Assembly (NCBI GenBank): GCA_902528415.1
Contig: CABZSR010000010.1
Coordinates: forward strand, 1-54,638
Direction: 5' to 3'
Length of the DNA stretch: 54,638 nt
From: an uncultured SAR116 cluster alpha proteobacterium
Lineage (GTDB): Bacteria > Pseudomonadota > Alphaproteobacteria > Puniceispirillales > Marisalimonadaceae
Positions 1-54,638 of this stretch are shown piece after piece. The stretch's first letter is position 1; each line of letters starts with the position of its first letter. Both the position numbers and the translations under genes were made by a program. The notes below the pieces were generated by a model. That model saw only the letters and a list, made by a program, of their open reading frames with translations, did no database searches and was not told where the DNA came from.

Positions 1-2
1 AT

Positions 3-233
3 TTAGCAACGCACTTTGCATCTGATAATATTCAAATTAATACAATATCTCCTGGAGGGATAGAAAGAAAGCAATCAAAAGATTTTATAAAAAATTACAA
101 TATTAAAAATCCAACTGGAAGAATGGGTTCACCTAAAGATTTGCTGCCGGCCTTAGATTTTTTGTTAAACGAACAAAATGAATACACTAATGGTGAAAAT
201 ATTGTTGTAGATGGTGGTTTTACTAAATGGTAA
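3..233 (+). CDS. SDR-family oxidoreductase, C-terminal part only
   Basis: The reading frame is open from the window edge to a TAA at 231-233 (76 codons). It shows the C-terminal end of a short-chain dehydrogenase: the INTISPGGI stretch that follows the catalytic Tyr/Lys helix, a MGSPKD segment, and the family's closing VVDGGF motif. The catalytic YxxxK and the N-terminal cofactor site lie outside the window, so substrate and cofactor cannot be judged. Its stop overlaps the start of the next gene by seven bases, so it is translationally coupled to the nonulosonic-acid cassette and probably makes or modifies a sugar precursor (inference). Confidence 0.8.
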   Translation, partial: LATHFASDNIQINTISPGGIERKQSKDFIKNYNIKNPTGRMGSPKDLLPALDFLLNEQNEYTNGENIVVDGGFTKW

Positions 234-1402
234 ATAATGATAAGGAAATCGCAAGATTAAAAGAATGGAAAAATGTTGTAAAAACATATTCTTTGAAAAT
301 TTCAAAAATTTTAAAAAAGAACCAAACAGTGTTTTATTCCATTAGTTCGGTAAGCTCAGATAAGAAAATTAACCCATATACAACCCCTATAAGATTATCT
401 GGCAACAAGGTTATTGCAGGCTGCATTGTAGGTTCTCAAATTGAGGCTTTAATTGTTGCAAATTATGTTGAAAGTTCAATAGATTACTTATTGTTAGATG
501 TTGAAAAAAAAATACCAATTCAAAATATTCCTCATGAGGAAGTTTTTTTGGCTTTTAACTTAAAAAAGGCACTCTATATAGAAAACTCAAAAACAGCTTC
601 AGGCGTTGAATTTGGAAATATTTCATCAGCAGTAAGAAAAACTTTTCCCTCACAAAAAATTATTAGCTATAAACCAAATGACCTAACAATTGATTCGATA
701 TGGTTTTTCTTAAGCCATAAGTTTGGAAATTTTGCTAATTTAAAGATTGCGATTATTGGGTCCGGAAATATTGGCTTTAAGCTTGCTTTAAAACTTGTAG
801 AAAGTGGAGCGTATGTGAATCTTAATAGAAGGGATAAAGTTTTAGGATTACAATTAGCAAGTACAATTAATTCTATTAAACCCAAAAATACTTTAGCTAA
901 TGCAGAATATTATGAAGATCCAGTAAGAACTTGTACTTTATGTGACGTAGTTATAGGAACTGGCAAAACTGATATTCTAATTATCAATGAAAGAATGGTA
1001 TCTGTAATGGCAAAAGGTGGAACTCTTATCGACTGTGGTAAAGGTAATATCACTGAAGGTGCCATTAATTATGCCTATGAACTTGGCCTGAAAATTTTTA
1101 GAAGTGACGTTACATCAGGTATAATTTCTTTTGTTGATCAAGCTATAATGATTAAAAAAATAATTAATAATAAAACTGGCAGGAAATTATTAAAAGATGA
1201 TATGTACATAGTTTCTGGCGGAGTATATGGTAGGTATGGTGATGTAATTGTTGATGATTTTGATGCTCCAGAAACTATATATGGGATGGCGGATGGTAGA
1301 GGTCAATTAATAGAAAAATTAACTAATTTACAATTAAAAAAGATAAAAGATGTTTCAAATTATTTTAACATAAACCAACAATTTTCGAAAACTTATAAAT
1401 GA
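227..1402 (+). CDS. Unrecognised NAD(P)-binding Rossmann protein in glycan cassette
   Basis: I do not recognise this 391-residue protein as a named enzyme. It has a clear Rossmann nucleotide-binding loop, GSGNIG at about residues 178-183 after a hydrophobic beta strand, flanked by an N-terminal domain with no familiar motif and a C-terminal part rich in Gly (TLIDCGKGNI, YGRYGD). The layout of a substrate domain followed by a mid-protein GxGxxG fold recalls S-adenosylhomocysteine hydrolase or shikimate/methylene-THF dehydrogenases, but specific catalytic residues cannot be assigned. It overlaps the upstream SDR gene by seven bases and the downstream fusion gene by four (ATGA), so it is part of the same translational unit and probably acts on a sugar or amino-sugar intermediate (inference). 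Confidence 0.75.
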   Translation: MVNNDKEIARLKEWKNVVKTYSLKISKILKKNQTVFYSISSVSSDKKINPYTTPIRLSGNKVIAGCIVGSQIEALIVANYVESSIDYLLLDVEKKIPIQNIPHEEVFLAFNLKKALYIENSKTASGVEFGNISSAVRKTFPSQKIISYKPNDLTIDSIWFFLSHKFGNFANLKIAIIGSGNIGFKLALKLVESGAYVNLNRRDKVLGLQLASTINSIKPKNTLANAEYYEDPVRTCTLCDVVIGTGKTDILIINERMVSVMAKGGTLIDCGKGNITEGAINYAYELGLKIFRSDVTSGIISFVDQAIMIKKIINNKTGRKLLKDDMYIVSGGVYGRYGDVIVDDFDAPETIYGMADGRGQLIEKLTNLQLKKIKDVSNYFNINQQFSKTYK

Positions 1403-3795
1403 CCATTGATAAAAAAGGGAAAATTTTTGTAATTGGAGCTGGACCTACAGGGCTAGTTTCTGGATGGAAATTATCTGAAAATCAAAGAGAAGTTCATGTG
1501 TTCGAGGCATCAAATAGAGTTGGTGGTTTATGTGCAAGTTGGGAGTGGAATGATTTTGTTTTAGATATAGGTCCTCATATTTTTCACACACCAGACAAAA
1601 ACTTAGAAAATTTTTGGAAAGAAGAATTTGGTGACCTGTTAGAAGAAGGTGAATATTATTGTGGTAATATTAAAGGCGAAAAATTTGATCAATTTCATCC
1701 CTATCCAATTTCCTGGGAGCAAATTTCAAATTATCCTCAAGATTTGAGAGAAAAAATTGTTAAAGAAATTACATCAATTGATAACTTAAAAAAAGCAAAA
1801 GCATCAAATTATAGAGAATATATGGATGCTCAAGTTGGTCCAACTTTGAGAAGTATGTTTTACGAAAAATATCCTATGAAAATTTGGGGTATTAATCCAA
1901 ATGATATGACAGCAGATTGGGCTCCTAAAAGGATTCAATTTAGAGAAAAAATCTCCCCATTTTATGTGAATGAGTGGTCAGCAGTTTCAAAAAAGGGAAC
2001 TGGGGCTATTTATTCTAGAATTGCGGATAAAATTATTAAATTTGGAGGAAAAATAGAGTTTAATAAAAAGGTCACTAGCTTTAAAACTTCAGGAAAATTA
2101 ATTTCAGAAATAATTTTTTCAGATAATTCCAAACAATTAGTTGAACCCAATGACATAATAATTTCGTCTATTCCAATCACAATTTTGGCAAAATTTTTCA
2201 ACTATGAACCAAAACTGAGTTTTCGAGGAGTCAGGTTAGGTTATTTTTTAATTAATAAAGATAGATTGCTACCAAGGGGCAAAAATTGGTTGTATTTTGA
2301 TCACGAAAAAATCCTTTTTAATAGGATTACCGAACCTAAAACCATGAGTAGATCACTTGGTAAAAATAATAAATCAATAATAGTTACTGAGACTTGTTAT
2401 AGCAAAAATGATTATGTTGATAATTTAACTGATTTAGAGTTTACAAACAAAATAGTTACCGATCTACTAAAGACATTTTCACTTGGCACAAACGACATTC
2501 TTGACACTATTTCTCATAAAGAAGACTACGTGTATCCTGTCCAAACTACTGGATATCAAAAAGAATTAGCAAAAACAAGATCAATAATTGATAAATACGA
2601 TCAGTTATATTCACTCGGAACAGGTGGAGATTTTAATTATGCAGATAGTCAAATTTTATTTCATATGGCATTTGATATTTCGGATGAAATATTAAATAAT
2701 AATAAAATTAATTCTAAAACAATTAAACAAATAACCCCTGTTACACAAAATAGCATCGTTAAATTAGGTGATAAAAATGTAGGTCCAGGAAATGAATGTT
2801 ACATTATCGCAGAAGCAGGTATTAATCATAATGGCGATGTAAATGTAGCTAAAGAATTAATAGACCAGGCAGTTTTATCAGGATGTTCTGCTGTTAAGTT
2901 TCAATCTTTTACCAAAGATAGTAGGGTTTCTAAAACTCAAAAGTTTGCAAAATATGCTGAAGAAGCTGATGGCTTACAAGAAAATATTTATGATTTGTTT
3001 GAACGTTTGTCTTTGTCATTTGAAGATCAGAGAACTATATTTAATTATGCCTCCAAAAAAAATATTCCTGTTTTTTCAACGCCATTTGATTTTGACAGTG
3101 TGGATTTTCTTGAAAAATTAGGAGTCTTTGCATATAAAATAGCATCGATGGATTTAGTCAATCTCCCACTAATAGAATATGTAGCAAAAAAAATGAAACC
3201 TATTATTCTTTCTACAGGAATGAGTACTTTATCTAATATCGAGGATGCTACAAATGTTATATTAAATTGTGGCAACCCGAACATCATATTGTTGCACTGT
3301 AATTCGTCATATCCTGCACCAGAAGAAGAGATGAATTTATCTGCTATAGAGACTTTAAAGAATACTTTTAAAGTACCCGTTGGATTATCAGATCATACGT
3401 TTGGATTGTTTGTGTCTCATACTGCAATTGCAAGGGGAGCTAATATAATTGAACGACACTTCACTCTTGCTAGAACTATGGTAGGTCCAGATCATATTTT
3501 ATCATCTGAATTAGATGAAATGTCGCAGTTGGTGGAAATTGCTAAAAGAGTTCCAAAAATACTGGGTAATGGGATTAAAAAAGTTCAGCCTGCTGAATTG
3601 ACAACTCTAAATATGCAACAAAAATGCATTTATGCTTCTAGGAACATTACTAAAGGTGAAAAAATAAAACTTGCTGATATTACGGTAAAAGGTCCAGGTG
3701 GGGGTGTCCTTCCAAAATATATTGACATTATAATTGGCAGAAAAGTTAAAACGGATATTAAAAGAGACACTGCTATAAATTGGAATGATATCTAA
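1399..3795 (+). CDS. Fusion: FAD-dependent amine-oxidase-like oxidoreductase + NeuB-type nonulosonate synthase
   Basis: One 798-residue protein with two enzymes. Residues 1-430 are a flavoprotein of the protoporphyrinogen oxidase/UDP-galactopyranose mutase class: dinucleotide loop GAGPTG at 13-18, then FEASNRVGG and a C-terminal FAD-contact-like stretch SLGTGGDFNYAD near 405-416. After a polar linker rich in Asn, Lys and Thr (431-455), residues 460-798 are a complete NeuB: EAGINHNG at 472-479, KFQ at 500-502, STGMS at 605-609, HCNSSYP at 633-639, SDHTFG at 664-669, ERHFT around 685-689, and a C-terminal SAF (antifreeze-like) domain from about 740. NeuB enzymes condense phosphoenolpyruvate with an N-acetylated hexosamine to make sialic, legionaminic or pseudaminic acid. 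No in-frame Met lies near the junction (last is M423), so a single polypeptide is required unless there is a sequence error. Confidence 0.9.
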   Translation: MTIDKKGKIFVIGAGPTGLVSGWKLSENQREVHVFEASNRVGGLCASWEWNDFVLDIGPHIFHTPDKNLENFWKEEFGDLLEEGEYYCGNIKGEKFDQFHPYPISWEQISNYPQDLREKIVKEITSIDNLKKAKASNYREYMDAQVGPTLRSMFYEKYPMKIWGINPNDMTADWAPKRIQFREKISPFYVNEWSAVSKKGTGAIYSRIADKIIKFGGKIEFNKKVTSFKTSGKLISEIIFSDNSKQLVEPNDIIISSIPITILAKFFNYEPKLSFRGVRLGYFLINKDRLLPRGKNWLYFDHEKILFNRITEPKTMSRSLGKNNKSIIVTETCYSKNDYVDNLTDLEFTNKIVTDLLKTFSLGTNDILDTISHKEDYVYPVQTTGYQKELAKTRSIIDKYDQLYSLGTGGDFNYADSQILFHMAFDISDEILNNNKINSKTIKQITPVTQNSIVKLGDKNVGPGNECYIIAEAGINHNGDVNVAKELIDQAVLSGCSAVKFQSFTKDSRVSKTQKFAKYAEEADGLQENIYDLFERLSLSFEDQRTIFNYASKKNIPVFSTPFDFDSVDFLEKLGVFAYKIASMDLVNLPLIEYVAKKMKPIILSTGMSTLSNIEDATNVILNCGNPNIILLHCNSSYPAPEEEMNLSAIETLKNTFKVPVGLSDHTFGLFVSHTAIARGANIIERHFTLARTMVGPDHILSSELDEMSQLVEIAKRVPKILGNGIKKVQPAELTTLNMQQKCIYASRNITKGEKIKLADITVKGPGGGVLPKYIDIIIGRKVKTDIKRDTAINWNDI

Positions 3796-3810
3796 ATAAT
3801 AGGGTTATAA

Positions 3811-4479
3811 ATGAAGAACATATTAGCATTAATTCCTGCACGCTCTGGGAGTAAAGGTATACCTTTTAAAAATATATTGAAATTTAGAGGTAAACCTCTA
3901 TTAGCTCATAGTATAATTTATGCAAAAAAATCATCATTAATTCAAGATGTTGTTGTTTCTACAGACTCAGAGGAATTTGCTTCAATATCTAATGAATTTG
4001 GAGCGAGAGCTCCATTTCTTAGACCTTATGATTTGTCTGGAGACAAAGTTCAAGATTACCCTGTAGTTAAACATGCTGTTAATTTTTTAGAAAAAGAAAC
4101 TAAAAATAAAATTGATTATATTGCCCTTTTGAGACCGACATCACCTCTAAGGCCACCTAATTTAATAGAAAAAGCTTACCAGATTCTAAAAAATAATAAA
4201 TTAGGTACATCTGTAAGAAGCGTAGTGCCTGTAAATCAGCATAGTTATAGGCAATGGTTTGTCAATGGAGATAGAATGATTCCAGCACAAGAAAATATTT
4301 TTGAGCCATATAATCTACCAAGGCAACAGTTACCAAAGTCTTATTTTCAATCAGGTGATATTGAGTTTATAAAAAGAAGTACGCTTGATCAAAATACTGT
4401 GAGTGGTGATTACATATTACCTTTAATATTAGAAAACAAGGATTTATATGATATAGATACTTATGAGGATTTAAAATAA
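3811..4479 (+). CDS. neuA: CMP-nonulosonate (acylneuraminate) cytidylyltransferase
   Basis: A 222-residue NeuA-family protein that activates a nine-carbon acidic sugar with CTP. The N-terminal nucleotide loop is textbook (IPARSGSKGIPFKN, residues 8-21), followed by FRGKPLLAHSI, VVVSTDSEE and LLRPTSPLRPP, and it ends in a family-typical acidic region. Length matches single-domain NeuA/PseF/LegF proteins. It starts 15 bases after the NeuB fusion, so both are likely made from one transcript and act in sequence. The sugar it accepts (sialic, legionaminic or pseudaminic type) cannot be read from the sequence, hence the symbol is a family label. Confidence 0.88.
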   Translation: MKNILALIPARSGSKGIPFKNILKFRGKPLLAHSIIYAKKSSLIQDVVVSTDSEEFASISNEFGARAPFLRPYDLSGDKVQDYPVVKHAVNFLEKETKNKIDYIALLRPTSPLRPPNLIEKAYQILKNNKLGTSVRSVVPVNQHSYRQWFVNGDRMIPAQENIFEPYNLPRQQLPKSYFQSGDIEFIKRSTLDQNTVSGDYILPLILENKDLYDIDTYEDLK

Positions 4480-4484
4480 ACAAA

Positions 4485-4967
4485 TCAAATTGTATTGCTG
4501 TTCCTTATTTTATTTATTATCAAAGTTGAAGATTTGTTCTTAATGAGTGGTATAAAGTAAGTTTTAATTTTTAATAAATTTAGTGTATTTACGTATGAAA
4601 TATCGTTCATATTATAATCTTCTCCTTTTGTGTATATATCAGGATTAATTTCTCTGATAAGTTTATCAGGTGTTAATTCATTAAAAATTATACATAAATC
4701 TACAGATTTTAAGGATGAAATAATTTCAGCCCGGTCTTTTTCATCGATAATTGGTCGATCTAGTCCTTTGCTTAATTTTTTTGTAGATTTATTTGAATTG
4801 ATACCAACTATTAAACTGGCTCCAAGTTTTTTGGAGTTTTTTAGATAATTAACATGACCTGAATGTAAAATATCAAACACCCCATTAGTAAACACTATTG
4901 GTTTAGCCAATTTTTCAGTAATATTTACTACATCACTCTTATCTGAAAAAAAATGCCAATATTTCAA
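4485..4967 (-). CDS. hldC: D-glycero-beta-D-manno-heptose 1-phosphate adenylyltransferase, stand-alone
   Basis: This 160-residue cytidylyltransferase-fold protein corresponds to the C-terminal half of bifunctional HldE (RfaE2). The nucleotidyltransferase signature is VFTNGVFDILHSGHVNYL (about residues 26-43), followed by GINSN, an R-P-I..DRAEI segment and YTKGEDY. It would make ADP-D,D-heptose for LPS inner core. The start is a TTG at 4965-4967, because no in-frame ATG or GTG precedes the conserved domain; an AGGA lies about ten bases upstream. It follows hldD by five bases and ends six bases from the convergent neuA. Confidence 0.87.
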   Translation of the reverse strand: MKYWHFFSDKSDVVNITEKLAKPIVFTNGVFDILHSGHVNYLKNSKKLGASLIVGINSNKSTKKLSKGLDRPIIDEKDRAEIISSLKSVDLCIIFNELTPDKLIREINPDIYTKGEDYNMNDISYVNTLNLLKIKTYFIPLIKNKSSTLIINKIRNSNTI

Positions 4968-4972
4968 GTCAA

Positions 4973-5947
4973 TTATTCCTGATCATTTTTCAATTTTTTT
5001 ATATATTTAGCTATACCCTGTTGTACATTTAAAAATTTATTACAAAACCCAAATTTTTTTATTGAATCCATATTTGCCAAAGTATAATTTTGGTATCGTC
5101 CTATAAGTTCTTCTGGGAAATTAATATAATCAATAGTTTCATTAAAAATCTGGTCATCCACTGGAATGTGATTTCCTATTATCACTCGTGCAATTTCATT
5201 AAAAGATGCCGCCTTACCAGTACCTAAATTAAAAATACCTGAAACATTAATATTTTTATAGAACCATAATACAGTATTAACAACATCATCTACATAGATG
5301 AAATCCCTACATTGTGTACCTTTTTCAAAATTTAAATAATCTCCAAATAATTTTATTTTTTTATTTTTTTGGTACTGATTATAGAATTGAAAAATACAAG
5401 ATGACATTTTACCTTTATGTTCTTCTCCATGTCCATAAACATTAAAATATCTAAGTCCAACAACTTGACTAGTTAAATCATTTATTCTTTTTCTTACATA
5501 ATTATCAAACGCTAACTTTGAGTAACCGTATATATTAATAGGATTTTCATACAAATGATTTTCTGTGCAGGTTTCATTTAAACCGTACACTGCTGCTGAT
5601 GAAGCATATATAAATGGAATTTCTTTTTCAGTCGCCCAGTTAAAAAGTTTAATAGAAAATGTGTAGTTATGTTTAAACATTAACTTTCCATTTCTTTCCA
5701 TAGTATCAGTTATCGCTCCCTGATGAAATATGCAATGAGGTTTATCTAATGAATTAGTTTCAAGTTTTTTTAAAAAATCCTCAATATCTAGAAATTCTAA
5801 ATATTCAATTTTTTTAAGGTTAGAAAACTTTTCTCCATTTGTAAGATCGTCAATAATAACTATATCTTTAATCCCATTAATATTTAATTGTCTAGCCAAT
5901 GCGCTTCCTATAAAACCTGCACCACCAGTTATCCATACATTCATCAA
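4973..5947 (-). CDS. hldD: ADP-L-glycero-D-manno-heptose 6-epimerase
   Basis: A 324-residue extended SDR with the N-terminal loop TGGAGFIGSALA (about 8-19), an ASSAAVYG segment, and the catalytic YGYSKLAFD (Tyr-x-x-x-Lys), matching HldD (RfaD) in length and motif order. It interconverts ADP-D,D- and ADP-L,D-heptose, the last step before transfer into LPS core. Two adjacent ATG codons (5945-5947 and 5942-5944) overlap the TGA of the upstream kinase (5944-5946), an overlap typical of translational coupling. The heptose genes are ordered kinase, epimerase, adenylyltransferase. Confidence 0.93.
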   Translation of the reverse strand: MMNVWITGGAGFIGSALARQLNINGIKDIVIIDDLTNGEKFSNLKKIEYLEFLDIEDFLKKLETNSLDKPHCIFHQGAITDTMERNGKLMFKHNYTFSIKLFNWATEKEIPFIYASSAAVYGLNETCTENHLYENPINIYGYSKLAFDNYVRKRINDLTSQVVGLRYFNVYGHGEEHKGKMSSCIFQFYNQYQKNKKIKLFGDYLNFEKGTQCRDFIYVDDVVNTVLWFYKNINVSGIFNLGTGKAASFNEIARVIIGNHIPVDDQIFNETIDYINFPEELIGRYQNYTLANMDSIKKFGFCNKFLNVQQGIAKYIKKLKNDQE

Positions 5948-6873
5948 AAAATTTCCTCAAACATTATAGAAGATGTCCCAAATTTCTGTACTATAATTCC
6001 ACCTGCTCTATTAGCAACTTCACAAGCGCTTTTAAGAGAGCAATTAATAGACAACAGTACAGCTAATACACTAATTACAGTGTCGCCTGCGCCTGTTACA
6101 TCATAAACTTCAGAAGATCTTCCTTTTATATTAAATTGTAAATTTTCCTCTAGTTGAAATAAAGTCATACCGTCTTTACCTTTAGTTAGTACTATATTTT
6201 TTATTTCATTTTCTTCCATCATTTTAAAAATTTTTCTCTTAAAGTCCTTCTCATTGTTATAGGGACCTACAAGCATTTTTATCTCTTTATAGTTTGGAGT
6301 AATAATATCAGCTCCTTTAAATTTTCTGATATCAGAGCCTTTTGGGTCAATTAAACATATCTTGTTATTACCTTTTACTCTTTGAATTAAATCAGGTAAT
6401 TCGTCTAAAACACCTTTAGCATAATCACTAAAAATTATAACATCTGATTTCTTAAAACGTTTTAAAAAGTTATTAAACGTTTTTTTAGTAATTTTTGGAG
6501 GTATTTGTTCGTCATCCATTCTTAAAATTTGTTGATAGTTGCCAATTAACCTCGTTTTTTTTACAGTCTTATAAGAATTATTTTTTTCAATGAAACAAAT
6601 TATATTTTTCTCTTCTAATTTATTTAATAATTTTTGACCATCAAGGTCATTACCAATCACGCTAACTATTTCGACGTTGCAACCTAAGGTTTTACAATTA
6701 AGCGCTACATTTGCAGCGCCTCCAAGTCTTTCTTCAGTTTTGAAAATACTCAATATAGGAACAGGAGCTTCTGGAGAAATTTTTTCAACCTTACCAAATA
6801 GATACTGATCCAAAATTAGATCACCTATAACTAATATATTCTTTTGTTTTAATTTAGATTTACTGACTGTCAT
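5944..6873 (-). CDS. hldA: D-glycero-beta-D-manno-heptose-7-phosphate kinase, stand-alone
   Basis: A 309-residue PfkB-family kinase equal to the N-terminal half of HldE (RfaE1). It has the opening LVIGDLILDQYLFGKVEKISPEAP signature region (about 15-38), GGAANVALN, and the PfkB C-terminal motif DVTGAGDT near residues 257-265 carrying the catalytic Asp. It phosphorylates heptose-7-phosphate at C1. The protein ends without the usual fused nucleotidyltransferase domain, which is instead encoded separately at 4485-4967 with hldD between them. Sedoheptulose-7-phosphate isomerase (gmhA) and the bisphosphate phosphatase (gmhB) are not in the window. Confidence 0.9.
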   Translation of the reverse strand: MTVSKSKLKQKNILVIGDLILDQYLFGKVEKISPEAPVPILSIFKTEERLGGAANVALNCKTLGCNVEIVSVIGNDLDGQKLLNKLEEKNIICFIEKNNSYKTVKKTRLIGNYQQILRMDDEQIPPKITKKTFNNFLKRFKKSDVIIFSDYAKGVLDELPDLIQRVKGNNKICLIDPKGSDIRKFKGADIITPNYKEIKMLVGPYNNEKDFKRKIFKMMEENEIKNIVLTKGKDGMTLFQLEENLQFNIKGRSSEVYDVTGAGDTVISVLAVLLSINCSLKSACEVANRAGGIIVQKFGTSSIMFEEIF

Positions 6874-6877
6874 TTCT

Positions 6878-7186
6878 TTAACTCATTATACATCTATAAT
6901 AATAATTTTTATTTATTTTGACTAAACTTAAATAAAATATTGAATAAAATGAAAAAATTATCATAGAAAAGATAGATAATATTATTGATAGTCTCCCAAT
7001 TCTTTTATTATTATGAATTTTTTGAGAGCTTATAGTATGATCATTTGAATAATGATTGGGAATAATTTTTTCTTTAATAAAAATTAAAGTGAATATTATG
7101 CTTATAATAAATGAACCAAATCCGAAAGATAAAATCTCTAAATAATTAAACGAAAAGTTCAATCTAAGTTCTCTTATTTTTTGCAT
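6878..7186 (-). pseudogene. Short two-TM protein, probable truncated GT4 (WecA/MraY-like) phosphotransferase
   Basis: This 102-residue frame starts inside the last 23 bases of the murQ-like gene. It has two hydrophobic segments (about residues 17-38 and 64-88) joined by a polar loop containing SSQKIHNNKRIGRLSII. That loop, its position after a first membrane helix and the helix that follows match the N-terminus of polyisoprenyl-phosphate sugar-1-phosphate transferases (WecA/WbpL type, usually over 300 residues, with H-x-x-P-x-P-R-x-G-G). Here the PR-GG element is degraded to a KRIGR. None of the later catalytic loops follow. I read it as an eroded 5' remnant; alternatively it is an unrelated small membrane protein. 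Confidence 0.5.
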
Positions 7187-7922
7187 TCAATAACGAATTA
7201 ATTAATTTTTCTCTTAACACAAGTTTTTTGTTAGTAGGAACCATATTAGTCATCATCCCTTTTTTAACTTTACCTAACCTAGTCATTACGAGGGTTGATA
7301 TTAAGTTCAAACAAATTTTTTGAGCAGTACCCGCCTTAAGTCTAGTTGATCCAGCAACAATTTCTGACCCGGTGTCTAAAATAATTGGAATCTTTGAGTG
7401 TTTCTCAAGCTTACTGTTTTTGTTATTACTTACTCCAATAGTCAATGCTCCTATTTGATTAGCTAATTTTATTACTTCAATTGTAAAAGTTGTAGAACCA
7501 CTAGCAGCTAATCCTATAACAACGTCATTTGCTTTAATCTTATTTTTCACAATTTCAACAACGTTTTTATCTCTTAAATCTTCAGCACCCTCTATTGATT
7601 TTGTAAGAGCTTGTGTCCCTCCGGCAATAATAAATTTAACACGGTTAACAGGCCATCCAAAAGTAGGGTAAAGTTCAACTCCATCTTGAACTGCAATTCT
7701 AGCCGATGTACCGGCTCCAACGTATACAATCTTATTTTTTAAATTATTTGATAATAAACTTATTATCTCAGTTACAGACAATTCAATTGAATTTAATGCT
7801 CCTCTTACTGCTTTAAATGCTCTAAAATGATTTTCCAACATTATCACTAATGCTTTTTCATTATTTAATTTGTCAATATGATAGTCTTCGTCAGGAATGG
7901 TTTCGGTTGTTTCTTCTTGCAT
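7164..7922 (-). CDS. murQ: N-acetylmuramic acid 6-phosphate etherase-like SIS protein
   Basis: The 252-residue product follows MurQ closely: an N-terminal DEDYHIDKLN segment, the SIS phosphosugar-binding fold with YVGAGTSARIAVQDGVE, PTFGW, and SIEGAED. The two glutamates used by the MurQ family fall at residues 83 and in the EGAED segment (111/114). The family splits lactate off MurNAc-6-phosphate in cell-wall recycling. It ends at about residue 252, whereas family members are usually near 300, so the C-terminal helical (UBA-like) part is mostly missing. No anmK or other recycling gene is nearby; the neighbours are heptose and glycan genes. A role as a different phosphosugar SIS enzyme cannot be excluded. 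Confidence 0.8.
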   Translation of the reverse strand: MQEETTETIPDEDYHIDKLNNEKALVIMLENHFRAFKAVRGALNSIELSVTEIISLLSNNLKNKIVYVGAGTSARIAVQDGVELYPTFGWPVNRVKFIIAGGTQALTKSIEGAEDLRDKNVVEIVKNKIKANDVVIGLAASGSTTFTIEVIKLANQIGALTIGVSNNKNSKLEKHSKIPIILDTGSEIVAGSTRLKAGTAQKICLNLISTLVMTRLGKVKKGMMTNMVPTNKKLVLREKLINSLLNAKNKRT

Positions 7923-7948
7923 ATTTAATCCATTAAAAAGTTATTAGA

Positions 7949-8854
7949 TTATAATTTTCTATATATCAAAGACATCATATTCTCGAAAAATGGAGGGCTA
8001 ATAGTATTATCTATAATGTTATGTTTATTATACTCAACTCTTTTATTTATTAGATTTAAATCTTCATTAATATTTTCATATGGCGTTCCTATGTATGGAT
8101 ACTCAGACCAAATTAATTTTAAGTCAAAATCATTCGCTAATAAAGATAGATTTTTTGCTGAAAAATGCCATAGGTGTTCAACAGGATGAAATAAATTCCA
8201 ATCTTTTTTATATAAGTTAGCAGAAAATGACGCACCATTAGGGGTTGCACATATGTAAAATAAAGCTCCAGATTTCATCAAAGAACTAATTTTTTTTATT
8301 GTTTTTCTTGGATCAGGTACATGTTCTATAACTCCTCTCATAGTAATAACGTCAAAAGAAGAAACAGAAAAAGGACACTTTAACACATCACCTAAATATA
8401 GATTTTTAGAATTAACATTTAAATTTTCCTTGGCAAGCTCAATTGCGAATGGATCTAACTCAGTTCCAAATTTTTCAAAACTATTAGGAATTTCTTTTAA
8501 AAAATATCCACCGCTGCATCCAACATCTAAAATTTTGCCATTTTCTGAAAATTTTTTTAAAATTTCTACATCCATTTTATATTGAAACGATCTTTGTTTC
8601 ATTTTTTTGTCATTATTAAGTCTAGTTTCTCCTATATAATTACAATAAAACTCTCGAAGACCAGTCGGACTTAGTTGAGGGTTCATAAAAATAAAACCAC
8701 ATTTTTTACAGATATCTGCTTTAAATCCTTGAAACTCAACCCAATTCTGTATTTTGTTGCTATTACAGCACAAACATTTCGATAGCTCAACTGTGCCAAA
8801 CTCGTCATATAGCTTTGAGTAATCATTTCCTCGAAAAAAATATTTTGAATTCAT
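7949..8854 (-). CDS. Class I SAM-dependent methyltransferase with N-terminal zinc-ribbon
   Basis: A 301-residue protein with a CxxC...CxxC pair (Cys27/Cys30 and Cys49/Cys52) ahead of a methyltransferase domain. The SAM loop is ILDVGCSGGYFLKE at about 108-121, followed by an acidic strand end (GTELDPF) and MRGVIEHVPDP. The layout is that of glycan-cluster methyltransferases, some of which methylate deoxysugars or lipid-linked sugars. It lies 18 bases from the upstream surface-carbohydrate gene and about 27 from murQ, in the same reverse unit. The acceptor is unknown. Confidence 0.82.
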   Translation of the reverse strand: MNSKYFFRGNDYSKLYDEFGTVELSKCLCCNSNKIQNWVEFQGFKADICKKCGFIFMNPQLSPTGLREFYCNYIGETRLNNDKKMKQRSFQYKMDVEILKKFSENGKILDVGCSGGYFLKEIPNSFEKFGTELDPFAIELAKENLNVNSKNLYLGDVLKCPFSVSSFDVITMRGVIEHVPDPRKTIKKISSLMKSGALFYICATPNGASFSANLYKKDWNLFHPVEHLWHFSAKNLSLLANDFDLKLIWSEYPYIGTPYENINEDLNLINKRVEYNKHNIIDNTISPPFFENMMSLIYRKL

Positions 8855-8871
8855 AAAACTTCTCCAATTTT

Positions 8872-10263
8872 CTAACTGAAAACTTTTATAGTTTTTTGAC
8901 TAAACATCTTGGTAACTGACAATTCTTTACTTTCAACTTTACCGGCTTGCACGCTTTGTTCTTTTCGATTTAATTGGTTTAATTTATTTATAATTAAATT
9001 AACATCATTTAAATTAAAATTCTTTTCATTTCTTCTAAATTCAAATCTTTTACCTTGTATAATTTTTCTAATAGTATGAAAAAGGTTGAATCCCAAAATC
9101 TCACGACCAAATTGTTTGTAATTAACTTTGTAATTAGAGTGACTATATAAAGAGTCGTTTACATAATGTTTATTTATATTTAAATAATCAAAAACAACAT
9201 TACTTACCCTTAATGAAGATTTACCATCAGCACTCAACAACCTCGATTTAATAAGCTTTTTCCTGTCTATTTTCATCTTCGATGAAGGTTTTAGACGATT
9301 GTTGTTACTTATTTTTTTTATCAAAAAAATAAGCTCATCAAAACTCTTGGGATTATGATTAATTTCTCCTGGAGGGGCTTGTGCCTTTAAATGAGGTGTA
9401 TTTATCCACTCTAACGATATTGGTTCTTTCCCTAACATGACAGCCTCAATGGCTGTTTGACAATTTAAATGTATTAATGCTTCACAACTATTTAACCATT
9501 CGATGGCTGTTTTTGTTTGATTTATTTCAAAGTTAGGAAAACGCAAAAGCTTCTCATAAGGTGTTCTAGACTCAAAAGGATGGGGCCGTAGAACAAAATT
9601 AACGTTAGGGACCGTTTTGCAAATTCTTTCAATAATTGAAATAACTTTTTTATTTACTTCATATGAATCTTTAGCATATTTGTTTGCAAATTTTCTATCA
9701 TACCCCATATCAATCATCGCTTTAGATTCTTCAATATAATTTTTAGTAAACTTAGGGTTTCCAACAGGGAAAGTTGTGTTTATTAAAATAAATTTTTTTT
9801 CATAAAAATCTTTATGGAATATTTTGTTGTAAGGATGAATGCAAAAATCATATCTTGGGCAACCTGTTATTTTTAATACTCCATCATTAAAAATATTTTT
9901 TTTCCTGAAAGCGTTATATTGATCATGACCCCATAAACAATATAAATTAACAAGATTTTTTTCCATTATATTAAAAACAAATTGTGAAAATTTTTCAATA
10001 TCTCTTCCTGGAGAACCTTCAGTATCTAAAATACATATTTTTATATTTTCTTTTTTGTATCTTTGAAGTAATGGAATATTATTAGGTCTAAGGTAATTCG
10101 CAATAACAAGGTCAGGTTTAATTGCAATTATATCAAATGCTTGACAGTACATTGGAACTATATAAGCGTTAACATTTTGTTTTGCCAAATGCCAAGCTAT
10201 TAGTGTTATACCCTCTAAATCTCTCAGAGGGTTGTCAACGATCAAACAAACTTTATACTTCAT
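8872..10263 (-). CDS. Surface carbohydrate biosynthesis protein (GT-B/CDP-glycerophosphotransferase-like)
   Basis: The 463-residue protein resembles the 'surface carbohydrate biosynthesis' family seen in O-antigen and nonulosonate clusters. It opens with VCLIVDNPLRDLEG, has an early ILDTEGSPG region, an LRPHPFE motif near residue 224 typical of the CDP-glycerol glycerophosphotransferase-like/GT-B fold, and an SCEALIHLNCQTAIEAVMLGKEP donor-site-like stretch. There is no signal peptide or membrane segment. I infer a cytoplasmic sugar or polyol-phosphate transferase; donor and acceptor are unknown. The last 90 residues are Lys/Asn-rich and may be a poorly conserved tail. Confidence 0.7.
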   Translation of the reverse strand: MKYKVCLIVDNPLRDLEGITLIAWHLAKQNVNAYIVPMYCQAFDIIAIKPDLVIANYLRPNNIPLLQRYKKENIKICILDTEGSPGRDIEKFSQFVFNIMEKNLVNLYCLWGHDQYNAFRKKNIFNDGVLKITGCPRYDFCIHPYNKIFHKDFYEKKFILINTTFPVGNPKFTKNYIEESKAMIDMGYDRKFANKYAKDSYEVNKKVISIIERICKTVPNVNFVLRPHPFESRTPYEKLLRFPNFEINQTKTAIEWLNSCEALIHLNCQTAIEAVMLGKEPISLEWINTPHLKAQAPPGEINHNPKSFDELIFLIKKISNNNRLKPSSKMKIDRKKLIKSRLLSADGKSSLRVSNVVFDYLNINKHYVNDSLYSHSNYKVNYKQFGREILGFNLFHTIRKIIQGKRFEFRRNEKNFNLNDVNLIINKLNQLNRKEQSVQAGKVESKELSVTKMFSQKTIKVFS

Positions 10264-10271
10264 TAAAAACC

Positions 10272-10628
10272 TTATAAATTATGATTTAAAAAATAACTTT
10301 TAATATGAAACTTAAAATGATTAATGTTAGAGCAACTCTGTCTCTTAGCTTCATGAACTATAGTAATATTTTTAGATTGGGCAACATTAAGGCCAAGTTT
10401 TCTTGGTCTTCTACAAAGATCCACATATTCTTGTTGTGAGGAATTATAAATCCAATTTATTGGAAGTTCTTGAAGCCATTTTAAATTTTGAATTTTCTCA
10501 GGTATGTTTATAGTAATAAACATTTTTACAATTTCTTTACAATTTCTTAGGCTTTTTATTAGAGGTAATAATAGTGTAAACTGCCCGTGACTTACCATTG
10601 ATATTGTTATGTTAATGGATTTAATCAT
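10272..10628 (-). pseudogene. Glycosyltransferase family 2 with internal deletion
   Basis: Only 118 residues, yet both ends of a GT2 (rhamnosyltransferase-like, normally around 290) can be seen. Residues 1-63 match the N-terminal Rossmann half (ISMVSHGQ..LLLPLIKSL, then ITINIPE and LPINWIYNSS). Residues 66-118 match the C-terminal end (YVDLCRRPRKLG, then a VVH-like TIVHEAKRQS, then HFKFHIKSYF). The region that should hold the DxD metal site and the acceptor pocket is gone, the join falling at about residues 63-66. The frame remains open. It is probably non-functional, produced by an in-frame deletion. Confidence 0.65.
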
Positions 10629-10636
10629 AATAACTT

Positions 10637-11674
10637 TTAAATAACTTCCCAGTAAACTGGAAAATTAGGATTAAATACTGATATAGAATCATTGCCAACT
10701 TTTATTTGTTTTTTAAAAACAATAGGATTTTCTCGCTTCAATAATTTGATTTTAGTTTTATTTTTGCTTAGGCCATAATGGTTTGATCCATTTAAGCTTG
10801 TAAATTTTTCAAGATTTTCAATAGAATTATAATCGTCAAATACTTGAGCTAATATTGACATACAATAAGTGGCATTGAAAATACCAGCACATCCACAACA
10901 ATTTTCTTTATAAGAAGTAAAATGAGGAGCAGTATCCGTACCTAAAAAAAACTTTTTATTACCCTTAGTTGCGACTTTAATTAGTGACTTCCTATGTTTC
11001 TCTCTTTTTAAAATTGGTAAACAATAGTTGTGAGGTCTAATGCCACCAACAAAAATTGCGTTTCTATTTAGGGCCAAGTGATGAGGAGTTATAGAAGCTA
11101 CAAGATTTTGATTGCCCTGATTAACATACATTGTTGCATCTTCAGTAGTTATATGTTCAAGAGTAATTTTAAGTTCTGGTAATTCTTTACAAATAAAATC
11201 TAGATTTTGATTAATAAAAACTTTTTCTCTGTCAAAAATATCAACTTCATTGTGAGTTACTTCTCCATGAATGAGAAGTGGCATACCAATTTTTGCCATT
11301 TTTTCGAGTGTAGGCATGATATTTTTTATATCCTTTACACCTGAGTCAGAGTTTGTTGTTGCACCTGCAGGGTAAAGTTTAGCCGCAAACACAGCTTTAT
11401 TATTATATGCTTCTTCTAAGTCATTTTTATTGGTTTTTTCGGTCAAATATAACGTCATGAAGGGTTCAAAATTATCAGTTTTGGGAATAGCTTTATTTAT
11501 TCTTTCTTTATATAGAATTGCTTGTTTTCCATTAAGTATAGGAGGTATTAAATTAGGCATGACTATTGCTCTTGCAAAATTTCTTGTGGTTTCAGGAACA
11601 ACTACTTTCAATATTTCTCTATCTCTAAAATGAACATGCCAATCATCTGGTTTGATAATTTCTATTTCTTGCAT
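10637..11674 (-). CDS. pyrC: Dihydroorotase
   Basis: A 345-residue type II (PyrC) dihydroorotase, which closes N-carbamoyl-aspartate to dihydroorotate in de novo pyrimidine synthesis. Metal-site motifs are in order: DWHVHFRD (His14, His16), AKLYPAGATTNS with the bridging Lys, LIHGEV, LEHITT, and GTDTAPH with the catalytic Asp. Length and motif order match E. coli PyrC. It closes the glycan region, eight bases upstream of the decayed GT2, with the ATG at 11672-11674 and no strong ribosome site. pyrF lies some 5 kb away on the same strand. Confidence 0.95.
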   Translation of the reverse strand: MQEIEIIKPDDWHVHFRDREILKVVVPETTRNFARAIVMPNLIPPILNGKQAILYKERINKAIPKTDNFEPFMTLYLTEKTNKNDLEEAYNNKAVFAAKLYPAGATTNSDSGVKDIKNIMPTLEKMAKIGMPLLIHGEVTHNEVDIFDREKVFINQNLDFICKELPELKITLEHITTEDATMYVNQGNQNLVASITPHHLALNRNAIFVGGIRPHNYCLPILKREKHRKSLIKVATKGNKKFFLGTDTAPHFTSYKENCCGCAGIFNATYCMSILAQVFDDYNSIENLEKFTSLNGSNHYGLSKNKTKIKLLKRENPIVFKKQIKVGNDSISVFNPNFPVYWEVI

Positions 11675-11762
11675 AGTGTTGATCTAATCTTTAAAAATAA
11701 AATTTAGTATGTTAATAGTATAGATAAATTGAACATATTAATTAACTTTTGGGAAGTTTACT

Positions 11763-12362
11763 ATGAAAATTTCAATTATTTCTGCTAGTCATAGAACTAA
11801 ATCTCAATCAAAAAAAATTTCTAATGTACTCAATAATAACTTATTAAGCTTACAGTCAGATTTGGACATATATGAAATAGATTTAGCGGATACATCATTG
11901 CCTCTTTGGTCATCTGATAAAAAAAAGGGAGAGGGTGTTTGGGGAGATACTTGGAATTCAATTTCAGATAATTTAAGTAAATCAGATGGTTTTATTTTAG
12001 TAGTGCCTGAATATGGTGGAATGGCAACACCTGCTGCTAAAAATATTTTTTTATTGTGTGGCAGTGGTGAATTTGCACATAAGCCTGGTTTAATAGTATC
12101 AGTTAGCAGTGGAAATGGTGGTGCTAATCCAATATCTGAGTTGAGAATGTCTTCTTACAAGAATACACACATAATGTGGATACCAGAAAACATTATTATT
12201 AGAAATGTAGAAGAATTTAATCCAGGTGCTCATGGCAATAATATTCCTGAATGGTTAGATAATAGAATAGATTACGTTTTGAAGTTACTTTTGGCTTATG
12301 CATCAAATATGAAACCTCTAAGAGAGATAATTAACAGGAAGGATTTTGGAAATGGAATGTAA
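11763..12362 (+). CDS. NAD(P)H-dependent FMN reductase family protein
   Basis: A 199-residue flavodoxin-fold reductase. It starts with the phosphate-binding strand [14 protein letters not shown] (about 2-15), has the flavin-contact [15 protein letters not shown] (about 80-94), and a [12 protein letters not shown] loop. Such proteins reduce FMN, azo compounds, quinones or chromate using NAD(P)H. The exact substrate is not deducible. It begins after an 88-base gap shared with the divergent pyrC, with GGGAAG just upstream of the ATG. Its 3' end overlaps the pterin dehydratase gene. Confidence 0.85.
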
Positions 12363-12642
12363 TGATACAATCAAAAAATTTGAAGAAATTGAAGGTTGGG
12401 AAAAAACTAATGATGGAAGAGAGGCGTTTGTCAAACTTTTCAAATTTTCTGATTTTAAACAAGCTTTTTCCTTTATGACGTCTATTGCCATGAAAGCAGA
12501 ACAAATAAATCATCATCCAGAATGGGAAAACGTATATAATAAAGTTACAATTACTCTTACAACTCACGATGCTGGAGGCGTTTCTGAGTTAGATTACAAT
12601 TTGGCAGTTTTTACAGAAAAGTGTTTCAAAAATTATACTTGA
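12352..12642 (+). CDS. phhB: 4a-hydroxytetrahydrobiopterin dehydratase (pterin-4-alpha-carbinolamine dehydratase)
   Basis: A 96-residue PCD/DCoH protein with the family's catalytic core ..[17 protein letters not shown] and the tail [14 protein letters not shown]. It regenerates quinonoid dihydropterin after aromatic amino acid hydroxylation, and in bacteria it may also be a moonlighting or folate-related factor. I place the start at ATG 12352, eight bases after AGGAAGGA (12336-12343); a TTG at 12346 is a weaker option. It overlaps the flavin reductase by 11 bases. No phenylalanine hydroxylase lies nearby. Confidence 0.92.
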
Positions 12643-12660
12643 TTTTTGATTAAATAGGTT

Positions 12661-14628
12661 ATGGAAAAAGATATATTTTCAAATCCAGTGACGTGGATAC
12701 CATCTGATGAAAAAATTCAATCTTCTCAGATGTATAAATTTATGAAAAAAATTAATGCGCAATATAATTTAAATTTAATCAGTTTCGCTGATTTACATGG
12801 TTGGTCAGTAAAAAACAAAAGTGACTTTTGGTCATTTGTTTGGGAATTTTTTGAGGTTAAAGGTTCTAAAGGAGATATCCCATATATCGACCCTGAAAAC
12901 TTAATGCCAGGAAGTAAATTTTTTCCCAATGGGACTGTGAATTATGCTGAAAACATGCTCTCTGGGGATGTTTCTGGCACTGCGATTGTTTTTAAATCTG
13001 AGGCTAAAATTAGAATAGAGATTTCTTGGAAAGAGCTTAGGGGGCAAGTTACTATTCTAGCACATTTTTTACGAAAACAAGGTGTTAAAAAAGGAGATAG
13101 GGTTGCAGCATATATGCCTAATATGCCTGAAACTGTAACAATGATGTTAGCAACTTCATCTATAGGTGCAATATTTTCTTCGGCGTCTCCAGATTTCGGT
13201 GTGGATGGTGTACTTGATAGGTTTGGTCAAATTGAACCAAAAATTTTACTTACTACTGATGGTTATTGGTACAATGGTAAAGAAGTTAACATAACTAATA
13301 AAGTTTCAGACGTTGTTAAATCCTTACCTTCTTTACAAAAAGTTGTCATTGCACCACTTTTAGGAAATAAATTAGAGTATGATGTTGATAAGTTTATTAG
13401 CTATAGCGTTGTTCAAGAAAAATACTTTACACAAGACATATTTTTTGAACCTCTTTGTCTAGATGACCCTTTGTATATTATGTTTTCTAGTGGAACTACA
13501 GGTAAGCCTAAATGTATTGTTCATTCAAATGGCGGCATTTTATTAAAACATTTAGTTGAAATGGGTTTGCATTCTAATGCACGAAAAAAGAGTAGAGTTT
13601 TTTACTTTACAACTTGTGGATGGATGATGTGGAATTGGTTGGTGTCAGGACTTCTACTTAAATCTACAATTTATTTATATGATGGCTCCCCTTTTTTTCC
13701 AAATGCGGAAATTTTATGGGATTATGTTGATGGTGAAAAAATAAATTTCATGGGGGTTTCAGCAAAATATATTGATGCTTTAAGTAAAGAAAATATTAAT
13801 ATTATTAAGAAGTATGAATTAAGTGACTTAGAGATAATTGGATCAACAGGATCTCCATTAGTACATGAAAGCTTTGATTACATATATAATAATGTAAAAA
13901 AAGATGTTTCGGTCGCAAGCTTATCAGGTGGAACAGATATAGTGGGTTGTTTTGTAGGTGGTAATCCAATGTCAGTAGTTCGACGAGGTGAAATACAGGG
14001 TCCAATTTTAGGTATGGATGTTCATGTTTATAATGAAAATGGAGAATCGGTAAAAAATGAGAAAGGAGAGTTGGTTTGCTCTCAGAGCTTTCCTACTATG
14101 CCATTAAATTTTTGGAATGATGTAAAGAATGAAAAATATCATGACGCTTATTTTAGTAAATATCGAAATGTGTGGTGTCATGGAGATTATATTGCAAAAA
14201 CTGAAAATGATGGTTTCATAATTTTTGGCAGATCCGACGCCACTTTAAACCCTGGAGGAGTTCGTATTGGTACAGCCGAAATTTATAGACAAGTTGAACA
14301 AATAGAAGAAATTCTTGAAGGCCTAGTTGTAGGACAAATTTGGAAGGGTGATACAAGGGTAGTTTTATTTGTAAGATTGAAGCCAAAATATGATTTGACA
14401 CAAGACCTAATCACAAAAATAAAAACTAAAATCAAAACAGGAGCCTCTCCTAGGCATGTTCCTTCAAAAATTATTGTTGTTAATGATATACCTAGAACAA
14501 AATCTGGCAAAATAGCGGAATTAGCCGTGCGGGATTTAATTCATAATAAAAAGATTGATAATAAAACGGCCTTATCTAATCCTGAGTGTTTAGAAGAATA
14601 TAAAAATATCGAAGAATTAAGAGTCTAA
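12661..14628 (+). CDS. Acetoacetyl-CoA synthetase
   Basis: A 655-residue ANL-superfamily ligase specific in layout to acetoacetate-CoA ligase (AacS). The N-terminus has the DLHGWSV and the PGSKFFPNGTVNYAENML stretch typical of that branch, the AMP signature FSSGTTGKPK lies near 274-283, CGWMMWNW near 320, and the C-terminal lysine motif is in PRTKSGKIAE. It converts acetoacetate and CoA to acetoacetyl-CoA in the cytosol, feeding thiolase and lipid or ketone-body metabolism. It starts 18 bases after phhB and ends four bases into the convergent MFS gene. Confidence 0.93.
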   Translation: MEKDIFSNPVTWIPSDEKIQSSQMYKFMKKINAQYNLNLISFADLHGWSVKNKSDFWSFVWEFFEVKGSKGDIPYIDPENLMPGSKFFPNGTVNYAENMLSGDVSGTAIVFKSEAKIRIEISWKELRGQVTILAHFLRKQGVKKGDRVAAYMPNMPETVTMMLATSSIGAIFSSASPDFGVDGVLDRFGQIEPKILLTTDGYWYNGKEVNITNKVSDVVKSLPSLQKVVIAPLLGNKLEYDVDKFISYSVVQEKYFTQDIFFEPLCLDDPLYIMFSSGTTGKPKCIVHSNGGILLKHLVEMGLHSNARKKSRVFYFTTCGWMMWNWLVSGLLLKSTIYLYDGSPFFPNAEILWDYVDGEKINFMGVSAKYIDALSKENINIIKKYELSDLEIIGSTGSPLVHESFDYIYNNVKKDVSVASLSGGTDIVGCFVGGNPMSVVRRGEIQGPILGMDVHVYNENGESVKNEKGELVCSQSFPTMPLNFWNDVKNEKYHDAYFSKYRNVWCHGDYIAKTENDGFIIFGRSDATLNPGGVRIGTAEIYRQVEQIEEILEGLVVGQIWKGDTRVVLFVRLKPKYDLTQDLITKIKTKIKTGASPRHVPSKIIVVNDIPRTKSGKIAELAVRDLIHNKKIDNKTALSNPECLEEYKNIEELRV

Positions 14629-15839
14629 CCCACTTCTTTTATTTCTGAATTTACAGAAAAAGGCTCTTCTTTTACTGTTATCGTTAGAATAAATGCTATA
14701 ATACCTAAAGCAACGCTTAACCACCACATATTTTCATAATTACCATAAATATCAAAAAATCTACCACCAAGCCAAGCTCCTAACACAGCCCCTAATTGAT
14801 GACAAATAAAACAGATACCTGATAAAGTTGCTAGATATTTAGGGCCTATAAACGAAAGTATAATAGCATTTGTCATTGGAACTGTTGCTAGCCAAAATAT
14901 TCCAATTAGAGACCCAAATAATATAGCTATTGTTGGCGAGGGCGGTGACAAAACAAATATGGTAATTGCTAATGATCTAAATAAATATATTATTGATAAG
15001 GGCATAGGTTTTTTAATTTTTCCTCCTAGCCACCCAAAGCCTATTGTTCCTAAAATATTAGTTACACCTATGATTGCTAAGGACCAGCCGGCAACTTCCA
15101 CAGAAATACCTTTTGATACTAAGTCAGTTGGAAGGTGTAAAGCTATAAAAGTTACATGAAAACCGCAAACAAAAAAACCAAGTACCAATAATAAATAATT
15201 TTTTTCTTGTAAAGAAAATTTAACAGTATTTTTTAAATCTTCCTTAAAAGCTTGATTTTGTGCACTAACATTATTTGGATCATTTAGAAGCGGTAAAAGA
15301 AATAATAGACAAGTAGATATTGAAGCTAAAACAAGTAAGCTTGTTTGCCATCCAAATTCTTTATTCATCCACATGGTTGGCAACACTACAGCAAATTGAC
15401 CGAATGAGCCTGCAGCGGCAACTAATCCCATAGCAAGCGAGCGTTTATTTACTGGAGCCACCTTACCTGCTATACTAACAATAGTAGCCATTCCAGCCCC
15501 ACCAAGACCAAACCCCATTAGAGTTGTAGCTGAAAATAGTTTAATTTCTGAGGTGGGGTTGCTCATGAAAAAAATTCCAGAAGCAAAACAAATTATTCCG
15601 AAGGCTAATACTTTTTGAGGGCCAAATTTATCAATTAAAATACCAAGAACAAACGTTACTAAACCCCAGACAATCGCTTGAACACCAATAGCGAATGAAA
15701 AGAACTCTTTTCCGTCATTCATGAAAGTGGAGATTGGCTCTAAAAACAATCCAAGAGCTTGTCTTACACCCATAATCATTGCAATTATTATAGAACATAC
15801 GAGTATGATGACTTGCCAATCCACTTTTTTTATTTCCAT
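14625..15839 (-). CDS. MFS transporter (OFA/monocarboxylate-like)
   Basis: A 404-residue major facilitator with about twelve hydrophobic segments. The loop 2-3 motif is present (GILIDKFGPQKVLAF), and the start (MGVRQALGLFLEPI) resembles the oxalate/formate antiporter-like and monocarboxylate branch. It starts 22 bases downstream of a marR gene on the same strand, so it is the likely target of that regulator. The substrate is not deducible. Its last four bases overlap the end of the convergent acetoacetyl-CoA synthetase. Confidence 0.88.
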   Translation of the reverse strand: MEIKKVDWQVIILVCSIIIAMIMGVRQALGLFLEPISTFMNDGKEFFSFAIGVQAIVWGLVTFVLGILIDKFGPQKVLAFGIICFASGIFFMSNPTSEIKLFSATTLMGFGLGGAGMATIVSIAGKVAPVNKRSLAMGLVAAAGSFGQFAVVLPTMWMNKEFGWQTSLLVLASISTCLLFLLPLLNDPNNVSAQNQAFKEDLKNTVKFSLQEKNYLLLVLGFFVCGFHVTFIALHLPTDLVSKGISVEVAGWSLAIIGVTNILGTIGFGWLGGKIKKPMPLSIIYLFRSLAITIFVLSPPSPTIAILFGSLIGIFWLATVPMTNAIILSFIGPKYLATLSGICFICHQLGAVLGAWLGGRFFDIYGNYENMWWLSVALGIIAFILTITVKEEPFSVNSEIKEVG

Positions 15840-15861
15840 CGTTATTCCTACAATTTAAAAA

Positions 15862-16281
15862 TTAAATATGAATTTTACTAATTTTATTCATTAAAGTGTC
15901 AATCTCTTTATAATTTTTTATACCTAATGCTTTTATATATTTGTGTTGAGTTTCTTCCCAAATAATAATTGCTTCTCTAAGTTTGTTTTGACCAACAGTC
16001 GTTAATTGAATTATTTTATTTTTATTATCTTGTTCGTATTTATAAGAAATGAGGTTCATTTTTATTAATTTTTCAATATTGCGCAAAACTGTGGTTCTAT
16101 CCAGCTCTAGCAGATATGATAAATCAGAAATATTTGTTTTACCCAATTTTTGAACATTTCTTAAAGTACTAAACTGAGTGATTTTAAGATCAACTTTAGC
16201 TAGAGCTGAATCATATATTTTAGTTAGATTATTACTCGCTTTTCGAAGACTTATACAATTACAAAAAGTATTATGTACCAT
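15862..16281 (-). CDS. MarR-family transcriptional regulator
   Basis: A winged-helix MarR protein (139 residues from the start chosen here). It has the family opening CNCISLRKASNNLTKIYD, a ITQFSTLR helix, the recognition helix region LLELDRTTVLRNIEKL and the wing KIIQLTTVGQNKL. A longer start at 16305 adds eight residues (M-K-C-V-Y-T-H-I). I prefer 16281 because the bases just upstream form a perfect palindrome that looks like the protein's own operator. The co-directional MFS gene follows at 22 bases, so effector-controlled export or uptake is likely. Confidence 0.85.
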   Translation of the reverse strand: MVHNTFCNCISLRKASNNLTKIYDSALAKVDLKITQFSTLRNVQKLGKTNISDLSYLLELDRTTVLRNIEKLIKMNLISYKYEQDNKNKIIQLTTVGQNKLREAIIIWEETQHKYIKALGIKNYKEIDTLMNKISKIHI

Positions 16282-16284
16282 AAT

Positions 16285-16300
16285 ATGTGTATATACACAT
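16285..16300. promoter_or_regulatory. Perfect 16-bp palindrome, candidate MarR operator
   Basis: ATGTGTATATACACAT reads identically on both strands. It lies four bases upstream of the preferred marR start (16281) and would block transcription or early elongation of the marR-MFS pair. Size and full symmetry fit operators bound by MarR dimers; binding itself is inferred. Confidence 0.55.
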
Positions 16301-16328
16301 TTCATAATCGAGTCTAATTAATATTAAA

Positions 16329-16790
16329 TTAACCCCTTCCTTTATAGTTTTCAACGGAATGATCTGGGATAAATAAATTTTTAGGCTGCTCACATGTTTG
16401 CCAAAATATATCAATTGGAATTCCACCTCTTGGGTACCAGTAACCACCAATTCTTAACCATTTAGGAGACAGTAAATGAACAATATCTTGAGCAATTGAA
16501 ATTGTGCAATCCTCATGAAAAGCACCATGATTTCTATACCCTAATAGGTATAATTTAAAGGACTTACTCTCTACTATAAATTTATTAGGAACGTAGTCTA
16601 TTACAATGTGCGCAAAATCAGGTTGAGATGTAACTGGACATATTGAAGTGAATTCAGGACAAGTAAATCTTATATTATAATCTAAACCAATTTTAGGGTT
16701 ATTTACTTTTTCAAGAATATTTTTGTCAGGAGATTCTGGAACTTCACCTTTATAGCCAAGAGCATTTAGGTCTTTATCTGATTTACTCAT
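16329..16790 (-). CDS. queF: NADPH-dependent preQ0 reductase (7-cyano-7-deazaguanine reductase)
   Basis: A 153-residue unimodular (YkvM-type) QueF that reduces preQ0 nitrile to preQ1 amine for queuosine in tRNA. Key residues are visible: the thioimide Cys51 in [13 protein letters not shown] with Asp58, the QueF motif [16 protein letters not shown] (about 74-89), and FHEDC (His92, Glu93). The start overlaps the last eight bases of pyrF, so translation is coupled. Other queuosine genes are not in the window. Confidence 0.95.
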
Positions 16791-17712
16791 GTAAATATCT
16801 CACGTAATTAATAGATGTTAGTTCATTATTGATAGAATTTATTTTTGACAATATTATTTTTTGCCATTCTTCAATATTTCCAGCTAAATAAGCTTCTTCT
16901 GGAAACAAAATACTTCTAGAGGCGTTAATCAAACCAAAGTTTAAAAGGTTAGTGTGCTTGGTATCTTGAATTAATGGTGCACATGCGTCTTTTGCGGATG
17001 CGCCTTGAGCACCATAACCAGGAATTAAAAATGGAGCGTTAGGTAATAGTTTTCTTAATTCCAAAGCATCTTCTCTAAACGTAGCTCCAGATACAACTCC
17101 TATTGAAGATAACCCTAAGGTGCCTTTATACTTTTCTACAATAGGTTTTAAAATATTAGCAAGATGCTCATAGCATTTAATGCCTGTTGAAAGCGGCATT
17201 TCTTGAATATCTTTAGAGCCTTTATTACTTGTATGCGCCAAAATAAATAATCCACTACCTGTTGTGGAAGCTTTTTTAAAGAAAGGTTCTAAACTATCAA
17301 TTCCCAACCATGGGTTGACAGTAAGAGCATCGCTTGGAAATGGAGCATTTTTTCCTAAATAAGCATTTGCATAGGCTTGACTAGTGCTTCCTATGTCCCC
17401 TCTTTTTGCATCCATAACTACTAAAATTTTTTTTGACTGGGCATGTTTACATAAGGATGAAAGTAGCTTCATACCATCTGGACCAAGTTGTTCAAACAAT
17501 GCAATTTGGGGTTTTATTGCGGGCACTAATCCAGTAGCGACGTCTAAAAGTGAAAAACAAAATTTTTCAACTTGCCCAACAATATTCGAAGATTTAGTTG
17601 TTATATCAAAAATTTTAGGCATTAAGTCTAGATGTGGATCAACACCTAAACACAAGAAAGATTTTGAGTTTCTAATTTTTGTAACAAGTCTGTCTCCAAA
17701 GTGGTTAATCAT
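16783..17712 (-). CDS. pyrF: Orotidine 5'-phosphate decarboxylase, type 2
   Basis: A 309-residue PyrF of the longer subfamily 2. It has FLCLGVDPH near 20-28, an AIKPQIA strand, the catalytic [15 protein letters not shown] (about 101-115), and a C-terminal [11 protein letters not shown] phosphate loop. It forms UMP from OMP, the last step of de novo UMP synthesis. It follows gapR by three bases and overlaps queF by eight, in a tight reverse operon. Confidence 0.94.
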
Positions 17713-17715
17713 GTA

Positions 17716-17982
17716 TTAAAATATACCTAAAGCATTTCTATAAGTGTCTAATAAGGCCTCTTGCTCTAATCTTTCGTCGATGTCTATTTTTCGAAATAAT
17801 AGAACTTTGCGCATAATTTTTGGTTCATAGCCTGAAATTTTAGCGTCAGAATAAACTTCCTTAATATCTGCAAGAATATTATTCTTCTCTTCTTCTAACC
17901 TCTCAATTCTTTCAATAAAACTTTTAAGTCGACCATCTTTAGATTTAGTATTAACGATACCGCTATTTACTATATCACTCAT
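17716..17982 (-). CDS. gapR: GapR-like DUF2312 nucleoid-associated protein
   Basis: An 88-residue protein with the DUF2312 core: DGRLKSFIERIERLEEEK, an IKEVYSDAKISGYEPKIMRKVL helix pair and an acidic EQEALLDTY end. In Caulobacter the ~89-residue homologue GapR binds AT-rich, overtwisted DNA and aids replication and transcription. I start at ATG 17982, one base after the stop of the DUF1244 gene. The frame stays open upstream to 18081, but those 33 codons overlap DUF1244 and show no conserved sequence. The family is strongly associated with Alphaproteobacteria. Confidence 0.9.
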   Translation of the reverse strand: MSDIVNSGIVNTKSKDGRLKSFIERIERLEEEKNNILADIKEVYSDAKISGYEPKIMRKVLLFRKIDIDERLEQEALLDTYRNALGIF

Positions 17983-17983
17983 T

Positions 17984-18283
17984 TTAATGTGTTTTTGATT
18001 TGTTGTTTTTAAATTTATTTTGTTGGTTTTCACTAGCATCTGTTTGATATTTTTCTTTCCAAACTGAATGAGGCATTCCATACACTATTTCTTTAGCGTC
18101 GTCTTTATTAAGTTCAACTCCATTTTCCTGAGCAGCTTCAGTATACCATCTGGAAAGACAGTTTCTACAAAATCCACTGAGGTTCATCAAGTCAATATTT
18201 TGAACATCAGTTCTATTCTGAAGGTGTTTTAAAAGTTTTTTTAAAACTTCTGACTCTATTTTCAATTTATTTTTATCATCCAT
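17984..18283 (-). CDS. DUF1244 protein
   Basis: A 99-residue DUF1244 protein of unknown function, largely restricted to Proteobacteria. The conserved block is LMNLSGFCRNCLSRWY (about 30-45, with the Cys pair CxxC) and DAKEIVYGMPHSVWKEKYQ. The last 15 residues are a Lys/Asn/Gln tail. It heads the reverse unit DUF1244-gapR-pyrF-queF-marR-MFS. Its promoter must lie in the 107-base gap shared with the divergent mntR. Confidence 0.88.
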   Translation of the reverse strand: MDDKNKLKIESEVLKKLLKHLQNRTDVQNIDLMNLSGFCRNCLSRWYTEAAQENGVELNKDDAKEIVYGMPHSVWKEKYQTDASENQQNKFKNNKSKTH

Positions 18284-18338
18284 AATAACACCTCATCGTT
18301 CAATAGATTTTTTAGCACAACTATCTCATCAAAACAAT

Positions 18339-18374
18339 TTGTAAAAATGTAAAATAAATATTAGCATAAGCTAA
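18339..18374 (+). promoter_or_regulatory. Putative mntR promoter with overlapping inverted-repeat operator
   Basis: TTAGC-ATAA-GCTAA is an exact 5-bp inverted repeat at 18361-18374, sixteen bases upstream of the mntR ATG. The outer TTAG...CTAA recalls DtxR/IdeR-type boxes. It overlaps a possible -10 (TAGCAT, 18362-18367) spaced 17 bases from a possible -35 (TTGTAA, 18339-18344), so a bound repressor would occlude the promoter. Promoter elements are weak matches; the repeat is exact. Confidence 0.45.
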
Positions 18375-18390
18375 CTTTGGAATTTAAGTT

Positions 18391-18804
18391 ATGAATAATG
18401 AAATAGAAATTAATTCTGACAGGTTTGCCCAAGTAAGAAGCGCGAGGAACTCCGAAACTGCAGAAGATTATACAGAAATGATAGCAGATTTAATCAATGA
18501 AACCGGTGAAGCTAGGGCAGTTGATTTAGCAAAGCATTTTGGAGTAACTGGGCCAACAGTTAATAGTGTTATAAGACGTCTAGTTAGAGAGGGATTGGTT
18601 GAAAGTAAACCTTATAGATCCATATTCCTTACAGATAAGGGACAATTATTAGCTGACTACTGTAAAAAACGACATGAAATAGTATATAACTTTCTATTAA
18701 AAATAGGTGTCAATGAAGACGTTGCAAAAAATGATGCTGAAGGTCTTGAGCATCATGTAAGCACAGAGACATTGAGTGTTTTTCAAAAATTTAACAGAAA
18801 ATGA
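18391..18804 (+). CDS. mntR: Manganese-responsive DtxR-family regulator
   Basis: A 137-residue MntR. The winged helix reads EDYTEMIADLINETGEARAVDLAKHFGVTGPTVNSVIRRLVREGLV (about 25-70), followed by the metal-binding dimerization helices with CKKRHEIV, and GLEHHVS. MntR binds Mn(II) and represses manganese uptake or activates export. It stands alone, without mntH or sit genes next to it, and ends five bases from a convergent glycosyltransferase. The inverted repeat just upstream suggests autoregulation. Confidence 0.9.
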   Translation: MNNEIEINSDRFAQVRSARNSETAEDYTEMIADLINETGEARAVDLAKHFGVTGPTVNSVIRRLVREGLVESKPYRSIFLTDKGQLLADYCKKRHEIVYNFLLKIGVNEDVAKNDAEGLEHHVSTETLSVFQKFNRK

Positions 18805-18808
18805 TTTT

Positions 18809-20296
18809 TTATTTAACTATACCCTCAAAGAGATAATAAGTTCTTTTTAGCCCTTTTATTGTATTTGTAGAAATTTTTCGGATAAATTTAGTGTTCGTAA
18901 GATTAGCAAAGTCATTTCTAAAATTTAAATCACGTTTTATGATCATGATTTTTTCGTCCTTTTTATGCTTTTTTGTGTCATAATTATAATTTTTTTCGTA
19001 AAAGTTTCCTGGAAAGGTACTTTTTGTTTTTAAAAATATTTTATTTTTAAATTTATTATCAATTTTAACCAAATAGTAATTAAATCTTGTTATTTCACCT
19101 CTGTTCATAAAAACCAATTTAGACATTTCCTTATTATCAAAAGATTTTTTTATTTCAGTTGAAAGTATTTCAAAACCTAAGTTTTTTCTCAAAGGATCGG
19201 ATTTTAAGTGAATGGGGTAAAAGTTTCCACTTAGAGTAATTTTTAAAATTAATAATGATAGTACAAAATTTATAATTAAGCCAAATTTAGTTAGTAGTCT
19301 TAACACCCTATGTTTTTGCATGATTGCATAAGCGCTAATCATTAATGTAGCACTGATATATGCAGTTACTGCCCAGTTAGGGTTAGCTATCTTCAAAAAG
19401 CTCTGAACTATCATTAAAGTAATAATTGGTAAAGAAAGCATACCCAAAAGGGAAAGCTTTTGGTCTTTAAAAAAACTATTAAAAATTATATATAAATATA
19501 ATAAAAAAATTATAGGTCCAAATACTAATAACTGTGATGATAAAAAATCAATTACATTTGCGTAATTCATTATAATCTCTGAAAGATCAGCATTTGATAT
19601 AGTATGGCCTGCTGTTACAAAGTCATTAGAATAATTCCAATATAAATTTGGAGTGGCTACCAAAATGCTTGAAATTAAAACCACAAGTAATTTTTTAAAG
19701 GTTAGTGCTTTACCTTTATCATAAATCACCCACCATAAAATTAGTAAAACAAAGAAGTATAAAGCAGCATATTTAGACAAGAATGCTAGCCCAAGACAAG
19801 CTCCTGCAAAGGTGGCGGAGATATATGAATCATCCTTAAATATCTTAAAAATAAATAATAAAGATAATGACCAAAATAATAACAAAGGTGTGTCAGTTGA
19901 AATAATAAAACTTCCTAATGAAGCTGCGGGAGTAAATATCCATAACAAAGCTGCAATACGGCCTGCTTTTATTCCAAAAGCAAACTGAGTTATTGCCCAT
20001 AAAATTATTGAGATAAAGAAATGAATTATTGGTGAAAATAGTCTTACCGCCCATTCTTCATTTCCAAATATATTTGTAGATAATGCTATTGCCCATGCTA
20101 TTAATGGAGGTTTTGTAAAATAGCCATAATCTAGATTTTGAGACCAATGCCAGTATTGAGCTTCATCTACAGATAGTTCTATGGGTGAAATAAATAAAGT
20201 ATATATTCTTATTAGGGTAATAATAACTAATATTATAAAAACTATAGGAGTACTAAATATTATAGAATTTTCATTCGTATTACTGAGTGATAGCAT
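18809..20296 (-). CDS. ArnT/PMT-type family 39 glycosyltransferase, multi-pass membrane protein
   Basis: A 495-residue membrane protein with roughly ten to twelve hydrophobic segments over residues 15-365 and a soluble C-terminal part. The first periplasmic loop holds the GT39/GT83 acidic site, SVDEAQYWHWSQNLDYGYFTKPPL (about 41-64), as in ArnT and dolichyl-phosphate-mannose mannosyltransferases. Such enzymes move a sugar from an undecaprenyl-phosphate carrier to lipid A, protein or glycan on the outer face of the inner membrane. Donor and acceptor are unknown. It stands alone, divergent from sufE. Confidence 0.85.
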   Translation of the reverse strand: MLSLSNTNENSIIFSTPIVFIILVIITLIRIYTLFISPIELSVDEAQYWHWSQNLDYGYFTKPPLIAWAIALSTNIFGNEEWAVRLFSPIIHFFISIILWAITQFAFGIKAGRIAALLWIFTPAASLGSFIISTDTPLLLFWSLSLLFIFKIFKDDSYISATFAGACLGLAFLSKYAALYFFVLLILWWVIYDKGKALTFKKLLVVLISSILVATPNLYWNYSNDFVTAGHTISNADLSEIIMNYANVIDFLSSQLLVFGPIIFLLYLYIIFNSFFKDQKLSLLGMLSLPIITLMIVQSFLKIANPNWAVTAYISATLMISAYAIMQKHRVLRLLTKFGLIINFVLSLLILKITLSGNFYPIHLKSDPLRKNLGFEILSTEIKKSFDNKEMSKLVFMNRGEITRFNYYLVKIDNKFKNKIFLKTKSTFPGNFYEKNYNYDTKKHKKDEKIMIIKRDLNFRNDFANLTNTKFIRKISTNTIKGLKRTYYLFEGIVK

Positions 20297-20442
20297 TTTA
20301 ATATCCCCAGTTTAAAAATTATTCTAAATTGCAAGTAATTACAATATCATTATTTGTTTTAAAATGTCTCATTGATATGTAAACCTTCTTGATTTTTTTA
20401 TAATATAAGTTTAATTAAATTAAAAATATTAGTGAGTTTTGA

Positions 20443-20859
20443 ATGAGTATTAATAAAGAAGTTAATGAATTAATAGAAGATTTTTCTTATTTTGAATCTT
20501 GGGAGGACAAATATCAGTATTTGATTGATTTAGGTAGAAATGTTCCCAAAATGGATGATAATTTGAAAATCGACCAGAATAAACTTAAGGGTTGCCAGTC
20601 TGTTGTTCATTTTAGTAATTTTTTTAATGATAATGGTACAATTACATTTATCGCAAATAGTGATGCTGCTATTGTTCAAGGATTAATAGCATTAATGCTC
20701 AAAGTTTTTTCAGAAAAGAAACCACAGGAAATTATAGATACAGATATAAATTTTCTTGAAAAAATTGGTTTAGACGAGCATTTATCTCCAACAAGAAAAA
20801 ATGGTTTATCCTCTCTTATTACATCCATAAAAAATGTAGCCAAGTCAAAATTAGCATAA
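20443..20859 (+). CDS. sufE: SufE-family sulfur acceptor
   Basis: A 138-residue SufE. The sulfur-accepting cysteine is in KGCQSVV (Cys51), preceded by YLIDLGRNVPKMD and followed by SDAAIVQGLIALML. SufE takes persulfide from SufS and passes it to the Fe-S scaffold; sufS is not in the window. It begins after a 146-base gap divergent from the GT39 gene, which has a TATAAT at 20399-20404 but no well-spaced -35. It precedes the RNA methyltransferase by nine bases. Confidence 0.93.
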   Translation: MSINKEVNELIEDFSYFESWEDKYQYLIDLGRNVPKMDDNLKIDQNKLKGCQSVVHFSNFFNDNGTITFIANSDAAIVQGLIALMLKVFSEKKPQEIIDTDINFLEKIGLDEHLSPTRKNGLSSLITSIKNVAKSKLA

Positions 20860-20868
20860 GGATTAAAT

Positions 20869-21678
20869 TTGACAAATATTGGTAATAGATATGAAATCTC
20901 TAGTGTAACAAATGATAAAATCAAATTAATCAATAGTTTGCATCATCGGAAATATAGAAGGGAGCATAATTTATTCGTTGCAGAAGGTATTAGAATTTGT
21001 AGAGAAGCAGTAGAGAATGGTTGGGAAATAAGATACCTCTTATATGATAACCTTAATGCAGACGCTCAAAAAATTGAAAACCTAATTAGTGATGCATTAT
21101 GTTTAGGCGCAGATGTTTTAGGAGTAACTTCTGAAATACTTTCCAAAATATCTCATAAAGAAAACTCTCAAAGTGTGTTATGTGTTACTTGTCAAAAATG
21201 GAATGATTTACCCGGTATAATAAAAGATAAAACCTTTGTAGCTTTAGAAACTGTAAGAGATCCAGGAAATTTAGGGACTATCCTAAGAACAATGGATGGA
21301 GTTGGTGCGACTGACTGTATTTTATTAGATCATTGTACAGACCCATTCTCTTATGAGTCAGTTAGGGCAAGTATGGGGGCAATTTTCAATGTCAATATAA
21401 TAGCATCGAGTACCAAAAATTTTCTTAAATGGAAATCAAAACATAAAATTAGTCTTATTGGAACGTCTTTAATTAATGCAACTGATTATACCAAAACAAA
21501 TTGGAAATTACCATTTGTTTTAGCTATGGGCAACGAAAAACAAGGTTTATCACACAATATTTTAAATGCATGTGATCAATTAATAAAGTTACCAATGTTA
21601 GGTCGTTCAGATAGCTTGAATCTAGCTGTTTCAACGGGGGTGGCGTTATATGAGTCAATTAGGAAAAATCCTAATTGA
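20869..21678 (+). CDS. TrmH/SpoU-family RNA methyltransferase
   Basis: A 269-residue SPOUT enzyme. An N-terminal substrate-binding part (LINSLHHRKYRREHNLFVAEG, about 24-44) precedes the knotted SAM domain: NLGTILRTMDGVG, ASMGAIFNVN, LAMGNEKQGL and LNLAVSTGVALYE. It methylates the 2'-O of rRNA or tRNA; the site is unknown. The start is TTG 20869 with AAGGA just upstream, as no ATG or GTG lies before the conserved region. Its stop codon sits inside a hairpin shared with the convergent methyltransferase. Confidence 0.9.
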   Translation: MTNIGNRYEISSVTNDKIKLINSLHHRKYRREHNLFVAEGIRICREAVENGWEIRYLLYDNLNADAQKIENLISDALCLGADVLGVTSEILSKISHKENSQSVLCVTCQKWNDLPGIIKDKTFVALETVRDPGNLGTILRTMDGVGATDCILLDHCTDPFSYESVRASMGAIFNVNIIASSTKNFLKWKSKHKISLIGTSLINATDYTKTNWKLPFVLAMGNEKQGLSHNILNACDQLIKLPMLGRSDSLNLAVSTGVALYESIRKNPN

Positions 21679-21683
21679 CTCAT
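21650..21683. terminator. Bidirectional hairpin holding both stop codons
   Basis: A perfect 15-bp stem (21650-21664 with 21669-21683, starting ATGAGTC) and an AAAA loop, followed by CTTTTTC on the forward strand. The stops of the two convergent methyltransferase genes (ending 21678 forward, 21655 reverse) both fall inside it, so coding ends and terminator are merged. It is a strong intrinsic terminator candidate for both strands. Confidence 0.8.
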
Positions 21684-22590
21684 CTTTTTCCCATCTTGCA
21701 AAAATAGCCGTACTAATTTGACGGGGATTCACTTGATCTTCAACTATAGATATTTCGCCTGACTCCACATTGCCAGAATAATTCTTCATCACCTCACGTA
21801 AGCCATAATGCAAAGAAATATGGCTAGACCTTATTGCGTAACTATTTAAAATAATAAAGATTGGATTATTAGACAAAATTTGTGGAAGGGATTTTAATAA
21901 TAGAGGAAGATCATTGAACAAGTCCCATTTTTCGCCATTTGGCCCTCTTCCATATTTAGGTGGATCTAAAATAATACCATCGTATTTGTTGCCTCTTCTG
22001 ATTTCTCTATTCACAAATTTTACAGCATCTTCAGTAATGAATTTAATGGGTAATTCTTGGAAAGAAGATAGATTTCTATTTTCAAAAGCATAGTTAATGG
22101 CTTTTTTACTTGCATCAACATGTGTAACAGAAGCGCCACATGAGGCCGCGTGTAAGGATGCTAGGCCAGAATAACCAAATAAGTTAAGAATTTTAGGATG
22201 ATTTTTATGATTCAAAACAGATATATATTGATTAATTTTTTGAGCTGCCCAAATCCAATGAGGTGATTGATCTGGGAAAAATCCTAGATGTCTAAATGGA
22301 GTAGGGGTGGCAAAAAATTTTAGGCTATCAAAGGACATTTCCCATTTATCTGGAATGTTATTCTTTATAATCCACTTGCCTTTCGGATCTTCATTTTTTA
22401 ATGATGATGAGCTTAGAAATGATCCTGATGAATTTTCCCACGCTTTAGCTTTTAATCTTGGCGCCCACATGGCTTGTGGCTCAGGTCTGGAAAAAATATA
22501 TGGACCAAATTTTTCAAGTTTTTTTCCATTGCCGCTATCGATAAGTGAATAATCAGTCCAATTATTAGGATGAATAAGTAATGGTTTCAT
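21655..22590 (-). CDS. Class I SAM-dependent rRNA methyltransferase (RlmI/RlmK-like)
   Basis: A 311-residue methyltransferase. It has SAM loop LNLFGYSGLASLHAASCGA (about 155-173), an acidic VDASKKAINYA, and the base-methylation motif ILDPPKYGRGP that marks C5-cytosine or N-methyl rRNA enzymes. The N-terminal 100 residues are a family-typical RNA-binding part without a PUA domain. The closest functional idea is large-subunit rRNA methylation (inference). A 16-base palindromic sequence found in the terminator at its 3' end recurs at its start codon. Confidence 0.82.
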   Translation of the reverse strand: MKPLLIHPNNWTDYSLIDSGNGKKLEKFGPYIFSRPEPQAMWAPRLKAKAWENSSGSFLSSSSLKNEDPKGKWIIKNNIPDKWEMSFDSLKFFATPTPFRHLGFFPDQSPHWIWAAQKINQYISVLNHKNHPKILNLFGYSGLASLHAASCGASVTHVDASKKAINYAFENRNLSSFQELPIKFITEDAVKFVNREIRRGNKYDGIILDPPKYGRGPNGEKWDLFNDLPLLLKSLPQILSNNPIFIILNSYAIRSSHISLHYGLREVMKNYSGNVESGEISIVEDQVNPRQISTAIFARWEKDESIRIFPN

Positions 22591-22604
22591 TAGGAAAAAT
22601 CCTA
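22589..22604. repeat. Second copy of a 16-base palindromic sequence
   Basis: ATTAGGAAAAATCCTA here is identical to 21658-21673, the core of the bidirectional terminator at the other end of the same gene. Each copy can form a small TAGGA/TCCTA hairpin. This copy covers the first bases of the methyltransferase start codon. No further copies were noticed in the window. Confidence 0.6.
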
Positions 22605-22666
22605 TTAAAAAAGTTTTGCACTATTAAAAATTAAAGTTAATAATAACAAAAATTGTATGAAATCAA

Positions 22667-23476
22667 ATGAAAATAAAGCTATCAGTAATAATTCCAGTTT
22701 ATGAAGCAAAAAACACTCTCCCAAGAGCCATAAATTCTATAAATAATCAAAAAATAAAAATTAATACTTTCAAAGTAGAAGTATTAATAATAGTTGATGA
22801 TGGAAAAAATTATAAAGAAATCATCCCAAAAATAAAAAAAGGAATGACAATTAAAATAATAAAAACAAATGGTATTAAGACTGGACCAGGTAATGCAAGA
22901 AATTTTGGTATAGTAAAAGCGAAAGGTGAATTTGTTGGTTACTTAGATGCTGATGATGAATGGTCTGAAAATTACTTAAGTAAGATGTTAGAATTAGTTA
23001 AAAAACATGGTATCGCGTTTGCGCCTACCAGAGTATATGATGAAAATAATATTTTAATAAAACATTTTGAAGGCAAAAAGCGAGGATATCTCGATTTAAA
23101 AGATATTGGAGATATACCGTGTAGCTTTCATCCATTTATAATTAGAAATAAACAGAAAAAATTTGAGGAAATACGAAGCCAAGATGTTTATAATAGTGCT
23201 TGCATTTTAAATGAATATAATACAAAGATCAATATGATAAATGGAGCATATTATAAGTTAAATTTACAAAAAAAATCAGTGACAAAAGAGGATGGTTTTG
23301 CCCACAAAATTAATTTATCCTATATTAAGTACCAAATAAAATCACTAAAGAATAAAAACTTAAAAATAGCAAGAGTATTTGCAATAAGGCGAATTAATAA
23401 TAATAAATACATACAATGGAAAATAAATAATAATAATAAAAGCTTTTATGAATATTTAAATGAGAAAGAAAATTAA
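22667..23476 (+). CDS. Glycosyltransferase family 2
   Basis: A 269-residue GT-A glycosyltransferase. It opens with LSVIIPVYEAKNTLPRAINSI (about 4-24), has GPGNARNFGIVKAKGEFVGYLDADDEW (about 75-101) with the metal-binding DADD, and then a Lys/Asn-rich, poorly conserved C-terminal half. No catalytic base can be assigned. It runs without a gap into the HAD gene (stop TAA abuts the next ATG), so they share a transcript. No glycan gene lies next to it. Confidence 0.83.
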   Translation: MKIKLSVIIPVYEAKNTLPRAINSINNQKIKINTFKVEVLIIVDDGKNYKEIIPKIKKGMTIKIIKTNGIKTGPGNARNFGIVKAKGEFVGYLDADDEWSENYLSKMLELVKKHGIAFAPTRVYDENNILIKHFEGKKRGYLDLKDIGDIPCSFHPFIIRNKQKKFEEIRSQDVYNSACILNEYNTKINMINGAYYKLNLQKKSVTKEDGFAHKINLSYIKYQIKSLKNKNLKIARVFAIRRINNNKYIQWKINNNNKSFYEYLNEKEN

Positions 23477-24142
23477 ATGAATAATACAAAAGCATGCATA
23501 TTTGACGCATATGGAACACTTTTTGATGTTAATGCTGCATGTCGAGAACTGTCTATGGATGTAGGTGATAAATGGCAAGACTTAGCAAATTTGTGGAGAT
23601 TAAGACAACTAGAATATACTTGGTTAAGAAATTCTATGAAAGAGTATGTTGATTTTTGGGAAATAACATCTGGTGCATTAGACTATGCAATGGAGGTATT
23701 AAATATCGAAAATAAAAAATTAAAAAAACAATTATTGGAATTATATCTAAAGTTAGAAGCATATCCAGAAGTTAAAAAAGTTTTAGAGAAACTAAAATAT
23801 AAAAAATATAAAACTGGTATACTATCAAATGGAAGCATAAAAATGCTCGACAGTGCCGTTAAAAATGCCAAAATAGAAAATTTACTAGACGAAGTTATAT
23901 CTGTAGAAGAATGTAAAATTTATAAACCGTCAAGCGATGTATACGATCTTGTAGAAAAAAAAACTGATATAAAAAAAGATAACGTAACTTTTTTTTCTAG
24001 TAATGCATGGGATATGCATGCCGCAGCAAATTACGGTTTTAAAACAATATGGGTCAATAGATTTGACGGTACATTAGAAAGATTGCCTGGTAAACCAAGC
24101 GCAATTGTAAAGTCATTAAATAATATAGACGAATTAATATAA
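23477..24142 (+). CDS. HAD superfamily, L-2-haloacid dehalogenase-like
   Basis: A 221-residue type II haloacid dehalogenase-like protein. The nucleophile is Asp10 in CIFDAYGTLFDVN, the cap starts with CRELS...WRLRQLEYTWLR, motif II is ILSNGS, motif III is KIYKPSSDVYDL with the Lys, and the acid site is FFSSNAWDMHAA. That FSSNAWD form and the cap are dehalogenase-like, not phosphatase-like. It hydrolyses the C-halogen bond of 2-haloacids, or an analogue. Its end forms a hairpin with the convergent acyl-CoA dehydrogenase gene. Confidence 0.85.
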   Translation: MNNTKACIFDAYGTLFDVNAACRELSMDVGDKWQDLANLWRLRQLEYTWLRNSMKEYVDFWEITSGALDYAMEVLNIENKKLKKQLLELYLKLEAYPEVKKVLEKLKYKKYKTGILSNGSIKMLDSAVKNAKIENLLDEVISVEECKIYKPSSDVYDLVEKKTDIKKDNVTFFSSNAWDMHAAANYGFKTIWVNRFDGTLERLPGKPSAIVKSLNNIDELI

Positions 24143-24153
24143 TATTAAACGTC
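24128..24153. terminator. AT-rich hairpin between convergent genes
   Basis: GACG-AA-TTAATAT-A-ATATTAA-A-CGTC can fold as a stem with a small mismatch, spanning the stop codons of the HAD gene (ends 24142) and the convergent acyl-CoA dehydrogenase (ends 24145). It has no G/C-rich stem or long T tract, so it is a weaker terminator than the one at 21650. Confidence 0.4.
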
Positions 24154-25353
24154 ATGTCCTATACCCCAATGCCAAAAATTAGATTTTTCATTATTAAAAA
24201 ATCTATTTATAATCATTTGATGAACCTCCGATGCACCATCTACTAACTTAGCCTGTCGTGCATATCTATATATCCATTCAAGAATTATATCTTTGCTATA
24301 ACCCTTAGCGCCACAAAGTTGGATAGCAGTATCTGAAACATTATTCAGTGTTTCAGCGACATGAATTTTAGCCATAGAAACATCCTGTCTAGATTTACTA
24401 CCATTTTCAATTTTCCACGCTGCTCTCATCACAAGTAACCGAGCAATATCAATATCCATAGCTGCTTTACCAAGCTTAATTTGAACAGACTCTCTATCCG
24501 AAAGTTTTATACCAAATCCTTCTCTATGAGACACATAATCTAAGGCAATTTCTAAACTTCGCCTGGACAGACCAATCCATCTCATACAATGTGTCAAACG
24601 AGCTAGGCCTAATCTAATTTGGACAATTTTTAGTCCTTTACCAACATCACCTAACCTATTTTTATCAGAAATTTCAAGGCCATTAAACTCAATTTCACAA
24701 TGACCTCCATGTTCTTCAGGGCCCATTATGGATATACGTCTTTTAATATTCCAACCTGGTTGATCTTTATGATATAAAAAAGCTGTTAAGCCATCTTTAG
24801 TTTTAGCTAACAAAATAAAATGAGACGCAACACCGGCACCTGTAATATACCATTTTAGGCCATTAACTATCCACTTACCATTTTGATAAGTGGCTTCAGT
24901 TTTGATCATTGACGGATCTGACCCTCCGCCAGGAGCTGGCTCGGTCATCGCCAGAGAAGATCTTACATCACCGTTTATTATTGGGTCAAGCCACTCTACT
25001 TTCTGTTCTTCAGTTGCAATCTTATTTAATATATACATATTACCATCATCTGGGGCGGCGCAATTAAAGCATACTGGTCCAAAAATAGATCTATTCATTT
25101 CTTCATAGAGTGCGGCCATTCCAATAGGTCCTAAACCTAACCCAGATCTAGACTTGGGCATTTGTGGAGACCATAAACCTTCTAACTTAACTTTATCTCT
25201 TATTTCATTTAATAAAGTTTCATTAATATTCTCATGGTTATCATATGAAGAAGGAACAGACTCAAGCGGAACAATATGTTTGTCTACAAAATTACGTGTT
25301 TTAATTCTTAGTTTATCAATATTATCTGGTAGATAAAAATCCATAGAAATCAC
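24145..25353 (-). CDS. ACAD10/ACAD11-type acyl-CoA dehydrogenase
   Basis: A 402-residue flavin acyl-CoA dehydrogenase. It has FNCAAPDDGNM (about 98-108), the FAD motif AMTEPAPGGGSDPS, RLGLARLTHCMRWIGLSRRSLEIA and a terminal VDGASEVH in place of the usual EGTNE. The first, third and last are characteristic of the branch containing the dehydrogenase domains of human ACAD10 and ACAD11. It is eight bases downstream of an SDR gene, and divergent from an APH-type kinase, the other ACAD10/11 domain. Start ATG 25353 may be replaced by the ATG two codons in. Confidence 0.9.
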   Translation of the reverse strand: MISMDFYLPDNIDKLRIKTRNFVDKHIVPLESVPSSYDNHENINETLLNEIRDKVKLEGLWSPQMPKSRSGLGLGPIGMAALYEEMNRSIFGPVCFNCAAPDDGNMYILNKIATEEQKVEWLDPIINGDVRSSLAMTEPAPGGGSDPSMIKTEATYQNGKWIVNGLKWYITGAGVASHFILLAKTKDGLTAFLYHKDQPGWNIKRRISIMGPEEHGGHCEIEFNGLEISDKNRLGDVGKGLKIVQIRLGLARLTHCMRWIGLSRRSLEIALDYVSHREGFGIKLSDRESVQIKLGKAAMDIDIARLLVMRAAWKIENGSKSRQDVSMAKIHVAETLNNVSDTAIQLCGAKGYSKDIILEWIYRYARQAKLVDGASEVHQMIINRFFNNEKSNFWHWGIGHDV

Positions 25354-25360
25354 CTAAAAG

Positions 25361-26095
25361 TTAGAGACCTGTACTAAGACCACCGTCTACAGCCACTACG
25401 GCGCCGGTCATATAAGTATTACTCGTATTTAGTAACATAGAAATAATTGTATCTAATTCATCAACAGTGGCAAACCTTTTGAGAGGAATTTTCTTTTTTA
25501 ATAAGTCACCAGTTTCACCTTCAAGTTGATCTCTATTGATATCAGTCAAAATATATCCAGGTGCAAGTGCATTAACACAAATATTATATCTAGCTAATTC
25601 AATTGACTGAGATTTAGTAACTTGAATCAAGGCTGCTTTAGTAGCAGAATAAGCCCCAACATATGACAACGGTCTGTAGCCAAGCGTAGAAGCTATATTA
25701 ATAATTTTACCTCTTTTATTAATAATCATTTTTGGAATTATAGCATTTGAGACGTTTAATGATCCAAGTAAATTTGTATCAATAATGTTAGATAATTCTG
25801 AATACGTTTCTTTATGCAATAATTTGGTATTAGCAATGCCTGCATTATTAATCAGACCATATAGATTTAAATTAGATAATTGTTTATTAACGCAATTCTC
25901 GTCTGTAATATCAATTTCAAAGAAATGATGATTCAATTGTTGATTGGGTAGATTAGAAATTACTTTTTCAAGATTAATTCTATTTCTTCCAATTCCGATA
26001 ATTCTAAATCCATCATTCGCAAGAACTTTAGCAAAATTAGCACCAAGTCCTCTACTTGCTCCAGTTATTAGAATAGTATCAAGTGAATCATTCAT
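25361..26095 (-). CDS. SDR-family oxidoreductase (3-oxoacyl reductase-like)
   Basis: A 244-residue classical SDR: cofactor loop TGASRGLG at 11-18, NNAG, Ser and YSATK catalytic set in ASTLGYRPLSYVGAYSATK, and a closing VAVDGGLSTGL. Such enzymes use NAD(P)H on 3-oxoacyl or secondary-alcohol substrates. It is co-transcribed with the ACAD11-like dehydrogenase downstream, so an acyl chain hydroxyl or ketone is the likely substrate (inference). Confidence 0.9.
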   Translation of the reverse strand: MNDSLDTILITGASRGLGANFAKVLANDGFRIIGIGRNRINLEKVISNLPNQQLNHHFFEIDITDENCVNKQLSNLNLYGLINNAGIANTKLLHKETYSELSNIIDTNLLGSLNVSNAIIPKMIINKRGKIINIASTLGYRPLSYVGAYSATKAALIQVTKSQSIELARYNICVNALAPGYILTDINRDQLEGETGDLLKKKIPLKRFATVDELDTIISMLLNTSNTYMTGAVVAVDGGLSTGL

Positions 26096-26165
26096 TAATA
26101 AAATTACAATATAAATAAAATTAAGTTATACTTTTAAAAATTTATATGAGAATAAATATTTCAAA

Positions 26166-27206
26166 ATGTTGGTTAAAAAAAATATTAAGATATTAAACCA
26201 TTGGATCAAAAAAAATACAACAATAGAAGCAGATATTTTGTCCATAAAAAAATTTGAAGCAGGTCAATCTAACCCTACTTATTTGCTAAAATCTGAACAT
26301 AAAAATTTTGTATTAAGGTCTAAACCAACGGGTAAATTATTACCTGGAGCACATCGTATTGATCGTGAATTTAAAGTCATGTCTTCTTTAGAAGCTTCAA
26401 CTATACCAGTTCCTAAAATGTATGGTTATTGTCAAGACGAAGATTTAATAGGTAGTGAATTTTATATAATGGAGTATTTAGAAGGTGACAATGAAATTGA
26501 CCCACTCCTGACAAATTATGAAGTGGACCAACGAGATAAAATTTATAGAAATAAGATAAAAATTTTAGCAGATTTAGCATCACTAAACTTAAAAGAAGTT
26601 GGCCTTGAAAAATTTGGTAGACCTGAAGGTTATCTAGAAAGACAAATTAACTTATGGATAAAACAATATAGAGCTTCACAAACTAAAAATATTGAAAGCA
26701 TGGAATATTTGATAGAAAACATTCCTAAAAATATTCCAGAAGAAATAGGTATGCTCCCACCATGTTTATTACATGGTGACTTTCGCTTAGATAATATGAT
26801 ATTAAAAATAAATAATGAATTTGAAAAAGTCATAGGATTATTAGATTGGGAGTTATCCACTTTATCAATACCTTTCATTGATTTATCTTATTGGACACTA
26901 ATGTTAAAATTTGAAAAAGACTGGCCTATTGCAGGTATAGGTCGTTATAACAAATTATTAGCAAAATCAGGAATACCAGCTGAAGAAAATATTTTAGATA
27001 CTTATTTAGATATCACTGGCTTAGATAAGCCTAAATATTGGAAATATTTATTAGCATTTAATAGTTTTAGATTCACTGGAATTTTACAAGGTATAGCTAA
27101 GAGAGTAATCGAAGGTAATAATGCAGGTAATAATGGTTATGAGGTTGGAGAACAAGCTGAACCTGTTGCTAAATTGGGTGCTCAAATACTTAAGGAATAT
27201 TTGTGA
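26166..27206 (+). CDS. APH-family kinase, ACAD10/11-like phosphotransferase
   Basis: A 346-residue protein kinase-like fold phosphotransferase. It has SNPTYLL...FVLRSKP, the EF/REFKVMSSL helix, FYIMEYLEGD hinge, catalytic loop HGDFRLDN (203-210) and metal-binding DWE (227-229). This matches the aminoglycoside phosphotransferase-like domain fused to dehydrogenases in ACAD10/ACAD11, which phosphorylates 4-hydroxyacyl chains. It diverges from the SDR/dehydrogenase pair across 70 bases. A role on antibiotics is unlikely in this context. The 3' end overlaps the convergent MFS gene by 17 bases. Confidence 0.9.
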   Translation: MLVKKNIKILNHWIKKNTTIEADILSIKKFEAGQSNPTYLLKSEHKNFVLRSKPTGKLLPGAHRIDREFKVMSSLEASTIPVPKMYGYCQDEDLIGSEFYIMEYLEGDNEIDPLLTNYEVDQRDKIYRNKIKILADLASLNLKEVGLEKFGRPEGYLERQINLWIKQYRASQTKNIESMEYLIENIPKNIPEEIGMLPPCLLHGDFRLDNMILKINNEFEKVIGLLDWELSTLSIPFIDLSYWTLMLKFEKDWPIAGIGRYNKLLAKSGIPAEENILDTYLDITGLDKPKYWKYLLAFNSFRFTGILQGIAKRVIEGNNAGNNGYEVGEQAEPVAKLGAQILKEYL

Positions 27207-28371
27207 ACTTACTTGGTATATATCTTACGGGGTTAATCATTAAAAATGATGCAATAAATAGTGAAACAGATGATATCGACAGTGCTATTTTATAAGAAAA
27301 AAATAAATCTATAATTACGCCCCCAAAATAAGGCCCAATCATTTGACCCACGCCAAAAGATGATGTGAGTATAGCTGTTGAAACTCTGATTGATCCATTA
27401 TATCTAGTTTGTCCCTCCAACAAGGCTAAAGCAGTTATTGGAATAAAAGTCGAACCCAATAGAATAGATGCTAAAATAATTCCAAACTTATCCTCTATTA
27501 TTACAGGCATTAATATACCAAAACCCATAATCGCACAGGCTAAGAAAAGGGCTATGTCGTTTCCAATTTTTTTACCAAACCAAGGCCACAATATAACCAT
27601 TGGAATACCAGCTAGACCTACTAAAAGCCAAACATATGTTTCAGTAGTTTCTAACCCTACAGTTTCTCTTGCCATAGTTGATATAAAAGTACCTAAAATC
27701 ACATATCCAAAACCGTAAAGGCCGTAGGATAAAGTAACTAAACTAAAACTTAGATTATTACTTGTTTCAGACTTGATTATTGTTGTATCCACAACAGTTT
27801 CATTAGGGGTATAACGAAAAATGGGTATCGCTAATATCATTGATAAAATAGTAACTCCAATCCATAAATCATTCCAAGCAAATCCAAAATTTCCTAAAAG
27901 AGATACTAAAATCGAAGATAAGACAATTCCAAAACCAACACCCATAAAATGGGAAGTACTTAGCGATTTTTTCCCAAGTGATTGCATAGAAGGAAGAATT
28001 AAAGCTGTAGCAAAAATTAAAACAAATGCACTAGACACGCCGGCAAAAAATCGAATAACAATAAAAATTATTATATCATTACTGAAACTCATTAATAATG
28101 TGGTCAGTAAGGAAATAACAATAGATGTAAAAAAAACAAATTTAATTTTTTTCTTAAATATTGGTAAAATAGATAGTAATGATCCGCATAAATAACCAAA
28201 AAAATTCCATGAGGCTATTAAACCTCCATTAGTCTTACTTATATTCAATTCTTCCAACATATAAGGCAAGATTGGTGTATAACTAAACCTTCCAATACCA
28301 ACGGCTAATGCAAGTGCAGCTGTGCCAATCAAAATTAATATTAAAACTTCAAGGTTAAGTTTATTTTCCAA
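27190..28371 (-). CDS. YbfB/YjiJ-family MFS transporter
   Basis: A 393-residue transporter with about twelve membrane segments. The start ALAVGIGRFSYTPILPYML (about 18-36), then SWNFFGYLCGSLL, is typical of the YbfB/YjiJ family. Substrates are generally unknown for this family. It is divergent from the enoyl-CoA hydratase operon across a 139-base AT-rich gap and convergent with the APH kinase, so a link to acyl metabolism is only positional. Confidence 0.88.
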   Translation of the reverse strand: MENKLNLEVLILILIGTAALALAVGIGRFSYTPILPYMLEELNISKTNGGLIASWNFFGYLCGSLLSILPIFKKKIKFVFFTSIVISLLTTLLMSFSNDIIIFIVIRFFAGVSSAFVLIFATALILPSMQSLGKKSLSTSHFMGVGFGIVLSSILVSLLGNFGFAWNDLWIGVTILSMILAIPIFRYTPNETVVDTTIIKSETSNNLSFSLVTLSYGLYGFGYVILGTFISTMARETVGLETTETYVWLLVGLAGIPMVILWPWFGKKIGNDIALFLACAIMGFGILMPVIIEDKFGIILASILLGSTFIPITALALLEGQTRYNGSIRVSTAILTSSFGVGQMIGPYFGGVIIDLFFSYKIALSISSVSLFIASFLMINPVRYIPSKFTNIP

Positions 28372-28510
28372 AATATAATTCTTATGTAATTTCTTTCGTA
28401 GTATTTAGATATTAAGTAAAACAATCAACATAAATAAGATTATTAATTGACCAGAAATAAAAATTTGTTTCATATATACATAAAAAATTATATTAAGATG
28501 GAAAAAGTAA

Positions 28511-29290
28511 ATGCAGAAACTTTTCAATATAACTAATGAGACTGACCACATCGTCAAAATTGAGTTGGTAAATGGAAAAAAACATAACCCATTATCTTTA
28601 GAATTAATCAAAGAACTAACAAACTCTCTAATACAAATTTCATCACAAAAGAAAGTAAAAGTTTTAATTATATCTTCTGAAGGACCAGGATTTTCTGCTG
28701 GTCATGATCTAGATGAATTAAGAAAAAATCGAAACAATAAGAAATTTTTTAACGAATTATTCAATGAATGTTCAAATTTAATGCAAACAATCATGAACTT
28801 GCCCCAACCAGTTATAGCTGAAGTTTGTGGTATTGCAGCTGCAGCAGGATGTCAATTAGTGGCTAGCTGTGATTTAGCAGTTGCATCTGAACAGGCTAGT
28901 TTTATGACGCCAGGAGTAAATATTGGTTTATTTTGTTCAACACCGATGGTAGCAGTTTCCAGAAATCTTAGCAGAAAAAAAATTATGGAAATGCTTCTGA
29001 CTGGAGAAAAACTTAGTGCAAAAGACGCAATTGATTTTGGTTTAATAAATCATTGTGTTCCTCCTGACCAACTTCATCAGAAAACACTAACTATTGCAAA
29101 TATAATAGCTTCAAAACCTTTATCTACTGTGAAAATTGGTAAAGAGGCCTTTTACAAGCAGGTGGAGATGCCAATTGATGAGGCTTATAAATATACTTCT
29201 GAGGTTATGGCTATGAATATGATGGAAAAAGACGCTTATGAAGGCATTAGTGCTTTTTTAGATAAAAGATCACCTTCATGGAATGAGTAA
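28511..29290 (+). CDS. Enoyl-CoA hydratase/isomerase family, ECHDC3-like
   Basis: A 259-residue crotonase-fold protein. The oxyanion-hole elements are present: SAGHDLDEL (about 65-73) and GIAAAAGCQL (about 107-116). The two catalytic glutamates of standard enoyl-CoA hydratase are not at their usual places; the region reads NIGLFCSTPMVAVSR. That fits the ECHDC3-type branch of uncertain activity. It is the first gene of a forward run with GMC oxidoreductase and branched acyl-CoA enzymes. Confidence 0.88.
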   Translation: MQKLFNITNETDHIVKIELVNGKKHNPLSLELIKELTNSLIQISSQKKVKVLIISSEGPGFSAGHDLDELRKNRNNKKFFNELFNECSNLMQTIMNLPQPVIAEVCGIAAAAGCQLVASCDLAVASEQASFMTPGVNIGLFCSTPMVAVSRNLSRKKIMEMLLTGEKLSAKDAIDFGLINHCVPPDQLHQKTLTIANIIASKPLSTVKIGKEAFYKQVEMPIDEAYKYTSEVMAMNMMEKDAYEGISAFLDKRSPSWNE

Positions 29291-29334
29291 AAAATTGATA
29301 ATATATATATTCTGAATTTCAAAAAGGTAAATTT

Positions 29335-30930
29335 ATGTCTAAAGTATTCGATTTTATTGTAGTAGGGGCAGGCACAGCTGGATGCCTTCTTGCTAATCGA
29401 TTGTCTGCTAATGGTAGGTTTTCTGTAGCTTTATTGGAAGCAGGAGGAAGTGACAATTACCATTGGGTTCATATTCCTGTAGGATATTTATATTGTATGG
29501 GAAACAAAAGAACAGATTGGTTATACAAAACAACTTCACAAAAAGGTTTAAATGGTAGAGCTTTAAATTACCCAAGAGGTAAGGTCATGGGAGGTTGTTC
29601 GTCAATAAATGGTATGATTTACATGAGAGGACAGGCAAATGATTATGATCAGTGGAGGCAAATGGGTAATGAAGGTTGGAGTTGGGATGATGTTCTCCCT
29701 TACTTCAAAAATATGGAAGATAGCTATGAAGGAGAAAATAAATTTCATGGTGCAGGAGGAGAATGGAAGGTAAATCAACAAAGACTATCTTGGAATATTT
29801 TAGATAGTTTTCAAGAAGCTACGGTAGAGGCTGGAATACCTAAAGTAGACGATTTCAACGAAGGCAACAATTTTGGAGTTTCATATTTTAAAGTTAACCA
29901 AAATTCTGGGTTTAGATGGAATACAGTCAAGGCATTTATAAAACCAATAAAAAATAGAAAAAATTTGCATGTAATTAGTCAATGTGAAGTGAATAAATTA
30001 ATTTTAGAAAATAATAAAATTAAAGGGGTAGAAGTTACACGAAATGGTAAAATTGAAGATATTTTTGTAAATAAAGAAATAATATTATCTGCTGGCTCAA
30101 TTGGTTCACCTAAAATCTTAGAGTTGTCTGGTATAGGAAATCCTAACTTGCTCTCTGATTTAGGTATTGAAACCAAAGTAAAAAGCCCAAATGTTGGTGA
30201 AAATCTTCAAGATCATCTTCAATTAAGAGTAATATATCAATTAGAAAATGCACAAACTCTAAATCAAAAAGCTAATTCTTTATTAGGTAAAATTGCTATA
30301 GGTTTAGAATACGCTCTTAAAAGAACTGGTCCTATGTCTATGGCACCTAGTCAATTAGGTATATTCGCAATGTCAGACAAATCTTATGAAACGCCTAATC
30401 TTCAATTTCACGTGCAACCATTATCTTTAGACAAATTTGGAGACCCACTTCATGACTTTCCAGGTCTTACAGCAAGTGTATGTAATCTAAATCCGCAGAG
30501 TAGAGGAAGTGTCCATATTATATCAAAAGATCCTAAAATTGCACCGTCCATTGATCCAAATTACTTGTCTGAAGAACAAGATAAACTTGTGGCGGCCCAA
30601 TCTATAGAATTAGCAAGAAAAATTATCACTCAACCAGCAATGAAAAAATATAATCCAAAAGAATATGCGCCAGGAATTCAGTTTCAGTCGGAAGATGAAT
30701 TAAAAAAAGTTGCTGGTGATATTGGTACTACTATTTTTCATCCAGTAGGAACATGTGGTATGGGCCCAGGCACTTCTTCAGTAACAGATAGTAATTTAAA
30801 AGTTAGGGGTGTAGAGGGGTTAAGAATTGCAGATGCGTCTATTATGCCTACTATTACTTCTGGCAACACGAATGCTCCAACACTGATGATTGCTGAAAAA
30901 GCATCAGAAATAATCTTAAACTCAAATTAA
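29335..30930 (+). CDS. GMC-family FAD oxidoreductase (choline/alcohol dehydrogenase-like)
   Basis: A 531-residue GMC flavoprotein. FAD loop GAGTAGCLLANRLS (about 11-24), the GMC signature GGCSSINGMIYMRG (about 86-99), and the C-terminal catalytic pair in FHPVGTCGMG (His) and SGNTNAPTLMIAEKAS (Asn). It oxidises a primary or secondary alcohol to aldehyde, substrate unknown; choline is one option but no betB is nearby. It lies inside a branched acyl-CoA operon, 44 bases after the crotonase-fold gene and 40 before isobutyryl-CoA dehydrogenase. Confidence 0.92.
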   Translation: MSKVFDFIVVGAGTAGCLLANRLSANGRFSVALLEAGGSDNYHWVHIPVGYLYCMGNKRTDWLYKTTSQKGLNGRALNYPRGKVMGGCSSINGMIYMRGQANDYDQWRQMGNEGWSWDDVLPYFKNMEDSYEGENKFHGAGGEWKVNQQRLSWNILDSFQEATVEAGIPKVDDFNEGNNFGVSYFKVNQNSGFRWNTVKAFIKPIKNRKNLHVISQCEVNKLILENNKIKGVEVTRNGKIEDIFVNKEIILSAGSIGSPKILELSGIGNPNLLSDLGIETKVKSPNVGENLQDHLQLRVIYQLENAQTLNQKANSLLGKIAIGLEYALKRTGPMSMAPSQLGIFAMSDKSYETPNLQFHVQPLSLDKFGDPLHDFPGLTASVCNLNPQSRGSVHIISKDPKIAPSIDPNYLSEEQDKLVAAQSIELARKIITQPAMKKYNPKEYAPGIQFQSEDELKKVAGDIGTTIFHPVGTCGMGPGTSSVTDSNLKVRGVEGLRIADASIMPTITSGNTNAPTLMIAEKASEIILNSN

Positions 30931-30970
30931 ATTTAATATCTATTTGATATGGAAGTTAAGAGGTAGAAAA

Positions 30971-32113
30971 ATGAATTTTGAATACAACGAAGACCAATTA
31001 GCTATAAAAGATATGGCAAAGGGTTTTTCTGAAACTGAGCTAATGCCTTATGCTGCTGATTGGGATCAAAACGAGATATTTCCAGTAGAGACATTAAAAA
31101 AAGCTGCTGAACTAGGTTTGGCAGCAATATACGTGAATGAATCACATGGAGGTTCGGGTCTAAGTAGATTAGATGCTGCGATTATATTTGAAGAATTATC
31201 AAGAGGATGTGTCTCCACGGCTGCTTATATGTCGATACACAATATGGTAACATGGATGATAGATGCGCATGGATCAGATGCTATAAAGGAAAGATTTATT
31301 AATAAATTATCTACAATGGAAATTATGTCTAGTTACTGTTTAACTGAACCAGGTTCTGGATCAGACGCTGTGGCTTTAAAAACGAGTGCGTCTAAAAAAG
31401 GGAACAGTCATTATATATTAAATGGGTCTAAAAGTTTTATATCGGGCGGTCCTACTAGTGATGTGTTTGCTGTCATGTGCCGTACAGGTGAAGAAGGAGC
31501 AAATGGGGTTTCTTGTCTGCTAGTAGAAAAAGGAACAAAAGGTTTATCATTCGGAAAACAAGAAAAAAAAATGGGATGGAATAGTCAGCATACATCCATG
31601 GTTAATTTTGATAATTGTGAAATTCCAATTGATAACTTAGTTGGGAATGAGGGAGATGGCTTTAAAATAGCAATGAAAGGTCTTGATGGAGGTAGAGTGA
31701 ATATTGCAGCTTGTTCATTGGGTGGAGCAAGAGCAGCTTTAGAAGCATCAATTAGCTACTCGGCAGAAAGGAAGCAATTTGGAAAATCTATTGATCAATT
31801 TCAAGTTACTCAATTCAAGCTAGCAGATATGGCAACCGAATTAGAAGCAGCTAGATTAATGGTATTAAGAGCTGCGCGTAGTCTTGATACTCATGATATT
31901 AAAGCTACTAAATTTTGTGCTATGGCCAAAAGATATGCAACTGATATTTGTTCTGAAATATGTGATATGGCACTCCAAATTCATGGTGGTTATGGATATT
32001 TAAAAGACTTTCCTTTAGAGAGACTAGTAAGAGATTTAAGGGTGCATCAGATATTAGAAGGAACAAATGAAATAATGAGAGTAATTATTTCAAGAGACTT
32101 AAAAAGTAATTAA
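30971..32113 (+). CDS. Isobutyryl-CoA dehydrogenase-like (ACAD8-type)
   Basis: A 380-residue acyl-CoA dehydrogenase. It has YCLTEPGSGSDAVALKT, SYSAERKQFGKSI, QIHGGYGYLKDFPLERLVRDLR and the C-terminal ILEGTNEIMR. The SIHNMVTWMIDAHG stretch resembles ACAD8-type isobutyryl-CoA dehydrogenase of valine breakdown, giving methacrylyl-CoA. The frame is open nine codons upstream, but AAGAGG at 30958-30963 points to the ATG at 30971. The next gene acts later in the same pathway. Confidence 0.87.
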   Translation: MNFEYNEDQLAIKDMAKGFSETELMPYAADWDQNEIFPVETLKKAAELGLAAIYVNESHGGSGLSRLDAAIIFEELSRGCVSTAAYMSIHNMVTWMIDAHGSDAIKERFINKLSTMEIMSSYCLTEPGSGSDAVALKTSASKKGNSHYILNGSKSFISGGPTSDVFAVMCRTGEEGANGVSCLLVEKGTKGLSFGKQEKKMGWNSQHTSMVNFDNCEIPIDNLVGNEGDGFKIAMKGLDGGRVNIAACSLGGARAALEASISYSAERKQFGKSIDQFQVTQFKLADMATELEAARLMVLRAARSLDTHDIKATKFCAMAKRYATDICSEICDMALQIHGGYGYLKDFPLERLVRDLRVHQILEGTNEIMRVIISRDLKSN

Positions 32114-32135
32114 ATTAATAAAGGATAAATTAACA

Positions 32136-33215
32136 ATGTCAGAAGAAGTTATATTTACTGAAGAAAATGGGATTGGAATAATAACTTTAAACAGGCCAGA
32201 TAGATTGAATGCCCTAACTTATCCAATGGTTCAAAAAATAAATAAATATCTAAACTCTTGGGAAATAAGTGAACACATAAATTGTGTAATCATTGAAGGA
32301 GCAGGTGATAAATCATTTTGTGCAGGTGGTGATGTTATTAAATTAAGAAAAGAAGTCTTAGAAGATGGAGGCCCACCCACTAACTTATCCCAGTCATTTT
32401 TTTATGATGAATATACTTTAAATTTTAAAATTAGTAATTTTAAAAAACCATTTATATCATTAATCAATGGATACACCATGGGTGGTGGAGTAGGAGTATC
32501 AATGCACGGAAGTCACGTTGTAGCATCTGAAAAGACTATGTTTGCAATGCCTGAAACAGCTATTGGTTTATTTCCTGATGTAGGAGGTGGTTGGTTGTTA
32601 GGTCAGTTGGATAAAGGAATAGGAGCTTGGCTGTCTCTAGTTGGGGCAAGAATTAAAGCATATGACCTTATGAAACTTAAACTCATAACTCACTATGTTT
32701 CTTCAAGTGAAATAGGAAATTTAAAAAAAATGTTAATTTCTTCTTCACCAAGTACGAATGACAAAGTTGATAGTATAATTAATAGCCTCTCTTCAAATCC
32801 AAATTCAGAAGACAGTGTCTTAATAACAAATGAAAATATTATTAAGGATGCATTTTCATTTGATACAATTGAACAAATTTTTGAAAAATGTGAATCTATC
32901 TCAATAACTGGAAATGAATTCTTAAATGCTCAATTCGAAGAATTACAACATAAATCACCTACATCGTTAAAAATTTCTTTAAAGCAAATTAGAGATGCTA
33001 GTAAAATGACTCTAAAGGATGAATTGATAATGGAATATAGAATGGTTCAGCGTTGTCTGGAGATTGGTGATTTTTTTGAGGGTGTTAGAGCAATGCTAGT
33101 TGATAAAGACAGAAAACCAAACTGGCAACCGTCTAACATTAAGGATGTTGACGAAGGTAGAGTTAATAAATTTTTTGAAGTATTAGGAAATTTAGATTTA
33201 GTTTTAACAAATTAG
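32136..33215 (+). CDS. 3-hydroxyisobutyryl-CoA hydrolase
   Basis: A 359-residue crotonase-fold hydrolase of the HIBCH type. FCAGGDVIKLR and MGGGVGVSMHG make the oxyanion hole, and MPETAIGLFPDVGGGWLL carries Glu140 and Asp148, the acid pair of the family. It hydrolyses 3-hydroxyisobutyryl-CoA to free acid in valine catabolism. It follows the ACAD8-like gene by 22 bases, supporting the assignment. A methacrylyl-CoA hydratase may be the crotonase gene at 28511 or elsewhere. Confidence 0.9.
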   Translation: MSEEVIFTEENGIGIITLNRPDRLNALTYPMVQKINKYLNSWEISEHINCVIIEGAGDKSFCAGGDVIKLRKEVLEDGGPPTNLSQSFFYDEYTLNFKISNFKKPFISLINGYTMGGGVGVSMHGSHVVASEKTMFAMPETAIGLFPDVGGGWLLGQLDKGIGAWLSLVGARIKAYDLMKLKLITHYVSSSEIGNLKKMLISSSPSTNDKVDSIINSLSSNPNSEDSVLITNENIIKDAFSFDTIEQIFEKCESISITGNEFLNAQFEELQHKSPTSLKISLKQIRDASKMTLKDELIMEYRMVQRCLEIGDFFEGVRAMLVDKDRKPNWQPSNIKDVDEGRVNKFFEVLGNLDLVLTN

Positions 33216-33243
33216 AATAGAGATTATCTTGGAGGAAAGTATT

Positions 33244-34416
33244 ATGAATGATGTGTATATAATGTCTGCTAACAGATCTGCAATTGGTGGATTTGGGGGT
33301 ACACTGAAGAGTTTTTGCCCGGTAGATCTTGGTACTTTGGTCGCTAAAGATGCAATTGCAAGATCTGGGTATGATGCTGACGAGGTTGAACACGCTGTTT
33401 TTGGGAATGTAATTCATACTGAGCCGAGAGATATGTACGTAAGTAGAGTTATAGCTCTTCAAGCTGGTATGAGTAAAGAATCCGCTGCGTTAACAGTAAA
33501 TAGACTTTGTGGCTCAGGACTTCAGGCTATTGTAAGTGCTATTCAACTATTAATATTAGGAGATGCGAAAATATCAATAGCTGGGGGTGTAGAAGTTATG
33601 TCTAATGGGGCACATATCGTAGAAGGGTTTCGTTGGGGATCAAGAATGGGAGACGGAAAAGTTCATGATATGATGCTCGGTGCATTACATGATCCATTTG
33701 GTCATGGTCATATGGGTATTACGGCTGAAAATATATCAAGCAGATATCAAATTAGTAGAGACATGCAAGATCAATTTGCTTTAAGTAGTCAACAAAGAGC
33801 AAGCAAGGCAATTGATAATGGATCTTTTAAAGAGCAAATATTACCAATTGAAATAAAAACTAGAAAAGGAATTGAAATTTTTGAAACAGATGAACATCCA
33901 AAGCCAGATACTAGCATAGATACTTTATCTAGTCTGAGAACGGCTTTTAAAAAAGATGGAGTGGTTACAGCTGGTAATGCTTCTGGAATTAATGATGGCG
34001 CATCAGCCTTGATCCTTGCTAATGAAGATAAGGCCAAAAAAGGTACGCCATTAGCTAGGATTGTTTCGTACGGATTTGGTGGTGTTGACCCTGATGAAAT
34101 GGGTATGGGACCAGTTCCAGCTTCAAAAATGGCATTAAACAAAGCAGGGTTAAATGTATCAGATTTAGATTTAATTGAATCAAATGAAGCATTTGCAGCT
34201 CAAGCATGTGCTGTTAATAAACAATTAGGCCTAGACCCTGAAATTGTAAATGTGAATGGCGGTGCAATTGCCCTAGGTCATCCAGTAGGCGCAACGGGAG
34301 CAATAATTATGACAAAACTTGTTTATGAATTAAGAAAGCGTAAAGGCAAATTTGGTCTTGCAACTATGTGTATTGGTGGAGGCCAAGGAATAGCGGTAAT
34401 TATAGAGGCTTTGTAA
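33244..34416 (+). CDS. Acetyl-CoA C-acyltransferase (thiolase)
   Basis: A 390-residue thiolase. Nucleophile Cys89 is in NRLCGSGLQAI, the catalytic His is in NVNGGAIALGHPVGATG, and the second Cys in TMCIGGGQG. The start is ATG 33244 with GGAGG eight bases upstream (33231-33235), not the in-frame TTG at 33229. It may act as acetoacetyl-CoA thiolase together with the acetoacetyl-CoA synthetase at 12661, or close a beta-oxidation cycle. The symbol cannot be chosen between phaA/atoB and fadA types. Confidence 0.93.
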   Translation: MNDVYIMSANRSAIGGFGGTLKSFCPVDLGTLVAKDAIARSGYDADEVEHAVFGNVIHTEPRDMYVSRVIALQAGMSKESAALTVNRLCGSGLQAIVSAIQLLILGDAKISIAGGVEVMSNGAHIVEGFRWGSRMGDGKVHDMMLGALHDPFGHGHMGITAENISSRYQISRDMQDQFALSSQQRASKAIDNGSFKEQILPIEIKTRKGIEIFETDEHPKPDTSIDTLSSLRTAFKKDGVVTAGNASGINDGASALILANEDKAKKGTPLARIVSYGFGGVDPDEMGMGPVPASKMALNKAGLNVSDLDLIESNEAFAAQACAVNKQLGLDPEIVNVNGGAIALGHPVGATGAIIMTKLVYELRKRKGKFGLATMCIGGGQGIAVIIEAL

Positions 34417-34420
34417 ACAA

Positions 34421-34723
34421 GTGGCTTTCAAATGCGTTTCAATAAATGAAGCAAAAAATCTTATTAAAAATGATGATTTAATCTTAATTGATATAAGAGA
34501 CCACAACTCATTTTCAAAAGGTCATATTGAAAAGGCTATTCATGTTGAAGATTTAAATATTGATAAATTTCTCCAAGATAAAGATAAAAATGAAACAATT
34601 TTGATTTACTGTTATCATGGCCATTCAAGTCAATCTGCTGCAAATTTTTTTAGTGATCATGGATTTAAAAATGTTTTCAGTATGGATGAGGGTTATTCTG
34701 GTTGGATAACCCAAAACACATAA
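34421..34723 (+). CDS. glpE: GlpE-like rhodanese, thiosulfate sulfurtransferase
   Basis: A 100-residue single-domain rhodanese, close to E. coli GlpE in size and motifs: ILIDIRDHNSFSKGHI, then the active-site loop IYCYHGHSSQSAA with the persulfide Cys (about residue 64), and FSMDEGYSGW. It transfers sulfane sulfur from thiosulfate to cyanide or thioredoxin. The start is GTG 34421, four bases after the thiolase stop; no ATG is in frame before the domain. Confidence 0.9.
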   Translation: MAFKCVSINEAKNLIKNDDLILIDIRDHNSFSKGHIEKAIHVEDLNIDKFLQDKDKNETILIYCYHGHSSQSAANFFSDHGFKNVFSMDEGYSGWITQNT

Positions 34724-34753
34724 AATTTTTATATAAAGTAATATTTCTTTAAC

Positions 34754-34781
34754 TTGTCTATATTATAATAAGTATTATATT
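34754..34781 (+). promoter_or_regulatory. Possible sigma-70 promoter ahead of CBS gene
   Basis: TTGTCT (34754-34759) and TATATT (34776-34781) are separated by 16 bases in the 92-base gap between glpE and the CBS gene, 35 bases before its TTG start. Four or more bases match each consensus hexamer. The gap is very AT-rich, so chance matches are likely. Confidence 0.35.
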
Positions 34782-34815
34782 GAGATAAATCCTGATTAAA
34801 TATAAGAGGTAAAAA

Positions 34816-35349
34816 TTGGAAACTCGCAAAGGTGGTCGTCTAGTAGATAGACCAGAATTTAAAACTAAACCAAAACCAGTTACTTTTTTAGGTAAAGATA
34901 AAGTATCCCAAGCAATTGCTGTTATGTCTGATAAAAATTATGGTTCAGTTGTAATTGTAGATAGTAAAGATAAAGTTGTCGGAATTGTGACTGAACGAGA
35001 TATTGTAAAGAAATTGGTAAATAACAATATGTCTCCAAAAACAACTAAATTAGAGGATATAATGACCCTCAATCCAAGGGTTGCCAATGAGAATGATGAT
35101 GTGGTTGATTGGTTAAGGATAATGTCAAATGATAGGTTTAGAAGATTACCTGTTGTGGATGCCAATGGAAAAATTAAAGTTATTTTTACCCAGGGTGACT
35201 TTGTGTCCTATACCTGGCCAGATTTAATATTTCAAGCTTCACAATTAGCTAAAGCCTCATTTATGAAGGGGTTTTCAATCAATACATTATTAATATTTAT
35301 GGTAATTTATGGAGTTGCTTTAATAGCTGCTATGAAAGCTTTTTTATAA
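34816..35349 (+). CDS. CBS-domain pair protein with C-terminal membrane anchor
   Basis: A 177-residue protein with two CBS repeats (about 25-80 and 88-140: VVGIVTERDIVKKL and RFRRLPVVD). Such pairs bind adenine nucleotides and sense energy state. After a short linker comes one hydrophobic segment at the very C-terminus (TLLIFMVIYGVALIAAM, about 156-172), so the sensor would be tail-anchored in the inner membrane. The start is TTG 34816 after AAGAGG (34804-34809). Its partner is not evident. Confidence 0.85.
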   Translation: METRKGGRLVDRPEFKTKPKPVTFLGKDKVSQAIAVMSDKNYGSVVIVDSKDKVVGIVTERDIVKKLVNNNMSPKTTKLEDIMTLNPRVANENDDVVDWLRIMSNDRFRRLPVVDANGKIKVIFTQGDFVSYTWPDLIFQASQLAKASFMKGFSINTLLIFMVIYGVALIAAMKAFL

Positions 35350-35357
35350 AAGGCTTT
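35335..35357. terminator. Hairpin between convergent CBS and MaoC genes
   Basis: AAAGC-TTTT / AAAA-(G)-GCTTT with a TTAT loop folds across the CBS stop codon (35347-35349), followed by TTTTAATTT on the forward strand. The MaoC gene ends 13 bases on. The single bulged G and short G/C content make it moderate in strength. Confidence 0.45.
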
Positions 35358-35361
35358 TAAT

Positions 35362-35814
35362 TTATCTTTTAGTTCTTAGCATTTGATTAGATATCCAAGT
35401 CATAACAATTTCATTATTTTGATTAGTAACAGTATGTTTTAACCTAGCAGTGCCTCGTTTTGGATTTTTAGTTGATTTTTTTGCTTCCAGGACTTCTATT
35501 TTTGTTTTCAAATAGTCACCTGGATATACTGGTTTTGTCCATCTTAATTCGTCAATACCCCAAGCTCCCATACTTGTTCCGTCATAAACTCCCATTTCAA
35601 ATATTTGTGTAAAAGATTTACCTAAAGTCATGAAGCCACTTGAAGTAAGTTGACCAAATGGACCATTATTTGCTGCTTTTTCCTCTAAATGAAAAGATTG
35701 AGGATCGTATTTTGAAGCAAAATCAATTATTTCTTCTTTAGAAATGAAAGAGGGTTCAGACTCAAAGGTCAAACCGACTTCAAAATCTTCAAAATATTTT
35801 GGCTTTAACATCAT
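35362..35814 (-). CDS. MaoC-family (R)-hydratase/dehydratase
   Basis: A 150-residue hot-dog fold MaoC protein. It has YFEDFEVGLTFES at the start, IDFASKYDPQSFHLEEKAA (about 28-46) with the hydratase Asp and His, and SGFMTLG. It hydrates enoyl-CoA to (R)-3-hydroxyacyl-CoA or the reverse. It is the last gene of the long reverse operon, after the 3-hydroxyacyl-CoA SDR, and would supply that SDR with or take from it hydroxyacyl-CoA. Confidence 0.9.
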   Translation of the reverse strand: MMLKPKYFEDFEVGLTFESEPSFISKEEIIDFASKYDPQSFHLEEKAANNGPFGQLTSSGFMTLGKSFTQIFEMGVYDGTSMGAWGIDELRWTKPVYPGDYLKTKIEVLEAKKSTKNPKRGTARLKHTVTNQNNEIVMTWISNQMLRTKR

Positions 35815-35838
35815 TAATGAAATTTACTTAAAATGCTT

Positions 35839-36588
35839 TTATCTTGGAGCTAAACGAACTGACCCATCAAGTCTGATTGTTTCACCATTTAATAATACAT
35901 TAGTTAAAACACTTTCGACTAACATCGCATATTCTAGAGGTGTACCTAGACGTTTTGGGAAAACAGTAGTTGCGATTAAGCTTTTTTGTACTTCATCACT
36001 CATGCCTGACAACATAGCAGTGGCAAATAAACCAGGAGCAATTGTATTAACTCTTATACCATTTGAGGCCAACTCTCTTGCAATAGGTAAAGTCATTCCA
36101 ACAATACCACCTTTTGAAGCTGAGTAGGCTGCTTGTCCCACTTGTCCATCGTAAGCTGCAACTGAAGCTGTATTTATAACGACACCTTTTTCACCATCCT
36201 GGTCAGGTTGATTAGCCTGCATTTTGTCAGCGCACAACCTAAGCATATTAAAGCTACCAATTAAATTTACTTTGAGAACTTTTTCAAATAAACTTAAATC
36301 ATGAATCCCTCTACTGGATACAACTTTAGCACCAACAGCTATACCGGCACAATTAACTAAGCAATTAATGCCATTAAAATCTTCAATTGCTTTTTTCATT
36401 TCTTCTTCGTTTGAAACATCTCCAACGAAATATTTAGCATCTGTTTCTTTAGCTACTTTTTTTATACCGTCGGCGTTTAAGTCTATTAATAAAAGTTTTG
36501 CTCCTCTATCCTTTAAGTATCTTGCAGTGCCTTCTCCAAGACCACTTCCAGCACCAGTTATAACTGCTTTAACATTTTCAATTTTCAT
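35839..36588 (-). CDS. SDR 3-hydroxyacyl-CoA dehydrogenase (HSD17B10-like)
   Basis: A 249-residue SDR with TGAGSGLGEG (about 11-20), NCAGIAVG, NTASVAAYDGQVGQAAYSASKGG with catalytic Ser, Tyr and Lys, and an LFATAM...FPKRLG substrate loop. It resembles type 2 3-hydroxyacyl-CoA dehydrogenase, NAD-dependent on short, branched or steroid acyl-CoA. A GGAGAA sits five bases before the ATG, just after the PaaK-like stop. It belongs with MaoC and the ligases in one beta-oxidation set. Confidence 0.9.
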   Translation of the reverse strand: MKIENVKAVITGAGSGLGEGTARYLKDRGAKLLLIDLNADGIKKVAKETDAKYFVGDVSNEEEMKKAIEDFNGINCLVNCAGIAVGAKVVSSRGIHDLSLFEKVLKVNLIGSFNMLRLCADKMQANQPDQDGEKGVVINTASVAAYDGQVGQAAYSASKGGIVGMTLPIARELASNGIRVNTIAPGLFATAMLSGMSDEVQKSLIATTVFPKRLGTPLEYAMLVESVLTNVLLNGETIRLDGSVRLAPR

Positions 36589-36590
36589 TT

Positions 36591-37835
36591 TTATTCTCCA
36601 AAATTACGAGTATCGTCTATCACTTTTCCATCATTAGGTAAACTATTTACGGGAACTATTTCTAAAGTTCCTCTTAAATTTATTACATTTTTAATTTCAT
36701 CTGAAATTTTTTGTTTCATTGTTTCAATTTCTGAGCTGTTAATTATGTTGGACTCTACTTTAAGTAGTAGTTCGTCTTTATCATTAGACCTGCTTATTAT
36801 CATTCTAGCTTCATTATCAATTTTCAGATTTTCAAGAATTTTATTTACTTGAGATGGTTGTACAAACATACCTCTTACTTTTGTGGTTTGATCAGCTCTT
36901 CCCATCCAACCTTTAATTCTTTTATTAGTTCTACCAGTAATACTTTCACCGTCCATTATTGCCGATAGATCACCTGTAGCAAATCTAATAATTGGTAATT
37001 CATAATTATTAAGAACAGTTACAACAACTTCTCCTACCTCACCATCTTTTACAGGTTTTCCAGTACCGGGCTTAACTATTTCTAATATTACATCTTCATC
37101 AATTACCATTCCTTCATTTTCAGCAGCTTCATAAGCAACAAGGCCTAAATCTGCAGTTCCATAACATTGTCTTGCTTGAATCTTACGGTCTTTGAAATTT
37201 TGTGCCACAGCTGGAAATAATGGTCCACCAGTTACCATTGCTTTTGTAAGTTTTGAAAGTGATATTTTTTTTTCATCAGCCTTTTCTAAAATTATTTTTA
37301 GAAAGTCTGGTACACCGACATAAGCTGAAGTTCCGATATCGTGCATAACTTCTAGTTGCATATCTGTATTCTCTCCACCAGCTGGAATGACTGTACATTT
37401 TAAAATTTTTGCAGCTTCTTCAAACATCGCTCCTGCTGGAGTGAAATGGTAAGAAAAACAATTTTGAACTATATCACCATATCTAAAGTCAGCTGCATGT
37501 AATGCCCTGGCAAATCTCCACCAATTTTGTGAATGGCCATCCAAATCATATATTGGCCCAGGAGATCGGTAGATATGGGCAAAATCTTTAATTTCACTCA
37601 CATTTAATTCAGCAAAAGGGGGTTGCTTAGATTGTTTGTCAATTAAATCCGATTTTCTTAATAAAGGAATTTGACTAAGATCATCTAGATCTTCGATTTC
37701 AACTTTAAATCTCAGTAATTGATTTTTATTTTGTTTAGCTTTTTCAATTAATTTATTTAATTTTTTTAAATGATCTGAAATTCTTTCATCTTTAGAACGT
37801 ACTTCTAAATCATCAAAAAATTTATTTTTTATCAT
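36591..37835 (-). CDS. Phenylacetate-CoA ligase (PaaK)-like protein
   Basis: A 414-residue ANL ligase of the PaaK branch. It has LRKSDLIDKQ and FAELNVSEIKDFAHIYRSPG near the N-terminus where others have the AMP loop, then MVTGGPLFPA and QCYGTADLGLVAYE, and RTNKRIKGWMGRADQTTKVRGMFV late. It would activate an aryl or other carboxylate with ATP and CoA. Similar genes accompany Liv transporters in aromatic or alicyclic acid clusters. The usual SSGTTGxP loop is atypical (YRSPGPIYD), so activity needs testing. Confidence 0.85.
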   Translation of the reverse strand: MIKNKFFDDLEVRSKDERISDHLKKLNKLIEKAKQNKNQLLRFKVEIEDLDDLSQIPLLRKSDLIDKQSKQPPFAELNVSEIKDFAHIYRSPGPIYDLDGHSQNWWRFARALHAADFRYGDIVQNCFSYHFTPAGAMFEEAAKILKCTVIPAGGENTDMQLEVMHDIGTSAYVGVPDFLKIILEKADEKKISLSKLTKAMVTGGPLFPAVAQNFKDRKIQARQCYGTADLGLVAYEAAENEGMVIDEDVILEIVKPGTGKPVKDGEVGEVVVTVLNNYELPIIRFATGDLSAIMDGESITGRTNKRIKGWMGRADQTTKVRGMFVQPSQVNKILENLKIDNEARMIISRSNDKDELLLKVESNIINSSEIETMKQKISDEIKNVINLRGTLEIVPVNSLPNDGKVIDDTRNFGE

Positions 37836-37841
37836 TTTTTC

Positions 37842-38681
37842 TTACAACCATCTTTTACGTCTTCGATACTGTTTAACATCTTTAAATGATTGTCGGCCTT
37901 CTCCAGAAATACCCAGATAAAATTCTTTTACGTCTTCATTATCTCTCATTGACTCTGCAGAACCTTCCATAACAACTCGACCATTTTCTAAAATATAGGC
38001 ATATTCTGCGTACTGAAGTGCTACATTAGTATTTTGTTCTGCTAATAAAATAGTTACACCTTCTCTTCTATTTATTTCAGCAACTATTTCAAATATTTGT
38101 TTGACAAGTTGAGGAGCAAGCCCCATCGAAGGTTCGTCTAGTAATATCATCGTTGGGTGAGCCATCAAAGCCCTTCCAATAGCTATCATTTGTTGTTCAC
38201 CGCCAGAAGTGTAGCCTGCCAAAGAAGTTCTTCTATCTCGAAGTCTAGGAAAGTAGTTATATACTCTTTCTAAGTCATCTTTAACTTCCTTATTGTTACT
38301 TCTAGTGTAAGCGCCGGTAAGTAAATTTTCTTCAACTGTTAAATGCTCAAAGCAATGTCTTCCTTCCATAACCTGAATGACGCCCCTTTTTACTAATTGG
38401 GCCGGATCAAGGTCATGTATATATTGATTACTAAATGTTACAGAACCTTTCGTAACTTCTCCTCTTTCTGAAGCTAACAAATTTGATATGGATTTAAGAG
38501 TTGTACTTTTGCCAGCACCATTACCGCCAAGTAAAGCTGTTATTCCTCCCTTTTTGACTTTTAAACTTACACCTTTCAAAACAAGAATAACGTGGCTGTA
38601 AACAACCTCTATATTATTAACTATTAAAATATCTTCTATAGTACTAGGCTCTTTATTTTTAGTTACTTTAATATCATCCAT
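37842..38681 (-). CDS. livF: Liv-type ABC transporter ATPase (LivF-like)
   Basis: A 279-residue ABC ATPase of the LivF type. Walker A LLGGNGAGKST (about 50-60), signature SGGEQQMIAIGRAL, Walker B MILLDEPSMGLAP and switch His region ILLAEQN. It powers the importer with LivG. It is downstream of the binding-protein gene, from which it is separated by a stem-loop that may lower its expression. The last 20 residues are a Lys/Arg tail (KQYRRRKRW). Confidence 0.93.
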   Translation of the reverse strand: MDDIKVTKNKEPSTIEDILIVNNIEVVYSHVILVLKGVSLKVKKGGITALLGGNGAGKSTTLKSISNLLASERGEVTKGSVTFSNQYIHDLDPAQLVKRGVIQVMEGRHCFEHLTVEENLLTGAYTRSNNKEVKDDLERVYNYFPRLRDRRTSLAGYTSGGEQQMIAIGRALMAHPTMILLDEPSMGLAPQLVKQIFEIVAEINRREGVTILLAEQNTNVALQYAEYAYILENGRVVMEGSAESMRDNEDVKEFYLGISGEGRQSFKDVKQYRRRKRWL

Positions 38682-38702
38682 CTCATTTTCCTATATCTAA
38701 AA

Positions 38703-38727
38703 GAGAGCCTAATACGATTAGGCTCTC
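38703..38727 (-). terminator. Hairpin after the binding-protein gene
   Basis: GAGAGCCTAAT / ATTAGGCTCTC is a perfect 11-bp stem with a three-base loop, seven bases after the stop of the binding-protein gene on the reverse strand and followed there by TTTTAG. It is likely a partial terminator or 3' stabiliser that raises binding protein over the downstream livF and ligase genes. Confidence 0.75.
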
Positions 38728-38734
38728 AATTATT

Positions 38735-40030
38735 TTAGTTACAACGCTCAGCAATTTTTTGCTCAGCTGCATATTTAGAAGAGTCTTCCGCTATTAACTT
38801 TTGAACTACGTCAGAGTCACCATACATATACTCAGTAATCATATTCCACTTTTTAGCTTTAGCATCCCACTGCTGAACTGCAGCAAGTCCACTACCACCA
38901 TGGTTTTCGCAAGTGTTTTTAAATGGAGGAGCGAAGTCTTTGAAACCTAATTCTTCCATTCTCTTAGCACTTAAGTTGACTGCTTCCATACCATCTCTGT
39001 ACATAGCAGGTGTAATCTTTGATGTGCCATGAATTCTTTGTGCAACTACAGCAGCTTCAACTTGAACCATTGCTTGGAATAACCCTCTATTGTATAAGAC
39101 TGTTCCAAAGTGAGATCCGTCACCAGAAGCTTCTCCCTTATCATGAACATATTTCTTGATATCTTTATGTACTTGATAAGAATCTCCAGGAGCATTAAAA
39201 GTTAGAGATTTATAACCATGTGCACCTTGTCCAGCTGGTAAAACATCATTTTCAGAACCAGACCACCAAATTCCAATAAATTTATCCATTGGAAACTTGA
39301 TAGATGCAGCAGACTTAACAGCAACTTGGTTCATCACACCCCATCCCCACATAAGGACGTTATCAGGACGAGCTTTACGTATTTTTAACCAAGTAGCCTT
39401 TTGCTCTTGTCCAGGATGGTCAACAGGTAATAACATTAGCTTAAAGCCATGTTTTTTACTTAGAGTTTGTAGAGTTCTGATAGGCTCTTTACCATATGCA
39501 GAGTTATGGTAAACAAGTGCAATTTTCTTACCTTTAATATTACCGAAATTATTTTTCAGTATATGTCTTACAGCAATTGAAGCTCCATCCCAGTAAGTAA
39601 CAGGCGCGTTAAATATCCATTTAAAAACTTTACCATTAGCAGCAGATGTTCTTCCGTATCCTGTAGAATAAACAGTAACACCGTCAGCTGTTGCTTTAGG
39701 AATTAATTGGTATGTAATACCTGTAGACATTGGTTGGAAAACCATAGCGTCTTTTTTATTTTTTTCGTAACACTCTACGCCTACCTGGGTTTTATAACCA
39801 GTTTCACACTCAGGGTGAAAGATTTTCTCACCACCGATACCACCATCTCTGGCATTAATCATTTTGTAGTAGTCTACAAAACCATCAGCGTTTGGAATAC
39901 CATTAGGTGCGTAAGCTCCTGTTCTGTAAACCAACATTGGAAATTTTAGATCAGCAATTGCAATTTCTACATAACTAGAAATAGCAATAACAGAAGCTGT
40001 TATTCCAATCAAAAGTTGTTTTATTCTCAT
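38735..40030 (-). CDS. livK: Periplasmic substrate-binding protein, Liv-type
   Basis: A 431-residue LivJ/LivK-like receptor. It starts with a signal peptide: MRIKQ, a hydrophobic stretch to about residue 22 and a likely cleavage after AIA (around 26). The mature protein has MLVYRTGAYAPNG and RDGGIGG as in branched-chain amino acid or urea/aromatic acid receptors. The ATG has GGGAGG five bases upstream, the strongest ribosome site of the operon. It captures an unknown ligand; a carboxylate is inferred from the CoA ligases on both sides. Confidence 0.92.
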   Translation of the reverse strand: MRIKQLLIGITASVIAISSYVEIAIADLKFPMLVYRTGAYAPNGIPNADGFVDYYKMINARDGGIGGEKIFHPECETGYKTQVGVECYEKNKKDAMVFQPMSTGITYQLIPKATADGVTVYSTGYGRTSAANGKVFKWIFNAPVTYWDGASIAVRHILKNNFGNIKGKKIALVYHNSAYGKEPIRTLQTLSKKHGFKLMLLPVDHPGQEQKATWLKIRKARPDNVLMWGWGVMNQVAVKSAASIKFPMDKFIGIWWSGSENDVLPAGQGAHGYKSLTFNAPGDSYQVHKDIKKYVHDKGEASGDGSHFGTVLYNRGLFQAMVQVEAAVVAQRIHGTSKITPAMYRDGMEAVNLSAKRMEELGFKDFAPPFKNTCENHGGSGLAAVQQWDAKAKKWNMITEYMYGDSDVVQKLIAEDSSKYAAEQKIAERCN

Positions 40031-40035
40031 TAGAT

Positions 40036-40041
40036 CCTCCC
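40036..40041 (-). promoter_or_regulatory. Strong ribosome binding site of the binding-protein gene
   Basis: GGGAGG on the reverse strand, five bases before ATG 40028-40030. Other genes of the operon have weak or no visible Shine-Dalgarno sequences, so the receptor is probably made in excess. Confidence 0.75.
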
Positions 40042-40063
40042 TTAGAGAAAAAATTAATATAAT

Positions 40064-40084
40064 CTACTAAATAACATTTAGTAG
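40064..40084 (-). terminator. Hairpin over the livM stop codon
   Basis: CTACTAAAT / ATTTAGTAG, a perfect 9-bp stem with a three-base loop, covers the livM stop (40078-40080) and is followed on the reverse strand by ATTATATTAATTTTTT before the binding-protein ribosome site. It may end or stabilise the upstream transcript. Confidence 0.55.
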
Positions 40085-41157
40085 GGAAAAGGCCATCGTC
40101 TTAACTTTTCTTTTGCGATGGACCAAAGTCTTGCAAGGCCGTGAGGCTCTACAATTAGAAAAATAATCATTAACAATCCCCAGATTGTTATTTCAAAATG
40201 TTTAGCTGTAACTGCTGATAGGCCAACTAAGTCAACCATAATAAATTTTAAACCAATTGGGAGTGTAACAATAAATGCCGCACCTAAGAATGAACCTAAC
40301 ATAGACCCAAGTCCCCCAATAATTATCATAAATAATACTGGAAATGAAATTGTCATAATGTCAAATGACTCTGTTACTTCTATTGCTCCTAGAAAAACAG
40401 CAAAATACAATGCACCAGCCACACCAATATAAAAAGAACTTATTGCAAATGCAGATAATTTAGTTTTAAGCGGGGGGACCCCAATAATTTCTGCGGCAAT
40501 ATCCATGTCTCTTATGGCCATCCAAGATCTTCCCATTTTGCTTCTAATTAAGTTTTTTGCAGCAAACCCAAGTAAAACTACTAAAATAAGACAAAATAAG
40601 TATGTGGCATATGGAGGAGCGGTAGCCCCAGTAACTGGAATACCAAACATCAACCTTTCTGATACAGTTATTTGACCAGTATCAGAGTAATTATAAAACC
40701 ATGGAACTTTATTAAAAAGCCAAACTAGAAAAAATTGAGATGCGAGTGTAGCAACAGCTAAGTAAAAACCTTTTATCCGTAATGAAGGTAATCCGAAGAG
40801 AATTCCAACAGCGGCCGTTATAAGTCCTGAAATTAGGACAATGATCATTATATTTAGATCAGGAAAATAAGTCATTATTTTGTAGGTCGAAAAAGCTCCT
40901 ACTGCCATAAACCCACCAGTTCCTAGAGAAACTTGACCACAATATCCCGTCAAAATATTCAGACCTATTGCTGCAAGAGAAAAAATTAGGAACGGAACCA
41001 GAATAGCTTTTTCCCAATAACTATTAATAACAAACGGAATTATTAAAAAAGCAATGAACATTAAAGTACTAAAAGCAATTTTGTCCTGTATGAGAGGAAA
41101 TATGGCATGGTCTGATTTATATGTAGACTTATACTGACCAGTTTCTTTGTAAAGCAT
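40078..41157 (-). CDS. livM: Liv-type ABC transporter permease (LivM-like)
   Basis: A 359-residue permease with about nine to ten membrane segments after a 30-residue cytoplasmic start. Family marks are LNILTGYCGQVSLGTGGFMAVGAF (about 65-88) and IIIGGLGSMLGSFLGAAFI. The EAA-like loop is FAAKNLIRSKMGRSWMAIRDMDIAAE. It pairs with LivH to form the channel for branched-chain amino acids or related solutes. It begins five bases after livH. Confidence 0.92.
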   Translation of the reverse strand: MLYKETGQYKSTYKSDHAIFPLIQDKIAFSTLMFIAFLIIPFVINSYWEKAILVPFLIFSLAAIGLNILTGYCGQVSLGTGGFMAVGAFSTYKIMTYFPDLNIMIIVLISGLITAAVGILFGLPSLRIKGFYLAVATLASQFFLVWLFNKVPWFYNYSDTGQITVSERLMFGIPVTGATAPPYATYLFCLILVVLLGFAAKNLIRSKMGRSWMAIRDMDIAAEIIGVPPLKTKLSAFAISSFYIGVAGALYFAVFLGAIEVTESFDIMTISFPVLFMIIIGGLGSMLGSFLGAAFIVTLPIGLKFIMVDLVGLSAVTAKHFEITIWGLLMIIFLIVEPHGLARLWSIAKEKLRRWPFPY

Positions 41158-41162
41158 AGAAC

Positions 41163-42167
41163 TTAAACCCTCTCGATAATTTTATCGCCAAACAAACCTT
41201 GTGGACGAAATAATAAAAATACTAATGCCATAACATAGGCAAACCAATTTTCTAATGCTCCTGTTTCGAAATATCCACCAATATAAATTTCGGCTAGTTT
41301 TTCACCAACACCTATTAATAGTCCTCCAATAATTGCCCCTGGAATGGAAGTAAAACCACCTAATATAAGAACTGGTAAAGCTTTTAATGCAATAAGAGAT
41401 AGAGAAAATTGTACACCAGACTCTGTTCCCCACATAATACCAGCTACCATAGCAATGAAACCTGAAATTGCCCAAACAAGTATCCAAATTGTTCTAAGAG
41501 AAATACCAACTGATAAAGCAGCTTGATGGTCATCAGCCACTGCTCTTAAAGCTCTTCCAGTTTTGGTATATTGAGAAAAAAGAGCTAATGTAATAACCAA
41601 GATAACAGCAATTACAGTTGCCCAAACGTTCAGAACGTCAATATACATTCCATAATAATCACTACCTTCAGCAGCAAGTCCTATTGTAGCCTCTTCCAAC
41701 CATACTGACCCGCCACTTGGTATTCCAACATCTAAAACCTTCACATCGGAACCCCACATTAAATCTCCAACACCTTCTAAGGCAAAAGCCAAGCCAATTG
41801 TAGCCATAAACAAAATTATAGGATCCTGATTTACAAGATGCTTGAGAACGAGCCGTTCTATAATCCATGCTAGAGCAATCATTGTAATCATAGTCAAGAT
41901 GATAGCTAAAAAATTTGGCATTGATGCATACCAGTTATGATAATTTGTTCCAAAAAGCTCATTTATTAAATGAGCAAACGGAACTTGACCTGTTTGATAA
42001 CCAACAAGAGTAAGCGCAGCAAAAAGAGCAAAGACACCTTGAGCAAAATTAAAAACACCTGATGCTTTAAAAATCAAAACAAAACCGAGAGCAACTAATG
42101 AATACATTACCCCAGACATTAACCCGTTAAGTACAGTCTCAATAAAATTTAAAAATTCAACACTCAT
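41163..42167 (-). CDS. livH: Liv-type ABC transporter permease (LivH-like)
   Basis: A 334-residue permease with about eight to nine membrane segments. It begins LNGLMSGVMYSLVALGFVLIFKASGVFNFAQG, the standard LivH opening, and has TGRALRAVADDHQAALSVGI as the loop that docks the ATPase and LGGFTSIPGAIIGGLLIG near the end. It forms the inner-membrane pore with LivM. It is 12 bases downstream of livG; all five transporter parts are present. Confidence 0.93.
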   Translation of the reverse strand: MSVEFLNFIETVLNGLMSGVMYSLVALGFVLIFKASGVFNFAQGVFALFAALTLVGYQTGQVPFAHLINELFGTNYHNWYASMPNFLAIILTMITMIALAWIIERLVLKHLVNQDPIILFMATIGLAFALEGVGDLMWGSDVKVLDVGIPSGGSVWLEEATIGLAAEGSDYYGMYIDVLNVWATVIAVILVITLALFSQYTKTGRALRAVADDHQAALSVGISLRTIWILVWAISGFIAMVAGIMWGTESGVQFSLSLIALKALPVLILGGFTSIPGAIIGGLLIGVGEKLAEIYIGGYFETGALENWFAYVMALVFLLFRPQGLFGDKIIERV

Positions 42168-42179
42168 AAATCAAATTCC

Positions 42180-42986
42180 TTACTCATCGTCAGCTACTCC
42201 TAAATAGGCATCGATTACAGCCTTATTGCTTCTAATTTCATTAGGTAAACCAGATCCAATTTTTTTGCCATAGTCTAAGACTACAATTCTATCAGAGATA
42301 TCCATAACAACACCCATATCATGTTCAATTAAAACTATGGTTGTTTTCAATTCATTGTTGACTGTTAATACAAACCTACTCATATCCTGTTTTTCTTCGA
42401 CATTCATTCCAGCCATAGGTTCATCAAGTAAAAGTACTTCAGGCTCCATAGCCAATGCTCTCCCAAGCTCAACTCTTTTTTGTAAACCATATGGAAGTGA
42501 ACCAACAGGAGTACGCCTAATCGATTGTAAATCAAGGAAATCTATCACTCTTTCAACTTTTTCACGATGTTCTTCTTCTTCTTTTTCTGCTGGACCAAAA
42601 TAAAGCGCTTGCATTAAGAAATTTTGCTTTTGCTTTAATAATCTGCCAGTCATTAAATTGTCTAGTGTACTCATACCCTTAAAAAGAGCAATATTTTGGA
42701 AAGTCCTTGCAATACCGCTTTTGGCTGCAAATTCTGGTTCCATTTCACCTCTATCCGTACCTGCAAAATTTATAGTACCACTAGTAGGTTTATAGAAACC
42801 ATTTATAACATTTAACATTGAAGATTTACCAGCCCCATTTGGGCCGATAATTGCAAAAACTTCTCCTTTTTTAACTTCAAATGAAACATCCGTTAATGCT
42901 TTAACACCCCCAAAGGCTAGAAAAATATTTTTGAGTTCTATCGCTGTCTTACCATAAGGTATATTTTTTAAATCTTCTAAACTCAT
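42180..42986 (-). CDS. livG: Liv-type ABC transporter ATPase (LivG-like)
   Basis: A 268-residue ABC ATPase of the LivG type. Walker A IIGPNGAGKSSMLN (about 47-60), Q-loop ARTFQNIALF, signature LPYGLQKRVELGRALA, Walker B VLLLDEPMAGMN, and VLIEHDMGVVM with the switch His. The start ATG overlaps the TGA of the acyl-CoA ligase by four bases. A 15-residue acidic run (EKEEEEHREKVERV) lies in the helical subdomain. Confidence 0.94.
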   Translation of the reverse strand: MSLEDLKNIPYGKTAIELKNIFLAFGGVKALTDVSFEVKKGEVFAIIGPNGAGKSSMLNVINGFYKPTSGTINFAGTDRGEMEPEFAAKSGIARTFQNIALFKGMSTLDNLMTGRLLKQKQNFLMQALYFGPAEKEEEEHREKVERVIDFLDLQSIRRTPVGSLPYGLQKRVELGRALAMEPEVLLLDEPMAGMNVEEKQDMSRFVLTVNNELKTTIVLIEHDMGVVMDISDRIVVLDYGKKIGSGLPNEIRSNKAVIDAYLGVADDE

Positions 42987-44953
42987 TTATTTTTTGCCCT
43001 TACTGGATTTTTTAACTTTAGGTGGGGGTTTTTAATATTTAAGTCTTTTGTTTTAATTAAATGCCTAATTTCCATAGTTGCGCTGATTTTACTTTTTCTT
43101 CCGTCCTCTAGGGTAAACTCAGTATTAATAGAAGCTGTATCTTTATCTAGATACAAATCTTTTATAATATCTTTGTATCTAGTATTAATAACACTTCTTC
43201 GTACTTTTCTAGTCCTTGTTAACTCTCCATCGTCAGCTTCTAATTCTTTAAACAACAACAAGAATTTTGCAATTTTAGTATTATCTGGTAGTTGCTCATT
43301 TACTTTTGAAATTTCTTCTTCAATAAGAGCATATATTTTTTTATCTGCAGCTAATCCAGTATAAGAAGTAAATGCTAATTGCCATTTCTCTGCTAATTTT
43401 GAAACAATTGAAAATCTTATGCATATAATTGCAGTTAAGTAAGGTTTTTCAGATCCAATAATGACTGCTTCACCAACATAAGGTGAAAACTTAAGTTTGT
43501 TTTCTATGTTTTGTGGAGAAAATTTAACACCATCTGATTTGATAGCAATATCATTAACCCTATCAAGAACATTTAACCTTCCTTTGTCATCAAAGTAACC
43601 AGCATCACCAGTATACATCCAACCTTTTTTAATCGTGTCTTTATATGCTTTTTGATTATTAAAATATCCAGAAAACATACTCGGATGTTTTGTGATAATT
43701 TCTCCCAAGCCGTTAGGGTCTGGATCCATAATTTTAATTTCACAATCAGGAAAGGGAACACCTACAGTTTCACAATCCATTGTGCCTCTAGGAATGTCTT
43801 GAAGTGTGTATGCTCCCATTAGTTCTGTTTGTCCATAAAGTTGTCTTAGTGGAATGCCCATAGCTAAAAAAAACTTAAAGGTTTCAGGACCGATTGCAGA
43901 TCCGCCAGTTGCAGCAGAAGTAATTTTACTAAAGCCAAGTCTATCTTTTAAAGATGAGAATAGCAGTTTGTCAGCAAGAAAATCTCTTTTTCCTTGATCA
44001 ACTGCCTTTAAGCCCCTTTCTACCATGACATTAAACAGCCATTGTGTGATCTTAGGAGCGTCTAATATTCTAGAACGCATATCAGCAGCTATTTGTTCCC
44101 ATAATCTAGGTGCTCCAAGCATAAATGTAGGGCCGACTTCTCGCATGTCCTCCATTGCAGTTTCAGGGCGCTCAGGAAAGTTAACTTTCATACCGGCTAC
44201 AATATTAAAACCAACCCCATATGTTTGTTCCATTATCCAAGGAAAAGGAAGCACAGACACATATTCATCGTTTATCGTTTTAGGATCAACATTTAAATAT
44301 CTTATTACATGTTCAACAAACTTACCCCCAGGTAGCATTGCTAATTTAGGGTTGGATGTTGTTCCAGATGTTGTGCATAAAATTGCATTTTGTTCACCTG
44401 AAATCTTATCAATCATTTTATTATATTTTTCAGGATCTTTAGCTGCTATTGCCTCACCTTCATTTATTAATACAAGCATGTCAGTAATATTTGGATTACT
44501 TAATTCTTTAAGGCCACGACTATCGTCATAAAATATTTTAATTTGATTATTTTTAGGTCTTTTGATAGTGAGTATTTTATCTACTTGTTCTTGATCTTCT
44601 GCATAAACAAAATTTACTTTTGCAGCATTTATTAAATAACCAACTTCTTCATCAAGAGTGTCTCTATAAATACCTAAGCTCATTCCTCCAACAGCTTGTG
44701 CAGCAATTTCAAAGAATAACCAAGAAGGCTTGTTATCTCCAATTAGACCAATAACATCTCCTGCTTTAAGGCCTTTTTTTGCAAGACCTAGTGCCAGATA
44801 AGATACTTTATCATTATATTGCTTCCAAGTTATCTCATTCCATATCCCTAAATCTTTATCCCTTAATGCGACAGTATCTGGGATAGTATCAGCTTTATGC
44901 TTAAGAATTTTAGGGAGAGTGTTGTAAATTTTAGTATCTGGATAGTTTGACAT
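42983..44953 (-). CDS. Long-chain-type AMP-dependent acyl-CoA synthetase
   Basis: A 656-residue ANL ligase of the long-chain fatty acid (FAA1/FadD15) branch. AMP loop TTSGTTSNPKLAML (about 197-210), LRQLYGQTELMGAY, and YTGDAGYFDDKGRLNVLDR with a long-chain type C-terminus. It activates a carboxylate in the cytosol. I start at ATG 44953 with AAAGG five bases upstream, rather than GTG 44959. It is the first gene of the nine-gene operon, and a palindrome lies about 50 bases ahead. Confidence 0.88.
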   Translation of the reverse strand: MSNYPDTKIYNTLPKILKHKADTIPDTVALRDKDLGIWNEITWKQYNDKVSYLALGLAKKGLKAGDVIGLIGDNKPSWLFFEIAAQAVGGMSLGIYRDTLDEEVGYLINAAKVNFVYAEDQEQVDKILTIKRPKNNQIKIFYDDSRGLKELSNPNITDMLVLINEGEAIAAKDPEKYNKMIDKISGEQNAILCTTSGTTSNPKLAMLPGGKFVEHVIRYLNVDPKTINDEYVSVLPFPWIMEQTYGVGFNIVAGMKVNFPERPETAMEDMREVGPTFMLGAPRLWEQIAADMRSRILDAPKITQWLFNVMVERGLKAVDQGKRDFLADKLLFSSLKDRLGFSKITSAATGGSAIGPETFKFFLAMGIPLRQLYGQTELMGAYTLQDIPRGTMDCETVGVPFPDCEIKIMDPDPNGLGEIITKHPSMFSGYFNNQKAYKDTIKKGWMYTGDAGYFDDKGRLNVLDRVNDIAIKSDGVKFSPQNIENKLKFSPYVGEAVIIGSEKPYLTAIICIRFSIVSKLAEKWQLAFTSYTGLAADKKIYALIEEEISKVNEQLPDNTKIAKFLLLFKELEADDGELTRTRKVRRSVINTRYKDIIKDLYLDKDTASINTEFTLEDGRKSKISATMEIRHLIKTKDLNIKNPHLKLKNPVRAKNK

Positions 44954-45004
44954 TTTCACCTTTAAATTTAAAACCCATTATAAATATTACAATTCATGTT
45001 TACC

Positions 45005-45023
45005 TTTAAGTAAATTACTTAAA
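45005..45023. promoter_or_regulatory. Near-perfect palindrome upstream of the ligase-Liv operon
   Basis: TTTAAGTAA-A-TTACTTAAA has exact 9-bp arms about one centre base. It lies 52-70 bases before the first gene's ATG in the 256-base gap 44954-45209, the window's largest. It is a candidate operator. Elsewhere the gap holds a weak 5-bp hairpin at 45107-45121 and AT-rich sequence with no other recognisable element. Confidence 0.45.
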
Positions 45024-45209
45024 TCAAAATTTTAATGATGAGATCAAACTTAGAAGAAAGTAGCCCCCACTACATTATTTATAGGCTATCCAAAAAACTA
45101 TTTAAATCAACCTAAAGTTGAATAAAAATTTAAAAAAAATAAAACAAACATTTTCAGACACTTATCTATCTTAATATCATTTATTTAAAATTTTTTTATA
45201 AAGCGCTTG

Positions 45210-46919
45210 TTAAATAAAAGAATCATTTGCCGTCTGAACAACTTTTGCACCTTTCATTACAACCTTAAGGTGGTAATCTATTCTGGGTAGTATATGAAAA
45301 TCATAAAATTCTGCTGAGACAATTTTACTTTTTAAAAATATTTCATTTATAGATGTTTTGGACAATTTCTTTTTTGCGCTTCTTTTTGCTTTATCCATTA
45401 ACCAACCTCCAACTAAATAACCAAATCCCATCAAATAATCAAAACTAATACATGAAAGCATTTCTTGATCATCCCTATTTTCTAGAATGTAATCTAAAGA
45501 TTTTGAAGTTAACGTAACCATTTGAGACATTTCAAAATTATCGTCACAATCGATTTTAATTTCATTTAATAGTTCTTTGGCTGCTTTCCCGTTATCTCTT
45601 ATTGTTTTTCTGAACATAAAATCATTTGCTTGTATGGCATTTGTACCTTCATATATAGGTAAAATCCTTGCATCTCTCATATATTGAGCAGCGCCAGTCT
45701 CTTCAATAAACCCCATTCCTCCATGAATTTGAACTCCATTACTTGTAACTTCTTGGGCTAACTCTGTTGACCATCCTTTTATTATAGGTATCAAGAAGCC
45801 TTCTCTCATTATGGATTTATTATCTCCATTGTGGGCTCTTTCCATGATTTCAGCAGAAACTAAAATTAAAGCTCTCATTGCTTCAGTTAAGCTTCTCATT
45901 GATAAAAGTAGTCTTTTCACATCCCCATGACCAATAATAGGAGTACCTTTTTGTCGATTAATTGGGGTACCTTGTATTCTGGTATTGGCATACTCTAGAG
46001 CCTTTTGTCTTGCCGCTTCTGAAATTGCCATTCCTTGAAGTCCAACGTCAAACCTTGCTCTATTCATCATAATGAACATATATTCAACACCTCTACCTTC
46101 TTCTCCTAACATATATCCAACAGCACCCTCGTTCTCACCATATGCCATAACAGCAGTTGGACTCGCTTTGATACCCATTTTATGTTCAATAGAAATACAT
46201 TTCAGGTCGTTTCTTATGGTATAATTACCACTTTCATCTTTAAGAAATTTTGGAATTATAAATGTAGATATACCTTTAATACCTTGAGGTGCCCCCTCAG
46301 TTCTGGCAAGAACTAAATGGATGATATTTTTAGACATATCGTGTTCACCATACGTTATATAAATCTTTTGACCTTTAATTCTCCAGTTCTCACCATCATG
46401 CTCAGCTTTAGTTTTAATTGTAGCTAAATCTGTACCAGATTGTGGCTCTGTTAAATTCATAGTCCCAGTCCATTCACCAGAGTTAAACTTTGGTAAATAC
46501 GTACTCTTCTCTTCTTCTGTTCCAACAAGTGTAAAAGCGTCTATCAACCCTTGAGTTAGAAGACTACATAAAGCAAATGACATATTCGCCCCATGCCAAT
46601 ATTCATTTATAGCTGCGCTCATTCTAGAAGGTAGTCCCATTCCGTCATAATTTGCATCACTTGCAACGCCAATCCACCCACCTTTCGCAATTTGCGAAAA
46701 AGCATTGCTAAATCCTTTGGGTGTTTCAACTTCGTGGTCTTGCCTTAAAGTAGGGTTATTTTTATCTCCAAAATGGTTTAGTGGTGCTAGGTAATTATCT
46801 GCTAGTTTACCTGCTTCAGAAAGTACGGCATCGATAGTAGTTTCATCTAGGTCATCATGAGCAGGTAAAAGATTCTCTAAAACAAATTTTGTATCCTCTA
46901 AGGGAGACGTATATGGCAT
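45210..46919 (-). CDS. dmdC: 3-methylmercaptopropionyl-CoA dehydrogenase-like (DmdC-type acyl-CoA dehydrogenase)
   Basis: A 569-residue acyl-CoA dehydrogenase of the long DmdC/AcdA type, which has a C-terminal extension beyond the usual 380. Markers are MPYTSPLEDTKFVL and GGWIGVASDANYDGMGLP near the start, MNLTEPQSGTDLATIKTKA, the catalytic-site region LPIYEGTNAIQANDF and a last domain ending MKGAKVVQTAN. DmdC oxidises MMPA-CoA to methylthioacryloyl-CoA in DMSP demethylation; related proteins act on other acyl-CoA. Divergent dmdB supports the role. Confidence 0.8.
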   Translation of the reverse strand: MPYTSPLEDTKFVLENLLPAHDDLDETTIDAVLSEAGKLADNYLAPLNHFGDKNNPTLRQDHEVETPKGFSNAFSQIAKGGWIGVASDANYDGMGLPSRMSAAINEYWHGANMSFALCSLLTQGLIDAFTLVGTEEEKSTYLPKFNSGEWTGTMNLTEPQSGTDLATIKTKAEHDGENWRIKGQKIYITYGEHDMSKNIIHLVLARTEGAPQGIKGISTFIIPKFLKDESGNYTIRNDLKCISIEHKMGIKASPTAVMAYGENEGAVGYMLGEEGRGVEYMFIMMNRARFDVGLQGMAISEAARQKALEYANTRIQGTPINRQKGTPIIGHGDVKRLLLSMRSLTEAMRALILVSAEIMERAHNGDNKSIMREGFLIPIIKGWSTELAQEVTSNGVQIHGGMGFIEETGAAQYMRDARILPIYEGTNAIQANDFMFRKTIRDNGKAAKELLNEIKIDCDDNFEMSQMVTLTSKSLDYILENRDDQEMLSCISFDYLMGFGYLVGGWLMDKAKRSAKKKLSKTSINEIFLKSKIVSAEFYDFHILPRIDYHLKVVMKGAKVVQTANDSFI

Positions 46920-46998
46920 TTTTTAACTCCAGATTAATTTTTCATAGTTGATAAAACTTAGCCTTACTATTATGAATAATATTAGGAGGAAATCAACT

Positions 46999-48636
46999 AT
47001 GTCTATATCTGAAGACGGTTTAAGAAAAAATCAAGCAAATTTTGCTTCTTTAAGCCCTTTATCATTTCTTGAAAGAACTAGAAAGACGTTTCCAAATCAA
47101 ACAGCCATTGAATATAAAGACTATAAGTTAAATTATAAGCAAGCTGGCCAAAGGTGTGACGCACTTGCAAATCTAATTAAAAATCAGAATTTTGATTCTG
47201 GAAGTACTATTGCAGTTATGCTTCCTAATATACCAGTAATGTGGGAATGTCATTTCGGTGTCCCAATGGCGACAGCTGTTCTCAATGCAATAAATACTAG
47301 ACTTGATAGTCATACTATTCAATTTATACTTGAACACGGCGAAGCCAAATTATTCATATATGATTCTGAGTATAGTCCTATTGTAGAAAAGGCTATAGTA
47401 AATCTTAAAAATCCTCCTACCATTATAGAATTTGTTGATGAAGTTGTTGGTAATAAAAGATCAAATTTTGCGAATAAAATTAATTGCCTTGATTATGAAT
47501 CAGAATTAAAAAATTTTACTGGTACTACTTTTGAGCATGTACTTCCAAATGATGAATGGAATTCAATTGCATTAAATTACACTTCCGGCACTACTGGAAA
47601 TCCAAAAGGAGTTGTCTATCACCATCGCGGTGCTTATTTAAACGCAATTGGTAATTCACTTACTTGGGATTTACCTATGCATCCAAAATATTTGTGGACT
47701 TTGCCTATGTTCCATTGCAATGGTTGGTGCTTCCCGTGGACAATTACCGAAAGAGCGGGTACTCATGTATGCCTTAGACAACCTGCAGGAGAGCTTATTG
47801 TTGAAGCTTTTCAAAAACACAATGTTTCTCACTTATGTGGTGCACCTATAGTAATGCAAATGGTAGCAGATTATTTATTACAAAATAATATTTCCCTTAA
47901 AAAAAATATTAGAATGATGACAGCTGGCGCACCTCCACCAGAGGCTGTGTTAAGTAAAATGGCTTCGTGTGGAATTGAAGTTATTCATGTATACGGCTTA
48001 ACAGAAATTTATGGACCAGCAGTGGTATGTGCGTGGCATCCTGAATGGAATGAATTAGACGCATCTGAACAAGCAAGATTAAAAGCAAGGCAAGGTGTAG
48101 TGTATTCAGTTCAGGAAAATATGAAAATCATAGACCCGGAAACTAACAAAGACGTCCCAAAGGATGGTAGGTCTCTAGGAGAAGTTTTTATTAAAGGTAA
48201 CATCACAATGAAAGGTTATTATAAAAATAAAAAAGCTACTGATGAGGCATTTGAAGGTGGTTGGTTCCACACAGGAGATCTTGGGGTTTGGTATGAAGAT
48301 GGATATATTCAACTTAAGGATAGATCAAAAGATATAATTATTTCTGGGGGAGAAAATATTTCATCAATTGAAGTTGAGGATGCCATATACAAACATCCAG
48401 AGGTAGTTGCGGTTGCTGTAGTTGCAAAAGAAGATGAAAAATGGGGTGAGACACCATGTGCTTTTATAGAGTTAAGTGAAGGATCTACAGTTAGTGAAAT
48501 AGATTTAAAAAATCATTGTAAATCTTTACTGGCGGGTTTTAAAGTTCCTAGATACTTTAATTTCACAGAGCTTCCAAAAACAAGCACAGGAAAAATACAA
48601 AAATTTAAACTCAGAGAACAAACAAAATTAATATAA
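46999..48636 (+). CDS. dmdB: 3-methylmercaptopropionate-CoA ligase-like (DmdB-type)
   Basis: A 545-residue medium-chain-type ANL ligase. The AMP loop is NYTSGTTGNPKGVVYHHRG (about 192-210), followed by LPMFHCNGWCFPW, YGLTEIYGP, WFHTGDLG and the C-terminal TSTGKIQKFKLRE with the catalytic Lys. This is the layout of DmdB and of other fatty acyl ligases. The start is ATG 46999, nine bases after AGGAGG (46984-46989), not the upstream in-frame TTG at 46948. It faces dmdC across about 80 bases. Confidence 0.82.
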   Translation: MSISEDGLRKNQANFASLSPLSFLERTRKTFPNQTAIEYKDYKLNYKQAGQRCDALANLIKNQNFDSGSTIAVMLPNIPVMWECHFGVPMATAVLNAINTRLDSHTIQFILEHGEAKLFIYDSEYSPIVEKAIVNLKNPPTIIEFVDEVVGNKRSNFANKINCLDYESELKNFTGTTFEHVLPNDEWNSIALNYTSGTTGNPKGVVYHHRGAYLNAIGNSLTWDLPMHPKYLWTLPMFHCNGWCFPWTITERAGTHVCLRQPAGELIVEAFQKHNVSHLCGAPIVMQMVADYLLQNNISLKKNIRMMTAGAPPPEAVLSKMASCGIEVIHVYGLTEIYGPAVVCAWHPEWNELDASEQARLKARQGVVYSVQENMKIIDPETNKDVPKDGRSLGEVFIKGNITMKGYYKNKKATDEAFEGGWFHTGDLGVWYEDGYIQLKDRSKDIIISGGENISSIEVEDAIYKHPEVVAVAVVAKEDEKWGETPCAFIELSEGSTVSEIDLKNHCKSLLAGFKVPRYFNFTELPKTSTGKIQKFKLREQTKLI

Positions 48637-48637
48637 T

Positions 48638-51600
48638 TTAACTTACTTTTTTTAAATCTTTTTCAACAAGAATTTTATTTAGGGTTTTGTCCCATTTATT
48701 CTCAGCATTTATTATATTTTTTTCCTTGACATGACCATATCCTTTTATCGATAAAGGAATATCCAAAAAATCTATAAATTTTTCATAATTATTTTCATTA
48801 AGATTATTAGATATTTTATTAATGGTATGTAATATTTTTTTGGCTAGAGCACGTTCTTTTTTTCTCTCTGTTGTGTAACCAAAAATATCAAACTTAGTAT
48901 TTCTTAGAAATTTTAAGTAAGATAAAATTTTGAAAGCTTGAAAAACCCAAGGTCCAAATCTTTGTTTAATTAGATGACCAGTTTCAGGGTCCTTTTTTGA
49001 AAATAATGGCGGTGCTAAGTAATACTCTAATTTTACATTTTTATTTTTTTGTAAAAAGTCTTTTGCAAATTCACCAGATGTATGTAGCCTGCCAACTTCA
49101 TATTCATCTTTGTACCTCATTATTCTAAAAAGAGTTAATGCAACTTTTCTAGAAAGAGGTAGTTCATTTTTTGCATTAGATATTTCAGTTTCTTTTGAAA
49201 TAACTTTATTTACGTTAGACAAAAAAAGATCTGAGTATTCTTTATCTTGAAATTGTTCAAGTATATCAGAAAATTTTTCCAAATAATTGCTTATGGGCTT
49301 TTCTTCTGGAATTACCTGATTCATATGGGCAGCCTTAAAAACTATTTCGGGATATTCAGATAATAGTCTTCCCCAGTTAAAGGCTCTAAGGTTCTGCTCT
49401 ATTGCTACACCATTTAACTCTATAGCTCTTTCTAAAGAACTTATTTCGATTGGTATAAGGCTTTTTTGAGCTGCCATACCTAGCATCATTATATTTGCTG
49501 ATACAGTATCGCCAACTAGAGATTCTGCTAAGTTAGATATATCGATAAATTTTATATTTTCTTCTTCCAAGTGATTTTCTAAATGTTTTTTTAATAAACT
49601 ATCATCAACAACAGTACCTATATGAACCCCTGCTACACCAACTGGTTCAACTCTTCCATTTATTACGGCTATTGTTTTATTAGGATTTAAAGTTCTGGTA
49701 ATTGAAGGTGAGACTGAAACAACAGCATCGCATCCAAGGAGTAAATCGGCAGTTTCATTTGGTAGTCTTGCAGATCGAGTATAAAGAGATTTTTCTTTAC
49801 TTATTCTAATTTGGCTAGTTACAGCACCATTTTTTTGGGCCAAGCCTGTAAAATTCATTGACTGTGCATATAATTTATCAATTCGGGCTGCCATAACTAC
49901 TATTGCAGCTACAGTTGAAATTCCTGTACCCCCGATGCCTGCCATAATAAGATTTTGAATTTTATTCAATTTCTGCTTGGGTTTACTTAAGGAATTAAAA
50001 ATATCAGGAATATCTGGAAAAGATTTTTTTAAAGGCTCAGATAAACTACCTGATGAAACACCAATAAAACTTGGACAAAAACCTTTTTTGCAAGAATAAT
50101 CTTTATTACAGACACTTTGATCAATTTGTCTTTTAGTTCCTTCAAAATGATCAAAAGGTTTAACAGCAACGCAGTTGGATTTTTCTGCGCAATCACCACA
50201 TCCTTCACAAACATCTGGGTTTATATACATTTTTATATCTCTATCTTGTACATATCCTCTTTTACGTCTTCTTCTAAGTTCTGTAGCACATGTTTGAACA
50301 TATATGATTGCTGTTACACCTGGTATATTTCTAACTTCTTTTTGAACATTTATAAGTTCATCACGATGAAATATTCCTACCTTATCAGCAAATAATCTTG
50401 TTTCTTTAAATTGCTCTGGCTCATCTGAAACTACATAAATTTTTCTTACGCCTTCTGCGGATAATTGTTTAGAGATTGCCCAGGGGGTAGCTCCTCCAAT
50501 GGCCTTTTGACCACCTGTCATAGCAACAGCATCATTATAAAGAATTTTAAAAGTTATATTTACATTTGCTGAAACTGCTGCTCTTATTGCAAGAGATCCA
50601 GAATGGGCATAGGTTCCATCACCTATATTTTGAAAAGTATGATTATGATTTGAAAAAGGCGCTCTTCCAATCCAATGACCACCTTCTCCACCCATTTGAC
50701 TAAAATTAGTTAATTTTTCTGGATGCAGAAAATAACCTATTGAATGACAACCAATTCCTATACCAACAACTTCCTCTTCAGGTGTTTTAGTTCCAGAATT
50801 ATGAGGGCATCCTGCACAATACCATGGTGTTCTTGAGGCGACTGGAGGTAAGTTACTTCCTAATGATTCAGATTTAACTTTAGGAATATCAAAATCGATG
50901 GAAGATTGCTTAACTTTTTTTAAAAGGCAGTCTGCAATAATATCGCTAGATAATTCAGAAACATTTGGAATTAACTCTTCTTTTGTTGTTGCATCAAATT
51001 TTCCAGATAATAAAGGTCGAAATTTAGAATTAAAAAGGATATGGGCAACTTGTTCTTCGACAATGCCTCCCTTTTCTTCGACAACAAGTATTTCTTCAAA
51101 CTGGTCACAAAAATCAATTATCTCTTCATCTATTAAAGGCCAAGGGATTTTACAGGCAAAAAAACCAATTCCAATATTTTCAGGGTTTTTTATACCGATA
51201 CAATCAAAAGCATCTATTGTTTCAGTTGCCGCTTTTCCAACTGCAATAATACCAAGAGTCTTTTTTTCAGGATTGAAAATTATTTTATTTATTTTGTTTT
51301 GTTTAATAAAATTTTTAGTTGCAGGTATTCGTCTATTTATAAGAGCAGCTTCTCTATCTAATGCTGGATCGTGTCTGTTTACATGAACATTTATTGGCGG
51401 GTCTAATTTTTGAGAGTTTGGCCTTAATTTGCCGAGATCAATTACTGCATTTGAATCTGCGGTATCACTAGTAATTTTAAGAGCTACACATATACCTGCA
51501 TGACGAGATAAAGCAAAGGCTTGTAAACCTAAAGTTATAACTTCATCTACGTTTGCAGGATAAAATACAGGAATACCTGCAGAAATTAGCGATTGTTCAG

Positions 51601-52096
51601 ACTGGTAAGCTAATGTTGAGCTTTTACCGATTGGATCATCAGCTACTGCTAGAACCATTCCACCTTTTAAGGCCACGCCACCCATATTTGCATGTCTCAA
51701 CGCGTCCATTGCTCTATCTAAGCCGGGACCCTTTCCATACCACATAGAAAAAACACCATCAATTACTGGTTTATCATACAAGCCAAGCATTTGGGTGCCC
51801 CAAGCCGCAGTTGCAGCTAATTCTTCATTAACTGCAGGTTGAAAAACAATATTATACTTATCTAAATGTTTTTTAGCTCTCCCGAGTTCTAAATCAAGTG
51901 TTCCAAGAGGAGAGCCAGGATAACCACTTACATAACCATTAGTTAATAATCCGTTATCTTTATCTAGTTTTGCTTGTTCTATTAAAAGACGAACTAAGGC
52001 TTGGACACCGTTCATTAATGCTAAATCATTGTCCTTTGTAAAACAATCGTCTAATCTTATAGGATTTAATTGGTTCAAGTTTGTCTCATAATACAA
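48638..52096 (-). CDS. Fused indolepyruvate ferredoxin oxidoreductase family protein
   Basis: One 1152-residue protein combining the subunits of archaeal IOR. N-terminal pyruvate:ferredoxin-type domain (GYVSGYPGSPLGTLDLEL), a TPP-binding domain near 420-560 (CAGCPHNSGTK, GIGCHSIGYFLHP), a 4Fe-4S-like site CEGCGDCAEKSNC near 628-641, a gamma domain from about 713 (IMAGIGGTGISTVAAI) and a C-terminal DUF6537-like part (900-1140). It decarboxylates 2-oxo acids from aromatic amino acids to acyl-CoA. The start is TTG 52096 or a TTG six codons later; a stop codon precedes it directly. Confidence 0.9.
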   Translation of the reverse strand: MYYETNLNQLNPIRLDDCFTKDNDLALMNGVQALVRLLIEQAKLDKDNGLLTNGYVSGYPGSPLGTLDLELGRAKKHLDKYNIVFQPAVNEELAATAAWGTQMLGLYDKPVIDGVFSMWYGKGPGLDRAMDALRHANMGGVALKGGMVLAVADDPIGKSSTLAYQSEQSLISAGIPVFYPANVDEVITLGLQAFALSRHAGICVALKITSDTADSNAVIDLGKLRPNSQKLDPPINVHVNRHDPALDREAALINRRIPATKNFIKQNKINKIIFNPEKKTLGIIAVGKAATETIDAFDCIGIKNPENIGIGFFACKIPWPLIDEEIIDFCDQFEEILVVEEKGGIVEEQVAHILFNSKFRPLLSGKFDATTKEELIPNVSELSSDIIADCLLKKVKQSSIDFDIPKVKSESLGSNLPPVASRTPWYCAGCPHNSGTKTPEEEVVGIGIGCHSIGYFLHPEKLTNFSQMGGEGGHWIGRAPFSNHNHTFQNIGDGTYAHSGSLAIRAAVSANVNITFKILYNDAVAMTGGQKAIGGATPWAISKQLSAEGVRKIYVVSDEPEQFKETRLFADKVGIFHRDELINVQKEVRNIPGVTAIIYVQTCATELRRRRKRGYVQDRDIKMYINPDVCEGCGDCAEKSNCVAVKPFDHFEGTKRQIDQSVCNKDYSCKKGFCPSFIGVSSGSLSEPLKKSFPDIPDIFNSLSKPKQKLNKIQNLIMAGIGGTGISTVAAIVVMAARIDKLYAQSMNFTGLAQKNGAVTSQIRISKEKSLYTRSARLPNETADLLLGCDAVVSVSPSITRTLNPNKTIAVINGRVEPVGVAGVHIGTVVDDSLLKKHLENHLEEENIKFIDISNLAESLVGDTVSANIMMLGMAAQKSLIPIEISSLERAIELNGVAIEQNLRAFNWGRLLSEYPEIVFKAAHMNQVIPEEKPISNYLEKFSDILEQFQDKEYSDLFLSNVNKVISKETEISNAKNELPLSRKVALTLFRIMRYKDEYEVGRLHTSGEFAKDFLQKNKNVKLEYYLAPPLFSKKDPETGHLIKQRFGPWVFQAFKILSYLKFLRNTKFDIFGYTTERKKERALAKKILHTINKISNNLNENNYEKFIDFLDIPLSIKGYGHVKEKNIINAENKWDKTLNKILVEKDLKKVS

Positions 52097-52099
52097 TTA

Positions 52100-52140
52100 A
52101 CTTGTTTATAATTTAATAAACTTAGTAAGTTTTAACAAGT
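52100..52140. promoter_or_regulatory. Nested inverted repeats in divergent promoter gap
   Basis: Three inverted repeats overlap in the 79-base gap between the oxidoreductase and acyl-CoA ligase genes: ACTTGTT (52100) / AACAAGT (52134), GTTTAT (52104) / ATAAAC (52116) and ACTTA-G-TAAGT (52120-52130). AT-rich DNA makes short repeats common, so operator function is only possible. Confidence 0.3.
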
Positions 52141-52175
52141 AGTAAGATTTATTTATAGAAAGGTAAAGAAAACTA

Positions 52176-53813
52176 ATGCTACTAAAATTAAATAATTACG
52201 ATGATTTATATTCAACATTTAAGTGGAATATACCTGAATATTATAATATTGCGTCTGATACTATTGATAAAGTGGTATATAAAAATAGGACGGCATTATT
52301 TAATATTTTGAATAATGGTAAAATTGAAAAATGGTCTTTTTTAGATATTAAAAGATCTGCAAACAAGCTTGCTAACGCATTCGATTATCTTAATCTAGAA
52401 CACAATGCTAGAGTTGGTATCATATTAGGCCAGTGTCCGGAAACAGCCATTTCTCATATGGCATGTTTCAAATCTGGAAAAATATCAATACCACTTTTTA
52501 ATTTATTTGGAAAAGATGCATTATTTTATCGTTTAAAAAACTCAAAAGCTTCTTTGGTAATTTGTGACAGAATAGGACTTTTAAAAATTAAAGAAATTTT
52601 TCATAAATTGCCTAATTTGAAATCAATAATTTGCGTGGATGAAATTGATGATCGAGTTAACAATCTAAGTTTTAAAAAAATATTAGAAGAATCATCTGAT
52701 AATTATACTAATAAAAGTACAAAATCATTTGACCCAGCTACAATAATTTATACTTCAGGTACAACTGGTGGACCTAAAGGTGCATTACTACCCCATAGAA
52801 CATTACTAGGACATATACCAGGAGTTGAAATGCCACACGATTTTTTATCCTCATCAGAACCAGTAACTGACTTATTTTGGACGCCAGCTGATTGGGCATG
52901 GATAGGAGGCTTGTTTGATGTTCTTCTTCCTGCATGGCATTTCGGAATTCCTGTTATAAGTCATAGATCACAAAAATTTGACCCTGAATTTTCGTTTGAT
53001 TTAATTTCTAAGCTTAATATTCGAAATACTTTTTTACCACCCACAGCACTAAAAATGATGAAGTCATTTAATCCTTCAAGTACAAAAAATAAATTAAATT
53101 TAAGAACAATCGGGTCTGGAGGTGAATCATTAGGAGAAGATCTGCTGGAGTGGGGGAAAAGAATTTTAGGTGTTAATATTAATGAATTTTATGGTCAAAC
53201 AGAATGTAATTTAACCATTTCAAACAGTAGTGCGATAATGCCGACCAAGCAAGGTTCTATAGGTAAACCTGTTCCTGGCCAAGAGGTTAGGATTATGAAT
53301 AAAAGTGGAGAATTTATAAAAGAGCCAGGTGTAGATGGTGAAATTGTTGTTAATAATAATACACCGGTAGCTTTTTTGAAATATTGGGAGAATGACAAGG
53401 AGACCCAAAATAAAGTAATTAATGGTTGGCTTCATACAGGAGATTTTGCCTTTAGAGATGATGAGGGATATTTTTATTTTAAAGGACGTGAGGATGATAT
53501 TATAAACACTTCAGGTTACAGGGTAGGTCCAAGTGAAGTGGAAGACTGTATATTATCCAATCCACATGTTGACATGGTTGCAGTCATAGGTGTGCCGGAT
53601 AAAGTCAGAGGTAATATAATTAAAGCTTTTATTATTCCAAGAAATAAAAATGACATTTTAACACAAAATAAAGATCTTAAACTTAGTATCCAAAATGATG
53701 TTAAAGTAAAATTGGCAGCACACGAATATCCGCGTATCATAGAATTTGTAGAAGAATTACCTATGACAACAACAGGTAAAATTATTCGCAAAGATTTAAG
53801 GGAAACTTTTTAA
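52176..53813 (+). CDS. AMP-binding acyl-CoA synthetase (acetyl/medium-chain type)
   Basis: A 545-residue ANL ligase. Its N-terminus (FKWNIPEYYNIASDTIDK) is that of acyl-CoA synthetases related to acetyl-CoA synthetase. The AMP loop is IIYTSGTTGGPKGALLPHR (about 188-206), then TPADWAWIGGLFDVLLPAW, FYGQTECN, GWLHTGDFAFRDDEGYFYFKGREDDII and the C-terminal PMTTTGKIIRKDLRE with the Lys. The substrate is unknown. It is divergent from the indolepyruvate oxidoreductase, whose products are acyl-CoAs, and precedes metY by 140 bases. Confidence 0.9.
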   Translation: MLLKLNNYDDLYSTFKWNIPEYYNIASDTIDKVVYKNRTALFNILNNGKIEKWSFLDIKRSANKLANAFDYLNLEHNARVGIILGQCPETAISHMACFKSGKISIPLFNLFGKDALFYRLKNSKASLVICDRIGLLKIKEIFHKLPNLKSIICVDEIDDRVNNLSFKKILEESSDNYTNKSTKSFDPATIIYTSGTTGGPKGALLPHRTLLGHIPGVEMPHDFLSSSEPVTDLFWTPADWAWIGGLFDVLLPAWHFGIPVISHRSQKFDPEFSFDLISKLNIRNTFLPPTALKMMKSFNPSSTKNKLNLRTIGSGGESLGEDLLEWGKRILGVNINEFYGQTECNLTISNSSAIMPTKQGSIGKPVPGQEVRIMNKSGEFIKEPGVDGEIVVNNNTPVAFLKYWENDKETQNKVINGWLHTGDFAFRDDEGYFYFKGREDDIINTSGYRVGPSEVEDCILSNPHVDMVAVIGVPDKVRGNIIKAFIIPRNKNDILTQNKDLKLSIQNDVKVKLAAHEYPRIIEFVEELPMTTTGKIIRKDLRETF

Positions 53814-53953
53814 TTCCTCAAATTTAAATTATAGCTGAAATGAAAATTATCTACTCAAATAAAATAGATTTCTAGGATGTTTAAATTTTATATTTTTCAC
53901 TTCTGCTAAATAAGTTATACATAAGATATTAAATTTTATTTCAAGGAAATATT

Positions 53954-54638
53954 ATGAGCGAAAATTACAAGTTTGATACCCTTTCTTTACATGCAGGTCA
54001 TATCCCTGACAAAGAAACTGGATCTCGTGCTGTTCCTATTTATCAGACGACATCATATGTTTTTAAAAGTACTGAAGAGGCGGCTTCTCTATACAATATG
54101 GAGGTTGGTGGGCATTTATATACTAGAATTTCAAATCCTACTGTTGCAGCTCTTGAACAGAGATTAGCTGCATTAGAGGGTGGGGCTAGTGCCCTTGCAT
54201 GTTCCAGTGGAATGGCTGCAATGCACTTAGTAGTTACAGCAATATGTAGTAGTGGTGATCATATAGTAGCTTCAAGCAAAATGTATGGCGCCAATATAAA
54301 TTTACTTCAGCATACTATGCCTCGTTTTGGTATTAATACGGATTTTGTAAACCCAAATGATCCAGAAGCTATTGAGAACGCTATAAAACCCAACACAAAA
54401 CTAGTTTTTGGAGAAGTGATCGGAAATCCTGGATTAGATATAATGGATGTCCCAACAATTGCAGAAATATGTAAAAGAAAAAATGTTCCTCTAGTCCTTG
54501 ATGCCACTTTTAATACACCATATTTGATGCAACCATTTAAATATGGAGCAAATGTTGTTGTCCATTCACTAACAAAATGGTTGGGTGGACATGGTATTGC
54601 TATTGGAGGCGCCGTTGTAAATGGTGGAAACTTTGATT
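53954..54638 (+). CDS. metY: O-acetylhomoserine sulfhydrylase-like PLP enzyme, partial
   Basis: The first 228 residues of a Cys/Met-metabolism PLP enzyme, cut by the window end. It has FDTLSLHAGH, RAVPIYQTTSYVF, YTRISNPTVAALEQRLAALEGG, CSSGMAAMH, DATFNTPYL and the PLP lysine in VVHSLTKWLGGHG. This pattern is O-acetylhomoserine sulfhydrylase (MetY) more than cystathionine enzymes. It makes homocysteine from sulfide or methionine from methanethiol. The ATG has AAGGAAA upstream. The C-terminal third is missing from view. Confidence 0.88.
   Translation, partial: MSENYKFDTLSLHAGHIPDKETGSRAVPIYQTTSYVFKSTEEAASLYNMEVGGHLYTRISNPTVAALEQRLAALEGGASALACSSGMAAMHLVVTAICSSGDHIVASSKMYGANINLLQHTMPRFGINTDFVNPNDPEAIENAIKPNTKLVFGEVIGNPGLDIMDVPTIAEICKRKNVPLVLDATFNTPYLMQPFKYGANVVVHSLTKWLGGHGIAIGGAVVNGGNFD

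Follow-up and report, generated by a model that had tools for sequence, protein, structure and literature searches.

A single open reading frame within the 54,638-nt stretch of SAR116 cluster DNA analyzed here (the window) joins a UGM-type flavin domain to an entire NeuB synthase with its SAF domain, and the product of this frame, which is real and not an artefact, is on balance best read as a bifunctional enzyme of a nonulosonic acid pathway, not found described in the literature searched, in which flavin chemistry would feed NeuB. Many microbes carry a coat of nine-carbon acidic sugars, whose routes of synthesis are predicted by comparison with the few gene sets known; together with the gene preceding it (labelled ROSS here), the fusion makes up a conserved two-gene module of ocean-plankton lineages that appears to fall outside those known nonulosonate gene sets. 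The reaction and the substrate proposed for the fusion below derive from sequence, fold and gene context.

Table 1. Features of the fusion locus (positions in the window; residues of the fusion protein).
Feature	Position (strand)	Residues	Description	Basis
SDR (short-chain dehydrogenase) gene, 3' end	3..233 (+)			Frame 3 translation matches the SDR preceding ROSS in G032
ROSS (label used here)	227..1402 (+)		Partner gene, 391 aa	ORF, family alignment, model and fold search, co-occurrence
Fusion ORF	1399..3795 (+)		798 codons/798 aa, ATG start, uninterrupted by stops	ORF call
UGM-type flavin domain	1399..2697 (+)	1-433		Pfam/NCBIfam, profile alignment to UGM, fold search, residue table
Linker	2698..2769 (+)	434-457	Without in-frame ATG/GTG/TTG	
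NeuB catalytic barrel	2770..3603 (+)	458-735		Pfam, NCBIfam, residue check
SAF (antifreeze-like) domain	3625..3792 (+)	743-798		Pfam, residue check
CMP-nonulosonate cytidylyltransferase-like gene (NeuA/PseF-like)	3811..4479 (+)			PF02348, TIGR03584

The initial annotation, made from the letters and reading frames of the window, had proposed a single flavoprotein–NeuB protein, and both the one open frame (1399-3795) and the fusions in other genomes bear this out. Its remark that no usable start codon lies near the junction also stands: among codons 401-480, the sole in-frame ATG, GTG or TTG is the ATG at codon 423, and, because this codon belongs to the conserved stretch that closes the flavin domain, a separate NeuB start is not evident. 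On the flavin half, Pfam recognizes NAD_binding_8 (residues 11-75), Amino_oxidase (17-273) and GLF, the UGM model (154-337), and the marks of the domain are GAGPTG (13-18), GPHIFHT (58-64), R178, R309, Y379, Y414 and D416. On the C-terminal half, Pfam places NeuB at 487-727 and SAF at 743-798, TIGR03569 aligns end to end over residues 467-793, and the claimed whole NeuB with SAF domain is confirmed (458-798). The structure prediction that had been suggested as a check, an AlphaFold model, gave two confident domains joined by the linker (mean pLDDT 88.8, pTM 0.81), with a low-confidence stretch at 436-439, inside the linker.

Recurrence in related genomes and the existence of further proteins with both domains, two more of the checks suggested, were established: the joined frame is present in three further genomes of the same order (92, 81 and 34% identity), and 29 distinct fusions, that of the window included, were found across several phyla, their hosts being SAR116, SAR11, Prochlorococcus/Synechococcaceae, one Elusimicrobia MAG and one Nitrososphaerales MAG. 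A search of 84,980 genomes by peptide pattern gave 25 strong hits, the three same-order genomes among them, and the joined frame is present in every one; as a relative had to carry either of two short patterns to be picked up, dissimilar members may escape. One fusion is frame-broken (L062, with the break within the flavin part and the second piece continuing into NeuB), and another (L056) begins at a contig edge. That an assembly or frame artefact welded two genes together is a vanishingly improbable account: nothing favours it for the window, the broken frame of the relative L062 being the only observation on its side, and against it stand 28 further fusions, of which 27 are unbroken (the contig edge truncating one), from many assemblies and several phyla, these independent fusions excluding the unique assembly artefact that the initial annotation had named as its refutation. 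A literature search, conducted largely at abstract level and with most subscription journals outside its reach, found no NeuB–flavoprotein fusion.

There is also a gap in A6 model scores between the unbroken fusions (409-712 bits) and unfused proteins (at most 235 bits), and the fused flavin domains of 28 fusion genomes (31 rows) form one clade of the flavin-domain tree (99/97, 100% of bootstraps). In the NeuB-domain tree, a weakly supported branch (81/32; 83% of bootstraps, with the bootstrap not settled) sets the fused NeuBs apart, and a single fusion event is therefore argued for mainly by the flavin tree. Stand-alone flavin relatives were also considered as hidden NeuB partners, an idea that was rejected, since among the 30 hits of at least 95 bits, most of which lie in stretches of 2.9-4.4 kb, only L007 (genome G006, 99 bits) has a NeuB in its stretch, in convergent orientation; NeuB was likewise not found around the 11 of the 30 with longer stretches (5-13.5 kb). 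Two pattern scans of viral contigs with flavin-domain alignments yielded no confirmed relatives; matches to the flavin domain occur in 29 phage and 67 plasmid records (22-25% identity among the matches listed), in features named mostly UGM, FAD-dependent oxidoreductase or hypothetical protein.

The label “amine-oxidase-class” given to the flavoprotein in the initial annotation survives as a Pfam superfamily label, whereas the fold and the residues make its assignment to the UGM type, rather than to the amine oxidases, well supported. The fold search is headed by UGM (3ukk, E 3e-25, target TM 0.68; 4dsg, target TM 0.75), with all flavin-domain matches at ranks 1-40 being UGM and no amine oxidase among the best 50 listed, and the profile search is also led by a UGM (4dsg, E 1.7e-28), L-amino acid oxidases trailing at E 1e-8; an amine oxidase in the narrow sense was accordingly rejected. 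Regarding family models, the window protein reaches 54.9 bits with the broad Pfam Amino_oxidase model (PF01593, cut-off 19.8) and 44.4 bits with TIGR00031 (UGM), far under the cut-off of 303.75. Equivalents of K. pneumoniae UGM R174, R280, Y314, Y349, W160, N84, H60 and D351 are present in all 27 aligned fusions (residue roles for R174, Y185, R280, Y314, Y349, N84, W160 and H60 as given in Table 3 of PMC3624792, that of D351 not being from there). As R174, R280, Y314 and Y349 equivalents are common in the 17 aligned stand-alone relatives too (14, 17, 14 and 15 of 17, respectively), they are to be taken as superfamily marks and not as a proven mutase, with the equivalents of D351 and N84 occurring in 2/17 and 1/17 of these relatives. 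Of the four diphosphate contacts of UGM, all 27 aligned fusions keep three, the fourth (Tyr, Kp Y185) being Phe, and Kp R343, the Arg contacting the FAD pyrophosphate, is T, A, C or S in 27/27 fusions (Arg is kept in 15/17 stand-alone relatives); because of these two changes, the domain is not a canonical UGM.

The initial annotation had allowed for an oxidising or an isomerising role, and the UGM-type fold and residues favour isomerising/ring-opening chemistry over oxidation. Were the flavin domain nonetheless a redox enzyme, it might oxidise a hydroxyl group on the substrate or product of NeuB and, together with ROSS, re-reduce it, the outcome being a keto, epimerised or deoxygenated nonulosonate; this seems unlikely, even though Pfam Amino_oxidase matches 25/25 fusions versus 15/25 for GLF (UGM), the next-nearest folds after UGM are those of protoporphyrinogen/coproporphyrinogen oxidase and phytoene desaturase, the UGM contact to the FAD phosphate is lost, and a linked NAD(P)-binding-type ROSS would suit an oxidise–reduce pair, as the three diphosphate contacts and N84, Y349, W160 and D351 are retained throughout and both searches are led by UGM. 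The loss of the FAD-pyrophosphate Arg might also suggest a catalytically dead domain merely supporting or regulating NeuB, which is highly improbable given that even flavin domains with as little as 28% identity to that of the window retain E36, the GG pair and the active-site residues of UGM type unchanged and GxG is kept in 23/23 rows reaching that region.

The NeuB–SAF half has the barrel, the SAF domain and the eight catalytic residues of the NeuB-type sialic acid synthase superfamily (E472, K500, Q502, K580, Y638, H666, H687 and D698 in the window, equivalent to E25, K53, Q55, K129, Y186, H215, H236 and D247), all eight being kept in 29/29 fusions, and Pfam finds NeuB in 25/25 and SAF in 21/25 fusions (E 0.001). 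The SAF-domain R314 of the Neisseria Neu5Ac synthase (Lys tolerated) positions the N-acetyl group of the substrate; its equivalent is G765 in the window and G, A, S or P in 29/29 fusions, with R or K in 0/29. Since the Arg/Lys placing the N-acetyl group is missing in every fusion, the sugar used by the NeuB domain is probably not an N-acetylhexosamine or 2-acetamido sugar, and the hexosamine precursor envisaged in the initial annotation is probably wrong. The residue is also lost from 4/36 NeuBs without a flavin domain that can be aligned at this position (R or K in 32/36, or in 26/30 without six doubtfully aligned rows), so that its absence does not by itself set the fusion apart. Identification as a Neu5Ac-specific synthase was rejected on this residue and on TIGR03569 (N-acetylneuraminate synthase; 366 bits, cut-off 399.65), and as the pseudaminate synthase PseI on TIGR03586 (308.8 bits, cut-off 340.25).

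ROSS, a two-domain, Rossmann-type oxidoreductase-like protein whose TGA stop shares 4 bases with the ATG of the fusion, almost always adjoins it: ROSS is found in 13/598 genomes drawn, and the fusion is in all 13. A pattern scan of viral contigs gave two weak ROSS matches, covering the Rossmann part only. The SDR gene end overlaps ROSS by 7 bases, and the cluster genes upstream of it are on another contig of the assembly. The cytidylyltransferase-like gene starts 15 bases past the stop of the fusion and scores 146.8 bits with TIGR03584 (PseF; cut-off 205.7), and a CMP-transferase homologue lies within the fetched stretch at 22/28 fusion loci; with the seeds used, none turned up at six loci, three of which are either short (L056) or close to contig ends (L055, L064), the others (L063, L119 and L053, which has just a weaker match) being neither. 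In three lineages (L053, L059 and L064; 3/25 loci), the fusion has RfbA and RfbB homologues as neighbours, which is weak evidence, as genes of this kind are often part of glycan clusters. With all close relatives found being NeuB-fused and CMP-transferase genes at most loci, the flavoenzyme and NeuB very probably serve one nonulosonate pathway, as initially suggested. These CMP-transferase genes and the UGM-type residues might also accord with the flavin domain acting after NeuB, in pyranose/furanose interconversion of a (CMP-)nonulosonate, the fusion holding the product; this is quite improbable, as the kept Arg pair and Tyr bind diphosphate in UGM and CMP-nonulosonates carry a monophosphate, and, on chemical grounds, a quaternary carbon beside a carboxylate would be a poor target for flavin N5.

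In the preferred reading, that of flavin chemistry feeding NeuB, the UGM-type domain would bind a nucleotide-activated sugar and rearrange it without net redox change, flavin N5 attacking the sugar C1 and the ring opening, as extrapolated from UGM; the NeuB–SAF domain would probably condense the resulting aldose, probably not a 2-acetamido sugar judging by the missing N-acetyl-placing Arg, with phosphoenolpyruvate. ROSS, the NAD(P)-binding-type partner, which is linked to the fusion, would act in the same steps, and the CMP-transferase would activate the product for a surface glycan. A more specific version, in which flavin N5 displaces the nucleotide of a neutral (possibly 6-deoxy) hexose, the ring opens and iminium hydrolysis releases the aldehyde into NeuB, is rather doubtful; if true, it would stand in for NeuC, the hydrolysing epimerase, or for the hydrolase PseG, and the nonulosonate formed would lack the customary 5-N-acyl group. 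Among 26 fusion genomes, PseG is above cut-off in 0/26 and Epimerase_2 (NeuC family) in 7/26; these counts, the R314 loss and RfbA plus RfbB beside the fusion in three lineages fit this version, and what counts against it is that many of the genomes are partial, that weaker PseG matches exist in 18/26 (two full length, E about 1e-22; one full-length weak match 5 kb from the fusion in G447), and that an Epimerase_2 gene lies 2 kb (G442) and 10 kb (G450) from the fusion.

The fusion couples flavin chemistry of the UGM type with synthesis of the sialic-acid type and, with ROSS, in mostly oceanic microbes, points to an uncharacterised route to acidic surface sugars, with the testable prediction that some SAR11, SAR116 and picocyanobacteria, whose surface glycans are under phage pressure, carry a new surface sugar. 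Among known systems, EpaA/EpaB, which make 8-epi-pseudaminate, were rejected as a parallel, as, according to PMC12053666, they comprise a protein with a cytidylyltransferase-like N-terminus and an SDR, unlike the flavin–NeuB fusion. Other NeuB fusions seen here (NeuB–cytidylyltransferase; NeuB–SAF–TIM barrel, once with CBS) likewise join NeuB to enzyme domains, with no flavin domain in those scanned. The PRK07208-type FAD proteins (NF005547 and sisters, “hypothetical protein”) are the best NCBIfam models across the whole flavin domain and match 25/25 fusions, whereas the window protein stays under their cut-off (163.1 bits versus 380) and is NeuB-fused. With NeuB/NnaB and PseI, the fusion shares the entire barrel, SAF and eight catalytic-site residues, differing in its scores under both cut-offs, the lost R314 and the flavin domain in front; with UGM/Glf (PF03275, TIGR00031), it differs in the attached NeuB, the altered R343 and Y185 equivalents and the score far below the TIGR00031 cut-off, and shares the fold, the GPHIFHT loop, two diphosphate Arg, the Tyr pair, Asn, Trp and the active-site His.

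The frame at 1399-3795 of the window is open over 798 codons, and both of its parts are recovered by Pfam and NCBIfam, which bears out the initial annotation in reading it as one protein joining a flavoprotein to a NeuB synthase with a SAF domain ("the fusion"); the same annotation held that no start lies near the junction, and codons 424-480 indeed hold no in-frame ATG, GTG or TTG. The genes around the fusion are tightly packed (see table), and separate ADP-heptose adenylyltransferase, epimerase and kinase genes (4485-6873, minus strand) lie directly convergent with the nonulosonate genes, while a MurNAc-6-phosphate etherase-like SIS protein (7164-7922, minus strand), above the NF003915 cut-off, is found among surface-sugar genes. 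The source assembly is 1.72 Mb in size, 73% complete and, going by SAR116 AG-335-B03, the closest relative with a name, of SAR116 type, the window being its contig 10, and its contig 39 (L037) carries part of a cluster that continues upstream in the relatives G032 and G014 with SDRs, an aldo-keto reductase, a second CMP-transferase and a SAF-less NeuB (NeuB, SDRs and CMP-transferases being backed by domain or similarity searches). Other upstream genes there were taken, on visual inspection, for gmhA and rfbABC, and the gene following the SAF-less NeuB (L033, L034, L037), in the same way, for a sugar isomerase/epimerase.

Features of the window and of the compared loci (L numbers), including the four kinds of gene company around the fusion
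Feature	Position or loci	Strand	Remarks
Flavin domain of the fusion	residues 1 to about 433		followed by NeuB barrel, then SAF domain (Pfam, NCBIfam)
SDR gene	ends at 233		7-base overlap with ROSS
ROSS	227-1402	+	4-base overlap with the fusion (ATGA)
CMP-transferase-like gene	3811-4479		next after the fusion
SAF-less second NeuB of the same cluster	L033:3651-4481, L034:3613-4548, L037:2021-2851		276 aa in L033 and L037
Diverged full-length PseG-like protein	L050:2356-3378	-	genome G447; 79 bits, below cut-off; 5 kb from the fusion
HemL-type aminotransferase, mostly accompanied by SpsF and SDR	L047, L048, L051, L052, L055, L058, L062, L120		company kind 1
NeuB-cytidylyltransferase fusion (about 580 aa) beside radical SAM/SPASM protein	L044, L046, L049, L050, L061, L065		company kind 2
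Aldo-keto reductase and NeuA	L041-L043, L057, L118		company kind 3
DegT aminotransferase and NeuA	L059, L060		company kind 4

The fusion is a real, conserved union of domains within known superfamilies. It occurs in 4 of 61 genomes (its own and 60 relatives; 100, 92, 81 and 34% identity), and 34 loci emerged from 84,980 genomes scanned in a way that detects only relatives bearing one of two short peptide patterns, nine of the loci being weak (one Pseudoduganella, eight Massilia). All of the remaining 25 (E 8e-60 or better) encode the NeuB fusion, 24 in one unbroken frame (including L056, cut by a contig edge); the frame of L062 (SCGC AAA288-G21) is broken in the flavin part (pieces 5354-5827 and 5856-7748), through either sequencing error or decay. 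Going by record titles, the hosts are SAR116, Pelagibacteraceae, Prochlorococcus, a Synechococcaceae genome, the alphaproteobacterium SCGC AAA288-G21 and one MAG each of Elusimicrobia and Nitrososphaerales, the Nitrososphaerales host being unsure, since its fusion contig is 9.7 kb. Genome draws show the fusion to be rare: 9/347 genomes in the order of the Pelagibacter genome G444, 5/251 in the family of the Prochlorococcus genome G455, 1/139 in the phylum of G442 and 1/141 in the order of G441, with centre genomes and others first found through the fusion counted in; a single-sequence search of 385 genomes of the class found it only in the window's own genome. Unbroken fusions score at least 317 bits with the A2 model, as opposed to at most 157 for unfused proteins, and 409-712 bits with A6, a model made from most of the fusions, where the stretch holds the whole flavin domain, frames cut by stretch ends being excluded; the best unfused protein reaches 235 bits, and the NeuB-bearing piece of L062, 394. 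Fused flavin domains (31 rows, 28 genomes) form a single clade (99/97 support, 100% of bootstraps), with which the NeuB tree agrees weakly (81/32). No description of a flavoprotein fused to NeuB was found in a literature search mostly outside subscription journals.

ROSS, a 391-aa two-domain Rossmann-type oxidoreductase-like protein, adjoins the fusion in 23 of the 25 loci (13 upstream, 10 downstream; the others being L056, at its contig edge, and L047) and is also present with three more fusions (L118-L120). At E 1e-15 it was found in 8/347 and 5/251 genomes of two of the draws, every one of which has the fusion, G444 (L047) being the only fusion genome there to lack it, counts that are not an unbiased sample, as these draws contain genomes first found through the fusion. 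ROSS combines a half that is clearly an NAD(P)-type Rossmann fold with an N-terminal half in which DxEKK and KxND motifs are near-invariant; its structure model is confident (pLDDT 89.0), and the best of its weak fold matches (TM about 0.3-0.4) is dipicolinate synthase A. Its domain order may resemble that of shikimate dehydrogenase.

The top PDB profile match of the flavin domain is the UDP-galactopyranose mutase (UGM) 4dsg (E 1.7e-28), followed by bacterial UGMs. In a fold search with the AlphaFold model of the fusion (pLDDT 88.8, pTM 0.81), UGM again ranks ahead of all other flavoproteins (E 3e-25, target TM 0.68-0.75), the Campylobacter UDP-GalNAc mutase is matched at a target TM of 0.83, and coproporphyrinogen/protoporphyrinogen oxidases and phytoene desaturase rank after UGM; that the flavin domain is a redox enzyme appears rather unlikely. 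In K. pneumoniae UGM, PMC3624792 (Table 3) assigns R174, R280, Y314 and Y185 to the diphosphate, Y349 and N84 to the sugar, W160 and Y155 to uracil stacking, H60 to the flavin and R343 to the FAD pyrophosphate. Across the 27 aligned fusions (L041 and L062 left out), equivalents of R174, R280, Y314, Y349, N84, W160, Y155 and H60, as well as H63 and D351, are kept in 27/27, whereas Y185, the remaining one of the four diphosphate contacts, is replaced by Phe in all 27, as in 11 of 17 stand-alone relatives (flavin-domain homologues not fused to NeuB). The R343 position holds T (16), A (9), C (1) or S (1), and Arg in 15/17 stand-alone relatives. As most of the latter also keep R174 (14/17), R280 (17/17), Y314 (14/17) and Y349 (15/17), these mark the superfamily and not the reaction; N84 (1/17; its register is our reading, the HMMER alignment placing the match one position off), D351 (2/17) and H63 (4/17) are rare there, yet common to fusions and UGM. 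In G006 (L040), a stand-alone NeuB gene (6549-7724, plus strand) is convergent, with a 4-base overlap, with that of a distant FAD protein (7721-9058, minus strand) retaining GPHIF, possibly an unfused parallel of the fusion.

The NeuB part keeps equivalents of E25, K53, Q55, K129, Y186, H215, H236 and D247 (numbering transferred from the alignment) in 29/29 fusions. The position of the SAF-domain R314 of Neisseria Neu5Ac synthase, located by the aligned R314A entry 4ipi, holds G (21), A (4), S (3) or P (1) in the fusions; among 39 NeuBs without a flavin domain, mostly from the same order, it holds R (23), K (9, six of them in divergent NeuB-cytidylyltransferase proteins that align doubtfully), S (2), G (1) or I (1), and three miss it along with the SAF domain. 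PMC6795526 reports R314K as active and R314A as inactive, and suggests that R314 may position the N-acetyl group. Because R314 is lost, has this reported role, and the window protein scores under the NeuB_NnaB and PseI cut-offs alike, we infer that the fusion's sugar probably carries no 2-N-acetyl group. Two other NeuB-SAF proteins of the order (L021:1141-3402, G051; L015:850-2511, G001) bear a C-terminal xylose-isomerase-like TIM barrel, one with a CBS domain in front; in each, Ser takes the place of R314.

A CMP-transferase homologue lies in the fetched stretch of 22/28 fusion loci (L041-L065, L118-L120), none being found in those of L053 (a weaker match, 9e-7), L055, L056, L063, L064 and L119. 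The remaining company varies, one or few members per kind being identified by Pfam/NCBIfam and the others by similarity to those; within the HemL-type group, L055 is without SpsF and L058 without SDR. This pattern suggests a constant core to which varying tailoring genes are attached. A 454-aa SAR116-cluster protein (L041:4731-6095, homologues in L042 and L043) has only a sub-threshold Epimerase_2 match (E 4.5e-4) and may represent either a glycosyltransferase or a NeuC-like enzyme that has diverged.

A search for the usual NeuB-feeding enzymes, PseG and Epimerase_2, covered 26 of 29 fusion genomes and 14 controls. PseG was above cut-off in 0/26, with weaker matches in 18/26, two of them full length at E about 1e-22; one of these two is the PseG-like protein of L050, whose neighbours are a NeuB distinct from the fusion and a homologue of DegT aminotransferase. 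Epimerase_2 was above cut-off in 7/26, on the fusion's own contig in G442 (2 kb away) and G450 (10 kb away). Controls exceeded the cut-offs in 2/14 (PseG) and 11/14 (Epimerase_2), and the absences are weak evidence, as many fusion genomes are partial.

Domain identities, residue conservation, the fusion itself and its linkage to the partner are observed; beyond these, the flavin domain probably binds an NDP-sugar, acts through an N5 adduct and passes a neutral aldose on to NeuB. That the flavin domain acts after NeuB seems distinctly improbable. In UGM, according to PMC3624792, N5 of the flavin attacks, an iminium ion forms and the ring opens; were the open-chain iminium hydrolysed in the fusion and not re-closed, it would give the aldehyde form that NeuB needs. 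This last step is the boldest reading, which we hold to be unlikely, and slightly more so once the weaker PseG matches are weighed.
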